DNA of 64,000 bases from Diadema setosum (lineage: Eukaryota; Echinodermata; Echinoidea; Diadematoida; Diadematidae). The position numbers and the translations under genes were made by a program. This document shows, piece after piece, positions 1-64,000 of the stretch. The DNA lies in NCBI RefSeq assembly GCF_964275005.1, contig NC_092698.1:26187947-26251946 (forward strand), given 5' to 3'. The notes below the pieces were generated by a model. The model saw nothing but the letters and a program-made list of their open reading frames with translations, ran no database searches and was not told the DNA's origin. How positions within the stretch are numbered: position 1 is the stretch's first letter; each line of letters opens with the position of its first letter.

Positions 1-393
1 TATTACCTACATCATTTTTTAGCATTAAATTGTTCAAAAAATTATTTTCACCTAGATTTTAAATACAAACTTTGTAAAATTATTCTAGATGGCTAGTTAG
101 CCATGAACCCTCCCCCAAACAAAACAAAACAAAACAAAAAATCTCTGCACCATAGGACCCTTTTAAAAAAAAAAGTGGGAAACATGCAATGCAAATATGC
201 AATGGTATCAAACAGTGACAATGACATAGCCTAAAATGATTCCAGTTCAGTAAAGTATGACTGATGTAGAATTCTACTGAACAAAGCAAAAATGACAGCT
301 GGATGCTACTACGCAAGTGAAAGTCTGTCTTTGTACTGTCAGCGCACAATGTATGGAGTGCTGCTTTGGCATTGTTCAGCAAATTCTTCTTAC
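1..393 (-). other. Start of first intron of the minus-strand MARS1-like gene
   Basis: This stretch follows the splice donor of the minus-strand exon at 394-496. I see no second coding exon in it on the minus strand. It is AT-rich, with A/T runs near 120-175. The open frame continuing past the donor has no recognisable protein character, so it is read as intron. Confidence 0.4.
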
Positions 394-496
394 CTGAAGA
401 GGTTGTTGTCACGACCTCTAGATCAACATCATGCCGGTGAGCAGTTATGAGCACTTTCAGCGTATGCTGATTTCCCAAATTAGTAAACAACTTCAT
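394..496 (-). CDS. MARS1: First coding exon, probable methionyl-tRNA synthetase (GST-like N-terminus)
   Basis: On the minus strand an ATG at 496-494 opens 34 codons beginning MKLFTNLGNQHTLKVLI and running to ...VDLEVVTTTSS, plus one base. The exon ends TCTTCAG at a strong GTAAGA donor, so it exits in phase 1. Animal cytosolic methionyl-tRNA synthetases start with a GST-like beta strand and helix of this form (human begins MRLF and continues with a VLAAA helix), which binds partners in the multisynthetase complex. The identification rests on only 34 residues, so another GST-fold protein such as a GST or an EEF1-type subunit is possible. A CAG acceptor two bases before the ATG, preceded by a pyrimidine-rich tract, suggests a 5' UTR intron. 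The remaining exons lie left of the window. The gene is divergent from IAH1, whose start is about 2.2 kb away. Confidence 0.5.
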
Positions 497-2659
497 TGCT
501 GATGAGATGACATTGCCAACAGATGTGATGAGATGTGATCCAGAAAAAATTGTAGTCAAGAATGTAAAGGAGAAAAAGAAATAATAATTAATAATAACAA
601 TTGTGAATTTATATTGTGCATTTTCTATGAAGCATATATACTCAACTGCACATAACAATAAGATATAATCAAAGTGACAAAGAAAGAAAATCAGATTCAT
701 AAGGAAGTATCAAACACAATCTAGAGCCTAGAAGAGGCCAATTCTTAACTGAAAATCATACAATATAGGGTTCTTAACTTCTAAATAAAAATACAATTTA
801 AGGACTGATAATTGCATAGTAATCATAATTCATAAAAAAATATCCGATATCTGGGAACCATGTAGATAATGTACTAAACTGTGACTATGGGAAACTTTCG
901 AGAAATAGATGTGCTTTAAGAAAGAGAGAAAGAGGCACACTGTCAAACTCTCAAGTTGAGACTCAACACTTGATCGTTCCCAACAACCGCTGCGCTGACT
1001 GTTCAAAACAAATGATACAACTCTACTCTGCTCTAGATGGTTCTACTCTAGCTAGCCCAGTTAGCCGTCTTTAAAATAAATTTCCAGTCAATGACCCTGT
1101 AGATCTAACTGTTATACGTTTAACGTTAAATTACTTGTTCAACTGTCGGATATCCTATCAAACACACCTCCCTGGTCGGATCGTGCGAGTTGAGAACTTG
1201 AGTAAAATTACAGCACCACTACTGGTCACTGGTGCACAGCTGTCTGAATTGTGTTGGTGGAATTAGAGCGCACGCAGCATGCAGTATCGGGCCGATTAGC
1301 GAGCGCAAGCGAAAACGAAACACAGACATTCGCGTTCCTAATTACAAGTAAGAACGACCACACATCTTTGGAATGGAATGCTGTAATCATCGCAAATACA
1401 GGAGACGAAGAAAACAAAAAGAGAGATTACCAGGAAAGAAGTAAGGATGATGAAATACAAGCGAACCACCGTGTGTTCCCGGTTGACTGAACAGCGAATA
1501 GCAGCCTTGAACTGTTACCAAAATTCCTTCGGTGCGTGTGTGTGTGTGTGTGTACGTTTACTAGTATGTGCACACAGCACTTTTTGTGTGACAAGGCAGG
1601 TGCAGTGCAGTGTTGTACACGTGCTTACCCCGGAAGAGCTTCTTTTGTTTACCAAAGCTTGAAGCTGTCCACAGTCTTTCTTGCACAGACCCAGATTGTA
1701 CAAAAAACTTTAGATCGTAGACTGACCTACCAAAATGTAGAAATTCGACGCGTTTCTCTTACAGCCACTTCTGAAGAGAATAATACATTTCTCAAAATTA
1801 ATTTGCCAATGCACCGAATTCAAGGTCTATCTGCTGTACATGGGACATAAAAACTTCAGCAAGTAAAATTTTACCACTACCACTAAAAAAATGCAGAAGT
1901 TTGCTTAGTATTGATAAAGCAATGTGACCACCATTTGAGTATCCTGGTGTGCGTGACACATAATGGCGCACGAACATTACTTTTTTCTATTGTCCTCATA
2001 TTAGTCTAGTTAGTGATTGAACATGAATTTATGGTCCTCAGTTATAGCGTATTTTAAGTTGTGACATGGATGAAATAATCTTGAAGTAGGATCATTTGCC
2101 ACCAAAGAAGTTAAAAGAGAAAGATAGAGTTAAGATGCATATTCTGCCTTCTCATTAGATTTTCAAAACTTCAACAGCAACAAAAAAGTTGCAGGATAAA
2201 AAGCCACATTGTAAACAAAAACCTCATTTGGCAAGTTCTGAAAAGAAAAAAAAAATGCACTCCTACAGTTAGGCCCGAATTACACACAAAAATTTTGTTC
2301 CATAAATCCACTGCTTCCTTTAATGCCTACTTTGCCCCCATTAAAAGTCATTATTCAGCGTCCCTTGAGTTTCAAACATACAACGCTTTTAAAATTGAAA
2401 AGGAGAAGAAGAAGAAGAAGAAGTCAATCTTAAATATTGAAGTTCAAGCACTTTGGGAAAAAATGCAGACACGGGTCTAGAAACCCAAACTAGCTCTCAC
2501 AAAACTCGACGCCAGGCTGTTGTTGTTTTTCTCTTTTTTATAGGTCTGCACGGCGCGACCTCTCGAAAATCAACGCGCGTCGTTAGCCGGAAGTTGTACA
2601 TGACCACTATCCACTAGAAGTAAAACCCGTTTTCTTGCTCTTGGTCCTGCACAAACTGA
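497..2659. other. Divergent intergenic/promoter region between MARS1-like gene and IAH1
   Basis: No supported coding exon is seen here. Around 1150-1500 the sequence is richer in CpG than its surroundings and may hold the transcription start of the minus-strand gene. A short GT run lies at about 1534-1552 and an AAG run near 2403-2422. The 2540-2600 stretch is CpG-rich and directly precedes IAH1. The open frames in this region are short, overlap on both strands and match nothing I know. Confidence 0.4.
2587..2594 (+). promoter_or_regulatory. ETS-type core CCGGAAGT upstream of IAH1
   Basis: CCGGAAGT is the ETS/GABP core often found in CpG-type housekeeping promoters. It sits 66 bases before the IAH1 ATG, inside a short CpG-rich block (about 2548-2600). 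The position suits a core promoter, but an 8-mer can occur by chance. Confidence 0.35.
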
Positions 2660-2716
2660 ATGAAAATGAGCGTTCACTGGCCCAAGATACTTCTGTTTGG
2701 TGACTCAATAACACAG
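2660..2716 (+). CDS. IAH1: IAH1 coding exon 1
   Basis: Nineteen codons, MKMSVHWPKILLFGDSITQ, carrying block I (GDS, catalytic Ser16). The exon ends ACACAG at a GTAAGC donor in phase 0. An in-frame TGA at 2657-2659 rules out any upstream extension within the exon. Confidence 0.93.
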
Positions 2717-5700
2717 GTAAGCTCCTGATCGCAAGAACCAGTGATTACGCACACGTTTATGTCTGTGGTCCGTACCGGGTTGAGCCTAACAATGTTTGAA
2801 CTTGAAGTTGAAGATCGGACAAGAGTGAGCTCGCGCTTGGCTTGCAGCCAGCGAAGACGTCCACAACCGGCCGACGACCGGGACCGCCCAGGCCGGGTCC
2901 GGGCGCCCCTGAGCTTCCTTACCCACTGTTGTTGTCAGGCGCTAGGCAGGCTCGGCCATTCATTATTAGGTCTTTACCCACCACTATCACCACAAACAGT
3001 AAACTTACACCGGCCCTTTCATCTACGAATAATCAAAAATTTTATCAAATCTACCAAAAAATAAAATATCTACCAATGTAACGTATAAATTTACATTGTA
3101 AATACTGATACACTCATAGATTAGATAGGGTCCTCTACGTAACATGCATAAAGTTTAGCCTGAAACTAACCCCGGCGCGGCCCGGGGCGCTGTAACCAGT
3201 ATTTTTACCTACTCGGTAAAATTACGTTACTGTTGGGGTCGCTGCTGCAGTTAGCCTGAAACATGCAAACCTTGACCACACCGTCAGGCAAATATTAATC
3301 CTATCTTATCCTGTCAAAAATTGTACGTCACACACGTTCCTTATGACCTCCGCCAAGAGAGGAGGTTATGTTTTCGCTACACCGTTGGTTTGTTTCTTAA
3401 TTTTATTTGTTTGTTAGTTTGTCCGTGGGCAAGATAACTCAAAAAGTATATATAGTTAACGGATTTGGATGAAACTTGCAGGAAAGGTTAGAATGATACA
3501 AGTAACAGATGATTAAATTTTGGTAGTGATCCGAGAATTTTTGGGGAATTTATGAAGGATTTTTGGCAGATGTTTTGGCAGGTAGGGTCAATGAACTTGG
3601 GAGTTCAGGCCGTGCGTATTTGAGGTTTGCATGCGCACACTAAAGTGCGTGCTGTAGTTTCTGCTAGGGCGAGGCGCGCCGTGCAGCTGAGGGTTTATGA
3701 CGTAACAAAGGCTTCCATATTGGGAAATCGGGCGACTTTCAGCACACAATATGGATAAGTAGGTATGGGTGGAAATCACTGATATCTCTATGGAAGAACA
3801 CGATCAGTGGTGGAAATGAGCTGCATGCTTGGCGGAGGTCTGCGCTCTCAGAGTGCTTCTCTAGTTATTGTTTGTTTTATGTCTGTGCCAATATTTGATG
3901 GAACATTTAGAGCAATGATGTTCCTTACCCTTGTATCTCTTCCTAGATCTATGGTGGTTCTATATTGGTAAATTTGTTTATGGTCCACTTCTTTTTCGTT
4001 ATCACTGTTCCCACCAGACTGATGACAGAGTCTATTCCAACCACAAGAACGCAAAGGCCTGCAATTTATTCATTTAAGGATGACTTGAACTTCATCAAGG
4101 ATGAATGAGTGTGATTAAGTCGCATTAACAATCACCTACACACCTAACTAACTCAGACACCGAATTATAATGCCCATTTGCATTGCCTCTATATATTATT
4201 AGGAGTAGACTAGCTAGCAGTAGATTAGTCCTAGTTGATATGAACAAGAAAACTGATCTTCAAGTAAGTTTGTACCGTACACACCATTTTGCATGTTTTG
4301 TTTTGTTTTGTTTTGCATTGTTTTGTGTTTTTTGTGAAACAGCCTTCCATTCAAACTCTTCTAGAACTGCAGAACTTGCACATGCACAGATATTGCTAAC
4401 TTGCAAAATAGTTTTGTTGGGCTGAAGAGAGTTTGGCTGTAAAATGCTTCTTGGCCCTACAGAATGATTCTGTACAACTTAGTATTTGAGTGTAGTATCT
4501 ACATGTAGATTGTAGTATTAGATTTTGTACATTCAAGGAACTTGTCAAATTAATGATCTCATGCTTTTGTTTCCCAACAGCTTGCAAGATTGTTTGATTT
4601 TCGTAAACCTTCATGACAACCACCATACAGACACAGTATTGTGCAGATGGTCAGAGGCTGTTTACTACTACTAGTCTCTGCTTGCTGATGAGCACCAGTT
4701 TTGTATTTTGACAGATTAAATTGAGGACGGACTGAGTTTGCAGTAACAGACATTTCCCATAGACACCTTCCTGAATATTTTCAGGACTCGTCTTCAACGA
4801 CTTAAAGATAGTACCTTAAAGCAATACATGACATTCGCTGATGAATATTGTCATCACCTACATATGTGCTTTTACAGTTTTGCAGGTCTTCTTGGCATCA
4901 TGGCATGCCACTTAAATTTATTTGTTTACCTTGCCATTTTCATTCTGTTCTTGCAGCTTTCCTTTGAACCTGGTGGATGGGGTGCCTCAATTGCGAATCA
5001 GGTCCAGAGGTAAATTGAATATCATTTTTGTAGACACAATACAAATTGATGATCCGTTGCTTTAATGATTAGGCAGCAACATGATATTCAAAGAAAAGGG
5101 GAAGTGTGCTATAGAAAATGTGAAGAATTTGAAATTGAATTTTATCTTTGGTATTGCAATCTCACAAGATATTGCTACTCATCATCAAGCAAGCTATAAC
5201 CCCCCCCCCCTTTTTTTATCTTGTTAAAAAAGAGACTAGTGACTGTCCTGTCTTTATACCAACCCATATAGTTTAATAACACTATTCACACCTAGTAGTA
5301 TGGTATTTGGGTTGATGGTGACTAGAAGTCATGGACACATCAGATAGACTTGTATGCTCATCTTACATGGGTATGGTAGTACACTTAGTACTTTTCATCA
5401 GCTGAAATTTATAAAGCCATAAACAATGTATTAAGCTTTAGAATACACATTAACACCCTTCATGTTTTTACCCAACAAATTTATCACCTTATGAGATGGC
5501 TTCTTGAAAAAGAAAACAAAATATCATGACTGATCTTGATTGCAAGAGAAAAACCACATATGGAATTTCAGTGTGGAAGACGGAACCTTTACTCCTTCAC
5601 ATTTATAAATGGATAACTTCCTCTTACCGTAATACGTTTAGCAAATGTTCAGCAAATGATGCATCATGCACTTTTGAAAAGGGAAGGGAAAACTTAAATA

Positions 5701-8700
5701 TACAGTAAGTATCTAAATGATTTGCATCAGATAGATGTCCCACAGCATATTTTTTGATGCATTTTGTCTGATTTATGTTTTCTTTTTAACAATTTGATAC
5801 TTGTCTAGATCTCCCATTAGAACTCAGTATTGGTATAAGACCAGGTGAAGTGGATTTATTCTTTGGTGTATTTAGCTTGCAAAACTTCACTACAATTGTA
5901 TTAAATTAAATGGACAAATAAGTTTTTCGATTTAAAAAGAAAACAAATATAGCACTGACCAGTAAAAATCACTGTCAGACCAGTAACTTTTTCAGGAATG
6001 GAAAAGTACAAAATGGAAAAACGGGGAACCTACTGGTCCGACCTAGATATGGGTTAGTGTGCAGCCTTGCAGTAGCTATCATAAAAGATTTTATCACTTT
6101 GAACATTAAAATGTATGAATGCATATTTTATTTGCTTTCTACTTGTCTTGTTTGTTCATAGATTTGTTTTAGTTTAGTATGCTTTGTCTTATTTGATGGA
6201 AGGGGGATAAGGGCTGATGCCAGTTCAGCATTTACAGGTTTTGTAGAATGTTATCTTTCCTGAAATATTTTGTTTGTTTAAGAAATCTGAACAGTCTGTC
6301 AGTTTGCCAATATTCTAATGACAACAAAGCATTCTTTCTTTTGTTTCAGCTGTTTGAGCAAATATTGACTCTTTATGCATTGCTTTGATCAAGTGATTTT
6401 ACAGTAAAGTGTAGTGTGTGATGCAATAATCTCAGGTCTTTAATTTTAAAGGTACTGTTTACCATTGGGAGCAGTGATTTTAAAAATATTCGGGATATCA
6501 CATTTGATGCATATTATGTTCAGGTCAGTTGTATCACAAAACATCCTACCATGTAAAAATTTTGTAATAAAGCCTAAAATATAAGGAGATATCATTTTTT
6601 TTTCTCAATAAGCCATAACTGTAGACAATTTAGTCTAGAAACATTTTTTATTACCAGTACAACTATTGTTCACATTTTGTATATTTAACAATACTTGACA
6701 TTAATTATACCGATTCAAAATTTGACATTGGTTGTTCCTATCCCTACAATGTGTAACTCACATTTTAAAATTATTTTGAAGCACTAAAGCTGGGTTTTTG
6801 TTTCATCTGCAAATGGTAAATTATGCCTTTAATGTTTGTTTTCATGATTTTCATTGTGAGGGCTTCTTGGCATGTCTGAACCTGTCTCATATCTGTGCAA
6901 ACTTCATCTCCAGAAAGTGTGACATAATTTGCCGAGGTTTTTCTGGCTACAACACCAAATGGGCTCTTGCTGCCTTGCCACATGCACTCCCAGCAGAAAT
7001 GCTAGATGGTGTTGTCATGGCAACCATTTTCTTTGGTGCAAATGATTGTTGTGACCCTGGTCTTCAGGCAGACAAACATGTACCCATCTTGGACTATGTC
7101 TCCAACATTAAGGTATCACTCCATTTGCTTCTCCGGAAATATAAATTTATGGAAATTGGTGATTAACCCCGTATAACAGTGAGCAGGTGTGTACTCAGTC
7201 TAGAGACTGGAGTGTGAAATAACTGAATTCTTAGAAGCAGTGGGTGAAATTGGGTAGTATTTAGACAAGTGGTGGCTTTGCTGTTGTTTTTTGTTCCTTC
7301 CCTCTTTCAATATATCTATCTATAGCTTCATTTTTGTTGTTGTTGTGTAATTAGTGTGCTTTTTTTTTTTTGCTTTCTTTCTTAATGGCTCCATATTAGG
7401 AGTTTTGTAAGATGCTTGTTTTGAGTATCTGATATTTTTCCCCAAATGTTGGTCCATGAGAATTTTCCCCTCCTCCATTTATGTGTACATGTATATAATT
7501 CTTATACAGATCTTGACATTTATATCTAAAGATACATAACGTTGCTACTGGGACACACTGTGACAGGGCAATAAATGAATAGCTTTGTGAATATTAAATG
7601 TTCAAAAGGTCAGCATCCTGAATCTCCAGTTCAACTCTGGTTAGGGGAGGGGGAATCCACATATTCCAGAAGATGCCAAATCCATGTACACAGATGAAGG
7701 CATATTACGGAGCAGTCACATTATATAATGTGTTTAATTTTCTGTGGCCTTGGGTTTTCATTCAAATTTTAATGTACCGGTAAATTAATTAAACTATGAA
7801 TGGGAAGACCCCTTTGTAAGTGAACAGTGCTGATTTTGGATACAGACTAATCAGTTGCTTCTGAGATATACATTGTGTGGTTATTCCTTACAACAGATGT
7901 GATTGTACATACATTGTACATTGTATTACATTTAGTTTCTGTAAGCAGTTGGTTAAAGACTGAGAGGCATCCATAAACTCCAGTTGCTGCAACATCAAAA
8001 TAGCATAAAAATATAATTCCAGGAAACTTAAGAATAACACCATATACATGTACTGTCCACTGAAGAATTCCAGGCAGTACACTAGTGTGTTGATACGAAT
8101 GTGGCAAGGTTCAAGTTTTGTTTCATTGCAAATAAACAGTTAACGTGCATAGCTCCTTTCTCGTGAGGTGAAATAAATCAAGCCATATTATGACTATGTT
8201 ATCATTTATGAGAAGTATTCATGGAAATAATTCTTAAAAAAACATTAACATGACCTACACACAATGCTACAAACGTGCTCTTATTTTATCTCTGCCAAAC
8301 AGAACCCTCAAACTGATCTTGTGTTCCAAGTTACAACCAGACTTATTTGCTAGTGATGAGTGCTCGTTAATAAGGCTTTATCAGTCCTTTATGTCAAATC
8401 CTTCGTGACAGCATTTTATTTGTGGCAAGACTGACTGGTATTAAGTGTGCCATGCAAACAAAGCGTTCCCTAGGATTATCACAACTGGCACATTCCACTG
8501 TAATTCAGTAACTTTTACAGAGCTCTGCAAGTAATCGTGTGTTTTCATCTATAATTCCATGAAATGATAAACAAATATTTTGATGATAATCTCCAACCCA
8601 ACACTCAAGGCATTGAGTTTGTCAGACAACAAAATTTTTTTATTGAATAAATTTCAGTACTTAAGGTGCGATCACACATCGCCGGTTTAGATGGCGGTTC

Positions 8701-11700
8701 ACGGCGGTTCTCAAACCGCCGTGAACCGTGTCCCAATGATGGCGGAAAGCACTTTGACTACGTTCTCAACACGTTTTGAACACGGAGCAAACGCGGATTG
8801 ACGCGGTAGTAACACGTATCGTCCCGGAAGGTGGAGGAGTCCATACCAAGCCCATGTAGTTGGATGCAATCAGAGCCCTTTCACTTGTCCTCAATGGGTT
8901 TCAACGATGAGCGTTTTGCTTTGTTAGGTAAACACAATTTTAAAGAAATTATGAAACGTTGTAACCACCTGTGTTTTACAGATTGATATAAGTGATGCAA
9001 CAACCAATTACCTTCAAGTTTCAATGTGACTTTTCTCTTTCTCTTTTAATTCTTAAAATATCCGTATTAACTGTCATTAAAAAGACATACCTTTCAAAGC
9101 AGAATCCAAAATAGTTTCCAAAGTTTCCTGTTCATTTGTAGGTTTATTTATCAAGTGATGTACAAGTACTTGCTTGTTTCAACATCTCTCTTTTTTTGTT
9201 CTTTCTTAATTAAGTTTTCACATAATTATTCGGCGTGTTGAATTTAAGATCTTGTTGCTTGTTTATCCATGTTTTCACAAAATTGCTCCTTCTTATCTTT
9301 CAGAGCTTCTTGTGAAATATGAGCCTAGGAGAGTTCCTAAATCGTAAAGGGAATCTGTATGTGATACCCTCGATCCATTACGACAAACTACTATAGATGG
9401 CAAACGTGGTTTATGCCGCCCCAGAACTGTGGAACAGCATCCCAAGTGATAGAACATGCAAATTCCATCAATAAGTCCAAAATGTTTTTAAATACTTAAC
9501 TGTTAAAATAGTAACATAGTGATTGTAGATGATGATTTATGCAACATGTTACTGTTTCTGAAATTACCTTTTCCTGTTTATCTTTTTGTTCCCCCTCTAA
9601 AGCGCATAGAGACCTTGCCAAAGGTATTATGCGCTTTATCAAAGACCGGTAATGATGATGATATAATAATGATATCTTTAACAGCAGTCAATAAAAAAGA
9701 CATATTATGCACATTATACATTATCAAAGAAGCATATTATAGTATTATGTGCATAGTTTCCTCTTTACTTACAGGTTCATGTAACATAATAATGGTGTTT
9801 TTTCAAGTTTCAACATTGCTTTTCCCTCTACTCTTTTAAGTTTCACTATATCTGTATCAACATGTCTTACAAAAATGGCATACATAATCACGAAAGCAGA
9901 ACCTAACATATTTACATTATAAGTCTTCTGTGTGTAACACGTTGCTGGCCATCTTAAAAGCTGTTAAGCTTTGATAAAATTATGAACTTACCTTTTAATG
10001 TAAATGATGTACTATTCAACATACTATTCAACAACTTTTTGAACATTAAACTTTATTTGTTACTGTATATGTGTTAAAGAAGTAAGGAAACTGTAGCATT
10101 CAATATATTTGCCCGATCTTGCATTATGGGTTCATTTTTGCGTTTATCTCCATTTTTTACTGCTCCGCCACGAAGTGTCACCGGAGCCATTATTCTCTTT
10201 TAAGTTCATTGTTTCTTTTCGCTTGAAAATTATGGCGGTGTTAACACGGTATTATCACGGATCCTGCGGTGCAAACACGGAGGATGCCGTTCTTAACACG
10301 ATGAACGGCGATGTGAACACGGTCCATTTCAAACCGCCAAGACCGCCACGAAAAATGAAACATGTTTAATTTTTCTGGCGGTTCCCCGCGGTTCCCCGCG
10401 GTTCTCGGGGTTCATGGCGGATGGGTGACGGATGACCACGGTTTGTGTACGGTGTAAACACGGTCTTTGGCGGAGCACGGCGATTTGCTGAACCGCCATG
10501 AACCGCCATCTAAACCGGCGATGTGTGATTGCACCTTTAGACATCTGCTGACAACCAAACTCATGCAACTAACCTGTTGCTGTTGGCTGTGTAATGATAT
10601 CGCCCTCTGCTGGCCGACATGCAGTACATTTTAATTCAATCGCAACTCTCGCTTCAGATGTCACATCTCCTACATTGAATGCTTAGTTGTTTTTTTTTTT
10701 CTCTCTATCTCTGTCAATCTTTCTTTCATTCTCTTTCTTTATAAGGTGAAATATTCACAAAACAAGAAGGAAAAAAAAAACAAACAAACAAGTATAGCCA
10801 AACTTGTAACTGTCATGAAAGCAATAGGGGAAAAAAATAGCCTTTTCAAAGGACTTTCTGGATATTTTGCTATCAGGATTAATTTTGTCTGGTGTTCTGG
10901 CATCATGCCATTTTGATTCCAAGACAAATCACTGTCTCATTTCCTCATCTTTCTGTTGTCTGCATGAGTGTGAGTTTGAATGGAGGATAAGACACAATAA
11001 GCTCAGATGTTTCTAATATTTTGAGCCCACACAAAAATTCTGCTGCGACAGAAATTAGAACGTCCTTGTTTCCATTCACATTATTATTGTGGGGTATGAA
11101 AAAAAAATAAATAAAAAAAATAAAGATAGTGATGACCATGATACAGTGAAATGTTCATCAGTATTATCATTCTTTATTGTCAGTATTTGCAGTGTCTTTT
11201 TGGGATGTCAACACCTGGTGTTTGGGATGGATAATTGGGATCGGTATTGTTGGTGTTGGAGTTCGATGTAAGGCAGTTGATTAGGAGATGGCACTAGTGC
11301 AAGCACTGAATTTGAAAGCAGCCATTCTTTGCAGAATGATACAGGACTTCAACCACAGAAACAGCAAAATCTGTGCCTCCCCCCCCCCCCTTCCAAAAAA
11401 AAAAAAATATGTTCAGTGGTGCAAGGCTCTATTGCAGAGGACATAAAACACACATCACACGCATGATCATGAATGTTGTCCCCTTTGAAACCTTTACAGA
11501 AAGTGTGATGTAGTGAACAGAGGGTTCTCGGGCTACAACTCCCGCTGGGCTCGCATCATTCTCCCCAGTGTCTTCCCTCCCGAGATGGTCCAAGATGCAG
11601 TTGCAGTCACACTGTTTCTGGGTGCCAATGATAGTTGTCTAGAAGAAGTCTGGCCATCGCAATACGTCGGCCTCGAAGCTTATGCAGACAACATGAAGGT

Positions 11701-14700
11701 TAGAAGTGATGCAGTGGTTATCTGTAGACAGATGCATGAAACTCAGAGAAATTTCACCGTGAAGGTTTCCTCATATAATTGCAGTTCAGACATTTTTCCT
11801 TCATACTTTTAAAGCATTTTCAAGCTGGGTTCTATTGCATGAAATATTTTAAATGTCCTGAATTCAATGTATAATCAAGAGGCATAATTTTCAACTTCGG
11901 TGGCTGAAAAGTCAAGTTACACCTGGTTTTATATGTCCAATACCAAGTGTAACTTGTATGCCACAGGGCTCGCTGTCAGTTTGAAATTTGTATATGTACT
12001 TGATTAATGATGTAATCACTTGTTCATGAAACTGTGCATGTATTATAGATGACTGGTTACGTCTTCTGTCAATTTGACCCTTGGTGTCAATTTGACCCAC
12101 GTACCAGAGAGGAGTGGATCTTGTTTCTGTCATTTTTCATAGGATGCTTTAACACAGGTAACCTATGCACCAACTGCACTGTGTAAATTTACATGTTGTC
12201 GGACTGCAACAACCCAATGCATTATGTGAAAAGTCAGTCCTGAATGCCTGCTTGTTTGGCCTTGATGTCACCTGGTTACATTCCCCACAAAAAAAAATAA
12301 TTTTAGATGAAAAAAAAAATTGTATGAATTTTGAATTTTCACAATTAGACAGCTCTAAGGAAGTTTCCTGCCGTTGCTCACTTCCTTAACAATCATCCTT
12401 GTACCTGTCCCCAATGAACTGAAAAAGAAATAGATGTGTTTAATGTGGTGTGACATTCAATTTCCCATTCTAAGGCAATGATCAAGTATTTTGAAAGCAA
12501 AGGGCTTCCTAAGGAGAGACTGATGCTGATCACACCGCCTCCTATAGATGAAGCAGCTTGGAGTGAGGCTTGTAAGACAAAAGGTAACCTACACCCACCC
12601 ATGCCTACACCCACCCATGCCTACACCCCTCCCTCCCCCCCCCCCCCCATTCCTCATGGTATTAAAACAAGTTGAGCAATGTGACACCACTTATCTTTCA
12701 GTCTTATTCAAATCTTCATACACATCTGGGGGGCATTTCATGAAGGAACTTGTCGGATAAAATATCTGACAAGTCAATTATATCCGACAAGTTTTGAGAA
12801 ATTCTTTAGTCTGATTGGCTGACTTCTCTGAACTTGTCGGATATAATTGACTTGTCGGACATCTTATCCGACAAGTTCCTTCATGAAATGCCCCCCTGGT
12901 TATTAAACAGACATAAGATGCACTGAGAAGCTCTCATTGAAATTATAGATTCCGAGGTGGCAGGAATTCCTAGGGAGGGCAGCCCTGAAGAAAGTGGTGC
13001 TATTTCTGTCACCGAGAATACACATACTTTCACTAGTAGCTTGAAACAGTGTTTCCATTCCTCCAATGAATCTTTGAAAAAAAAAAATAAGTGTGATCCT
13101 GCTCATATTGATACAGAGTGGTCTTTGTAGACGATACCAGTAGCACTTTACATGTCGTGCCTCTGGATAAAACCTTTGATCAATCGCACTATACCACTAT
13201 ACCATAAATGTATAGCACATTGTATGCCACAAACATTTTGTTTTCAACATTATCAACATCAAAACAATATCATGATTGGTCATATGACAATGTGTAGACC
13301 AATCATAGAACAGGATTTTATTTCTGAGGTAGTGTAGCTGCTAGTCTGCACATTTCCATGGGATTTCACACTTTGATTGCGAAGACCTCTGACATCAGTG
13401 CATGTCACAAGCATCAAATCACTCTGCTCTTTGGTTTTTGCATGAAAAGGGCACTACTAGTTGATTTTATACCCTCCGTATCTGAATTTGGGAAATTCTG
13501 CTATTGATTGTTTTAAACATCAACTTAAACATGAATATGTTTGTATCTTCTGGTGCCAAATTTGTTGCTTTGCAAATTACATTATATCCATTCACCTTTG
13601 CGCCATCTCCAAAAGTGCATTCCTATTTGCTATTCAATTTCTTTTACTTTCTTTTTTTTCTCATCCCAGGTACAACATTAAACAGAACACTCAAGAACTC
13701 AGGAAAATATGCCAAGGCTTGCTGCGATTTAGCCCAAGATCTGGGAGTGAAAGTGATAGACCTGTGGACCTTGATGCAGAAAGAAGAGGTAGGATGGAGA
13801 CAGATGTACTAAGTTGTGGGTTAGAGCGCCCTCCCATGTGTAAAATATGAAATGTCCAAAGAGGAACTATGGTGCTTTTAGGAGAGATATCTGGGATAAA
13901 GCAGCTGGAACGTTGAGAGTGGAGGGTGTTGCAGGTGGCTCTCGACCCTCAGGACCTACAGTTTTCTTTCATTGTATTGAAATTTTGTTTTAACCAAAGG
14001 GAATTTGCCCCATAGACTTTGATGATAATACTTTGGGAAACTGAATTTATACTTCGTTGTGGCAAAAATTTTGTTATAACCATGTTCGTTGTAATGAGAG
14101 CCCCCTGTATGTAGGATACTATCGAGAGTGTAGCTATTGTTTCATACAGCAGCTACTTTCCATGCACTGTGCAAATTGATGGTATTCGAGCACAATGTTT
14201 GATTGAAAAGAGAGAGAGTAGTATGAAAGTATCACTTGGTGAATGATTAAGATGGAGATAGTGTGTAACAGCAGACAAAAAGGTGGATGTGTTGATGTAG
14301 GGAGGATAGTTTGAGGGGTTTCACAACTCGGCATGATGAATACAACCAGCTGAGAGAGGCCATGTTATGTAGCACACAGACCACCCAGCAAGACTAACAG
14401 CAAAGACAAACACACACATTAAAGCCATGTGTCGATCCCTTCTTACACGTTCCTGGGTTACAAATACAAGGCACTGTATAAACCATGCGTCAAGAAATCA
14501 ATGATGATTAATTCACAGAGGATCCATTTTTATTCATCTTGAAATGTTCTAGACGGCATCTGTCATTGACATTCATTCTTCCCAAAATCAACTTCTCGCA
14601 CTTGACACTATTTGCTATGACAGTATTATCCTCTCACATGCCCAGTTGATAACCGGATGACTACTCTGATGATGAAAGTCACTTGACAGTAAATAAATTT

Positions 14701-14913
14701 GGGGGTAATGACAACATGTGTTCTTCTGTCTTCCAGAACTGGGGCCCGAGGTTCCTCTGCGATGGTCTCCACTTGACAGCGGAAGGAGCAGGGTTCCTCT
14801 ACAAGCACCTCTCGGGTTTTGTAGACGACTGCACTGCATCCCTCCCTCAGCAGTGGCCAGACTGGAGCAGCATAGACTACGCCAATCCAGAGAAGAGCTT
14901 CCAGCAGGATTGA
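2660..14913 (+). CDS. IAH1: Isoamyl acetate-hydrolysing esterase 1 homologue (SGNH hydrolase), complete, spliced
   Basis: Joining 2660-2716, 4957-5009, 11500-11698 (or 6914-7112), 12475-12583, 13670-13788 and 14737-14913 gives 237 aa, close to the roughly 248 aa of human IAH1. All junctions are GT/AG and keep frame. SGNH blocks appear in order: GDS with nucleophile Ser16 (block I), RGFSGYN with Gly45/Gly48 (block II), GAND with Asn80 (block III), and DGLH with Asp188 and His191 (block V). The family hydrolyses small esters (yeast Iah1 cleaves isoamyl acetate); there is no signal peptide or membrane segment, so it is probably cytosolic. The start is fixed by an in-frame TGA directly before ATG 2660; a second in-frame ATG is at 2666. 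The third coding exon is present in two versions, detailed separately. Confidence 0.93.
3345..3840. mobile_element. Non-autonomous element with 13-bp inverted ends GACCTCCGCCAAG
   Basis: The left end GACCTCCGCCAAG and right end CTTGGCGGAGGTC are perfect 13-bp inverted repeats around about 496 bp. The left interior holds the 'GTTTGTTAGTTTGTC ... GATGAAACTT.CAGG' run that I recall from repeats in many marine invertebrate genomes. No coding capacity is seen. A second, degenerate copy lies near 39251-39640. Class not determined. Confidence 0.65.
4716..4804 (-). repeat. 93-bp palindromic repeat, degenerate copy 1 of 5
   Basis: A degenerate copy, in the same orientation as the copy at 44854-44946: ends resemble TTAAATTGAGGACGG and CGTCTTCAACGACTTAAA, with the shared internal 'CATTTCCCATAGACACC'. 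It lies in IAH1 intron 1. Confidence 0.6.
4957..5009 (+). CDS. IAH1: IAH1 coding exon 2
   Basis: Fifty-three bases coding LSFEPGGWGASIANQVQ plus the AG of an Arg codon (phase 2). GGWGASIA matches the GGWGASLA that follows the catalytic serine segment in the family. The donor is GTAAAT. Confidence 0.92.
5010..6913 (+). other. IAH1 intron 2
   Basis: A 1.9-kb intron with no other coding signal. A C/T homopolymer pair lies at about 5202-5218. Its 3' end contains the 387-bp element at 6446-6832, so the last 81 bases (6833-6913) supply the branch-point and pyrimidine region for exon 3a. Confidence 0.75.
6446..6832. mobile_element. 387-bp TTAAAGG...CCTTTAA MITE-like element, copy 1
   Basis: The ends are inverted: TTAAAGGTACTGTTTACCA at the left and TGGTAAATTATGCCTTTAA at the right. 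A second copy (17440-17796) aligns along the whole length in the same orientation, including the shared 'TCACAAAACATCCTACCAT' and 'TTTTGTTTCATCTGCAAAT'. There is no coding capacity. It is probably a non-autonomous DNA transposon. Confidence 0.7.
6914..7112 (+). CDS. IAH1: IAH1 alternative coding exon 3a
   Basis: A 199-base exon flanked by CTCCAG and a GTATCA donor. The first A completes Arg37, then 66 residues run from [16 protein letters not shown] to LDYVSNIK. It carries SGNH block II (RGFSGYN) and block III (GAND), but reads CRGFSG and GANDC where exon 3b and human read NRGFSG and GANDS. By hand count 29 of 66 residues match exon 3b. The frame is fully open and both motif blocks are intact, so this looks like a functional alternative rather than a dead copy. 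Whether it is spliced in vivo cannot be seen here. Confidence 0.85.
8664..10536. mobile_element. Non-autonomous DNA transposon, Harbinger-like, 1.87 kb
   Basis: Inverted ends of about 47 bp match closely (AGGTGCGATCACACATCGCC at the left; AGGTGCAATCACACATCGCC reading in from the right) and continue through GGTTTAGATGGCGGTTCA. TTA flanks both ends (8661-8663 and 10537-10539), the three-base TWA target duplication typical of PIF/Harbinger. Subterminal DNA is full of GGCGGTT and AACACGG motifs. There is no transposase frame. A LINE 3' fragment is nested at 9303-9672. It sits between the two alternative IAH1 exons. Confidence 0.75.
9303..9672 (+). mobile_element. LINE 3'-end fossil (CR1/L2-like ORF2 tail and 3' UTR)
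   Basis: Translation gives ELLVKYEPRRVPKS, then in another frame GNLYVIPSIHYDKLL, a stop, and MANVVYAAPELWNSIPSD, a further stop and VQNVFKYL. That is the well-known end of non-LTR retrotransposon ORF2 ('LLV.Y.P.R.LRS', 'AAP.LWNSLP', 'FK..LK'). The following 'GCGCATAGAGACCTT...GCGCTTTAT' and ATGATGATATAATAATGAT tail suit a LINE 3' end. At least one frameshift and two stops break it. It is a 5'-truncated insertion inside the Harbinger-like element. Confidence 0.75.
11500..11698 (+). CDS. IAH1: IAH1 alternative coding exon 3b
   Basis: Exactly 199 bases, flanked by TTACAG and a GTTAGA donor, in the same phase as exon 3a. It codes [20 protein letters not shown] to LEAYADNMK. This version is closer to human IAH1 ([34 protein letters not shown]), so it is probably the ancestral or default form. 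The donor has T at +3, which is weak. Confidence 0.92.
11699..12474 (+). other. IAH1 intron between exon 3b and exon 4
   Basis: 776 bases with no coding signal of their own. A short tandem 'GTCAATTTGACCC' pair lies near 12067-12101. The acceptor is CCCATTCTAAG at 12464-12474. Confidence 0.7.
12475..12583 (+). CDS. IAH1: IAH1 coding exon 4
   Basis: 109 bases coding AMIKYFESKGLPKERLMLIT through TKTK-like end ...SEACKTK, then one base of Gly140. LMLITPPPIDEAAW corresponds to VILITPTPLCETAW in human IAH1. The donor is GTAACC (phase 1). Confidence 0.92.
12584..13669 (+). other. IAH1 intron between exons 4 and 5
   Basis: 1.09 kb. It holds a near-perfect hairpin element (12728-12896), tandem CCCACCCATGCCTACA repeats and a C run (about 12593-12649). 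A strong T/C tract precedes the CATCCCAG acceptor. Confidence 0.8.
12728..12896. mobile_element. 169-bp foldback element with GGGGGGCATTTCATGAAGG ends
   Basis: The arms are inverted and nearly perfect over about 65 bp (GGGGGGCATTTCATGAAGGA... pairs with ...TCCTTCATGAAATGCCCCCC), enclosing about 37 bp. It would form a long hairpin in the IAH1 transcript. Shorter relatives are at about 25406-25538 and 54615-54747. Confidence 0.8.
13670..13788 (+). CDS. IAH1: IAH1 coding exon 5
   Basis: 119 bases completing Gly140, then TTLNRTLKNSGKYAKACCDL and on to VKVIDLWTLMQKEE. LNR...YA.AC...A...G..V.DLWTLMQ is the conserved helix and strand before the catalytic Asp/His block. The donor is GTAGGA (phase 0). 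Confidence 0.93.
13789..14736 (+). other. IAH1 intron between exons 5 and 6
   Basis: 948 bases. At about 13960-14110 is a dispersed repeat with 'TTTTGTTATAACCATGTTCGTT', related to copies at 27252-27440 and, inverted, 17138-17200. No coding signal is seen. The acceptor is GTCTTCCAG. Confidence 0.7.
13960..14110 (+). repeat. Dispersed 'TATAACCATGTTCGTT' repeat, copy 1
   Basis: It shares 'CTTCGTTGT..CA', 'GTTTTAACC/GTTATAACC' and 'CATGTTCGTT' in the same order with 27252-27440. A shorter inverted relative lies at 17138-17200. Class unknown; ends not defined. Confidence 0.45.
14737..14913 (+). CDS. IAH1: IAH1 last coding exon
   Basis: 58 codons and a TGA: NWGPRFLCDGLHLTAEGAGF ... NPEKSFQQD. 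It contains the block V catalytic pair Asp188 and His191 in CDGLHL (human SDGLHL). The exon runs straight into the 3' UTR. Confidence 0.94.
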   Translation, partial: NWGPRFLCDGLHLTAEGAGFLYKHLSGFVDDCTASLPQQWPDWSSIDYANPEKSFQQD

Positions 14914-15980
14914 TGCCTGATGTTCGGTAGTTGTCTTAGGTAGTTGGCATCTTCTTTGATGTGTCAGCGTAAAAATCAGGATATATTTTTTTTCAGATGA
15001 GAATATTTTCTTCCATTATATCTCACTCGTGATGTTATGCGATTTTTAGTGCTTTTAGTGTTATCAAAGTCCTGTGATTTTTACTATTTTCCATCGTAAG
15101 CCTTTCACAATAACTGGTGAGCTGAAGGGATGTTGTATTGCCTTGGCATTGTTTGTCAAACAAGCTAGAGTGCATTCAGGATACGTCCTGGAATGTATAG
15201 TTGTTGCAATATTGACTTTGTGACAAGAATCAGATTGAAGGCTGTTCATTGCAATGATGATGACGAGCGTCAGAACAGGCAGCACAAGTTTTAATATGAC
15301 AGTGAATGAGAGGAAAGACAGCTTGAAGCAAAAGTAATACATTACACTATGTATTCAAAGTGTATTTACCAAATGAACGCAAGGGTACAGACAGTGTTTA
15401 ACGCATTCATAAGCGTGTGGAATTCATCTTGTCAGCTTTATGTATCGTAGCTGAGCAACAAAGTGTGTGTTATATACAAGTGTGACTTGTATGTTATGCA
15501 TGTACCTCATCATGTCTTTTATTTAAAAAAAAAAAAAAAAGGTCCAGACTTGTTCCTACACATATCTTTTAACAGTTTTATGAGGTGGTTTTTTTTTTTT
15601 CATAAGTCTTTTAGTTACCTTAATTTTTGAAATAGATTAAACTTCTATGTGTTCTTGTGTAAACTGATAATTTACATCAAAGTGAATTGTGATGTTCTTC
15701 CGTACTGAAGCTCTAAAGCTGTCATGAAAAAAGTGCCTGAAATAACTTTTGTAATACAAAGTTCTTTTTGCGCTTAGTCTCACTGTTTGGGCCAGTTTGT
15801 AAGATATGCATGTTGACAAATTTCGGATAACCCAATTTGTCTGTGTGGGTGGGTGTGTCTGAAAAATGAATGACTGGTTTCTGTTTGCCACTGTAAGGAT
15901 GTATTCCAGCTGTAAATGGTTTGTGGTGAGGACATAAGAGCAAGACATTTCAGTGGTGGTATTTGTGGTATTGCTTCAGA

Positions 15981-15986
15981 AATAAA
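15981..15986 (+). terminator. Candidate poly(A) signal AATAAA for IAH1
   Basis: The first canonical AATAAA after the stop that I could find, about 1.07 kb downstream; an ATTAAA variant lies near 15630. No independent evidence for which is used. Confidence 0.25.
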
Positions 15987-17137
15987 CAGAAAAAGAAATG
16001 TTACATCTTGTCCCAATCTCAAAAGAGATATTAAGTAGTTGATGGTAAGAGTGTATATGTTTCCCTGCATCACAAAACCAAAAGTCGCCAGCATGGATTC
16101 TGAGTTAAGGGCAGATTCTGAAAGAGCAGACTTTAATCCTTAAAAGGATGTATAGGTCGAGTCAAATGGACTCTCCTGACATATCTAAATGTTGGAAAGA
16201 AAGCACACACTCTGGAAAGGTTTGTACTGAGAAGAGATTCTCTGAAGTGTAGAATCTATACTATATTAAAGCGATAATAACAAATGTTTAATCTTACCAT
16301 GTGGTGCTCAGTGCTATGAATGGGACAAAAAACAGGATGTAAATCTCCTTAGTAACAACAATGAAGGGGTTATCAGATTAAACTGAAATTGAGCATGCTC
16401 TATTGACACATTCTTTCCATGACTGATACCAACTTTCAAAGCAGCAGCACTAACTAGAAGAGTGTGAAGGTTTTTTTTTTTTAATGGAAAGGAGCCTCCA
16501 CGACATATCTGAGCACATAATACATTCTTTAAAAAATAGAAGTGTTCTAGAGAAACTGTTGAAAATACTATTTCCCATTCATTTTATGATCTCAACTGTT
16601 AGAATAATGTAAAAGAAGAATTATTTCAGAAAATATAACTCAAGATTTACTAGATTGACCTGTTTTTAATACCCTTTTTTTTTAATCCTCATGTAAAATC
16701 AGGACATGTGACTTCTTGTTGCTTTTTTGATTCATTTCACATGTGTAAGTTGATAAATGTTACCTTCCTACTTTGGCCTTTAAATCATACTTATTTTAGC
16801 AAATCGTATCTACAGACATGTAATCAGCAGTTGTAGTGCAGTACTTGTAGTTTGTACCCAGGAAGGGAAATATGAGAATCACAAAAACATTGTAGCAGGA
16901 GAGATGTATTTTTTTTTCTCTCTCTCTAAGTCTATCAGAGCCATTGAACTTTAGCCAAAGTCATAATTATAATCATACTTGTTCCGTGATGAAATAGTCA
17001 CTATAATTTTCTTTCTCTCTCTCTTTCTCTCTTTTTTTTTTATTTTTTACTTTTTTATTTATTTTTTTTTTATTGTGTGTGTGTTACAAGAGAGCAGTCC
17101 GGGATGTTAAGTTCAGGAAGCATTAAATGCTATACCT

Positions 17138-17200
17138 TGTACTCCCATTCTAACAAACATGGTTATAACAATATTTTGTTACAACAAGTTTAGGTCCAAA
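17138..17200 (-). repeat. Dispersed 'TATAACCATGTTCGTT' repeat, inverted fragment
   Basis: 'CCCATTCTAACAAACATGG' followed by 'TTGTTACAACAAGTTTAGGTC' matches the reverse complement of the end of the 27252-27440 copy. Confidence 0.45.
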
Positions 17201-17439
17201 TATTGATATCTATACATGTATAATATCTTTATATACTTAAATTGTGTGAAGAAAAGAAATATGCCAGTCCAGATGACTTCATTATAAAGAGAGTCACCTG
17301 TATATGTTACATTACATATATATGTTGTCTTTCTTTGATCCATTGTCACATGTCAAAAAAAAAAATGATAGTAATGAAAATAATTAGAGAAATAAAAAAT
17401 AAAAATGTGATATATTTACAGGAGTCTGCCTTTGTTGAC

Positions 17440-17796
17440 TTAAAGGTCCTGTTTACCTTTGGGATCCGTGATTTGAAAAATGTTCATTTGATGCATATGT
17501 GTAGGTCAGTTGTATCACAAAACATCCTACCATATAAAATTTTCACAATAAAGCCTAAAATATAAGGAGATATCAGTGTTTTTCTCAATAAACCGTAACT
17601 GTAGACGGTTTAGTCTGGAAACATTTTGATTATAACTATTGTTCACATTTTGTGTATTTAACAACACTTAACATCGATTATACGGATACAAATTTTTACA
17701 GTGGTTGTTTCTATCCCTAACTCACATTTTAGAACTATTTTACAACACTAATGCTGGGTTTTTGTTTCATCTGCAAATGGTAAATTATGCCTTTAA
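17440..17796. mobile_element. TTAAAGG...CCTTTAA MITE-like element, copy 2
   Basis: A 357-bp full-length relative of 6446-6832 in the same orientation, with the same ends and small internal indels. Confidence 0.7.
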
Positions 17797-18198
17797 GAGG
17801 GCAGCATCTGCTTTCCTCTTTCCCAGTAAAGTCTGTGTGTGAGTGTGTTTGTTGATCATCATGTAGTATGTGTGTCTGTGTTCTTTGTTTATAGCATCAT
17901 TGCCTTTGAATATATTCATGATTGTGTATGTGTATTTGTATTTTCATTTGCTGTCACTGGCAACTTATACAAAATAATGTCACTTAGTATCACTCTGAAA
18001 GGGGAGTACAGCACGATATGACTTACATTTAGATCACACAAACACGAAGTAAACAAAAAACAAAACAAAACAAAACAAAAAACACACACACAATAGTCAA
18101 ATCTAATTATATTTTCATTATGACCATAAAGACAAACATTTTTATGACTATGATTTTAGCTGCCGATGCATTTATTCAAATTAAAAGAGAGACAAATA

Positions 18199-18207
18199 GA
18201 GAGAGAG

Positions 18208-18242
<35 letters not shown>
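18199..18242. repeat. (GA)n/(GT)n microsatellite
   Basis: A short GA run passes directly into about 16 GT units. Confidence 0.9.
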
Positions 18243-18243
<1 letters not shown>

Positions 18244-18574
18244 AGAAAGACATGCTTTGAATTTATAACAATGAGAAAGAAGCATTCTGATTTTTAGGAA
18301 GCTGAGTTTCATCTATTGTATTTTGTAAAGCCCTGTTACCACTACATCCAAGAAGACACTCAGAAAGACGTTAAAAGTGAGTAAAAATTATACGTGTTCA
18401 TGTTCATTCGATATTCTGAAATGATGTAACCTTTAATACTCACACACATATAGACACGCATGCAATAAGCATGATGATAATATTGAAAAAGAAAAAGCAA
18501 CGTTGTACCGTAAACCCCTGTTGAACCCCTGTCCGATGAATGCGTTTACAGTGTATTATGCCAAAAGTTCGCTG

Positions 18575-19110
18575 TTTCAAAGGTTCGTTAATCCGAAAAT
18601 GATATACAATTCCTTATTCCGAAGCCCTGTTCCGAAGGTTCGTTAACCCCAAAATTAAATAGGGTTCGTTGTTTCGATTGTTCGAAAATGCGGAAATGAA
18701 ATGAGATTCGTAATTCCGAAGGTTCGTCAGTGCGCCCCTTTTCTTTTCCATCATCTTCTTCTTCTTCTTCTTCTTCTTCTTCTTCTTCTTCTTCTTCTTC
18801 TTCTTCTTCTTCTTCTTCTTCTTCTTTTTATTTCTTTTCATGCCAACGAACCTCCATTCACTTTCGGACTATCTAATCTTGGGAATAAAGACCCTTATGT
18901 CGTTTTCGAACTAACGAACCTTTGGAATAACGCCACAAAATGCTCGGATTAACGAACCCTATTTCATTTTCATTTTTCGGACTAACGAACATCGAGGTAT
19001 AATCATTACGGAATTCATGTTTTTCGAATAAGGAATATTGCTTCTTTCTGGGATTAATGAACTCATTTGAATAAGTTATTCTAACGAACATCTCCCACGA
19101 ATGCACATGC
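18575..19110. repeat. 'GGTTCGTTAATCCGAAAA' repeat cluster, inverted halves
   Basis: Left of the CTT microsatellite (18753-18827) copies read GGTTCGTTAATCCGAAAA; right of it they read CGGATTAACGAACC. So the cluster is arranged as an imperfect palindrome around the microsatellite. The same motif builds the larger array at 40380-41910. Confidence 0.7.
18753..18827. repeat. (CTT)n microsatellite
   Basis: About 24 uninterrupted CTT/TTC units. It produces poly-Lys and poly-Leu open frames that are not genes. Confidence 0.95.
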
Positions 19111-19212
19111 AGAATTTCACATTTCCGTCAGTATTCCGACCGGACGCCGTATACCGCTCGTGATTTCTTCTGTACCCGACGCGCTGGACCGACGCGTTAG
19201 ATCATACTCTAA

Positions 19213-19585
19213 CAATAAAGGGATGGTACAGTTTCGATTGAGATGGGGCTTGAGGTTTCCAATGTTTTTAATGTAGAGTTTTTGAGATAATGAGAAACCG
19301 CTTATGAAATATGAAAGAGCATATAATTCTAAGAGGAATTCAGAGTTTATTTGATTAAAATTGGTTTTGAAGTGGCTGAGATATCCACAAGAAAGTAATC
19401 CTAATAAAAGGTGGGACCTTTCACTTTGTTTTATTTTGTTTGTTAGTTTTTTTTTTGGATATCTCAACCACTTAACACACAAAACCAATTTTCATCAAAA
19501 AATATTTGAATTCCTCTTATAATTGTATGCTTTTCAACATTTCATGAAGTGGTTTCTAAGTATCTCACAAAAAGTTCAAAGCTTA
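19213..19585. mobile_element. 380-bp foldback element, copy 1 (right end degraded)
   Basis: It shares 'GATAATGAGAAA.C.CTTATGA', 'TGGTTTTGAAGTGGCTGAGA' and the mirrored 'GGATATCTCA.CCA.TT' with copies at 28614-29006 and 52202-52585. The right-hand TCCCTTTAA end is not recognisable here. Confidence 0.6.
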
Positions 19586-20269
19586 ATTCCGGTGATATTT
19601 GATTTTTAAATGACACGTTGTTCTAATGAGATCGCCATCGTTTGGTTGTTTTGTAATACGAAATGAACATGAAAAGACAGTTGAAAGTAAGTGAAATAAA
19701 AAAAAAAAAAAACTTATATCTATCAGTGTTTTCAGTTGGGAGGTGTATCTATATTTAATTATCTGACAGACTCTGTACACGTGTTGATCAAAATTAATGA
19801 CGTCTTTTGAGCAATGAAGCAAACATAGTAACATCGCATGGTGTAATGACCTTTCGCTGAAAATGATAGAAGGAGAAGAAAGGGAAACGAAGAAATTACG
19901 TTCATTTTGATTTATTTCTAAGATTGACTGATCTGTCAAGATCATCTGTTGAATGGAATAAAAGAAAATAATCATAGTTTGCAGTAAGTGGTTGTCAATA
20001 TTCACTAAAGTCGTTTATTTCTTTCAAATCAGGCCATCTTTTTTCCCCTCCTCGTCTCACTCCATATAAGCAGATCCGCTGTTACTGTATCAAACACTTT
20101 ATCTTTCTTTTATTTATTGTTTTCATTCTCTCTCTCTCTCTCCCAGCTGATGTCTTATAACATTTCCTTTCAAAATTTACGCTGCTACAAACGAATAAAG
20201 ATAGCCATGCATGATATTTCTTTACAGTACTCCTAAATTAGACTGTTTTCATTTCATTAGGAAAAAAAA

Positions 20270-20705
20270 TCTAAGCATAGGTGCCTATATAAGGGCATGT
20301 CAGAGAGGGAGGGAGAGAGAGGGGGAGGAAGGGAAATAGAGAAGATACGCTGCCACATCGGCCAATTTGAAATGCGATATGTTTTAAGTTCATCACCCAA
20401 GGTGAGTCTCTAATGTGTTTATCGGTATAACTCTGAACAATATCAGGAGCCGCAAATCTGGAGAGTTCTTCCCTTCCGGGGGGGGGGGGGGGGGAGGACA
20501 TTCTCTCTTAATTCTTGAGATTGAGATGAGGGACCAATCCCAAATTAGATTGAAAATCTCAATCTGATAGATCAGAAGCACAGTGTTTTTCTCAATAATC
20601 TTATTTTGCATTGGTATACCTCACCACAATTTTTTTACGCTTGATTTCCAATCTACGGATTTTGGAAAGTCGACCTGTCTGCAGCTTTAAGAGCCAACCA
20701 CGAGA

Positions 20706-20736
<31 letters not shown>

Positions 20737-20800
20737 CACCTTACCACCACTACACACACACACATCCTTCACACTAACACCACACACTAAAAACGTTCCG
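20270..20800. repeat. Low-complexity purine, G-run and C/CA-run stretch
   Basis: A GAGGGA-rich patch (20305-20340), a G16 run near 20479-20494 and a C17 run passing into CA-rich DNA at 20706-20765. No gene evidence. Confidence 0.8.
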
Positions 20801-21721
20801 CGGTCCCTGAATGTATAGACCTAAAGAAGATAAAGCGACAAATGAACAGTGATTTCAGGTCTTTACAGTATACATGTTGCAGTATTCGTATACATAGATT
20901 TATCCATCCACCTTTATACATAATCTGTCTTTGTATCATTAGACCCTAGGGTGTTATGATTTTTTCTTCTTTCTGTTTTACTTGTTTTCTTTTTTATAGG
21001 ACTGAAAAGTTGTATTATAAACGACGGCATAGCATTAGTTAATTCATTTTATTCTCTTACTAACTTTGTCGTCATATCCCCTTTAATGTTTATTGTGAAA
21101 ACCATAAAAACTTCATTTTGTATCAATTGATTTATTGTAGATTTGATTTTGCGTATGGGAAAGCTCTATACTAGACCTATTAAATGAGACGAAGGAATCA
21201 ATAAATTCCAACAGCTCAACAGCTGATTGCTCTGGCGTTTCAGGAGCTTAGCAGAAATCAATTTACGCAGTCAGGCAAGAAGTGCCCAAACCCTCGACAC
21301 AATTTCAGCAAATAATATTTCATGTTCTACTTTGTTCTACTTTGACGGTCCTCTTATCGCATTTTTTTTTTCACCGATCTCTAAATACTGAAAGTAATTT
21401 GCATGACAAAGTTTTCCTGTCAATAATTGTCATACTCAAATAATGTGAAGCTATAGTATGTGTCAAGTAGATGTCGAATAGTCAATATCGGGACTGGTGA
21501 CTGAAAGATAATGTCTAGATTTTCTTCCAAAAGTGTTAAGTATCATTTCTAACGAAACAGATTAATATGATGTAGCTCTCATTGGGGAATTTCCGAAATA
21601 CCGACTAACAGCGGTGGCGTCAAAGCTATAGCGCCGGTACAACAGGTTTTGAGGCCGTTTGTTAGCCAAGTGGATTTACTCCCTCTTCCGTTGCGGAATC
21701 AATACAATGGCAATCTAATCA

Positions 21722-21756
21722 TGACGTCACTCATTTAAATTTGGTCAATATGGCGG
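21722..21756 (+). promoter_or_regulatory. Candidate CLASP promoter: CRE and YY1-like site
   Basis: A full palindromic CRE, TGACGTCA (21722-21729), lies 20 bases before CAATATGGCGGAC, which carries the ATGGCGG core of YY1 sites (21750-21756). Both are typical of proximal promoters. A good GTGAGT donor follows at 21883, giving a plausible short non-coding first exon. Assignment to CLASP, 3.1 kb downstream, is inference. Confidence 0.45.
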
Positions 21757-21882
21757 ACTGAAGTGTACTGAGTGGTGCTGGATAACTGGTGGGCGATGTT
21801 TTCGACATGATATCTCCCTGTGTTGCTTCTCTCTCAGTATGCACCTGTTCCTGAGGATTATGCTGAAACAGCTGCTGTTTCA
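21757..21882 (+). other. Candidate non-coding first exon of CLASP
   Basis: The stretch lies between the CRE/YY1 cluster and the splice donor CA|GTGAGT at 21883. If spliced to the acceptor at 24521-24522 it would join the 5' UTR in front of the CLASP ATG. No transcript evidence is available. A CpG-rich block at 22020-22160, ending GGGACAG|GTGG, is an alternative 5' exon. Confidence 0.35.
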
Positions 21883-22019
21883 GTGAGTATATTTTAATCC
21901 GCATTATTGTAGAAATGTAGATACTGAAGCTCGTTATGAGACGCAATCTGCCGCAATTGTGACTACGGTTAGAAGTAGTGTAAACAATCGACGTGTGTGA
22001 AGCCATTTACTTTACAATT

Positions 22020-22160
22020 CCTATGCATGCAGCCGCCTTCCTGCGCACGCACCGGATCTTGATCGCGAACCGCTGCCGTCTTCTACCGGCGGCTGGGAGG
22101 CCACAGGTCGGCGATTGTAGCGGACAGCAGCTAGCAGCGGTCTTTGTAGCTGGGACAGGT
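22020..22160. promoter_or_regulatory. CpG-rich island-like block
   Basis: The densest CpG stretch between the two genes (many CG, GCGCACGCACCGG, CCGCTGCCG, CCGGCGGC). It lies just past the CRE/YY1 cluster and fits the downstream part of a CpG-type promoter. Confidence 0.45.
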
Positions 22161-24522
22161 GGTATTGCGCAAAGCACCACGCAAAACATTCTAAAATGTG
22201 TGTACCGTTCTTATCCTACATCAGATATTGTCACCAGTGAATATTTTATGCATTGGAACAATAGGGATATTCAACTTTCAAGTAAAATGGGGGATTTCCG
22301 TAGCACATAAATCAAGCAATGAATACATATTGAATGCAAAGACTAAAGTAGGCCTACACTGACACTTTTTAATGTGCATCTGCACAGCATAGACCTCCAC
22401 TCCAGTCTGCAGTCAGTACCGGTACTGATAGATTTGCTTCATAATATAATTCTGCAATGATGAGGCACCTTTAAAATTACAATGTCCTTATCCCTCACCT
22501 GTTTTGGGGGAGATCTTTTGCTGCACTGGCCACAGTGCTAGTAACGTGTTAGTGCTAGTTCATTGTTTTGATGATGCAGTGTACCATTTTGTGTAGACAT
22601 CTAGATCTAGATGTCTAATACGTTATTTAACGTTAGATTGAGGTTGTGCATAATGCTGCGGTTAACGCTAAAAAATAAATGATGTTTTTGATAATAGATC
22701 TCTGTATCATATGTATAGCCCTTATCAGGAAGCTATTTTCCCAGTGTTTTACTAGTTTTAATTGGTGAAGCTGTTGTTGCCACAGGATTGTATCTGTATA
22801 TAAAACATATCGTCTACTGAAATCTGAATGCCAACAGTACTGATTGCTTCAATATTGCTCTTCACCTGACAGAAAACATGAACAGTTTTATAATTTGATG
22901 AGATTGTTTTTTTTTTTTGTAAATTGACACTGAGGCTGTCATAAATGCACTTGTAATACCCTAGCACGTACACGTGGCAAAATTTTTGCATGTTGTGAAA
23001 ATCACGGTCTAACAGTGATTCATCAAATTCGAGAAAATAACAGCTTAAACAGTAACCATCAGAAGTGTTTTAAATGCTCATAGACTAATCTCAGGAAGAG
23101 ACAGGAGGAACTGCAGGAAGTGATTACAAAAGGCAAGCTGAAAGAAGTATTTAAACATTATATACTAAAGTGCAGAATTCATAGACACAGTTCTGTATTT
23201 TGTAAGATTTTGAACTAGACACATATCCATATTGCATAATTGTAGTACATCTTAATTTTTGCTCATTCAGTTTTGTCAGGTGTTAAAGTATTCAAAATAA
23301 TTGTATTCTCCTATTTCATATCAGTTTTCCATGCTAGGTGTTATGTTGCTACTTTGTAATACTTGCATTTTTTAAGTTCATCAGGGCAATGCTAAAAATT
23401 TTTGGTAAGATACTGCATTATTAGACAAAGACTGTTAATATTAATGTACAATGTACTTTTGGTATAACACTAACAGTAGAAAAAGGAAAGGATTGGACAA
23501 TGTGTTGCATTTCTTTCAAGATTGTGTTGTATATCAAAGGAGTTTTGTGAAGTGAAATTTTAAATGACACAATACAGGCTCAAAGCACAAGATATGTGAA
23601 GCTAGAATTGTTAATGCTTGCTGTTGCTAAACAAGTTTCAGAAAGTATGTGCTGTACTTTACTTTGTGGTGTTGGTTATTCCAGCTAAGCAAGTTGAGAT
23701 GCACACATATGTAGCCATAAAATGTCTTCCCATTATCATGAAGTGTATGTCTGTGAGGGACGAATGTGATGTTGATTAAACTTTAAATGGGCTTCCAGCC
23801 TTCCAACTATTTTGTTTAATTCACCAAAGGCTCTGATAGAATTGCCTATTTCTTGGATTGATGTAGAAATCAGCATTTTAGAGGATCACACAGAAAAGGA
23901 ATGCAAGATGCAGAAACAAAATAACCTAATCTTACTTGAAGTATAGTTAGTGTATTTGAACTCATGGTAGGGTTTTTGCAAGATTTTATGTTACTATTTT
24001 TTTTTTAAGTGTTACAAAGTATGTAATCTCTGTGGGTGAGGGTGGGGGTTACAGAAGGGTGTGTGTTCAAAAGAAACCACTCATGCTAGCCAGAAGTGCC
24101 CACTTCTGTGGTATCACTGTTTATAACAGATAATTTGCCATGATGTGTCACTTCCCTGAATGGAGATTACATTGTTATATTCCTAAACAATTGATGCAAT
24201 CATCCTGAAGAAATCGCTCTCACAAAATACATTTAGAATTTAGAGATCAATTGCAAATCAAAACTAATTGTATGGTGGATTTCTTTTCGTGCCTATCACA
24301 TATGAGGTCATGAACATGGCAGTAGCCTGATTTGCATAACTTGTGTCACGCTGTATTAAATGTCATTAATTAGGATATTGAAATATTAAAAAGAATGAGC
24401 TACAATATAAAAAGATTTAACAATGAGAATTAAAGCCAAGCAATCAGATGGTTGTCATTTTTCTTCCATTGTTTTTCAACATATTTTATGAAATGAGTTG
24501 TTCTGCTTTGTTTCTGTGACAG
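22161..24522. other. Probable CLASP 5' UTR intron
   Basis: AT-rich DNA without supported genes or well-defined repeats. A T run lies at 22908-22918. It ends with TTCTGCTTTGTTTCTGTGACAG, a good acceptor. Confidence 0.4.
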
Positions 24523-24872
24523 GTACATGGTGTAATTACTGCCCAGTTGAACCAACACACCTCAGGTTGAACAGGAGTTCACATCACAAGTTTCAATCTC
24601 GATCATCAGAGTGTAAGCAGAGCACTGAGGGGTCTTCATGTAGCCAGCTGCAAATTTACAAGTTCAGGCATCTGCAGACTGCTTTAAAGTTTCATGTGAA
24701 GTTGCAGTCCTGTCTCACACGGTTGGCTGCAGACGGACACACCCAAATCGATATCCTCTGGTACGAGCTCTAGCCGGGCGAGGGAAACGGTCAGCCCCAC
24801 CCGCAGTGTTCGATCAGATACTTTGGAAATAACTCCTCCCCAGTCCGGCCGCTAGCAGCAGCTCCGAGTAAG
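24523..24872 (+). other. Probable CLASP 5' UTR with three minimal upstream frames
   Basis: The 350 bases before the CLASP ATG contain exactly three ATGs by my reading: ATG GTG TAA at 24527-24535, ATG TAG at 24638-24643 and ATG TGA at 24694-24699. All close at once. The last 100 bases are CpG-rich (GCCGGGCGAGG, GTCCGGCCGC), so the true transcript start could also lie inside this segment and drop some of these frames. Confidence 0.5.
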
Positions 24873-25055
24873 ATGGCGGGGAAGAGTTTGGACGACATCG
24901 TGAACGATGTGATGAAGCAGGACACTTCGGCCAAGTTCCAGGCATCCGAGGACTTGCAGAATTACCTGCAGGACGTAGACAAACCATTACAGTGTGAGAA
25001 CATTGACCGGCTTATCGATGCTTTGGCAGGATGGGTCAACAGCAGCAATTTCAAG
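24873..25055 (+). CDS. CLASP: CLASP coding exon 1
   Basis: 61 codons, MAGKSLDDIVNDVMKQDTSA to GWVNSSNFK, ending AAG at a GTGAGT donor (phase 0). The ATG is in a good context, GTAAGATGGCGG, which also matches the YY1 core AAGATGGCGG, so the start codon overlaps a possible promoter element. Confidence 0.93.
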
Positions 25056-28000
25056 GTGAGTAGCAAATTTCCTGCCTTCAGTTCTGAAATCAGCTACTCA
25101 GAGGAAGTAAGCCTTCATTGTGTGGGGTCATAATGTTAAAAGGATTCTGCGATAAGCAATCCTTGTGATAACAGCCTCCTACAATGTAGCATGCTACTCA
25201 TTGCATGATTTATCTCCTAAGGAAACCACTGTTCTACAATTTTGTTGGACAGTTGCTATCTGGAGGGTATTTAGTAATTTTCCCAAGAAAATATGAGGCT
25301 ATGTTGGACTTATACGGCATAATTTTTCTTTTCTCTCTTGTTTTTGTTTTCATTGATCATGTGTCAGCGTAACTTAACCCATTGCTTTCAGAGACCTGGG
25401 GCCCAGGGGGGCATTTTTCATCAAGCGTTTTTCAATAACAAATTTTCTCGCAGCCAATCAGATGCAAGGATTTCAGTAGCTTAAAACAGTTGTCAGTGAT
25501 GTCAGTGTCTGACAAGTTTCATGAAACACTGCCTTGATGGGTCCGGAACAAATTCTACAGCAGGATCAAAACAGCCTAGATATGTCCCAGGTTAATTGTG
25601 TTGCTGGAAGTATAGATCTATACAACTGAATAGTGGTGTATTACAGAGAAAATGACATCACTTTCAAAATACATTTATAGAGATACAAAAGGATCCTGCC
25701 AATGCAACTTCTGGCTGTAAATGTACAAATTTATAGAAAAGATGTGTAACATATTTTTAATGTGAGATTTACATTGTAAAACATGTGATATACAGAATGC
25801 TTGATGTCAGTGTGTAATGATGAAAATTGATGGTTAAGTCTAATGCATATTTGTCAATAGAAAAAAATGTGCATCCGTATCATGAGAGTTATACAGATGT
25901 TAGTTTGCACGGTCTTCTAGCCATTGTAGTTATTGTACATTTCTGCTGTAATACTTTGCATGGGAATTTTTGTTGTCTAGATGCACGTTTGGAGCAAAGT
26001 CATGATTAATCTATCTTAACCAAAACTTCCTGTTCTCAAATGATGAACTGTTCACCACATTGTGAGCTGTGCCCAATGAAATAAAAAATTATAGACGAAT
26101 CTGTTCTGGAAACTTGAAGATGTCATTCAAGTAGAGAAGTCAGTGTAATGATATTTTCATGTTTATCAGTTAGATATTCTGTCACTCTTGAACTTGCTGT
26201 ACCATGTACAAATGCTGCCATTTTTACCTTTTCCAGATCTTAGACAAATGTGCAAAGTAGAGTCTACTCTATAGGGAAAAGAGCCAGTTTCATGATACAT
26301 TGTCTCTTTTCTGGTACTTATCTGGGCCACAGTCTCGCCCATTTCCTTTGTTTCAAACCTCATGAGATTACACAATGCACGCTGAAGTTGCAAGATTTAC
26401 ATTGCATGCTGTATGTACAGCCATCACACATGTACTATTTTGTCCAAAGACAGTTTTAATTGCGATTGTGAAATCATATCTTCAGAGCCTTGGATTTTGT
26501 GGCAGTAGATTATTTCTGCTTGCTACATTTTTTTTCACTTCTACACAGTATTTCTAATGTTTGAGAAAAAAAAAATCACAGGAATACTTTTATGGAACAG
26601 GTGAAATACTAAAGAAAGTGGCTGTTTTCTTTTCAATCATTCTTTTCAGATTTATTCATTCGCTTTCACACTGCTGTTTTGATTGGGATAGTATGGTTTT
26701 GCTGTCTAGTATAAAACACTGGCAGCGCGTAGCTACACAATGTAAAATGTATGTGTTTACATAGATCTCCAATTTCACGGTAATAACTTCAGTAGTGTGT
26801 TCAAGTTCAGTAGAATATGAGATTCTTGAAATGTTACTGAACTAGAGATGTACAGAAAACACAGTTTCAATGGGGAATGCTGCCTGCTTGCTCTCAGTGG
26901 CAGTGGATATAGAGTGAGATTGTGTAATAGGCTAATGAGTCAGACACGCAAGAAATTTCCCCAATCTAGCACAACACTTTAAAGGGAATCCAGCATTGTT
27001 TGCCAAGAAATTAAAGATGTAGAGCTTAGTTCCTACAATGTGCATGTACATCCACTGTTTTTTAAATGTCATACAAGTTCTATGCAAAGTGCACTGTGCC
27101 CATCCTCAAAGGATCTATGAGAGGCATCTTTACCATTAACCCGTTGAAGACTAGTCCCGAGTATACTTGGGCAGGTGGCTTTGGAAAATGCATGTTAATA
27201 CAACTGTAGCAAATCAGTCTGTCCTCAACGGTATGCGTAATTGTTGTCATTGAATACAGGTGACTCCTGTCATAATGAAGTTCCTGGGACCAGCAGTGTT
27301 CTTGCGTTATATTCAAATTTCATTATGTAGCAGAACAGTAAAGTACCAAAGAATTATTTTAGGACCTGAATTTTTTCTTCGTTGTAACATTGAGTTAAGT
27401 TTTAACCATGTTCGTTATTTAGTAATGGGAATACATTGTATGTATTCTAGAGCTCTGCAGTGTACAGCTGTACATAATGTATGCCCGTCTGCTGGTACAC
27501 CTTTTGTTTCTCCCATTCACATGACATTGTTAACTTTCCGAAATGGGGGTGGAAAAAAACAAGAAACAAATCTGATGCGCATGGCTTACCTTTATAGTAC
27601 TCAAACCCCTGTCAAACTTCATTTTATGTGATGCTATTGTTTACCAGTGTTTACAGTTTGTGTTGACTTGTTGCAGTGTTTTTTTTTTCATCTTTTTTTT
27701 TTCTTTTTTTTTTTGTCTTCATGCATTGATCAAACAAATACAGCAAAGAATGTAGACAGTCTGAGTCAGTTGTTACAGTCAGGAATTGCGTTGAGGTGTG
27801 CTCTCCCACGTTACTGTTTTCGATGATTCATAATTGTCGTCCCATGTTTTGTTGCTAGAGGTGCATCACCTACACTATTTTGGGAAGCATACAAACATGT
27901 GTGCAAAAGTGCATGACACCAAAGTGTAGTTCAGCATAGATCAGTACATTGGCTTAAATAAACTACAGTAATCAAGGAACTCTTTATAGTAAGTGTTGAA

Positions 28001-31000
28001 AATGGAGTGATATCTTAAATTGCATCTACAGAATGTATTTCATACATACTTTGTCACTCTGTGCCAGTACTATACTGGTTATATCATGGGATAAAGAAGC
28101 TAAATCACCAATTTTGCTTCTCAAATAAAAGCAGTAAAATGTAATATATTCATGATTTTTTTTACCACATTCTGATACAATGTCATGTACAGTGTCAAGT
28201 ATGTAAAGGGGAAAATGTAATATGAATGTATGAATGTCAGTTAATGATCTACAATATTGTTATAAGAAATGTGTATATTAAGCCATGCAAGTAATGATTA
28301 TGATCATATTACAGATTAGGTCACTCATTTTGTCCCACTTCAGTGCAATTTGTAACACTGATGCTTACAACTGTATCGTTACATAAGAATCAAGATGTGA
28401 CCAAACATTCATTATGCCCAACAAGTTGCAATAATACAGAACACAAAAATATATATAACTTAGGCATTAAATAAACATTATAGGGCCTATACCATGCTAG
28501 AAGTGGAAGTACTGTAGATCTATGACTTTTGAAAAATTCTTATAATTTTTGTCCTTTCTGTTTGCCTATACATGTAATGTACATTATACATGTACAGTAA
28601 CTCCTTCCTGTGGTTAAAGGGTGTGTACAGTTGTGGATGAGACCATGAGGATTTAGCTTTTAATGTTTTGCGAGGTATTCAGAAACCACTCTATGAGATG
28701 TCAAAGAGCATGCAATTCTAAGGGGTATCAAAAGTTTATTTGATGAAAATCAGTTTTGAAATGGCTAAGATATCCAAAAACAAGGTGAAACAAAGAAATC
28801 CTAATAAAAAGCGTGGCCTGTCGCTATTTATTATCACTTTTTTTGGATATCTCAGCCATTTGAAATCCAATCTTCCTCAAATAAAAGTTGAATCCTTCTT
28901 AGAATTATATGCTCTTTCATATGTCATAAGAGACTTCTCATTATCTCACTTAGGAATGTTCAAAACATGAATCCCCACCTCAACCAGCACTTTACAGTCC
29001 CTTTAATACCATGATATTGAAATGAGTTTTTGTCAACTGGTAGTCACCAGCATTTTTCAAGTCTCTTTCCCACTTTCAAACTGTGCATGTATACATGTAC
29101 ATGTAATTTTGATCTTCCAATGGTCTGTCATGTGTACAATGTTGTTGTTGATTCATGCATCACATGCTATTTTTTAGTCTGGAGGCCTTTATTGGCCATA
29201 AGTCCCACCGTATCTCCTCTTCTTTTATCCATTTAATGGCATGTTGTGCAGATCAGTTTTCCAAATTCTCTCTCATATAATGCACAGAACATTCAAGGCT
29301 GTAGGATTTGCATACTTGTGCTGTACATTGTACTTTGCATGCATCCTTTACAGTACAGCTCTTGAACAGTGAGCATTACAGCACAGAGATGGTACAGGAT
29401 TACAGTCGCTATGATTAACAAGCCCTAGTCACCTTCAGTATAAATCACCACACAATATAAAATCGCATTCATCATCTATTTGTTTTTCTTTGTTTTATCT
29501 GTGCAAGGTACATTTATCTCATACTCATGTTCTTGTTTTGTTTTTTTTTGTGACAACTGAAACTTCCAACTGGGCAAGTAATGATTCGTAACACCTGACT
29601 AGCTGGGCAACATGTAATTTTCATCCAAATGCCTTGAGCTTTTTACAGATATCATAAACTGCAAAACTGAAATGCATGATAATTGAGTTCAGTCATGTTT
29701 ACACATTGTATGTGTGTAGATCTACTGTCAGGGTGGTCCACAACTTGAAATTTGAGCATGTTGCAAGCTCTGAATGTGAAAACATTGCGGAAATTGTACA
29801 GAAGTACGTGTGTGCGGAGTGCACATCATGTGTGTATTACAACATGCAATATTTCACGACTGATTTCCTGTTGTGCTTCTTACATGTATTTGCTGTTATG
29901 TCTCATGATTTGCGCATAAATATTCTGAGTAGTTTAATGTTTCTCAAGTTTGCACTAAGGTATTTTTCACATGTTTAATTACTTTTCATTTTTGAGCATG
30001 TCACCAATTCTTGAGGATGTTGCATAGCATGTTGCTGACCTTTGAGCATGTTGCACAAGGTGGTTTGAGCATGTTGCAGCAACATGCTCAAACCACCTTG
30101 TGGACCACTCTACTTCTGTAGTATCAAGAGTCAGAGACCATGGGAGAATGTGGTATTTTATCCTTTGTTCGCCTATTAAATTGTACACATACTGGAGTAC
30201 TTTGTTCACCTATTGGCACAGGTGTCTGGAAACTAATTGTCAGTGAATAGACTTTGAAGAGATTACCTAGTCTCCCTAATCCTATAGTGTCATCTATGGC
30301 CATTCTTTTGGACTGAGTTTTAAGGCCCGTTCACACACGAGGGAAAAAGTGAGATTTAAAAATTGATTTTCTTATCGCGATCAAAATTTCGAAATTTTTT
30401 CCTGTGTGGACAGAAAAATTTCACTAATTTTCGCGATCCTAATCGCAATCCAACTCGCACTATTAGTGCGATTTTTCAGAATGATCGCGATTATTTTGCC
30501 AAGCGTCGTGTGTGTGAGCGCGATCGAGATTCGGAAATCGGTATTTTTAATCCCATTGTTCGTAGCGCGTGAACGTCAACATTATTGGGACCGCAGGGTC
30601 AGTCTTCGGTCATGCAAGTTTCGCGCATGCGCAATTTGGCCACTGATCGTTCTTTCCTTGCTGCGAAGTGCGATTTTTTCCTTGTGTATGAACGGTCGAA
30701 AAAAAAAATCGAAATTTGGATCGCGATTGTAATTTCGATTTTCGCTGTGTGTGCACGGGCCTATAGTGTTAGAACTGGGTGGGCTTGCTAACTTTTCAAC
30801 TAGGTCAAGTTTGGATCAAATAGATGACTGAATAAGTACTGAAAAAGCTTGGCAAGATGAAAATAATCTAGTGCTTGAGCATGTGAAGGGTTAACTGATA
30901 TCTCTGGAGAGTAATCCTGGTTATGGCTTGTGAAAATATGTTTTGCTAACAGAAATGCTGGTATATTTGCAGTAACTCTGCCCAAGAGATACAAGTGTAT

Positions 31001-34000
31001 AAAACCTGCTTTTAGTATGACACAGACAGTGTGCTTCTTCGAAACTAATGAGGCATGTAAGCCCACCATATTGTTTCTGTGTACATGTGTATTGGAATTG
31101 TGTGCAAGCAGTGTCATTATAATGTTTGTAGTATGGGCTGTTTTTAATGTCCCATACATCATTGTAGGATGATATGCTATTACTTTACCTGGTAAATACT
31201 CTTTGCTCAAGGGCCCCTGAATACTGCAATAGACTTTATAAGCAATTTGTTGGCCTGCATGTGTACTGTATGTTACATTGTATTGTAAAGTAAATATACA
31301 TAAAGTGTGTTGGACAGAGTGATATTTAGGGTTATTCATACTAGTAGGATACTGCATACATACATTGTATGTGAAACTGACTTGCTACAAGCCCTCTGAT
31401 TGGAACATACCATTATTACCAAGGTTAAACTGACCCTCCATCATCCATTTAGCAGTCAGGTCAGGTTCATGTGTGCCCCGATGGCATATCATTGTCATAG
31501 TCATGTATACTGACTTTGCCATCATTGCAATGTAGTGCAATTTAGTGGAGCTACACAGTTATAGTATGTGGTAACTGACCACACCAACATGCATATCATA
31601 AATATACACTGTATCTCCCAATGCAGTTTATACAGGTAAGTGTCTAGCATCTCGACAAAGGCTCAGTCAGTGCATGCTGAGTGATGCTGAGGGCATGCAA
31701 TGAACTACCTCATAGATGCTCACTGGTGTGCTTTGGGAAGGTTATTGTAGTCTATCTTAATGGCTCAGAGCTAAACTCTGCAACTAAATCTCAGTAAAAA
31801 TCCTTGTGAAACAACAAATAGATATATTGCCACTGCCTGATGTCAGAGATTGTGGTCAGGCTTGTATTAGAAGTGCCATAACAGTAAAAAATGATAATTC
31901 CCGTATTATTCTCAAAACTGAAAATAAAAACAAACACAAAATGCCTTGATGAATGTCAGACCGTTGTCATAGCCCCTACATACTAATCGAATGTATAGTG
32001 ACTTCCTGTGCATTCGTCCCACCCCCCTGCCAGTCAACATCTGTTCAACATTGCATAACATGTATCCTTGTAGCAAACTGTTGCCTAGCTAACTAGTGTT
32101 TTAATTTATCAATAACTTGCTGCATGACACAGGCTGACTGGTGTTATCATGTCATGCGAGCAGCAGTTGTAGATGAGCGTTAGCGACAATGATGCAGACA
32201 CCTTTGCTGTGTGCTGTATGTGTACATCACGTTGTATGGCTTCAGACATACAATTTACATTTTGCAAGCTTCACATGCACAGCGCGCACTGTAGTGCAGT
32301 GCTAGCCACAGCAAACTAATCTGTCAATGCAGAGCCAGGCAGCCAACCACAGTGGCAGTGATGCGTACACACTTGTAGGAGAAACCCAGTAAGGGGGGGG
32401 GGGTGGGGAGAGTGAGAGACAGACAGAGAGACAGTGAGACAGGGAAAGAGACTGAAGGGAAGACATGGATACTGGGCTCTGCCCATATGTACAGGAGTGA
32501 TTAATGAGTTGACTGTGTTCAGCGCAGGCACATTCTCAGCCACGGATGCCTTGAATGTGTGGACTTGAAGTTGAATCAGGGTTTCCTGTGTGACAAGTGT
32601 GCGAATACAATGTCAATACAATTGTTCTTTTCTCATGCATTGAGACATACAGTATGTGATAATATGTGGAAATGATATGTGGAGAACATTCAAGAAGAGA
32701 AAGAGTTTGCATAGAATTATTGTATTAATAGAGTTTGAAATGCCATCGTAGATGAATAAGATGTAAGATTTCGATTGCATAAGCCGAAAGTATCCTTATG
32801 TTTGTCAGATTGCAAAGAACTTTAATATGGATACCTATCTCAAGATAATAGGAATACATTACAAATCACCTATTGTTATGCCTGTTCATGATCGCAAATT
32901 AATGCTTCTGTGCAAACTTCTGCATGCAGGTTACAATATTGGCATGTGGCATATGATATCTATTGGACATTTACACTATGTTGATGCCCCTTTTTTTTTG
33001 CAGGATTTATGTATGCTTTTTGGTAACATTTTTGCTAAGTCTTCACATTTTCAGGCTCAAATATGTAATAACGTACAATGATACATACATGGATGGTACT
33101 ACAATGAAATGATGTCATGATAAGATTATACTGTATGTTAATAGGTATCATATTCTGTCCAGATGAAGTATCTCTTTTTAACAGCATGAACTAATGATTA
33201 CAGATCTCTCGCTTACCAGGTACATGTCGACTTTCGAAACCAGATCATGGTGACCTTACGGATCTACCAAGCAAGCACAAACTCTCAGTCCTTCAGTTTG
33301 TACTTTAGATTGTTTCATTCTGTGCTGTTGCAGATTTGCACAGGTGTGCACAAGTTTATTTGTGTGTTATGGTGGAAGGGGGAGGGAGTTATTGTCAGTA
33401 GATTGTTGTTGTTTTTTTTTTTAGTGCTTTTCTTTTAAAGGTCTTTGCATACCAAAGCACCGTTAATCTTCCAGTGATGTGCCATCGGTCAACAGAATTA
33501 ACAATTTCTAAATTTTTATGTTTTTTCCTCCATCTTTTCTGCAGATATCTCTCTGTGGGCTGGAGTGTTTAACGTTGCTGGTAGAGCGAATGGGAGAGAA
33601 GTTCAAAGTACATATAGGAACAGGTTAGTATGCATGCAAGTATTTGTCTCGCCCAGTTATATGTGTGCTGGTAACCCTAACTGTTTGTGTTTTACATGTA
33701 AATATCTTCTTTCCTCCATAGATAGAATATTTTGAGATCAATACTCAGCAAAGATTAAACCAGAGCAAAGTGTAACATGGAGACCATACTGAAACAGCTG
33801 TGAGACTTTTACAGACATGTACATTGCTACCATTGTTGTAGCATTTGAAAGTATTGTGAAAGACAAAAACTGTAGTGACGGAATTGATGTGACAGAAATG
33901 ATGTAGAAAAAATATGGGTATTTTGCGTGCCTGACATTTCAATAAATGCAGATACTTTGGAATTTACTGTGTAACGATTTTAGAAGATATCTCTCTAGAT

Positions 34001-37000
34001 GCTGTAAATTTCCAAACATCTAGGGATGGTCTACACAGTGGCAAGATCTTTCATGTTAACAGTTGTTTGAGGTGGCTGGTTGAAAATTTACTCTTTTTCT
34101 TTTTTTTTGGGGGGGGGGGATAATGATATACAATATGTACACATTCTGCATTTATGGCTCCTTGGTCATTATGTGAGATAATGAAGTGTCATAAAGGGTC
34201 TCTGCTGGAGGAAAAAAAATACAACATAACCAACATTTTGCACATGTGAGTGTGTGTGTATGTTTTCTGTTTTACAATGTAGGAATGAATATAGCTCATT
34301 TCGTATAGCCAAGCCCTGACAGAGCTGTGATTGAGTATCTGGAACGCAAAGTTCCAAGCATTGATTTTTGTAAGGTGATTTCCTGCCCTCGAGTTAGCTG
34401 TTCAGTTCTCTGAAGGCCATTCTGATATATCTATCAGTAACAGAAAGAAATGGCCAGTTCCTCAGAGATCAAGAGGAAGAGGTCGGGTGTGAAGCAACAT
34501 TGAGAGCGAAATTGGTTCAAGCCGACCCAGGAAGCAGGGCCCATTCGTGAAATAATTAGAGTAAAATTTGAATACTTCCTTGTATGGGATTTTTCCTTGG
34601 CTGATCCAGTCAACTCATTTCATCTGTCCGCAAAGGCATGTTCAAAAATGTTTGTACAGTTGCCGTAGATACAGGAAACATTCATTTCACCATAAGGCTA
34701 TAACAACTGAAACCACATACATGTACATGTATGATACATCTATATCATATTTTCTTTCACCATTGACTGGATTGTTCTTCTATATCCATACAATGAGGAA
34801 ATGACAGTACATTAATTTATACAGTTTGTAAATCATCTCGGCTAGATTGTGTGAATACAATGTATTAGATGTGCTTCATAAGCTCTGTAGAATAAAGACC
34901 ACTGGAAATTTCGCCTGTATTGCAATTGTCCCATTAGATCCATGTTCCTTGGTTGTAATGTTCAGAGAAGCCCTTTTGAGAACTGGAGCATCACAATGAA
35001 TATTTGAGTAGTTTTATACACAGATATTGAGCATAGATATGAATATGCACAGAAGTGTTTGTGTTTGCGTGCTTAAATTGTGTGTTGAACTGATGTGGAG
35101 AATATTGTCCATTTGCACAAGAGCGGTCTGTTCCAACATGTTTTAGCCTGTGTGTGCCAGCTGGTGGTATTAGTAAACTTTAGCCTTGGTGACCGAATAT
35201 TGCAGGATGGTGAATCCCAACCTATGTAGGGCCTATGATTAAAGACCCAGTAGCATGGGGGTTGAAGCTTTGCCCAGTTGAATCGAAATTCATCTGTTGC
35301 CCACTGGGGAATGTTTGAAAACTATGACTAGCGCTCACCTGCTAGAAATGAGTAGAATAGAATTGCCCGTCAGAGAATATATACATTGTACGTGCATCAA
35401 AGCACATGCTTGTGACGTTCAACTCCAGTCGCGATTCTTTGGCTGTGTGTGTATGTACATAAGGATCTGTGATAAAGCTGTACACAATTCGTTATACTAG
35501 GGATTCCCGAATATATCTGAGTTGGACCAACCTTTCCATAGCATGGTATCCCCACACTCTGGGTCTTAAAATATTATTTCTTACGTCTGATACATTTCTT
35601 GTTGTTACCGGTGCAATATGCCTTTAAATTTGTGCACCACTCAAAGGTTGCAATTGCTGAGTAGTTTCAGAACACACCAGTTGCCAAGTGAGCGCAGAAA
35701 TGGCAACATACAAAATTGGCCATTGCTTTATCACATGAAGTTTGAGAAACCACATGGCTGTGGTTTTGTGCTGTACCTTTTTTATTAGTATTTTTTAAAG
35801 TATCTATTATTAGTGTTTCAAGAGGTGCCATTAAAATTGTCTTTCATTTTAGCCCTGTATTGCTCGTGTATAAGTATTTGTTTCAGTTGCAGAGTTTTCA
35901 AAAGCCTCTTCATGGGTAAATTTGTAAATGATTCTTCAATTGCAGCAGATTTCTCCAGAATTTGATGGGCTAAAGGATGCAATATGATCTCAAGTGGCAT
36001 TGACCCTTCAACAAAATCCGTAACATTGATTTTAGAAACTGATATTTTTTGAACAAGAATTGCTCAGTTACCTGATTTCTGATACATAAAGTTGTAATAA
36101 TGCAATTGATGAAACCGTCCAAGCTGTGGCCACCTGTGTAGAATGGCTACCCTCTTTATACACATGTTTTCTTGTGGCAAAAAAGAAAAAAGAAAAAAAA
36201 AAGTCAGTTCAATAGTACTTTACTTTATTTTGCTAGATGGACTCTTTTCATAGTACTCATTAAAATTAGAATGTAAACTAAAACCCATTCCCTATGAAGA
36301 CCCTGTGCAAATAGGGTAACTGTGTGTAATTGCCTTGCATAGACCTTAATGACTGAATTTTATGGCCCAGAGTGAAGTTGTGTCTGAAGGTGGATTGTTC
36401 CAGTGTACTCTGTACATTTTACCATGCCTGGTACACTCTACAGTCTAAATCACTTTTTGAAGGAGTACAGGGGAAGTATAGTATGAAAAGTGGAAAAGCT
36501 CACTGAAACAAAAGCATTGGAGCACGTAAGCTTCTCCTTTTGTGTTGTTGGCCACCTATGTTATAATGACTGTCTTGACAGGATCGGGACAAATTCTTGA
36601 CAAATTTTCACCCATTTTCATATTTCTCTCGAAAAAAATTCACTTCAGACCCATTCGTGGTACAGATATTAAGAGCAATGCACTTTTGTGTGTCTTCCTC
36701 AGCAGATAAGTTCTGCCTGTAGACACAAATATTTGAGAAATCAAAGACACAGTCCACTATACTGCCGTTGCGATAACCTTTTTAAATACCTACTGATCAA
36801 GCCTGTAATATATTTATTAAAAGTAAACCTGGTATATTATGGATTATTTGAATAAAACTTATAGGAAATGCCATCACTACCTTTCCATTCTTATGCCATC
36901 TGATACAGTTATCTGTTGTTTAGTTAAGTGGGGAATTTGCTCAGCTAGTACCTAGCATCACCTTTAAAGTATTAAGGCGTCAGATGGTAAATCATGCAAT

Positions 37001-37975
37001 GGCAGAGCTTGCTGAAGAGGGACATGCTTCACTTAGCATTCATACATGTCTCGCCGGTACAACTTGCGGCTACCTATTACAATACTTATGCCCTGTCTGT
37101 ACTACAACACAGACTAATAATTGTTGGCCACCTGCTAGAAATGTTTTCTCAAAATTATCAGTGTAATCACATCACAGAGAGCTGTGTAGAAGAAACAGAA
37201 AATGAGAAGGATATGAAAAGAGATATTGTGGGAGATAAAGAGCAAGAGAAATAGAGAGAGAGAGAACGAGAGTGGTATGAGGAAGAGATTGATATGGAGA
37301 GAAGGAGAGAGGGAAGGATGGAAAAAGAGAGAGAGAGAGAAGAGAAGGAGAACAGCACCTTTATGATAAGAGTAATTTGATCATGAATCATATATTTTCC
37401 TCTGTGATTGGAAATTTGTGCATGAGTCAGCGGGAGTAATGAGCAGGGAGGCAGGGCTGGAATATGTTCATCATAAGTGGGTGTCCCCAAGGTAGCTTGG
37501 TGGACATGACAATGTGAGGAGGATTAGAGGGAAGAGAAGAAAGTGTTAACTGTGCCTGCACAGCCTGAGCACCCACATGTTTAGGCAATTTGTTGATATT
37601 GTCTTTGATTTCTCCTATTGTTGTTGTTTTTGTTGTTGCTCGCCAGTGCAAACAATATTTGATTCGCAGGAGGCGGTCTATTATTACGTGTGTAGAAATA
37701 TTTGAACAGAGGAGAACAATGCCAGGGCTGGCTGAATTGTGTGTGCTTATGCTTGAGCAAACTGTGGAACTGCCCTCATTATGTCAACTCTGCTTTTCAC
37801 CCGGTGTGTCAAAGTGACAGAGATACAGTGTACAGTTGAAATGGTTGTAAGATCTGATTTGTTACATCATATGCAGTTACAGTCTCCTACATGGCACAGA
37901 TTAATTGGTAATCTATGCATTGTGTAGCTATTTTTGTGTGTGCATGGTGTTCTTTTTTTTTCTCTGTGTGTATGT

Positions 37976-38016
<41 letters not shown>

Positions 38017-41000
38017 TGCGTGTGAGAGGCCAAATACAAGACGTATACAGTGTGTAGGACAACTATTACAAGATGCCATATATCACAGAAGACAATTTGT
38101 AATACGTGCAGTGAATATATTATTCATCATTTGAAATAACCATACAGATACAATGTTCATGTACACTTGTATATAACAACGAAACTGAAGCTTCTGTCAT
38201 TTTCAAGTATAGGAACACCCTCCTCTGCATTCATTTATGTACATTACACATTGAAGTCTGTTGCCACAGTTTGAGAAATAGTGCATTGAGTGGAAAAATG
38301 GTATTTTGTTTTCAGTCAAAAATATAGTGTGTTCATTGTTTATTTTTTCAGCTGTGATTAACAGATCGCTTTGAAAATGTGAGTAGTGTGCAAAAAAAAA
38401 AAGTTATTAGAATGCATGCTACCAAGTGAGATTTAAGAGATATACCAGCACACTTAGATGATTTAAATATGAAAATCATGACACCAGCCTTACCCTCTCA
38501 GAACTAACATCTCCAAATACCCTTGGGATTATATGGAAATAAGTCGCTTGTGGCACTGCCAGGGTTGGTGCATGCTGTCAAGATAACAAAATGCTCTCTC
38601 AGCCATCAGAAGTGTAAAGCTAAAGTTTTGATTTATGAATTTTGAGCAGAAATCAAAATAGGGAAACTATATAAAATATGTTCAGGGATCTCGCCAGCGT
38701 ATATCACCCTTGTCGGCCCCGACAAGCGTGCGGTTTGAAGAAGCAATTGCCGACAAGGGTAAAACTTGCCGACAAGGGTAACACCACGCGTGAACTTGCC
38801 GACAAGGGTAACTTGCTTGACGAGCTAAGTTCGGACCAATTTCTCGCCTTTTTCAGTCTTTATTATCTGGCTAGAAAAGAAGCTAGATGTTGAAAGCAGC
38901 AGCAGTTTACATAGCGCAAAAATTTATCTACGCAGTCACCGCACTGATCACAACAACGCGGCTCAACACAACAGAGCGACGTACTAGTAGCTGATACACA
39001 CCACATCACACACTTGCTCACTCACATGCGCTCTGATTTGGGGTCCACACACACATGCACAAGCACCCAGCCGGCCACTTACAGCTGCCTGCGTGTACAA
39101 CGGTACATACTATACAGTGTATTGTGAGAGGGAGAGAGAGGACGGAAAGAGAGGGTCGAGGAAGGCTGACACGTGCTCGCTTGTTGTCACGCTTGTTGTC
39201 GGGTTACGCAAAAACAAACGATATGAAATGCATGCCCCTCTCCGCCAACCCCTCTCCGCCAAAGGTTGTATTTTTTTTTTTTTTTTTTTTTTGCTGCTTT
39301 GGTTTGTTTGTTAGTTTGTCTGCCTGTCTGTGTCTGTCTGTCTATTCGCAAAATAAGTCAAAATTTGGGAACAGATTAGGATGAAATTTTCAGGAACAGT
39401 TTCAGTTGGTTGGTAAAATGGCGCAAGGAACTATTGATGATTAAATTTTGATAGTGAGCAGGATTTATAATACCATCGAAATTCACCGCCAGAATCCAGG
39501 ATTTTTAGACTTTGTTTCGTATATTTGAAAGGATTCGTATCAATTCTTTAGGAAGCTGGCCATCGGCAATGATGCAAAATTAGATGCGTTCAAAGCATTG
39601 CCGCAGAGAGAAAATTAACTCCATTTTTCGTTTAAAAAAAAAAAGAAAAAAGAACGTGCGATGGAGTAAGCAAATGCAAATTGTTATTTAGGTTTTGGTA
39701 GTTTCAGTGGGTTATTTTCTTTTTTAATCTAAAAAGCCATGCGTTCCATTTTAGCCTTTTCAATTTCCATGGATTTGTAAACGTCATTCGTGAATATTCC
39801 ATTTTCCTTCTCCGGGCCAAAATTTATAGTAATTCTGTCATGATGGTCTTTCAAGTGCAACGTACGTAATGCTCCACGTGCTTCTGGGTTGGTTTGTTAA
39901 AAGGTGGGTTAGGGGGCATTCATGGGCAGAAAATAAATGGCTGATCATTCATCAATATTCCCAGTTGGTTTACATGCTATGTACACGCTGTTTACGACTA
40001 CTGAAGCAAGGTGGCAGTACGCGCAACATTCTTTATCTGACACCTGGCTTTCGTGGAAATTTCGTGGAAATTTCCACAAGCCATGATATCAAGTTTCCCC
40101 ACTGCTTGAGGTCGTGCTTTTTTTTTTTATTCTTCATTACGAACATCAATTTTTTCAACTTGAAAAGTGTAGATAATTTGCTTCGAGGACGTGTTTCTTT
40201 CTTTTTTTTTTCATTGCAGCGTCGGTAACATTTTGTTTTGTTCATCGTCCCGTGCATGGCAGGGGTTCATGGGAGGAGAACGATAAGAATGACTGGGGAG
40301 AAAATAAACTGAAAGAAAGAAGCATCTTTTGAGCGAGCTGTCTTTGTTTTTCTCTACACCAGCATCAGTTATCGCCACCAAGGTTCATTTTTTTTTCGTT
40401 ACTCCGACAGATTAATGATAAAATGATGCTAGATTCTTTATTCTGAAGGTTCGTTAATCCAAAAATGATTACGAAAAAATGTCCGTTCATTTCACGACGA
40501 AATCAGTTTTGTTATTTCGAACGTTCTGCCAGTGAAATTTCGGAATAAAACGACGGCTCAAAACAGCGTGTTTTCGTACTCTAAGGGTCTGTTATTCCGA
40601 CAGAAGTAGTTATGATGAAATAATAAATTGTAGATTCTTTATTCTGAAGGTTCGTTAACCGAAAATTGAATAAAGAAAAATGTCCGTAAATTTCAAAACG
40701 AAATCAGTGCGTCATTTCAAACGTTTTGCCAGTGAAATTTTGGAATAAAACGACTGCCCCCAAACGGTTGCAGTTTTCTTACTCTGAGGGTTCGTTACAC
40801 CGACAGATTAATGAAAAAAATAATGCTAGATTCCTTCTTCTGAAGGTTCGTTAATCAAAACAAAAAAAAAATGATTAAGAAAAAATGTCCGTTCATTTCA
40901 CAACGAAATCAGTTTTGATATTTCGAACGTTTCTGTCAGTGAAATTTCGGAATAAAACGACGGCACAAAACAGCGTGTTTTCGTACTCTATAAGGGTCTG

Positions 41001-44000
41001 TTATTCCAACAGAAGTAGTAATGATGAAATAATAAATTGTAGATTCTTTATTCTGAAGTTTCGTTAACCGAAAATTGAATAAAGAAAAATGTCCGTAAAT
41101 TTCAAAACGAAATCAGTGCGTCATTTCGAACGTTTTGCCAGTGAAATTTGGAATAAAACAACTGCCCAAAAAAACAGTTGCACTTTTCTTACTCTTAGGG
41201 TTCGTTACTCCGAGAGATTAATGATAAAACAATGCTATATTCCTTATTCTGAAGGTTCGTTAATCCAAAAATGATTTTAAAAAATGTCCGTTCATTTCAC
41301 AACGAAATCAGTTTTGTTATTTCGAACGTTTCCGTCAGTGAAATTTCAGAATAAAACGACGGCCCCAAAACTGTTAGTTTTCTTTTACTCTGAAGGTTCG
41401 TTACTGCGAAAGAATAACGATAATACTTTAGATTCTTAATCGGAAAACTATAAAGAAGAAATGAAAACGGTTATAGTTTTCTTACCCTCAGGGTTCGTTA
41501 CTCCGACAGAATAATGGCAAAATAATACATTCTTAATTCTGAATGATCGTTAATAGAAAAATTATAAAGGAGAAAATATTCGTTTATATCCAAACGAAAT
41601 CAGTTTTGTTATTTCGAATGTTCTGCCAGTATAATTTCGGAATACAACAACGGCCCCGAAACGGTGTTTTCTTATTCTGAAGGTTTTTTATTCTGAAACA
41701 ATAACGATGATAGATGATAGATTCCTTTCTGAAGGTTCGTTGATCGGAAAATAATAAAGAAAAAATGCTTGTTAATCTTCGAACGAAATCAGTTTTATTT
41801 TGAACATTCATCTGTAATACCGACCTTTGGTGTTGTTGTTTTCGATTACAAACCTTCGAAGTACTCAGTAATGAATCGTTTCATTTTATGATTAAACAAA
41901 CCTTCGGAATAATGACCATCATTACATTTAAAATTGTAGGATGTCTCTTTGATGTCACTGCCAAACTACCGCAGTATACCCAGAAAGGAAAGTGCAACGA
42001 TGTCCCGAAAGTTCTCGATCGCTTCTCGCGCATCTGCATGCAATAGGCCTACCACGTGGTCGAGCAGACGGCGAGGAAGCAACACGGCGCGCGTTGTTGC
42101 GATGCAGAGGCGGCTAATTATTGCAACAGTGAAACAGGAAAGGCCTAAAAGAAATCGGAACCTCCACCATCGGCACCTACTTCTCTTTCATTTACCGGTA
42201 TTATTTAGGAACTGCCGCTAACATAAGGTATGGAGTTTCTGCATTGTTTCTGTGAGAATATGCCCCTCACAACGTTCATTACATCTCCGTGAGAATGTCG
42301 CATATAGTGGCATTTTAGCGGCGATTTATCTGTGTTGTATTGAGCATTAGCGAAGGCTTCCGCGCTTCGCGCGGGAGGGGGAACCCCCCTCCCGTACCCA
42401 CCCCCAGAACAGCGCGCATAAATGCCGACAAGCGTGAAGAAATTCCTGGCGAGAACCCTGATGTTGCTATTATGAGTGATCTTAAAACCCATGATCAACT
42501 ACAGTGTATCAAATGCTTGCCTCTCTGAAATCAGATGGGGGGGGGGGGGGGGGGTGTGGGGAATCACTTGTTTCCTCTTTCCACTAAATTCCAGGAAATA
42601 TAGTGCCATCAGTGTAACCTGTGGATGTGACTCTACAATTGATACAGTTGAAAATCCTGTAGTGCTATGTTGATGGTTTGGATGGAAATAGGAAATCCAC
42701 AAATGTGGTGCTCTTGTTAAATGCCATCTATGCATCAATAATGACATTACTACCCAGTATATCAAAAAGAAAAGAAAAGAAAAGAAAAGAAAAACAAAAC
42801 AAAACGGCCCAACAACAATAACTTGTGGGAGTTTATCAGTGAATCAAAAATTCTTCTCTTCAATGGGCGAGTGCATGGTATGGCTGTGAGTCCTCGCATT
42901 AACTAGTTAAGCATTTCTGTCTGTTCTCAATGAGATGAAAAATACATGTATGCAAACACACACATACACACACACACACACACACATAAACACTATGGAC
43001 ATACTCTTGTGTGTGTATGGGGGGGGGGGGGGGCTTGGGAGAGAGAGAGCAGTTGGTAGTCCGGGCAAAAGCCGGAGCTGTGTGTCGATGCTTGGTTTGG
43101 ATTGTCATGCATCTCAGCTTTGGGCCCTGTCTGTGTACGGCAAGACATTAGATGCCCGTTGGTGAAATGCTAATGAAATCGTTAGTGGGGCTCTGTCAGG
43201 GCGGCCAAGTTGAAGGGTTCCAGGCACGCGTTTGCCCCAGCAGTGTTCAGACTGTCTCCTGACTCTAGGTGTAGCACTAACAGGGAGGGTTAGGTAGCCC
43301 GTTACATTATGAAATGATATAAATTGATTTCATAACTGGATGAAAATATGCTCCCCCCACTCTATCTATAGTTCGTTAAAGAGAGAGTGGGGATAAAAAA
43401 GGAGAGAAGACTTCTTGGAAAATGGACATAAGTGGAAAGTGGTTAGTTGTAGGAGATGTAATGGAATTTTAGCATCACTATCAATGGCACATTAGAAGTG
43501 TTGGTTTAATGAGGCTTGTCTCTGGCAGTACACATATTATGCCCATTGAGAAATTAACGTCATTTTGTTAGCCAATGTCATGATGTTTAAGAAAGATATA
43601 AATGTCATAGGAGTATTCAGGCATGCTATGACTATTTTGTCATGATTTATAGAATACTGTTAACAACAGTGTGTATTTGCATAATTTGTAATTCATAAAT
43701 ACATTGAAATAGAATTCCTTCTTCATTTTTCCCCCTTCCGTAGAATGCTTGTGGGAGTTGTCAGCGTCATTGATATGAGAATATTTGAAGTAGACTGCTT
43801 TTGTTGAAATGCAATTAATTCCCGATCCTTGATGCAGTTTGCAGTAACTCAAACAGTTATGTATGCACAAGGTTGGCACTTCAATAAAACTCTTATCTAA
43901 ACATTTTCTTCCCACACAGTTTTACCACCAGCAGTTGACAGATTAGGGGACAGCAAAGAACAGGTAAAGTACTTTACTCTGTCTTTTAGCTCTTTTGATT

Positions 44001-47000
44001 TTTGTTTTCTTCTCTGACCGTATTTATAACCTTATCGTGACCTTTTACTTTGTCAGTCAGATGTTGTCACAAGATCTGATAATGTTTTGTGTATCCAGTT
44101 TTGAATGAGATGACATGCCCTCCAATCTAGATGTGAACGGGGGCTCTAAATAGACATGGGTCCCTGTGGTATGTTTAGTGCAGGTTGGCGTGACCCTGCC
44201 TCCAAAACCAACCCACAAAATCCATGCCCTAATTAGAAGCTGGAGAACTGTGATAATTTTGATGGAAGCTGCAGTAAAAGACAGCAAGGTGCGAGGGTTG
44301 ACGCTGAACTGCGTTACCACTGCTTAATAAGGAAACCTTGTGATGATGTCTTGAGAGTTTGTAGCCATTATGCATTACTGTGGTCTTCAACATTCAGTAC
44401 CATGGATGCATAAAGTATCCAGAGGAAATTGTACAACAAACGGAAGAATTATTCAAAATCTTGTTATTTAGTGATGCAGGATTTAATTTTAAAAACGAAA
44501 TCATTAACAAATGAAATATAAAACCTCCTTTTCATGATTTGGTTTCTATTCTTTGTATGGGGTATATTTTGCAGTATTTTCATTTTCACAAATTTTGCTA
44601 GTCGCAAAATATATATGGCATACATGTACATACAGTCATGTTTTTGCAGAAGAAAAAAAAAAGATGAAAATGAAAATGAAAATGAAAGCATGGCATCATT
44701 ATTCTGTTGTTAATGAATGTGGCATGCTGATTTGTCCTGCAACTAGTTAATGTTTGTTTACACTGTCAATGCGCTGCTTATTCTTGACTGATTCTTTTGT
44801 TCCCTGCAAGTTGTAATGTTCCATTTGAAATGATCTCACAATTTTGATTGTCATTAACCCGTTGAGGACGGTTTGATATTGCTACAACACACATTTCCCT
44901 TAGACGCTTGCCCGAGTATACTCGGGACTCGTCCTCAACGGGTTAATGAGAGAGAAAAGATTATGCCTGGCCTAACATAAAAGTATTCTGAAACTGATAC
45001 TTTTCAATTTGTTTTCAAGGACTATTTAAGTTATAAAGGAAAATGTTATAGTTCTTTATATTTGTCATGCTTTGTTTCCATGGGGTGAGAGGATTGTTAC
45101 CAATAATGATAACAGTGCACAGTGTCAATTAGCACAGAATTCCATTAGCTGGTCTTTGATTTGCCAGAGGGGGAAAAACGGGGGGCTAGGGATGATACAG
45201 AAAGTACATCATTTCAAATCAAAAATGTATTTGCTTTTGATTATTCAATTTGCCGTCTAGACAGTTGCTTGAATTTTTTTTTTTTTTTTTTTTTTTTTGG
45301 GGGGGGGGGGTCAATTCATTGGTTTTTGTTTACATTAATGGTTGTTAAAAAAATATGTTCTTGATGTTTTTCTTTTCCTCAGGTTCGCGAGCAGTCCCAA
45401 GCCTTAATACAGAAGCTGATGGCGCCAGCAGCCACACCTCAGGTGAGCATTCTTGATTTTTCCCGAAAATCCCTCCTAATAATCGTGCTTCCCTGCAGCA
45501 GAATATTAAAAATCTTGTTATCAAATCACTTGCCACAAAGCAGCGCTACAAGAGGGCTTCTGGCACAATGTTGTAATTTCTTTCTTTCTTTTTTTTTTTT
45601 TTTTTTTTTTTTGGCAACCATGCTGTGGCTGATATGTTGGACAAAGCAGTGGATGTGGATATGGTCTTATTGTTCATGGATCAAGGGGGAAAAATGCCGC
45701 TCCTTGATTTAACACATGCTTAATCCCATCATAGCTCACATAATAGCAATTCTGAAGGATTTGTAACAAGAAACTGGCAGCAGTTGTATGAGTTGATCAC
45801 ATTTGTTGCAGGAAAATGAAATATATATGTGAGGCATAACCTAGTTACAGCTATATCCATCTCAGGGCCATCATCTCAAAATGCAATTGATATTGTTTAC
45901 ACGTTGATTGCCAGCATACCCCACATTCAGACAGCAGGGAAATCTCTCTCGAAATTGTGATTCAGACAGTAGGGAAATCTCTCTTGAAATTGTGATTATA
46001 TTAGAAGAAGCATGATTGTAAACGAGATATTTCTTGCATCTGAAAGTATATTATTGCAATCACGATTCCAGAGTCTTGATGAGCAAATTGAGATCCGGAG
46101 GTGTTTTCAAATCTTGATTTGCTCGATTCATGGTGAGCACTTCTCATCTGAATGGCATGACCTCCCAGACTTGATTGAGTAGGTGGAGCTTAGCTTTACC
46201 CTACATTTACTTCTGCCTACAGACAGCACGAAATGTAATGCGGTTTGCCTGCGCTTCACTAGCTAGCGCACACCTTGCGAGTTTGATTGACAGGTCAGGA
46301 AGCGCCTACGTCCAAAAATCAAATCATTACTACAATAACAAGTCATGAACATGATTACAAGAGAAATTTTTGAGTTGTCTGAAAGAGATCTACATGTAAC
46401 ATTCGAGGATCTGAAAGGTCCAAAGCTCAAAACAAATTACAGTCACGATTCATAAAAATGATTACAAGAAAGATTTTTCTATTGTCTGAACTAGCTCATA
46501 GTTAAATGTGAACAAATAACATGTTTACGTCAAAATTACCTTATGCTCTTAGTGAAACAGTATTAAATATTCATGTTGTACAGACATTGAAATCACCATT
46601 TGTCCAATGAACTCATATTAGAGATCAATGAGACCATCAGTCACTTTAGACGACCTATCCTCCTATCCAATTGAGGTAAGGGTGTCACCTAGGCAATGAA
46701 GTTATCCTATGTTATCCTTATTCATTTTTTGTCTTGGGAGGTTAATATGCAGAGGTGTTCTACACCTCAGCAAGTGGTGAAATGCTGTGTACTGGCAGTA
46801 CAATACCTTTTCCCTGCACAGACAATAAAGGGTTGTCGACTAGGGAGATATCATGCTGGATGAACTCGAACATAATACATTTTGCTGTGAGTAGAGATTC
46901 ATCTGAGAAATACAGTGTTGTCCCAATGGCAGACACGGTTATGCAGAGTCATGAGTTTACATAGTGGCCAGATTTCGACTCGGCGAGGTGTTAAATAGGA

Positions 47001-50000
47001 CAGATACCCCTAAAGTTGTCTATAATGGGAAATTTCTCCTCTGGCTCGTCAATATCTCTTTATATTGTTTCACATAACATGCCCTGTTTTTGTACTGATA
47101 TCCTCAACTGTAAAGATAATTGATTTTTTTTTTTTCTGGATGAATATGGTAGAGGGATGTTATCGCTTTTGCTGCACGCTGGGTTTTATTAGACCATTGT
47201 TTGAAAGCAGTAGACTGTGTCGCTAGATTCTCCTCTCAGTGCGTCAGTGCTTGGGCTATAATAGACTTTATAATGAAGGGTACCATCAGATGAGGACTTT
47301 AGTTTGCTCTATGGCAGATACACCACTCATGAACATACATATATCACATCTTTGTTTGCTGTGGGTACAAAAAAAAAACACCAACAAAACAAAAGAAAAC
47401 CTTTACAGTTGAGGATATCGGATTGATAACAGGACATTTCATGTGAAACAATATGAAGAGGAATTGATGAGCCAGAGAAGAAATGTAGAGTAGCAGTGAG
47501 CATTGAACATCCCCTGAACATTATTAAAACACACAAACAGATAAAAGTCACACATAGAATTTCTATACGTTGATGAATTCTGTACATGCCATCAATTAAT
47601 TTTTGGTTCTCGCTTCGGAGAAATCAGTGCCATGCTACAGATGTTCCATGAGCATACAGTGCTTTAAAGCAAAAAGCAGTCAAGTGGAAGAATGGCAACT
47701 CGGGTTCCTTATGGCATGCATGTCATCGTACTGACAAGAAGACTAAAATTATATTCATCTAACCTTACGCATGACCAATCTCTACATCAGTTATATCTAT
47801 AAGAAGGTTCCATTGAATAGAACTCCCTTAACAAGGGGGTAGTGCACCATCCAGGAGAGAGAGGAAGAAGCTTAACAAACTCACTTAACTCTTTGGTCGC
47901 CACTTGCAACTATAATGCACAGAATATTGATGGAATGATGAAGCAGAGGGCCTGAAAGGGTTACGACCACCACATGCAACTTTGGGGACACCCTGAATGT
48001 GAGCATGTTAAACCTGTTGAGGATGGGCTGATTCTGCTACAGCAGAATTCCCATAGACGCGTGCACGAGTATGCTCCGGACTAGTCTTCTACGGGTTAAA
48101 ACACCAGAGAGGGGATTTTTTTTTTTTTTTTTTTGGGGGGGGGGGGCACATGTGACAGTATTGCATGATATTTTGCTTGTGGTAGAGTGGTGGCGATGGT
48201 ACTGCTGGCAGTGAAGTAGAGCAGCAACGATGGAAGGAAGTCCCTGTTCATGGTTAGCTGGTCAGTGCAAAGTACACCGATGGTGACAATCTAGAGATTG
48301 TCAGACCTATGTGTCAAGGACATTCCTGTACCTTGGAAGCATTCATACCAAGAGTACTGGAATTTAGCTCTAAAGGGTTGGTTTTGACACATTGACTCTC
48401 AGAGCAGGAAATGACAAAGTGACCTATATTTTTCTTTCTCTTTTGTGTCATTTGATAAAAGGTCTGTTTCCTTGCTCCCTCTCTCTCTCTCTCTCTCCCA
48501 TGTCTTTCTTAAGCCTTCCAACTGTCTGTTCATGAATTCATCAATCTATTTTTTCATCCATGTATTCACCTACATTTCTCTGTAATCAAGAACAGCATTA
48601 TACTTCTATGAAGGCAGTCAACCCCAGCTTTACAGTAGGCGTTTTCACATCAGCCCGATAAAAATCCAAGCTAGAGATATTTTTTGCGATTGCGAATTAG
48701 AGCGCTATTTCATTTCTTATTCACATCAGCCCAAAGAGAATTAGCCCGCATTTTTTTCGAGCTAATTCGACAGCTGAGTATGTGCAAACAGCATCAGTAA
48801 TGTGTGTGCTGTGCCCTCTCAAAAATTCCTCATAATTTGTGTGCAGTTTGCCTCGATCGATCGGGTCACACACGCTAGGCATGATGGGATGCATCGCGCT
48901 AACTTCTCGAGCCGTTGTCACATTATCAAATAGCGCGCTACTATCCTGCTATTTCAGAAATTTCCCGAGTTGGACTCGAGAAATTTTCTCGATCAGAGCG
49001 ATACAATTAGCGCGCTAATTTGTGTTCACATTATCAAATAGCGCGCTATTTCGTTATTGGGTTAATTTCCCAAGTCAGAAAATAGCGCGCTATTTCGAAA
49101 CATCGGCCTGAAGTGAAAATGCCTAGTGAGATTTTTTTACGAGTAGGACAGACCTGGTAGTACGTTGCTTTGACTGAATACAGACAGTGTAGCACAGGGT
49201 GCTCGAAGCATGCAGACTGATCAACCCATAGGGTGTTGGGTGTCATTTTCTAAGAAAAACCACAAAATATTGACTAACAAAAATATGCTTGAACCCCAAT
49301 AGCATTTCAATAGCAAAAATAAAACAACAACAAACAAATAAAACTTCACTAAAACAAAAGTGACTGTGCTCTATAAATTATATAGTTTGTTATCCCGTGA
49401 TTCAAACTGGTGACAACATGAATATGGGGTCCAGTGACTGTTATATAGACAGTTTCAGCTAGGATCTGAACTGTGCCATCCTAAGTGTCATATTACCATA
49501 CACATTTTCTTCTAATATCACTGAAACTGCAAGACTGTTCGATACCTGAGCACTAAAAGATATGTGTCAAAATAGTTTTTTGTTTGTTTTTGTTTTAATT
49601 GAATTGCATTTCTGCTGCATGGTAAATGGTTACCCTGGTATGCACATTTCGTATTTAGATCACCAACAATGAGCATGTACTTTCTCACATTGTACTGTTT
49701 GATTTTGAAGCACACTTTTACACACACTTGTAAATCTATCCCTTGTAAGTTTTAGGCAGACACACAGTTCTGAGCTGATACATGTGCAAACTTCAACGTG
49801 GGAAAAAGTCTTGGTTAACCTGCTGTAGATGTCATATTTAGAAAAAAAAAAAATGCAATTTGATTTAACCTGTTATAAAGTGTGTGTGTGAGGGATTGGG
49901 GAGAAGAGTTGATATTTGTTATTCTATATCTGGAAATATTTGCCCATATAGCAAATGCCAGATTTAGACTTTGAAGTAGTGTACCATACCTCTCTCTTGT

Positions 50001-53000
50001 GTGGAAGGTGTGAGATGGGTGCACCTACAACATGACCTTTAGCACTGGAAACAGTTCAAATATTATTCCTGGTGGACAGTCAAAAGGAGGCGGCATTCAA
50101 CATGAAATTCTAATTCCCTGAGGCCAATGCAATGAAAGGAAGCTGCAGTAGCTGTTCACAGTATATATAGTATTTTTTTTTTTTTTTATCTCTGTCTCTC
50201 TACAACTTTATCAAATGTTTCAACTATCTTATTGCCATCTTTTCACTGGAAAGAAATAAAAGACATTAGTCTAGTGTACAATATATCTACCATTGTTGCT
50301 GATCTGAGAGAAGATTAATCTGCAGTCTGATTCTTTACATCAATAAAAAATTATGTGATCTCCGTCATTTCCCCATACTCGTGTTGAATTGAGGAGCCAC
50401 TGCATGTCATGTACCCTTTGTGTGCGTGATCGACGAGGTGTAATCTTTATGTGTGAAATCGATCCTCAGACTTCGTGCTGTTGCTTTGTATGGATGCTCA
50501 TTCTTCTTCCCCATCTTCTCCTGTTACACCCAATAAAGAAAAAAAAAGGACTTTGTTAGTGATCCTGTAATGTTAATTCCTGGTCAGACTACCGTGTAGA
50601 TGTGCAACACAATATGACCACTTTTTGGTGTGGAAGTCTGGAAGTTCGAGTCATGCACCATAGTATTCACTCTACTTTGTATTTTATCACGCAATTCTCA
50701 GTCGAGAATATATATGAGATCTCCTTTGCGTATGCGCAGTCAATTTGTTCGTAGCCATTTTTTGTTTCGACACCACTGAAAATTCACACAGAAAATATCT
50801 TCAATTCCATTGTATACCTTCTCGATTTTGGCCTGACTTTCATCAGAAAGTTGCGGGCAGCCGTTTTAGTTTGGCAGTTGAGTTCTATGACCCACTGTGA
50901 AGCTCATGTAAATGTAACGGAACTTTCGAACTTACAGTAAATTCTAACGCACTATAGTTTCATTTGTCCTTTTTTTTGTTGACTTGTGAGCTACACTTGT
51001 ATCAAAGTGCTCTGTTTTGATTATGAGAACAGTCAAGATAATGTTGCCACTTTCTCTCGAAATAAATTTTACAAGCAAGGCTTGACCAGAGGGTTATGGA
51101 CAAATCTGCTTCAAAGAGTTACGCATGAAATATGCGATTTCAACACAGCAGCTTGTGAAGTTTAAAGCAACGTCTTAAAATCGATGTGAGATAATAATTT
51201 GAATGTCTGCATGTCAGCTTAACACTATCTCTCTTGTGGAGAATGGAAATAGCTACCTTGGATGTGTGATTATAAATGACTACTGTCATAGAAATCCTTA
51301 TGTATGTCTTCAACACAAGCAGAACGAAATGCGAGTCATCTCGAATTAGTTGGAAGGGATTGGTTTCTTCTGTCTGGTAAGAGTGTTTGTAGACATGATA
51401 TCCTTGGAATTATATTTAGCAGTGATAGGAAGGAAATGTGCCACGTAAATGTGAAGTATGTGAGATTCCATGCACAAAGGAAGTGAAGAAGATTGGTCAA
51501 GTACTGCTTAGGTCACATGATTGAAACAAGTAATGTCAGAAGACCTTTGGACACCATAGTAATTGATTCGCCATTTGAATACTCTAGCAGTCATTAACCT
51601 TCCACTAATTGCCATGGTAATGTTGCTTTTGGTTCACTGCATCTAACATGTACAATATATGCCACACGAACTTGTCTGCATTACGTAGAGGGTACATTAT
51701 TCTCTGTGAAACATCAACATTGTAGTATCGTGCAATCTTTACTGCTGTTAGAGAGTGTTACTTTGGTACAACTGACGTCAGTTAAAATGTCAGCTTTCTC
51801 TGTTCAGAATGCCAAGTTACAACTGCCATGGTAACAAAATAGTATCATAGCAGATTGGATTTTGCCATGGTATATTACGATAATTGATTTTTTTTTTTTT
51901 TTTTTTTTGTTGCTTTAAATCATGTACGGGTCTGTGTTGAAGTGGGGTACCATAAGGTAGGCTGGTATGCCTTGTATTCAGCTTTTGGCAAGAAGCGTAC
52001 GCTCCTGTCATTCTATTACAACATGCTGAAGTTTGTACCTCGTGTTCATTTAGCGTCACAACCATGGGAAGGGATGCATACATATTTAATGGAGTGCCCG
52101 AAGGCACGTTAATGCAGTTTTCACTATGTTGCACATACCAAGTTCACTTCCAAGGTTTTTATGCAAATACACATTGTATGTAATCCAGTTGAGTGGCAAT
52201 ATTAAAGGGATCGTATAGTTTTGGTTGAGACCTAATTTCAGGTTTCTAACATTTTTTGGTAAGATAATGAGAAAGCTCTTATGAAATATGCTAGAGCATG
52301 TAATTCCATGAGGAATTCAACATTTATTTGATGAAAATTGGTTTTGAAATGGCAGAGACTTGCAAAACACAGCGATTATAATAAAGTGAGGGACCCACCT
52401 TTATTACGATCGCTTTGTTTTACTTTGTTTTTGGATGTTTCAGTAATTTCAAACCCGATTTTCATCAAATAAACTTTGAATTCCTCTTAAAATGGTATGC
52501 TCTGTACTATTTCATTTACACTTGGTATCTCTCAACAAGTTCAAAGCCAATTTTTATCTCCACCAATACTGTACTATCCCTTTAACAATGAATTTTTTTT
52601 TTTGACATTCAACAGCAGAGTTTGAATAAGAGACAAGGGGGGGGGGGAAGGGTACACAAGCAGCCATTTTATCATATGGATTGTTTTTTGCTATCTGGGG
52701 AATTGAATGGGATGTTACTGTATTCTTTGCGAGCCATGTTCTCCCCTCAAGTTCGTAAGAACAGGATGAAAAGAATAAACATAAACATAAAACTATTAAT
52801 GGTATATAATGTCTTCCAAGATGTAACAAGATCCACAGACCAGATTTTCCATCGCCAGTTATACTGTAAGCAATACCGTTGCAGCACAGCCGGAAGGTGC
52901 CCATAATCACTAATGTAGTGTACTTGTTACTTTGATTCTTAGGTTTTACAGCAGCAATTAATGTCCCTGTTTAAAGCCATTACCAGCATAATTTGTTCCA

Positions 53001-56000
53001 TTGCTCATGCTACTAATGTTCAAGTAGTACATGTACTCATATCGCAGAAAGTGCCACTGTTGCCATAGTGACATTGGTAGAAACAGTGGGCTGGTAAAAT
53101 AAACAAACAAGTCACATCAGCTCAAGTCTGCAGGGGAGAGCAATATTTTGATGATGAGCCTTCTTTCCAGCTCTAAATGCAATTCATATTTTCAAGTCGT
53201 CAGTTTTTTTTTTTAAGGCATTTGATAATGCACTGCAGGTACATAGGCCTATTTTATATGCTTGTTATACACTTGGTTCATTTGGGATGTACCACAGAAC
53301 CAAATAGCATCTTTTATTTAATGTATTCCACACAGTCATCTCTTAAATTTATGGTCGCCACCACTTTGCTGGGATAACTACTGAGTGAGACCGTTGCTCC
53401 TATAGGCTACTACAGGTATCGTGATGAAAAAGAGGTCTAAAATTTCGACATCTGCTACGTGAAGTTGAATATATGGGTCTACACATCACACTGTAACCTG
53501 CACACACCATATCAAAAACAAGCTCAGACTGCTCCTGCTCCTGTATGTGTTCATTATAGAGAAGATTTTACATCACCACTGACAGCATATTTTGTTCAGT
53601 AAACTTGCAAAAGCTGTTGATATATTATACACAATGAGTATGTGTAGCAGCTCATATATTTTTAGAGGCTACTCTAAGCTCATTATGCCAGCAAACTATG
53701 TTATCTGTGTAATATCCAGCAATAGGTCAAAGGTACTGTTGAATATTCCTTTGTACATATAGTTTTCATGACTGCTACAAGGTTATATAACCATGGCTAC
53801 ATTTTTTGTCATAAATCTATTGAATATTCATGTTCAGGTAGATGAATAAAAAATTCAGTTTTGTAAGTACATCTTGTGAAAAATATGTCTTGTTTAACCA
53901 ACATATGTAAAAGAGGTAAAAATAACTTGCCTTTTAAATGTCAACTGTGATATTGTCCCATTGAAGCAGCAAGTACTGTTTGTTTGTTTGTTTTTTAGTC
54001 TCAATGAAATGGTTGTAACTGCATTATGGCATCACTGTTTTTAACATGAGGCAGTATATTGATATCTCACATCAGTGTGATTACCATTTTGATGCTTGCC
54101 TCCGTTTCCATCAGGGAGACTCTCGCCCCGATATGAATACCACGCTCCAGAAAACGGGCGCGTCTCCGTTTCCCTGTGCGTCTGGCGTGGGAGAAAAAAC
54201 TGCTATATTAAACTGCGAGGAAATATTCTCTCTCTCTCTCACTCAATCTCTTGCAGTACGTCTTCGAGAGGCTAATGAAGGGGTTTTCACACAAGGGCTG
54301 GAGGGTGAGAGAAGAGGTTCTCCTCTGCCTCATGCAGACAATCAATGTGTAAGTATCTTTCACGTATTCAGAGCTCTGTACAGAAACCTGTGGTAGGACA
54401 CTGAGAAATCAGAATGGAACAATCATCAGCAACCAATGTTAGCCTTTTTTTTTTTCTTTTGTTGTTCTGCTCCTGTGTGTCTGTTGTAGTTAAAATATCT
54501 TCAAAAGATAATTGGCAGTACAGTGGAATAATGTTTAATGATACCACTGATTCCTTGAAGTAGATGTATTGCCACATGATATGCAGAAAAATGCCTCCTA
54601 TTGTCTGAGAGACTGGGGGGGGGGGGCATTTCATGAAGCATTTTGTTGGACAAATTTGCTCTCAGCCAATCAGATGCAAGGATTTCAGTAGCTTATAACA
54701 GTTTGTCAGAAAAATATGCGACCAAACTGCTTCGTGAAATGCCCCCCTGATGTCATTTCATTTTCTCTGTATCATGTTTTGAAAATGAATTGAAAGTCAC
54801 ACAGAATGATGTGATGAGAGCTACAATATTCCCAGGAATGAAAGAAGATGCATTGTCCTCAGTATTGAAAGCAGTGATGTGCATCTCATCTGCGTTAGAA
54901 ATGTATTCCATTACCGCATTGTTAATTCATCAATATAGTGTTACTTTACTCTCTCTTGAGGGCCTCCTGTTGCTAAGGGCAACTGTTGATCTCCCATCCC
55001 TCCCCCAGTACTATCTTTCTCTTTCCTGGGGCTGTCTTTCAGTCTGGCGTTCCACCCCTCCTCCCCCCCCCCCCCCCCATTTCTCCCTCAGTCCCTTGCC
55101 CATTCTAGATGCACATGGTATGTAACCAGTGCATCAAATTGACACTGCAAATACGCCAATCTTCCAGTGAATCTTGGGGGTTGGATTATTCAGTGATAGG
55201 TCGGTTGAGCATAGCGTGATTGTTTTAAGTTGGGCACTCTTTTCATAGCACCAGCGGTGTTGGATGTGGAAGGGGGCAATATTAGCAATGAAATATGTGA
55301 ACATTGAAAATAATGCACTGTTTGAAATGATAGGAAGAGTGCTTCATCAGGTGTTTATATTAATTGCAATGAGCTCAAAGGCTGAAAACAAAGAGAATAT
55401 GTGCATGAATAAAATGGTATCCTCCCCCTGCACGTGTATTTGGAGGATTCATGGGTGTGTATGCTGCGCAGATCTGACCGTTCATTCATCAGGCTATCAA
55501 CATACTGAACACTGCCTATGTATGCTTCCCAGTATGAAGGAGTCATATGTGTGGGAGGCGTGTAATGGCAGAGAGGGAGCATAGTAGTACCCTACACTGT
55601 AAAGTGGTATTGCCTTTGTGTCTGTGTTTTGGCTGTCACGCTGGAACAGGCGCGAGGAGCAGGGAGTTCATTAAAGAATGAAATGGGATGAGGTGCCCCA
55701 TTTGGGAAGCGATCTGTCTGGGATGATTTCCAGTTGAGAAAAAAAAAAAAAAAACAGAAAAGAAAAGTGGGTGGGGAGAGGGGGATGCAGTGCATCTATC
55801 CTTACATTTCAATGTCTGAACTCTTGGACGCTTGATATTTCAGCTGTCAATGGGATTGGTCGACTTTCTCTAGAGAGAGGAGACATGCTTTATCCATCTT
55901 GCCCTCCATTCCTGTATCTTCTCGCCTGCCCCGTTTGTTTATATGCTGTCTCATCTTGGTAGAGCTTAATGCTATCCTCCTTCTCCTAAATTGTTTGGCA

Positions 56001-59000
56001 GCCCCCCTCCCCCCCCCCCACCCAAAAAAAGAAAAAAGAAGAAAGAAATGAGTCTAGCATCTTATGCCTCATTTGTTGCGTTGATTGACTGGGATGACGT
56101 CAGATGCAGGGTGATGGATGACTTCCGAGGCAGTCTTGAGGGATGATAATAATTGCATACGTTATTACTTGTACTGTTTTTTGTTTTTTATTTCCGGGGT
56201 CAGGTAATGGAAGATGGAGCATGCATGTTGTATTGATGTCATATAAGGTAAATCTTATGTTATTGGATATTTCTTTTCCATTTATGAGACGTGTTATTAC
56301 TTTGCAGAGAGGTAAAATACTAGCACAAATCTTTATGCCTGGTATATTGGCATGGCTGATCTTCATTGCTTTCAATTCATCATGTTTTTACCCATATTTG
56401 CCAGAGAGAGGTTGGTCATTGCCCTCAGACTAATCATCTAAATTCTAAGAGTGCATGTTTTGATTGTCAATGATAGGCACTTCAAAAACAAAATTTTTAT
56501 GTGATGTGGTCTACTGAAAAATTGTTTTGGTACAATCTTAGTGACATTGACCACCTGACAACACAAATTATAAAATGGGTTCAAGAATGTAGCCAATAGG
56601 AAGCTCTGAAATGAGACACACCTCCTTCCTTTACTTCAGTACTATTGCACTGCCTGTAATCCTATGGTAGATTGCCGATCGTCTGTGCGCGCGGCGGCTC
56701 CTTTGATGAATTGCATGCATACGCGTACGCGCTGTCAATCCTGTAAACAACTTCTAGTTCGGGCTGCCGGCCGGCCGGCCTGTCTTCCCTTGTGCATAAC
56801 ATATGTGGCGTACGTACGTATACTGTACTATACTATACATATACGTACACTTTGTACAGTACAGTAGACCAAGCGTTATGGGACCGGACGCGTACATGGA
56901 GTCACTTTGAAGAGCAAATCCAACGATTTAGCAGGTTAATTCTCACGCCGTTTTCAGAGTATGTTGTCTAGTAGGCCTATATGAGCTAGGAGTCTATATC
57001 AAGTCTTTAAGGTAAAGGGTGCATATTCTATGTAAAATAAGTAAGTTTTCATGCGGGTGTCCGGAAACCCAACCCCCCATTATACTTATACTGTATGTGC
57101 GGGACTTCCGCGAGTGCGACGTGCGTAAAAGTTTGGGACGAACATCTTCGGACGTCTTGACCCACAAAGGTACGTGAAAAACGCTGAAAAATGATGTTAG
57201 TTTTCGAATTTTCGACCCATTTTATAAAACAAATGATGCACAGGATTATTTCGTGGCGTTAGTGTAGGCGTAGCTCACTCTCGGGTATTTACAATGTAGT
57301 GCAACATGCACTCGGCTTCGCCTCGTGCATGTTTCACAATTGTAAATACCCTCGAGTGCACTACGCCTACACTAATGCACTCTATCCTGTGCATCATTTG
57401 TATACTATTGCACTAGCGGTAAGTGTGTTTGGCAGCTGTGTGTTTAAAATATCTATAAATCCTTTTCGTACTCTATTGATCGACAGGTAGCACTGCACAT
57501 TGTAGACCCCACAGTTTGACATTATGATTCCATTCTCTGAGAATGGTGATGTTCATGTGAAGCGTTGATATGATCCGTAGTACATGGTGTATAGAATCAA
57601 AACCAATCCTTAATTAGAAGCATATTTTTCAAATAAAAAAGTAAAAAAAAAACCCTGAAAATGTGGATAAGCACTGAGGATCCAAAAAAGAAAAAAAGAG
57701 AAGCATTTTACCCACCCAAACATAATTTATTCATAAGACACTTTATTTGTACATCTAGCAAATTTATCCATTCCAAATAGCTAAGACTTGGTCACTTGAA
57801 CTGGAGAAGAAGAGAAAAATACATGTACACTCGAGGGTGAATGTAGTCGCATTGAGAGCAATCCAACATTGAATGCAGACATCCCATGGTATACCTGCCA
57901 GACTAGATAATGCGCTCACCTGTGATGAATTGATGATTCATTTACTCGCTTATTGCAGCACGTTACTTGTCCATCAATCAGATACCAAAAAAAAAAAAAA
58001 AAAGGCCGAACTATATGCACAGGTTGTGTGCATCAATTAGTCTTGAAGAAGACAAATCATGATTCACAAAGAATCAATTGAGTATGTGTGGGACTGAGGA
58101 CATTTTTGTGAACACTGCATGAATTATATGCTTGAGTTTGCTTCCCTCCCCCCCCCCCCAATTGACTCATAAAATATGCATCAGGACTTATTTCATGTTC
58201 ATTTTGGTGTGTAAAATCATTATTGTGTACTACCAGACGGAAGATAGAGAGTGAGAGAGGTTGTCAGTGAAAACAGTGCAGCAACCTTCATTGTGCACGG
58301 AGCAATGCTGTCTGCATCAGTAACATACCCAGGCATTCAACTCTTGAGGGCTCACTTCCCATGCTTGTGGGAATGCTCGGGGGATGACAAGCGCAGAGTA
58401 AATGTGTCTCGACCTTTCCCCAAGCTGCCCGTCTGCGTGGCATGATTCATCGGAACACAGTTCACAATATTACTGCTTGGCTGAAGGCAGACTTCATTGT
58501 GTATGTGTGTGTGTGTGTGTGTGGTGTGTTTGTGTATATGTCTGTTTATCTGTCTGTCTGTGTGTGGGTGTGGGTGTTGGTATGTCTGTCCACAGAATTA
58601 AACTTTGTTTTTTTTTTTTTGTCTTATATGAGAAGACACTAGTTAGCATCTTGCGCAATGCCCTACACAGCCAATGTTGTGCCTACCTCTGACATTGCAC
58701 AGGAGTGATACAATTTGAAAGTGTGAAATACTGCCCTCTTGTGCTGGTAGCAGAATATTAAAGCAAACACCATTTAAATATATATACATAGACCTGTGGT
58801 GTATAGTGTACACTTTGATATTAGTCTCTATAAGATAGTCAGTATTAGAGTCTTGTTATTTCTGATAATGTAGGCAAAGGACACCTCTTTCCCTTAACCC
58901 CCCCCCCCCAAAAAAAAAATAAAAATAAAAATAATAATGATGATAATGATCAATGAAATTTTAGGTGTGGAAAGTGAAGTCTCCTGACATGTTTGTGTAG

Positions 59001-62000
59001 GAAAGTCCAACAGCAGTTTCTGAAAATTGACCTTTTCAGTAAGCCATTTTGTAGTCCCACTTTGTGCATGAGCAGAAAAAAAGGTTATTTGTACTATACA
59101 GGTATGCTGGCTTTTAAATTCAGAGAGTAAAGCATCTGTGATGTAACATTAGGGAGCTTTATACAAATGATGCACAGGATAGAGTGCGTTAGTGTAGGCA
59201 CAGCGCACTCGAGGGTATTTACAATTGTGAAACATGCACGAGGCGAAATAATCCTGTGCATCATTTGTTTTATAAAATGGGTCGAAAACTAACAGCATTT
59301 TCACGTACCTTTGTGGGTCAATAATCCAGTCAGCTACATGTAGCACTCGCTCGAGAGAGTCGAGTCAATCACGTCGCACTCGGAAATCCCGCACATGTAA
59401 GTACAATGTACGTATAAGAGTACTGTATACGTATACTGTATACTAGAAGTTGTTTACAGGTATTGACAGCGCGTATAGTAGCGCGCGACGCACTTGTAAC
59501 AACTGATTGAGTGCGCACTGGTACTGCAGTGCAATGGTACTAAAGTAATCAAAGCCCACGTGACTCATTTCAGCGCTTCCTATTGGCTACGTTCTTGAAC
59601 CCATTTTATAATAGATTTTGACGTGCGGACGTTTGAGATGACGAGTGCGCTGGACGTTCGCCTCTCCCCTGCGTCGTGCTGAAAAGTAGCTTTGGATTAC
59701 GCTGGGACGCAACGTATAAAAAATAAAATCGTGCCCCCATATGATCGGTGCATGAAGTAGCTCTCTACGTGGCAAACTATGCGGACGTAAAAATAGCTCA
59801 GTGTGCGTAGTGAAAAGCTCAGGCGACGCAAGCTAAAAATAGATCAACTTGACGCACGTTTCTGCACACGCTCAGAACATGTTTTTTTTCCCTCTGAACG
59901 TCCGCGCGTCTAAAATCTAAAGGTCCCTAATGTTATTGTTTATGCAATCCATATAAGTGGTGCTTGCCAGCACATCCAGCTGATAGCAACAAGTATTTTA
60001 AATGAACACCCAGTATTTGGCACTGTTAATAATAATACCAAAAAAAAAATTAAAAAAATTCAATGCATTCAATGCAAAACAATGAAATGAATACCTTTCC
60101 AGGTATTATTTGTCAGGCCATTCTGGTCACCTGGTCTATGCATATTCATCCTTTGTTTGAACATGAAGTTCATATATTGTTATGTCAGGTGAGCCTTTTC
60201 ATTATGTCGCTTCGGAAACAAGTGAATTACAAATAAAGCTAACTGAGGAAAGGAAAGGTCGTTTGTACCAATCTGCACATGAGCCAATTATGAACTGGCT
60301 TATATGATCTATTATGAGAGCAGGTTGTTTTTGTAATTTGGGTGCATTTTGAGATTAAAAATTCAGCACTGGCTATCATACATATTGCACATGGCCTCAG
60401 GGGATGGGACCCTGATATACTATGGACTGACTGACTGAATGAACAAAACTTGCCAGTCCCATTACCAATGGAGTCTGACTCATTGTTTGCTTCGACCTGA
60501 TGTCAAAAAGTAAACAGATATCCCCTTGATTAGCATTCGGCTTCTGGCCTAATGGCGGGGTGAATTGATTATGTGTCCATTTTCTCGACGTTAAATCTCT
60601 CCCCTTCCCCCATCTTATATGTGCCACCCCTTACGGCTGTAGATTTGATGGCATCAAAGCATATTATACCATGATGAGGTACTGTGAAGCTGCACTTTAA
60701 AAAGAGAGAAAAGTGAAAATGTTTGCCTTTCCTTTTTATGAATAATGGTCTGCAAGACGTAGTTTATATATCTGGTGTTACATTGAAAACAAGAAATGGT
60801 TATATGTTCCATATGTTTTTTTAATGAAAAAAATACATTTGCTTTCCTTCAAAAGTTATTGTGAAATTTTGTAGATTTTCTTTTGTGTGGAATAAAGGAA
60901 TCCCCCAAACAACAACAACAACAACAACAAAGACATATAAGAGTGTGGACATATTCAAATTTTGTTAACTATCAGAATTTATCAGAATGTGTCAGACAGC
61001 GTACAACCTCTGCCAGAGTGGATGGTGATGCAACTGCGACTGCCTCACATTTCATTACTGCCTCTGACTGGCTATTTTTTGGCCGGTAATCGGTCAAGGG
61101 CAGCCCGGCCGATAGAGACTAATCATTCAGACATCCAGAGTAACACATAACACTGCACCTGATCACTCTGGGGGAAGGGGGTGGATATTGTCCATTTGGA
61201 AGAAATTGACATTAAACTACATAACACATGGCTTTCGGAAGTGGCTCTGACAGATTATCAAGTTCTGCACTTCTGTCGGTGTATAAAAAGGCCAGGCATA
61301 ACCACATTTATAGGGACAAGTGAATGGAAGTCCACTACATGCAAATACTCTTGTAACAGTTACTATTTTGATAGTATTAGTAATATTCGATTTATTTTGA
61401 CGGAATTATGGATAAATCAAGATCATTGCAAATCTCCCACAGATTATACGATTACAGTCTTTGGTTGAGTAGATTTTTTTTTTTCCTGCATTGATATTTT
61501 ATTTGTTTGCACTGGGTTTTTTTTTTCTTCTTCTTATTTGCTTTCCAATCCAACAGGTTTACAATTATAATGTTGAGTTGAATAGGGTTTAAGAGATGAA
61601 TTACTTATTGTCAAATCTCTCCAAACTTTTGTTCTTGGCTTCTAATTTCACAGGTTTGGTGCCGGATCGCTAACACTAAGTAAAATAGTTCCATCGATAT
61701 GCAAGCTTCTAGGAGATCCCAATAGCCAAGTAAGTCTACATCAGTGAAATTTTAATGTACGTAGTGTTCATCTTGCTCTTATCAGACCTGCTAGACATGT
61801 TGCACTTAGAACTGTCTTTATTATATTTCTTTAAAGAAATGTATCAAAACATTTTCCACTGTGATGCTTTGTTAGAGAAGAACAGCTAGACTGTCATTTT
61901 AAGACATAATGTGTGTAAAATACATCTCTTCCAATTATAAATGTTCTAGCCATGAACTTGAGACTACTTCCTAGTCAAACAAAATCACGTTTTGTTCACG

Positions 62001-63086
62001 TTGTAGTCAGCTTCCACAAGCAACAAGGCAAGAAATGAACAGTCTAATAATGAATTAAAACTCACATTCTTATCAGAAATCTACTGTTTGTGTTATTACT
62101 CATCTGTTTTATTGTTATGAATTATATGCTTTATGTGTAGTTTGAAAGTTTCCCTTATGTATGCTTTGAATAACATCATATATGTATATCTGATTTTGTT
62201 GTTGTCTTTTTGACAGGTGCGAGACACAGCAATCAACACACTGGTTGAAATCTACAGGCATGTTGGAGAGAAAGTCAGGATAGACCTGGGCAAGAAAGGC
62301 ATCCCATCGTCAAGGTCGGTGTGATGGGCGGGGCAGAGTCACATATGAGAGAGAGAAGGACATTTCAGTAAACTGAAATGTGTAGACCTCCCATGCAAAC
62401 CTTTCCGTGCACATTCCCTCCCTAATAAATCTCATTGAATATTGTCTGCCATTGATACATGTAGGTTTGTAAAAAAAAAAAAATGAAAAATGCAGGAGAA
62501 GGTTTCTGATTTTTTATCCAATTATCACTTTTAGGGAATTACAAATAACTTGTAAAATTGAAGATTTTTGTTTAGTGTGGTACTGCTATTCAGCTTGAGA
62601 CAGCTGGTGGCACAGGTCATATTGGTTGTGCAAACAATGAGAAACAAAAGCCTTGAGTATCAGACAAATTGTTAACCCGTTGAGGAGGAGTCCCGAGTAT
62701 ACTTGGGCAGGTGTCTATGGGAAATGCGTGTTGTAGCAAAATCAGCCCGTCCTTAAACAGGTTAAAAAGTTGGTACATTGTCTGTTTAGCAAGTACCTGA
62801 TATCATTTGAGATAGCTGTATAAGGTATACAAATGGCACTTCTGTTTATGGATGATCATCAGTATGTCACAAGTGAAATACACCGTGTGACAGCCTGCAG
62901 CATGCTTTCTATGCTTTCCTCTTTGTTTTTCTTCCCTATTCTAGTATATGTAACTATGCAGGCTGGAGAAAATTTTAATGTTCAGGCATTCATTGTTTTT
63001 CGTCACTCATTGCAGGTTATCGATAATCTACGCCAAGTTTGACGATGTGAAGAGGTCAGGGCAGATGCTTGTACAGCCGGAACAAG
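24873..63086 (+). CDS. CLASP: CLASP microtubule-associated protein, N-terminal part (TOG1), continues past window
   Basis: Exons 24873-25055, 33545-33623, 43920-43963, 45383-45442, 54257-54348, 61654-61729, 62217-62314 and 63016-63086 join without a frame break into 234 aa. The product follows human CLASP1/2 TOG1: WVNSSNFK (human WVNSSNYK), GEKFKVHIGT, VLPPAVDRLGDSKEQVREQ (human VLPSLIDRLGDAKDSVREQ), GFSHKGWRVREE, LTLSKIVPSICKLLGDPNSQ, VRDTAINTLVEIYRHVGE, then YAKFDDVKRSGQM. CLASPs are HEAT/TOG proteins that track plus ends and promote rescue and kinetochore and cortical attachment. The segment is helical repeats throughout, with no signal peptide. Exon 8 ends in phase 1 at GTAAGT, and the linker, TOG2, TOG3 and C-terminal domain lie beyond 64000. 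Confidence 0.95.
25406..25538. mobile_element. Degenerate GGGGGGCATTT-ended foldback element
   Basis: It shares 'CAGCCAATCAGATGCAAGG' and 'ATTTCAGTAGCTTA.AACAGT' with 54615-54747. The right end (TTTCATGAAACACTGCC) is eroded. Confidence 0.6.
27136..27233 (+). repeat. 93-bp palindromic repeat, copy 2 of 5
   Basis: It starts TTAACCCGTTGAAGAC, contains CCCGAGTATACTTGGGCAGG and ends GTCCTCAACGGTA. Orientation is opposite to the 44854 copy. Confidence 0.7.
27252..27440 (+). repeat. Dispersed 'TATAACCATGTTCGTT' repeat, copy 2
   Basis: It runs from 'ACAGGTGACTCCTGTCATAA' to 'CATGTTCGTTATTTAGTAAT' with the same block order as 13960-14110. Confidence 0.45.
28614..29006. mobile_element. 380-bp foldback element, copy 2
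   Basis: Ends are TTAAAGGGTGTGTACAGT and ACTTTACAGTCCCTTTAA. The halves mirror each other ('AAATGGCTAAGATATCCAAA' against 'TTTGGATATCTCAGCCATTT'). Confidence 0.75.
29730..30111. mobile_element. 382-bp element with AGGGTGGTCCACAA ends and a 24-bp perfect hairpin
   Basis: The left end AGGGTGGTCCACAA pairs with TTGTGGACCACTCT at the right. Inside, GAGCATGTTGC or close variants recur about five times. At 30054-30102 two perfect 24-base arms are separated by one base. If the C at 29729 is included, the end CAGGGTGGTCC resembles hAT termini, but no clean 8-bp duplication is seen. Confidence 0.7.
30323..30762. mobile_element. 440-bp inverted-repeat element, AGGCCCGTTCACACA ends
   Basis: AGGCCCGTTCACACA at the left pairs with TGTGTGCACGGGCCT at the right. 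The interior is unusually rich in TCGCGAT and AAATTTCGAT words on both strands. Open frames inside are low-complexity shadows. The target duplication is imperfect (TTA against ATA). Confidence 0.7.
33545..33623 (+). CDS. CLASP: CLASP coding exon 2
   Basis: 79 bases coding ISLCGLECLTLLVERMGEKF then KVHIGT and one base. It corresponds to human VVLLGMDILSALVTRLQDRF KAQIGT. Flanks are TCTGCAG and GTTAGT. Confidence 0.92.
37251..37345. repeat. GA-rich low-complexity stretch
   Basis: AGAGAGAGA runs interrupted by GGAAGG and ATATGGAG words. It gives Ser/Leu-rich frames on the minus strand that are not genes. Confidence 0.85.
37964..38020. repeat. (GT)n microsatellite
   Basis: About 25 GT units with a few interruptions. 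Confidence 0.9.
39251..39640. mobile_element. Degenerate second copy of the CTCCGCCAA element
   Basis: CTCTCCGCCAAAGG, then 'GTTTGTTAGTTTGTCTG', 'GATGAAATTTTCAGGAACAG' and 'GATGATTAAATTTTGATAGT' follow the block order of 3345-3840. A T-run of about 21 interrupts the left end. Confidence 0.55.
40380..41910. repeat. Tandem array of about 200-bp units in alternating A/B order
   Basis: Units begin with TTACTCCGACAGATTAATGA (A) or TTATTCCGACAGAAGTAGT (B) at about 40398, 40591, 40794, 41000 and 41203, so spacing is about 193-206 bases and the order is A-B-A-B-A. Later units near 41400-41910 are shorter and more diverged. Each contains GGTTCGTTAA and 'AACGAAATCAGT'. Confidence 0.8.
42536..42555. 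repeat. G homopolymer of about 18
   Basis: An uninterrupted G run following TCAGAT. Similar runs occur across the window. Confidence 0.9.
42957..43033. repeat. CA microsatellite followed by G run
   Basis: About 14 CA units (42957-42987), a short unique spacer and a G14 run (43020-43033). Confidence 0.85.
43920..43963 (+). CDS. CLASP: CLASP coding exon 3
   Basis: 44 bases completing Val88, then LPPAVDRLGDSKEQ (human LPSLIDRLGDAKDS). Flanks are CCCACACAG and GTAAAG. One of the shortest exons here. Confidence 0.92.
43964..45382 (+). other. CLASP intron 3
   Basis: 1.4 kb. It contains the best palindromic repeat copy (44854-44946), a GAAAAT run (44661-44688) and a T/G homopolymer pair (about 45277-45311). 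No coding signal besides the flanking exons. Confidence 0.8.
44854..44946 (-). repeat. 93-bp palindromic repeat, copy 3 of 5 (best preserved)
   Basis: Ends TTAACCCGTTGAGGACG and CGTCCTCAACGGGTTAA are a perfect 17-bp inverted repeat. Inside is a second palindrome, CCCGAGTATACTCGGG. Confidence 0.85.
45383..45442 (+). CDS. CLASP: CLASP coding exon 4
   Basis: Exactly 20 codons, VREQSQALIQKLMAPAATPQ (human VREQDQTLLLKIMDQAANPQ). Flanks are TTCCTCAG and GTGAGC, phase 0 on both sides. Confidence 0.93.
45926..46490. mobile_element. Inverted-repeat element with doubled ends, about 565 bp
   Basis: The left end has two tandem copies of TTCAGACAG.AGGGAAATCT. The right end has two inverted counterparts (AATTTTTGAGTTGTCTGAA near 46363-46382 and ATTTTTCTATTGTCTGAA at 46473-46490). 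Interior includes 'GATTACAAGARA' words. Moderate support; exact ends uncertain. Confidence 0.5.
47036..47485. mobile_element. Inverted-repeat structure with 80-bp arms
   Basis: The left arm (47036-47116; CTCTGGCTCGTCAATATCTC ... ATCCTCAACTGTAAAG) matches the reverse complement of the right arm (47401-47485; CTTTACAGTTGAGGATATC ...). About 285 bp separate them. It is probably a MITE or foldback remnant; no target duplication was found. Confidence 0.6.
48008..48099 (-). repeat. 93-bp palindromic repeat, copy 4 of 5
   Basis: It starts TTAAACCTGTTGAGGATGG and ends CTAGTCTTCTACGGGTTAA, in the same orientation as 44854-44946. Confidence 0.7.
48636..49125. mobile_element. 490-bp element, TAGGCGTTTTCAC ends, rich in TAGCGCGCTA
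   Basis: TAGGCGTTTTCACATCAGCC at the left pairs with GGCCTGAAGTGAAAATGCCTA at the right; TA flanks both ends. The palindrome ATAGCGCGCTA or close forms occurs at least four times in the right half, after CACATTATCAA. Confidence 0.7.
52202..52585. mobile_element. 380-bp foldback element, copy 3
   Basis: Ends TTAAAGGGATCGTATAGT and ACTGTACTATCCCTTTAA; internal halves mirror each other around 'TTTTACTTTGTTTTTGG'. Confidence 0.75.
54257..54348 (+). CDS. CLASP: CLASP coding exon 5
   Basis: 92 bases: YVFERLMKGFSHKGWRVREE then VLLCLMQTIN and two bases of Val153. It matches human YVWDRMLGGFKHKNFRTREG. Flanks are CTCTTGCAG and GTAAGT. Confidence 0.93.
54615..54747. mobile_element. 133-bp foldback element with GGGGGGCATTTCATGAAGC ends
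   Basis: GGGGGGCATTTCATGAAGCA pairs with TGCTTCGTGAAATGCCCCCC style right end (54729-54747). Shares its core with 25406-25538. Confidence 0.75.
56568..57402 (-). mobile_element. Element B, copy 1 (inverted, with extra internal DNA)
   Basis: It runs from TTATAAAATGGGTTCAAGAA to GTGCATCATTTGTA, in the opposite orientation to the copy at 59162-59611. About 380 bp are extra, including an internal inverted 'TACAATGTAGTGCAACATGC' region. The interior is CpG-rich, with CCGGCCGGCCGGCC at 56769-56782. Confidence 0.65.
59145..59934. mobile_element. Element A, interrupted by element B
   Basis: Outer ends AACATTAGGGAGCTTTA and TAAAGGTCCCTAATGTT are inverted. Inside them AGATTTTGACGTGCGGACG (after B) pairs with CGTCCGCGCGTCTAAAATCT near 59898-59918. 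Removing B leaves an element of about 338 bp. Confidence 0.65.
59162..59611 (+). mobile_element. Element B, copy 2 (450 bp), nested in element A
   Basis: TA at 59160-59161 and 59612-59613 flanks it, and the element A sequence reads through once B is left out, so B inserted at a TA with duplication. An internal inverted pair, CAAATGATGCACAGGAT and ATCCTGTGCATCATTTG, spans 59165-59269. Confidence 0.7.
61654..61729 (+). CDS. CLASP: CLASP coding exon 6
   Basis: 76 bases completing Val153, then FGAGSLTLSKIVPSICKLLG and DPNSQ (human SGAQTLTLSKIVPHICNLLG DPNSQ). Flanks are TTTCACAG and GTAAGT. Confidence 0.95.
61730..62216 (+). other. CLASP intron 6
   Basis: 487 bases, AT-rich, no internal feature seen. 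The acceptor is TCTTTTTGACAG. Confidence 0.85.
62217..62314 (+). CDS. CLASP: CLASP coding exon 7
   Basis: 98 bases: VRDTAINTLVEIYRHVGEKV then RIDLGKKGIPSS and AG of Arg211. Nearly identical to human VRDAAINSLVEIYRHVGERV. The donor GTCGGT is non-consensus at +3. Confidence 0.95.
62315..63015 (+). other. CLASP intron 7
   Basis: 701 bases holding palindromic repeat copy 5 (62672-62765). Nothing else recognised. Confidence 0.8.
62672..62765 (+). repeat. 93-bp palindromic repeat, copy 5 of 5
   Basis: It starts TTAACCCGTTGAGGAGGAG, contains CCCGAGTATACTTGGGCAGG, and ends CCGTCCTTAAACAGGTTAA. Same orientation as 27136-27233. Confidence 0.75.
63016..63086 (+). CDS. CLASP: CLASP coding exon 8 (last in window)
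   Basis: 71 bases completing Arg211, then LSIIYAKFDDVKRSGQMLVQ PEQ and one base (human LNVIFTKFDEVQKSGNMIQS). This is the end of TOG1 entering the linker. Flanks are CATTGCAG and GTAAGT, phase 1. Confidence 0.93.
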
Positions 63087-64000
63087 GTAAGTGCTTCAGC
63101 AAGGCATGCAACTTGTCGGTTAGCAATTCAGAAGTCTGCCATGAGCCGAAAAACTGGTAGAATATGCCAGAACAGTTCCAGGGAGTCAGAGAAATGCTTA
63201 CGATGAAACAAAGAGTTTGTGACACGCGCACGACATGGTGAGATTGTTTCAGGAATCACAAGATTAATTCTCATTTGTCTGTTGCAAGAACATTCTATGA
63301 TTTGCTTACTGCAGATGAAGGGATGAACTTGCACCATGCAAGAGTAAGATTAGTTTATAAATCTGGGAAACATTAAAAGAAAAAGATCCTTTCCGAGTAA
63401 GGGATTATTTTTGGATTTTAGATGCGCACGATTCATCACGGGCAGTCTGGATGAACCCACCCTAAAGGGATCAAAACTGATGATAGATTGATCAAGGAGG
63501 GATAAAAGTTGAAGAACAGGAAAAGCGCACAGGAAGCTGTGTTGAAATTTTCTCAGGGACGAATTGTAGAGGGAAACTTTGAAGCATTTGTAAAAAGGTA
63601 GAAGATCTGTGCAGCATTGTATTGTTGTCTCTGGCCAAATATTCCCAGCGGGGATTCCTGCCTTTATGCTAAGTCCATCTACACTAGTAAACATAGTTTG
63701 TGTAACAAGACTGTACTTTAAAGTGTGGACAGAGTACCCTGGACTTTGTCTAAAAAAAAATAGAAAAACAAAGCAAAACATAGCTTTCTGTTCAGAAAAG
63801 ACATAAATGGGGAGGGGGGGGGGGAGGGATTTGAGAGGAGGGACAGGTTCATGGAGAGCTCTGAATAGAAACAGTCACCTTCAAAGCTGTACCTGCAGCT
63901 TGAATCTGTCCTTAAGAAATCATCAAGTGTGAGGGATTTGAAGTACAAGTTACCTCAAATAGATAAAACTGCAAATAGAAGACATTGACATGACAAAAAC
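63087..64000 (+). other. CLASP intron 8 (partial)
   Basis: 914 bases to the window edge. A minus-strand open frame of 143 codons covers 63350-63781 but shows no recognisable domain. A G run lies near 63812-63825. No exon 9 candidate is seen. Confidence 0.6.

Follow-up and report, generated by a model that had tools for sequence, protein, structure and literature searches.

Does the IAH1 gene of the sea urchin Diadema setosum choose between two versions of one of its exons? The window analysed here (64,000 nucleotides of contig NC_092698.1, assembly GCF_964275005.1) contains an entire IAH1 gene, coding for an SGNH esterase, at positions 2660–14913 of the plus strand, whose third coding exon is duplicated. 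The two copies, 3a and 3b, are each 199 nt long, have AG and GT flanks, and have equal phases, being entered in phase 2 and left in phase 0 (Table 1). With either copy alone, the gene reads as an open reading frame of 237 aa. The initial annotation had described the two exons in these terms, and their positions, lengths, flanks, and phases were all reproduced.

Table 1. Exons of IAH1 and the intron separating 3a from 3b, numbered from the first letter of the window
Feature	Position	Strand	Length (nt)	Properties
IAH1 coding exon 1	2660..2716	+	57	MKMSVHWPKILLFGDSITQ; block I Ser; donor CAG/GTAAGC
IAH1 coding exon 2	4957..5009	+	53	LSFEPGGWGASIANQVQ + split Arg codon; exit phase 2; acceptor TTGCAG, donor GAG/GTAAAT
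Alternative exon 3a	6914..7112	+	199	Residues 38-103: KCDIICRGFSGYN...GANDCCDPGLQADKHVPILDYVSNIK; acceptor CTCCAG, donor AAG/GTATCA
3a-3b intron	7113..11499	+	4387	Contains young 1.87-kb TIR element
Alternative exon 3b	11500..11698	+	199	Residues 38-103: KCDVVNRGFSGYN...GANDSCLEEVWPSQYVGLEAYADNMK; acceptor TTACAG, donor AAG/GTTAGA
IAH1 coding exon 4	12475..12583	+	109	AMIKYFESKGLPKERLMLITPPPIDEAAWSEACKTK; genome search: single locus
IAH1 coding exon 5	13670..13788	+	119	Genome search: present locus and one chance-level match (E 3.0, internal stop)
IAH1 last coding exon	14737..14913	+	177	Includes stop; DGLH, block V Asp/His; genome search: present locus

The gene and its duplicated exon

Both predicted isoforms score above the Pfam cut-off for PF13472 (71.6 bits with 3a, 77.7 bits with 3b) and PF00657 (67.6 and 65.3 bits), and the catalytic blocks of SGNH (GDSL) esterases are all present in both, as GDSIT, RGFSGYN, GAND, and DGLH. 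We take GDS to be the serine block, block II to supply the glycine, GxND the asparagine, and DxxH the aspartate and histidine. The nearest solved protein for either isoform is yeast Iah1 (PDB 3MIL), with 97.4 bits and an E-value of 1.1e-26 for the 3a isoform, and 86.9 bits and 1.7e-23 for the 3b isoform; the runner-up, 1YZF, follows at 5.2e-4 and 0.025, respectively. The yeast protein, the isoamyl acetate-hydrolyzing esterase of Saccharomyces cerevisiae, is of the same SGNH esterase family and matches as one chain. By these similarities, the Diadema gene is an IAH1-type SGNH/GDSL esterase, with predicted activity. A mobile element copy terminates 81 nt upstream of the 3a acceptor.

Exons 3a and 3b are identical at 111 of 199 nucleotides and 29 of 66 amino acids, leaving 37 of 66 residues that differ. 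The resemblance of their peptides exceeds chance and marks them as homologous (tblastn E 4e-18 in the window), with cross-matches of E 1.5e-12 and 9.3e-13 across the 913-Mb genome; RGFSGYN and GAND are retained in 3a and 3b alike, in keeping with the earlier claim that they encode the same SGNH segment. The relative BLOSUM62 score of the pair is 0.456 relative to 3b and 0.445 relative to 3a, the published homology threshold for mutually exclusive exons being at least 15%. A WebScipio-like scan of the two strands scored against 3b the open AG...GT candidates of 139–259 nt that the window contains in the correct phase. Nineteen of 629 candidates lay above the 15% limit, 16 of them overlapping 3b and 3 overlapping 3a, and none of the 610 candidates elsewhere in the window did (best, -0.025). 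Of the IAH1 coding exons, exon 3 alone matches the window significantly at another position.

Constraint and age of the pair

Silent sites have changed far more than protein sites between 3a and 3b (pS 0.73, pN 0.36; Fisher p 2.6e-5). The corresponding dN is 0.49 and dS 2.76, the latter imprecise, as it comes from 44 silent sites and lies near the limit; dN/dS for the pair is ~0.18, an average over both lineages. Identity by codon position is 36/66, 45/66, and 29/66 (permutation p 0.014). In neutral simulations, 5000 runs from 3b gave a mean of 17.6 identical amino acids (maximum 27) and 5000 runs from 3a a mean of 17.2 (maximum 26); the observed 29 of 66 exceeds all 10,000 runs. The frame stayed open in 222/5000 and 246/5000 of these runs.

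Residues matching yeast Iah1 number 33 of 62 in 3a and 31 of 62 in 3b. Among the 67 aligned columns, 58 are comparable with yeast Iah1; 23 are common to yeast, 3a, and 3b, while yeast agrees with 3a alone in 8 and with 3b alone in 6. Neither copy therefore looks simply decayed. The results indicate that the pair is under constraint as coding sequence, the case for constraint on 3a itself coming from the small yeast comparison. Since the silent sites are near saturation, we infer that the duplication of exon 3 is old; and given this constraint, together with a yeast match for 3a no poorer than that for 3b, the 3a product seems to have long been important.

Exon choice and competing explanations

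With canonical splice sites, 3a joined to 3b reads ...AAG AAA GTG TGA, and exon 2 joined to exon 4, with both copies skipped, reads AGG CAA TGA. Both are early stops, as first annotated, and only one-copy transcripts remain open. The stop precedes the last junction by 418 nt in the double transcript and by 221 nt in the null transcript; a stop that far upstream is the classic arrangement for nonsense-mediated decay. The broader claim, that a choice is enforced by phase logic, is true of the canonical sites but does not extend beyond them. When 11 GT donors (6960–7166) were combined with 18 AG acceptors (11400–11659), giving 198 pairs including the canonical one, double inclusion still left the frame open in 54. 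Two of these 54 retain the usual 3a donor, and in one of the two the acceptor AG lies just 4 nt into 3b. As read from these predicted junctions, the frame shift is the sole enforcement seen for exon choice, and it is not absolute.

Three other means of exclusion were considered, and two of them were rejected. U2/U12 incompatibility does not apply, the donors and acceptors of the gene being GT-AG and none looking U12-like. Nor does steric exclusion, the 3a–3b intron lying far beyond the limit of <50 bp from donor to branch point, as given in a human survey (PMC5740500). A 12-nt complementarity covers the 3b donor (arms at 10944–10968 and 11679–11703), and 5 of 200 shuffles reach such a length; at the other three alternative splice sites the complements are unremarkable, being reached in 67, 197, and 150 of 200 shuffles. 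The 3b-donor complementarity falls short of what would identify a regulatory competing RNA structure and serves as a lead only. Rfam, at gathering scores, gave no match in the window.

The reading that we favour, and consider quite likely, is that exon 3 of a single-copy IAH1 gene was duplicated in tandem long ago and the copies have been retained as a mutually exclusive pair, and that one gene can probably make two enzyme versions via 3a or 3b. Exon 2 would be spliced to 3a or 3b, and whichever was chosen would then be spliced to exon 4, yielding two 237-aa esterases with the Ser, Asp, and His ends in common and a segment differing at more than half of its residues. This swapped segment would carry the block II glycine and the block III asparagine of the oxyanion hole. 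Both exons would be expressed under a regulated splicing choice, mis-spliced double or null transcripts would be removed by nonsense-mediated decay, and the swap may tune substrate choice through the altered loop after GAND. The initial proposal of a mutually exclusive pair stands as far as the exons' sequence features and the retention of both copies go; regulated either/or use is a further step, which we only presume. More tentatively, IAH1 could be an ancient two-state enzyme, in which regulated splicing swaps the oxyanion-hole segment with its following loop and tissues or stages make two esterases that differ in the range of substrates they accept; the pair would be of sufficient age for sea urchins or echinoderms at large to have it in common, and 3a would retain residues found otherwise in yeast Iah1.

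Splice-site scores, computed from approximate matrices, bear on whether the two exons are used equally. The 3a donor is the weakest of the six in the gene (-0.81 bits), followed by that of 3b (2.09 bits), and the 3a acceptor is the second lowest of six (0.55 bits, against 4.29 bits for 3b), so 3a may be the minor form. Both copies could then be real coding exons without a regulated switch, 3b being the default and 3a minor or very restricted (or the reverse), with frame-based clean-up. The mobile element copy ending just before the 3a acceptor would fit this scenario. However, regulated exons usually have weak sites too, the pair is constrained, and the yeast match of 3a is at least equal to that of 3b; we regard a pair lacking a switch as unlikely.

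The weak 3a donor would also suit an alternative last exon formed by intronic polyadenylation, whose protein would be cut short and lack the block V Asp/His. The 3a frame does continue to a stop at 7164–7166, and A(A/T)TAAA motifs occur downstream, from 7570 on. Yet AT-rich introns often contain hexamers of this kind (the 3a–3b intron has 12), 3a can be aligned with 3b and yeast to its last codon, and its exit phase and GT are the same as those of 3b, which makes a terminal role for 3a very improbable. Just as improbable is a dead relic of the exon duplication, be it 3a or 3b: despite near-saturated silent sites, nothing in the frame, length, phases, or splice dinucleotides has been lost, amino acid identity lies above every neutral run, and the distance of 3a from yeast does not exceed that of 3b. 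Genes duplicated in tandem are generally common, but placing 3a and 3b in two tandem genes, or in a broken whole-gene duplicate, is scarcely credible, the other IAH1 exons having no significant second match in the window and exons 4–6 lying at one locus genome-wide, bar the chance-level match to exon 5.

A second IAH1 locus was not found in the 913-Mb genome with exon 3 or exons 4–6 as queries, and neither whole-gene duplication nor other duplicated exons were found in the window or, for exons 3–6, in the genome. Scans with short patterns taken from the 3b isoform, able to detect only close relatives, yielded nine matches in prokaryote genome contigs, none related, and no match in viral contigs.

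Relation to known mutually exclusive exons

The criteria for mutually exclusive exons given by Pillmann et al. (2011, PMC3228551) include similar length, compatible splice sites and reading frame, and homology. Like known clusters, the IAH1 exons are neighbouring, equal in length, alike in splice pattern and frame, and homologous, and each encodes the same portion of a folded domain. Their length of 199 nt is not divisible by three, as reported for 377 (60%) of the clusters in the human survey (PMC5740500), where IAH1 is absent from the main text. Unlike known clusters, the pair is known here from sequence alone, in a gene and lineage for which no report was found. Cancer splicing surveys list alternative transcripts of human IAH1 (PMC9712015, PMC7387693, PMC8524056); in the passages that give a type, the events are AP (alternate promoter) and not mutually exclusive exons. 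Titles and abstract openings in the open-access literature contained no report of IAH1 with mutually exclusive exons, sea urchins and echinoderms included, and the initial statement that none was known agrees with this. The gene design is of a known type; what is new, as far as the open-access literature shows, is its occurrence in IAH1.

Ketohexokinase (exons 3a/3c), PKM (9/10), and CYP4F3 are enzymes with mutually exclusive exons in the catalytic domain. By analogy, IAH1 would likewise be one gene with two catalytic variants differing in one exon-coded segment, but its fold is unrelated to theirs and its variants are predicted. IAH1 is widespread, and knockout in mouse reportedly leaves liver lipid accumulation unaffected (PMC7224509). 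Two versions of an active-site segment kept over a long time would mean that both activities are of importance to the animal. Exons 3a and 3b would also offer a natural comparison for working out what the segment governs, and a clear case in which to test exon choice supported by the reading frame.

The doubled third exon of IAH1

A complete IAH1-type SGNH esterase is encoded in six coding steps at 2660-14913 (+), with GT-AG introns, and its third step exists as two alternative copies, 3a and 3b. Inclusion of either copy gives a 237-aa open frame (isoform A with 3a, isoform B with 3b). In a transcript carrying both, codon 3 of 3b is a stop, 418 nt ahead of the last junction; one carrying neither stops after 38 aa, 221 nt ahead of the last junction. 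The exon coordinates and codon statements of the initial annotation were reproduced exactly on the window sequence, and at this level its proposal holds that 3a and 3b fit a mutually exclusive pair.

Coding exons of IAH1 in window numbering
Feature	Position	Strand
IAH1 coding exon 1	2660-2716	+
IAH1 coding exon 2	4957-5009	+
IAH1 exon 3a (alternative)	6914-7112	+
IAH1 exon 3b (alternative)	11500-11698	+
IAH1 coding exon 4	12475-12583	+
IAH1 coding exon 5	13670-13788	+
IAH1 last coding exon	14737-14913	+

The two copies are identical at 111/199 nt and 29/66 aa. An exon scan of the window, modelled on the WebScipio rules of PMC3228551, required AG...GT bounds, 139-259 nt, the same phase and an open frame, and scored candidates on both strands (328 on +, 301 on -) against 3b. 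The 15% limit was passed by 19, of which 16 overlap 3b and three overlap 3a, and the best candidate away from both scored -0.025. When the whole genome (912.7 Mb, 102 contigs; the window is C14:26187947-26251946) was searched up to E 10, with all first-look candidates scored, the 3b and 3a peptides each matched only themselves and one another. Exons 4-6, searched in the same genome with all first-look candidates likewise scored, matched this locus only, bar one chance-level match (E 3.0, internal stop), and exons 1 and 2 were compared within the window. Since these searches show no further locus, IAH1 appears to be single copy, with the doubling confined to exon 3.

RGFSGYN and GAND, the sites of the block II Gly and the block III Asn in the oxyanion hole of SGNH enzymes, are present in both copies. 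Of the 37 changed residues, three precede RGFSGYN, 17 lie between it and GAND, and 17 follow GAND; they include the stretch directly after GAND (CCDPGLQADKHVP in 3a, SCLEEVWPSQYVG in 3b). Exon 1 supplies the Ser block and the last exon the Asp/His block, so each isoform is expected to be a full enzyme, and the swap may tune substrate choice. Duplicated exons likewise exchange part of the catalytic domain in ketohexokinase, PKM and CYP4F3, so the surprise is modest. No description of mutually exclusive exons in IAH1, whether from sea urchins, other echinoderms or elsewhere, was found in the open-access literature searched, in agreement with the initial annotation, which knew of none; public sea urchin gene sets may well contain an annotated isoform. 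In view of its age and its occurrence in a single-copy esterase, the pair merits a check in RNA.

Probable age and maintenance of the pair

Silent sites between 3a and 3b are near saturation (pS 0.73; dS 2.8, imprecise at 44 sites), and amino-acid replacement is restrained (pN 0.36, dN 0.49; Fisher p 2.6e-5 from rounded counts), although this pairwise ratio averages both lineages and by itself is no proof that each copy is constrained. Agreement at codon positions 1, 2 and 3 (36/66, 45/66 and 29/66; permutation p 0.014) is, on its own, a milder signal. Neutral substitution was run 5000 times starting from each copy and stopping at the observed identity, using the base composition of the window, no indels and one branch. 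The frame was still open in 222/5000 and 246/5000 runs, and the number of identical residues peaked at 27 and 26, short of the 29 observed.

Compared with the yeast esterase Iah1 (3MIL), 3a matches at 33/62 residues and 3b at 31/62. The three-way alignment has 67 columns, nine of which were dropped for gaps or different placement; among the 58 compared, 23 are common to all three, eight are shared by yeast and 3a only, six by yeast and 3b only and six by 3a and 3b without yeast; in the remaining 15, all three differ. Against 3MIL, full-length isoform A scores 97.4 bits and isoform B 86.9, and two Pfam GDSL models score them closely, in opposite order. Judged by sequence, neither 3a nor 3b resembles a relic, and an old origin of the duplication is probable.

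How the exon choice may be made

Steric exclusion is ruled out by the 4387-nt intron between 3a and 3b, and no minor-spliceosome sites were seen in IAH1. The choice could instead be made through frame shift and decay of the wrong products. The initial annotation held that phase enforces it: canonical double and null transcripts do stop early, but 54/198 of the donor/acceptor pairs tested leave double inclusion open. AAAG begins both exons (6914-6917, 11500-11503), placing a second AG 4 nt inside each acceptor, and the normal 3a donor joined to the AG inside 3b, one of the 54, yields an in-frame double inclusion of 302 aa. The reading frame is not an absolute guard against double inclusion.

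In a human survey, 377 clusters (60%) include exons whose length is not a multiple of three; joining reads were detected for 83 (22%) of them, so regulation of other kinds is usual there as well (PMC5740500). Further regulation of IAH1 may come from factors that leave no visible sequence trace. Scored with approximate matrices, the six donors of the gene are weakest at 3a (-0.81 bits) and next weakest at 3b (2.09); among acceptors, 3a is second weakest of six (0.55), with 3b at 4.29 and exon 4 at -1.2. The 3b donor is covered by a 25-nt pair, 80% complementary (10944-10968 with 11679-11703). The longest perfect complement around it, 12 nt, was reached in 5/200 shuffles, and those at the other three splice sites tested in 67/200, 197/200 and 150/200; given these counts across four sites, the complementarity is a lead only.

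Mobile elements and other loci

The intron between 3a and 3b holds, at 8664-10536, an 1873-bp element whose terminal inverted repeats (8660-8710 / 10490-10540) are 94% complementary and which has TTA at each flank; its longest stop-to-stop frame is 110 aa (limit 100 aa). Its start (query 8655-8900) recurs in at least 39 other places at 98-100% identity among the best 40 of 360 candidates, and the family therefore looks very young and recently mobile. A MITE-like element of ~387 bp (6446-6832, ends TTAAAGG...CCTTTAA) stops 81 nt ahead of the 3a acceptor. Among the best 40 of 6224 candidates, its copies other than itself are nearly full length at 83-86% identity, with one short piece at 87%; a further copy spans about 17496-17796. 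An inverted repeat at 12728-12896 (73 nt, 93% complementary, 23-nt loop), probably a foldback element, is located in the intron that follows exon 4.

A CLASP (CLIP-associating protein) gene apparently begins at 24873-25088 (+); this 72-aa piece has no Pfam match, and its best solved match is 4G3A (E 5.6e-7). The first 10,000 of the 15,708 bp of the mitochondrial contig, C102, were also examined; taken with the size of the genome, the gene order there makes an echinoid the most likely source. Its COX1 has stops under table 2 but reads through under both table 5 and table 9, so an open frame is not enough to identify the echinoderm code; with AAA as Asn (table 9) it reads TDRNINTTFFDP, with what we take to be a conserved Asn at the AAA-coded site. 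By eye, the order on one strand is ND1, ND2, gap, COX1, ND4L, COX2, COX3, where the genes other than COX1 are presumptive names and the gap is presumably the expected place of 16S rRNA; we take this to be the sea urchin order.
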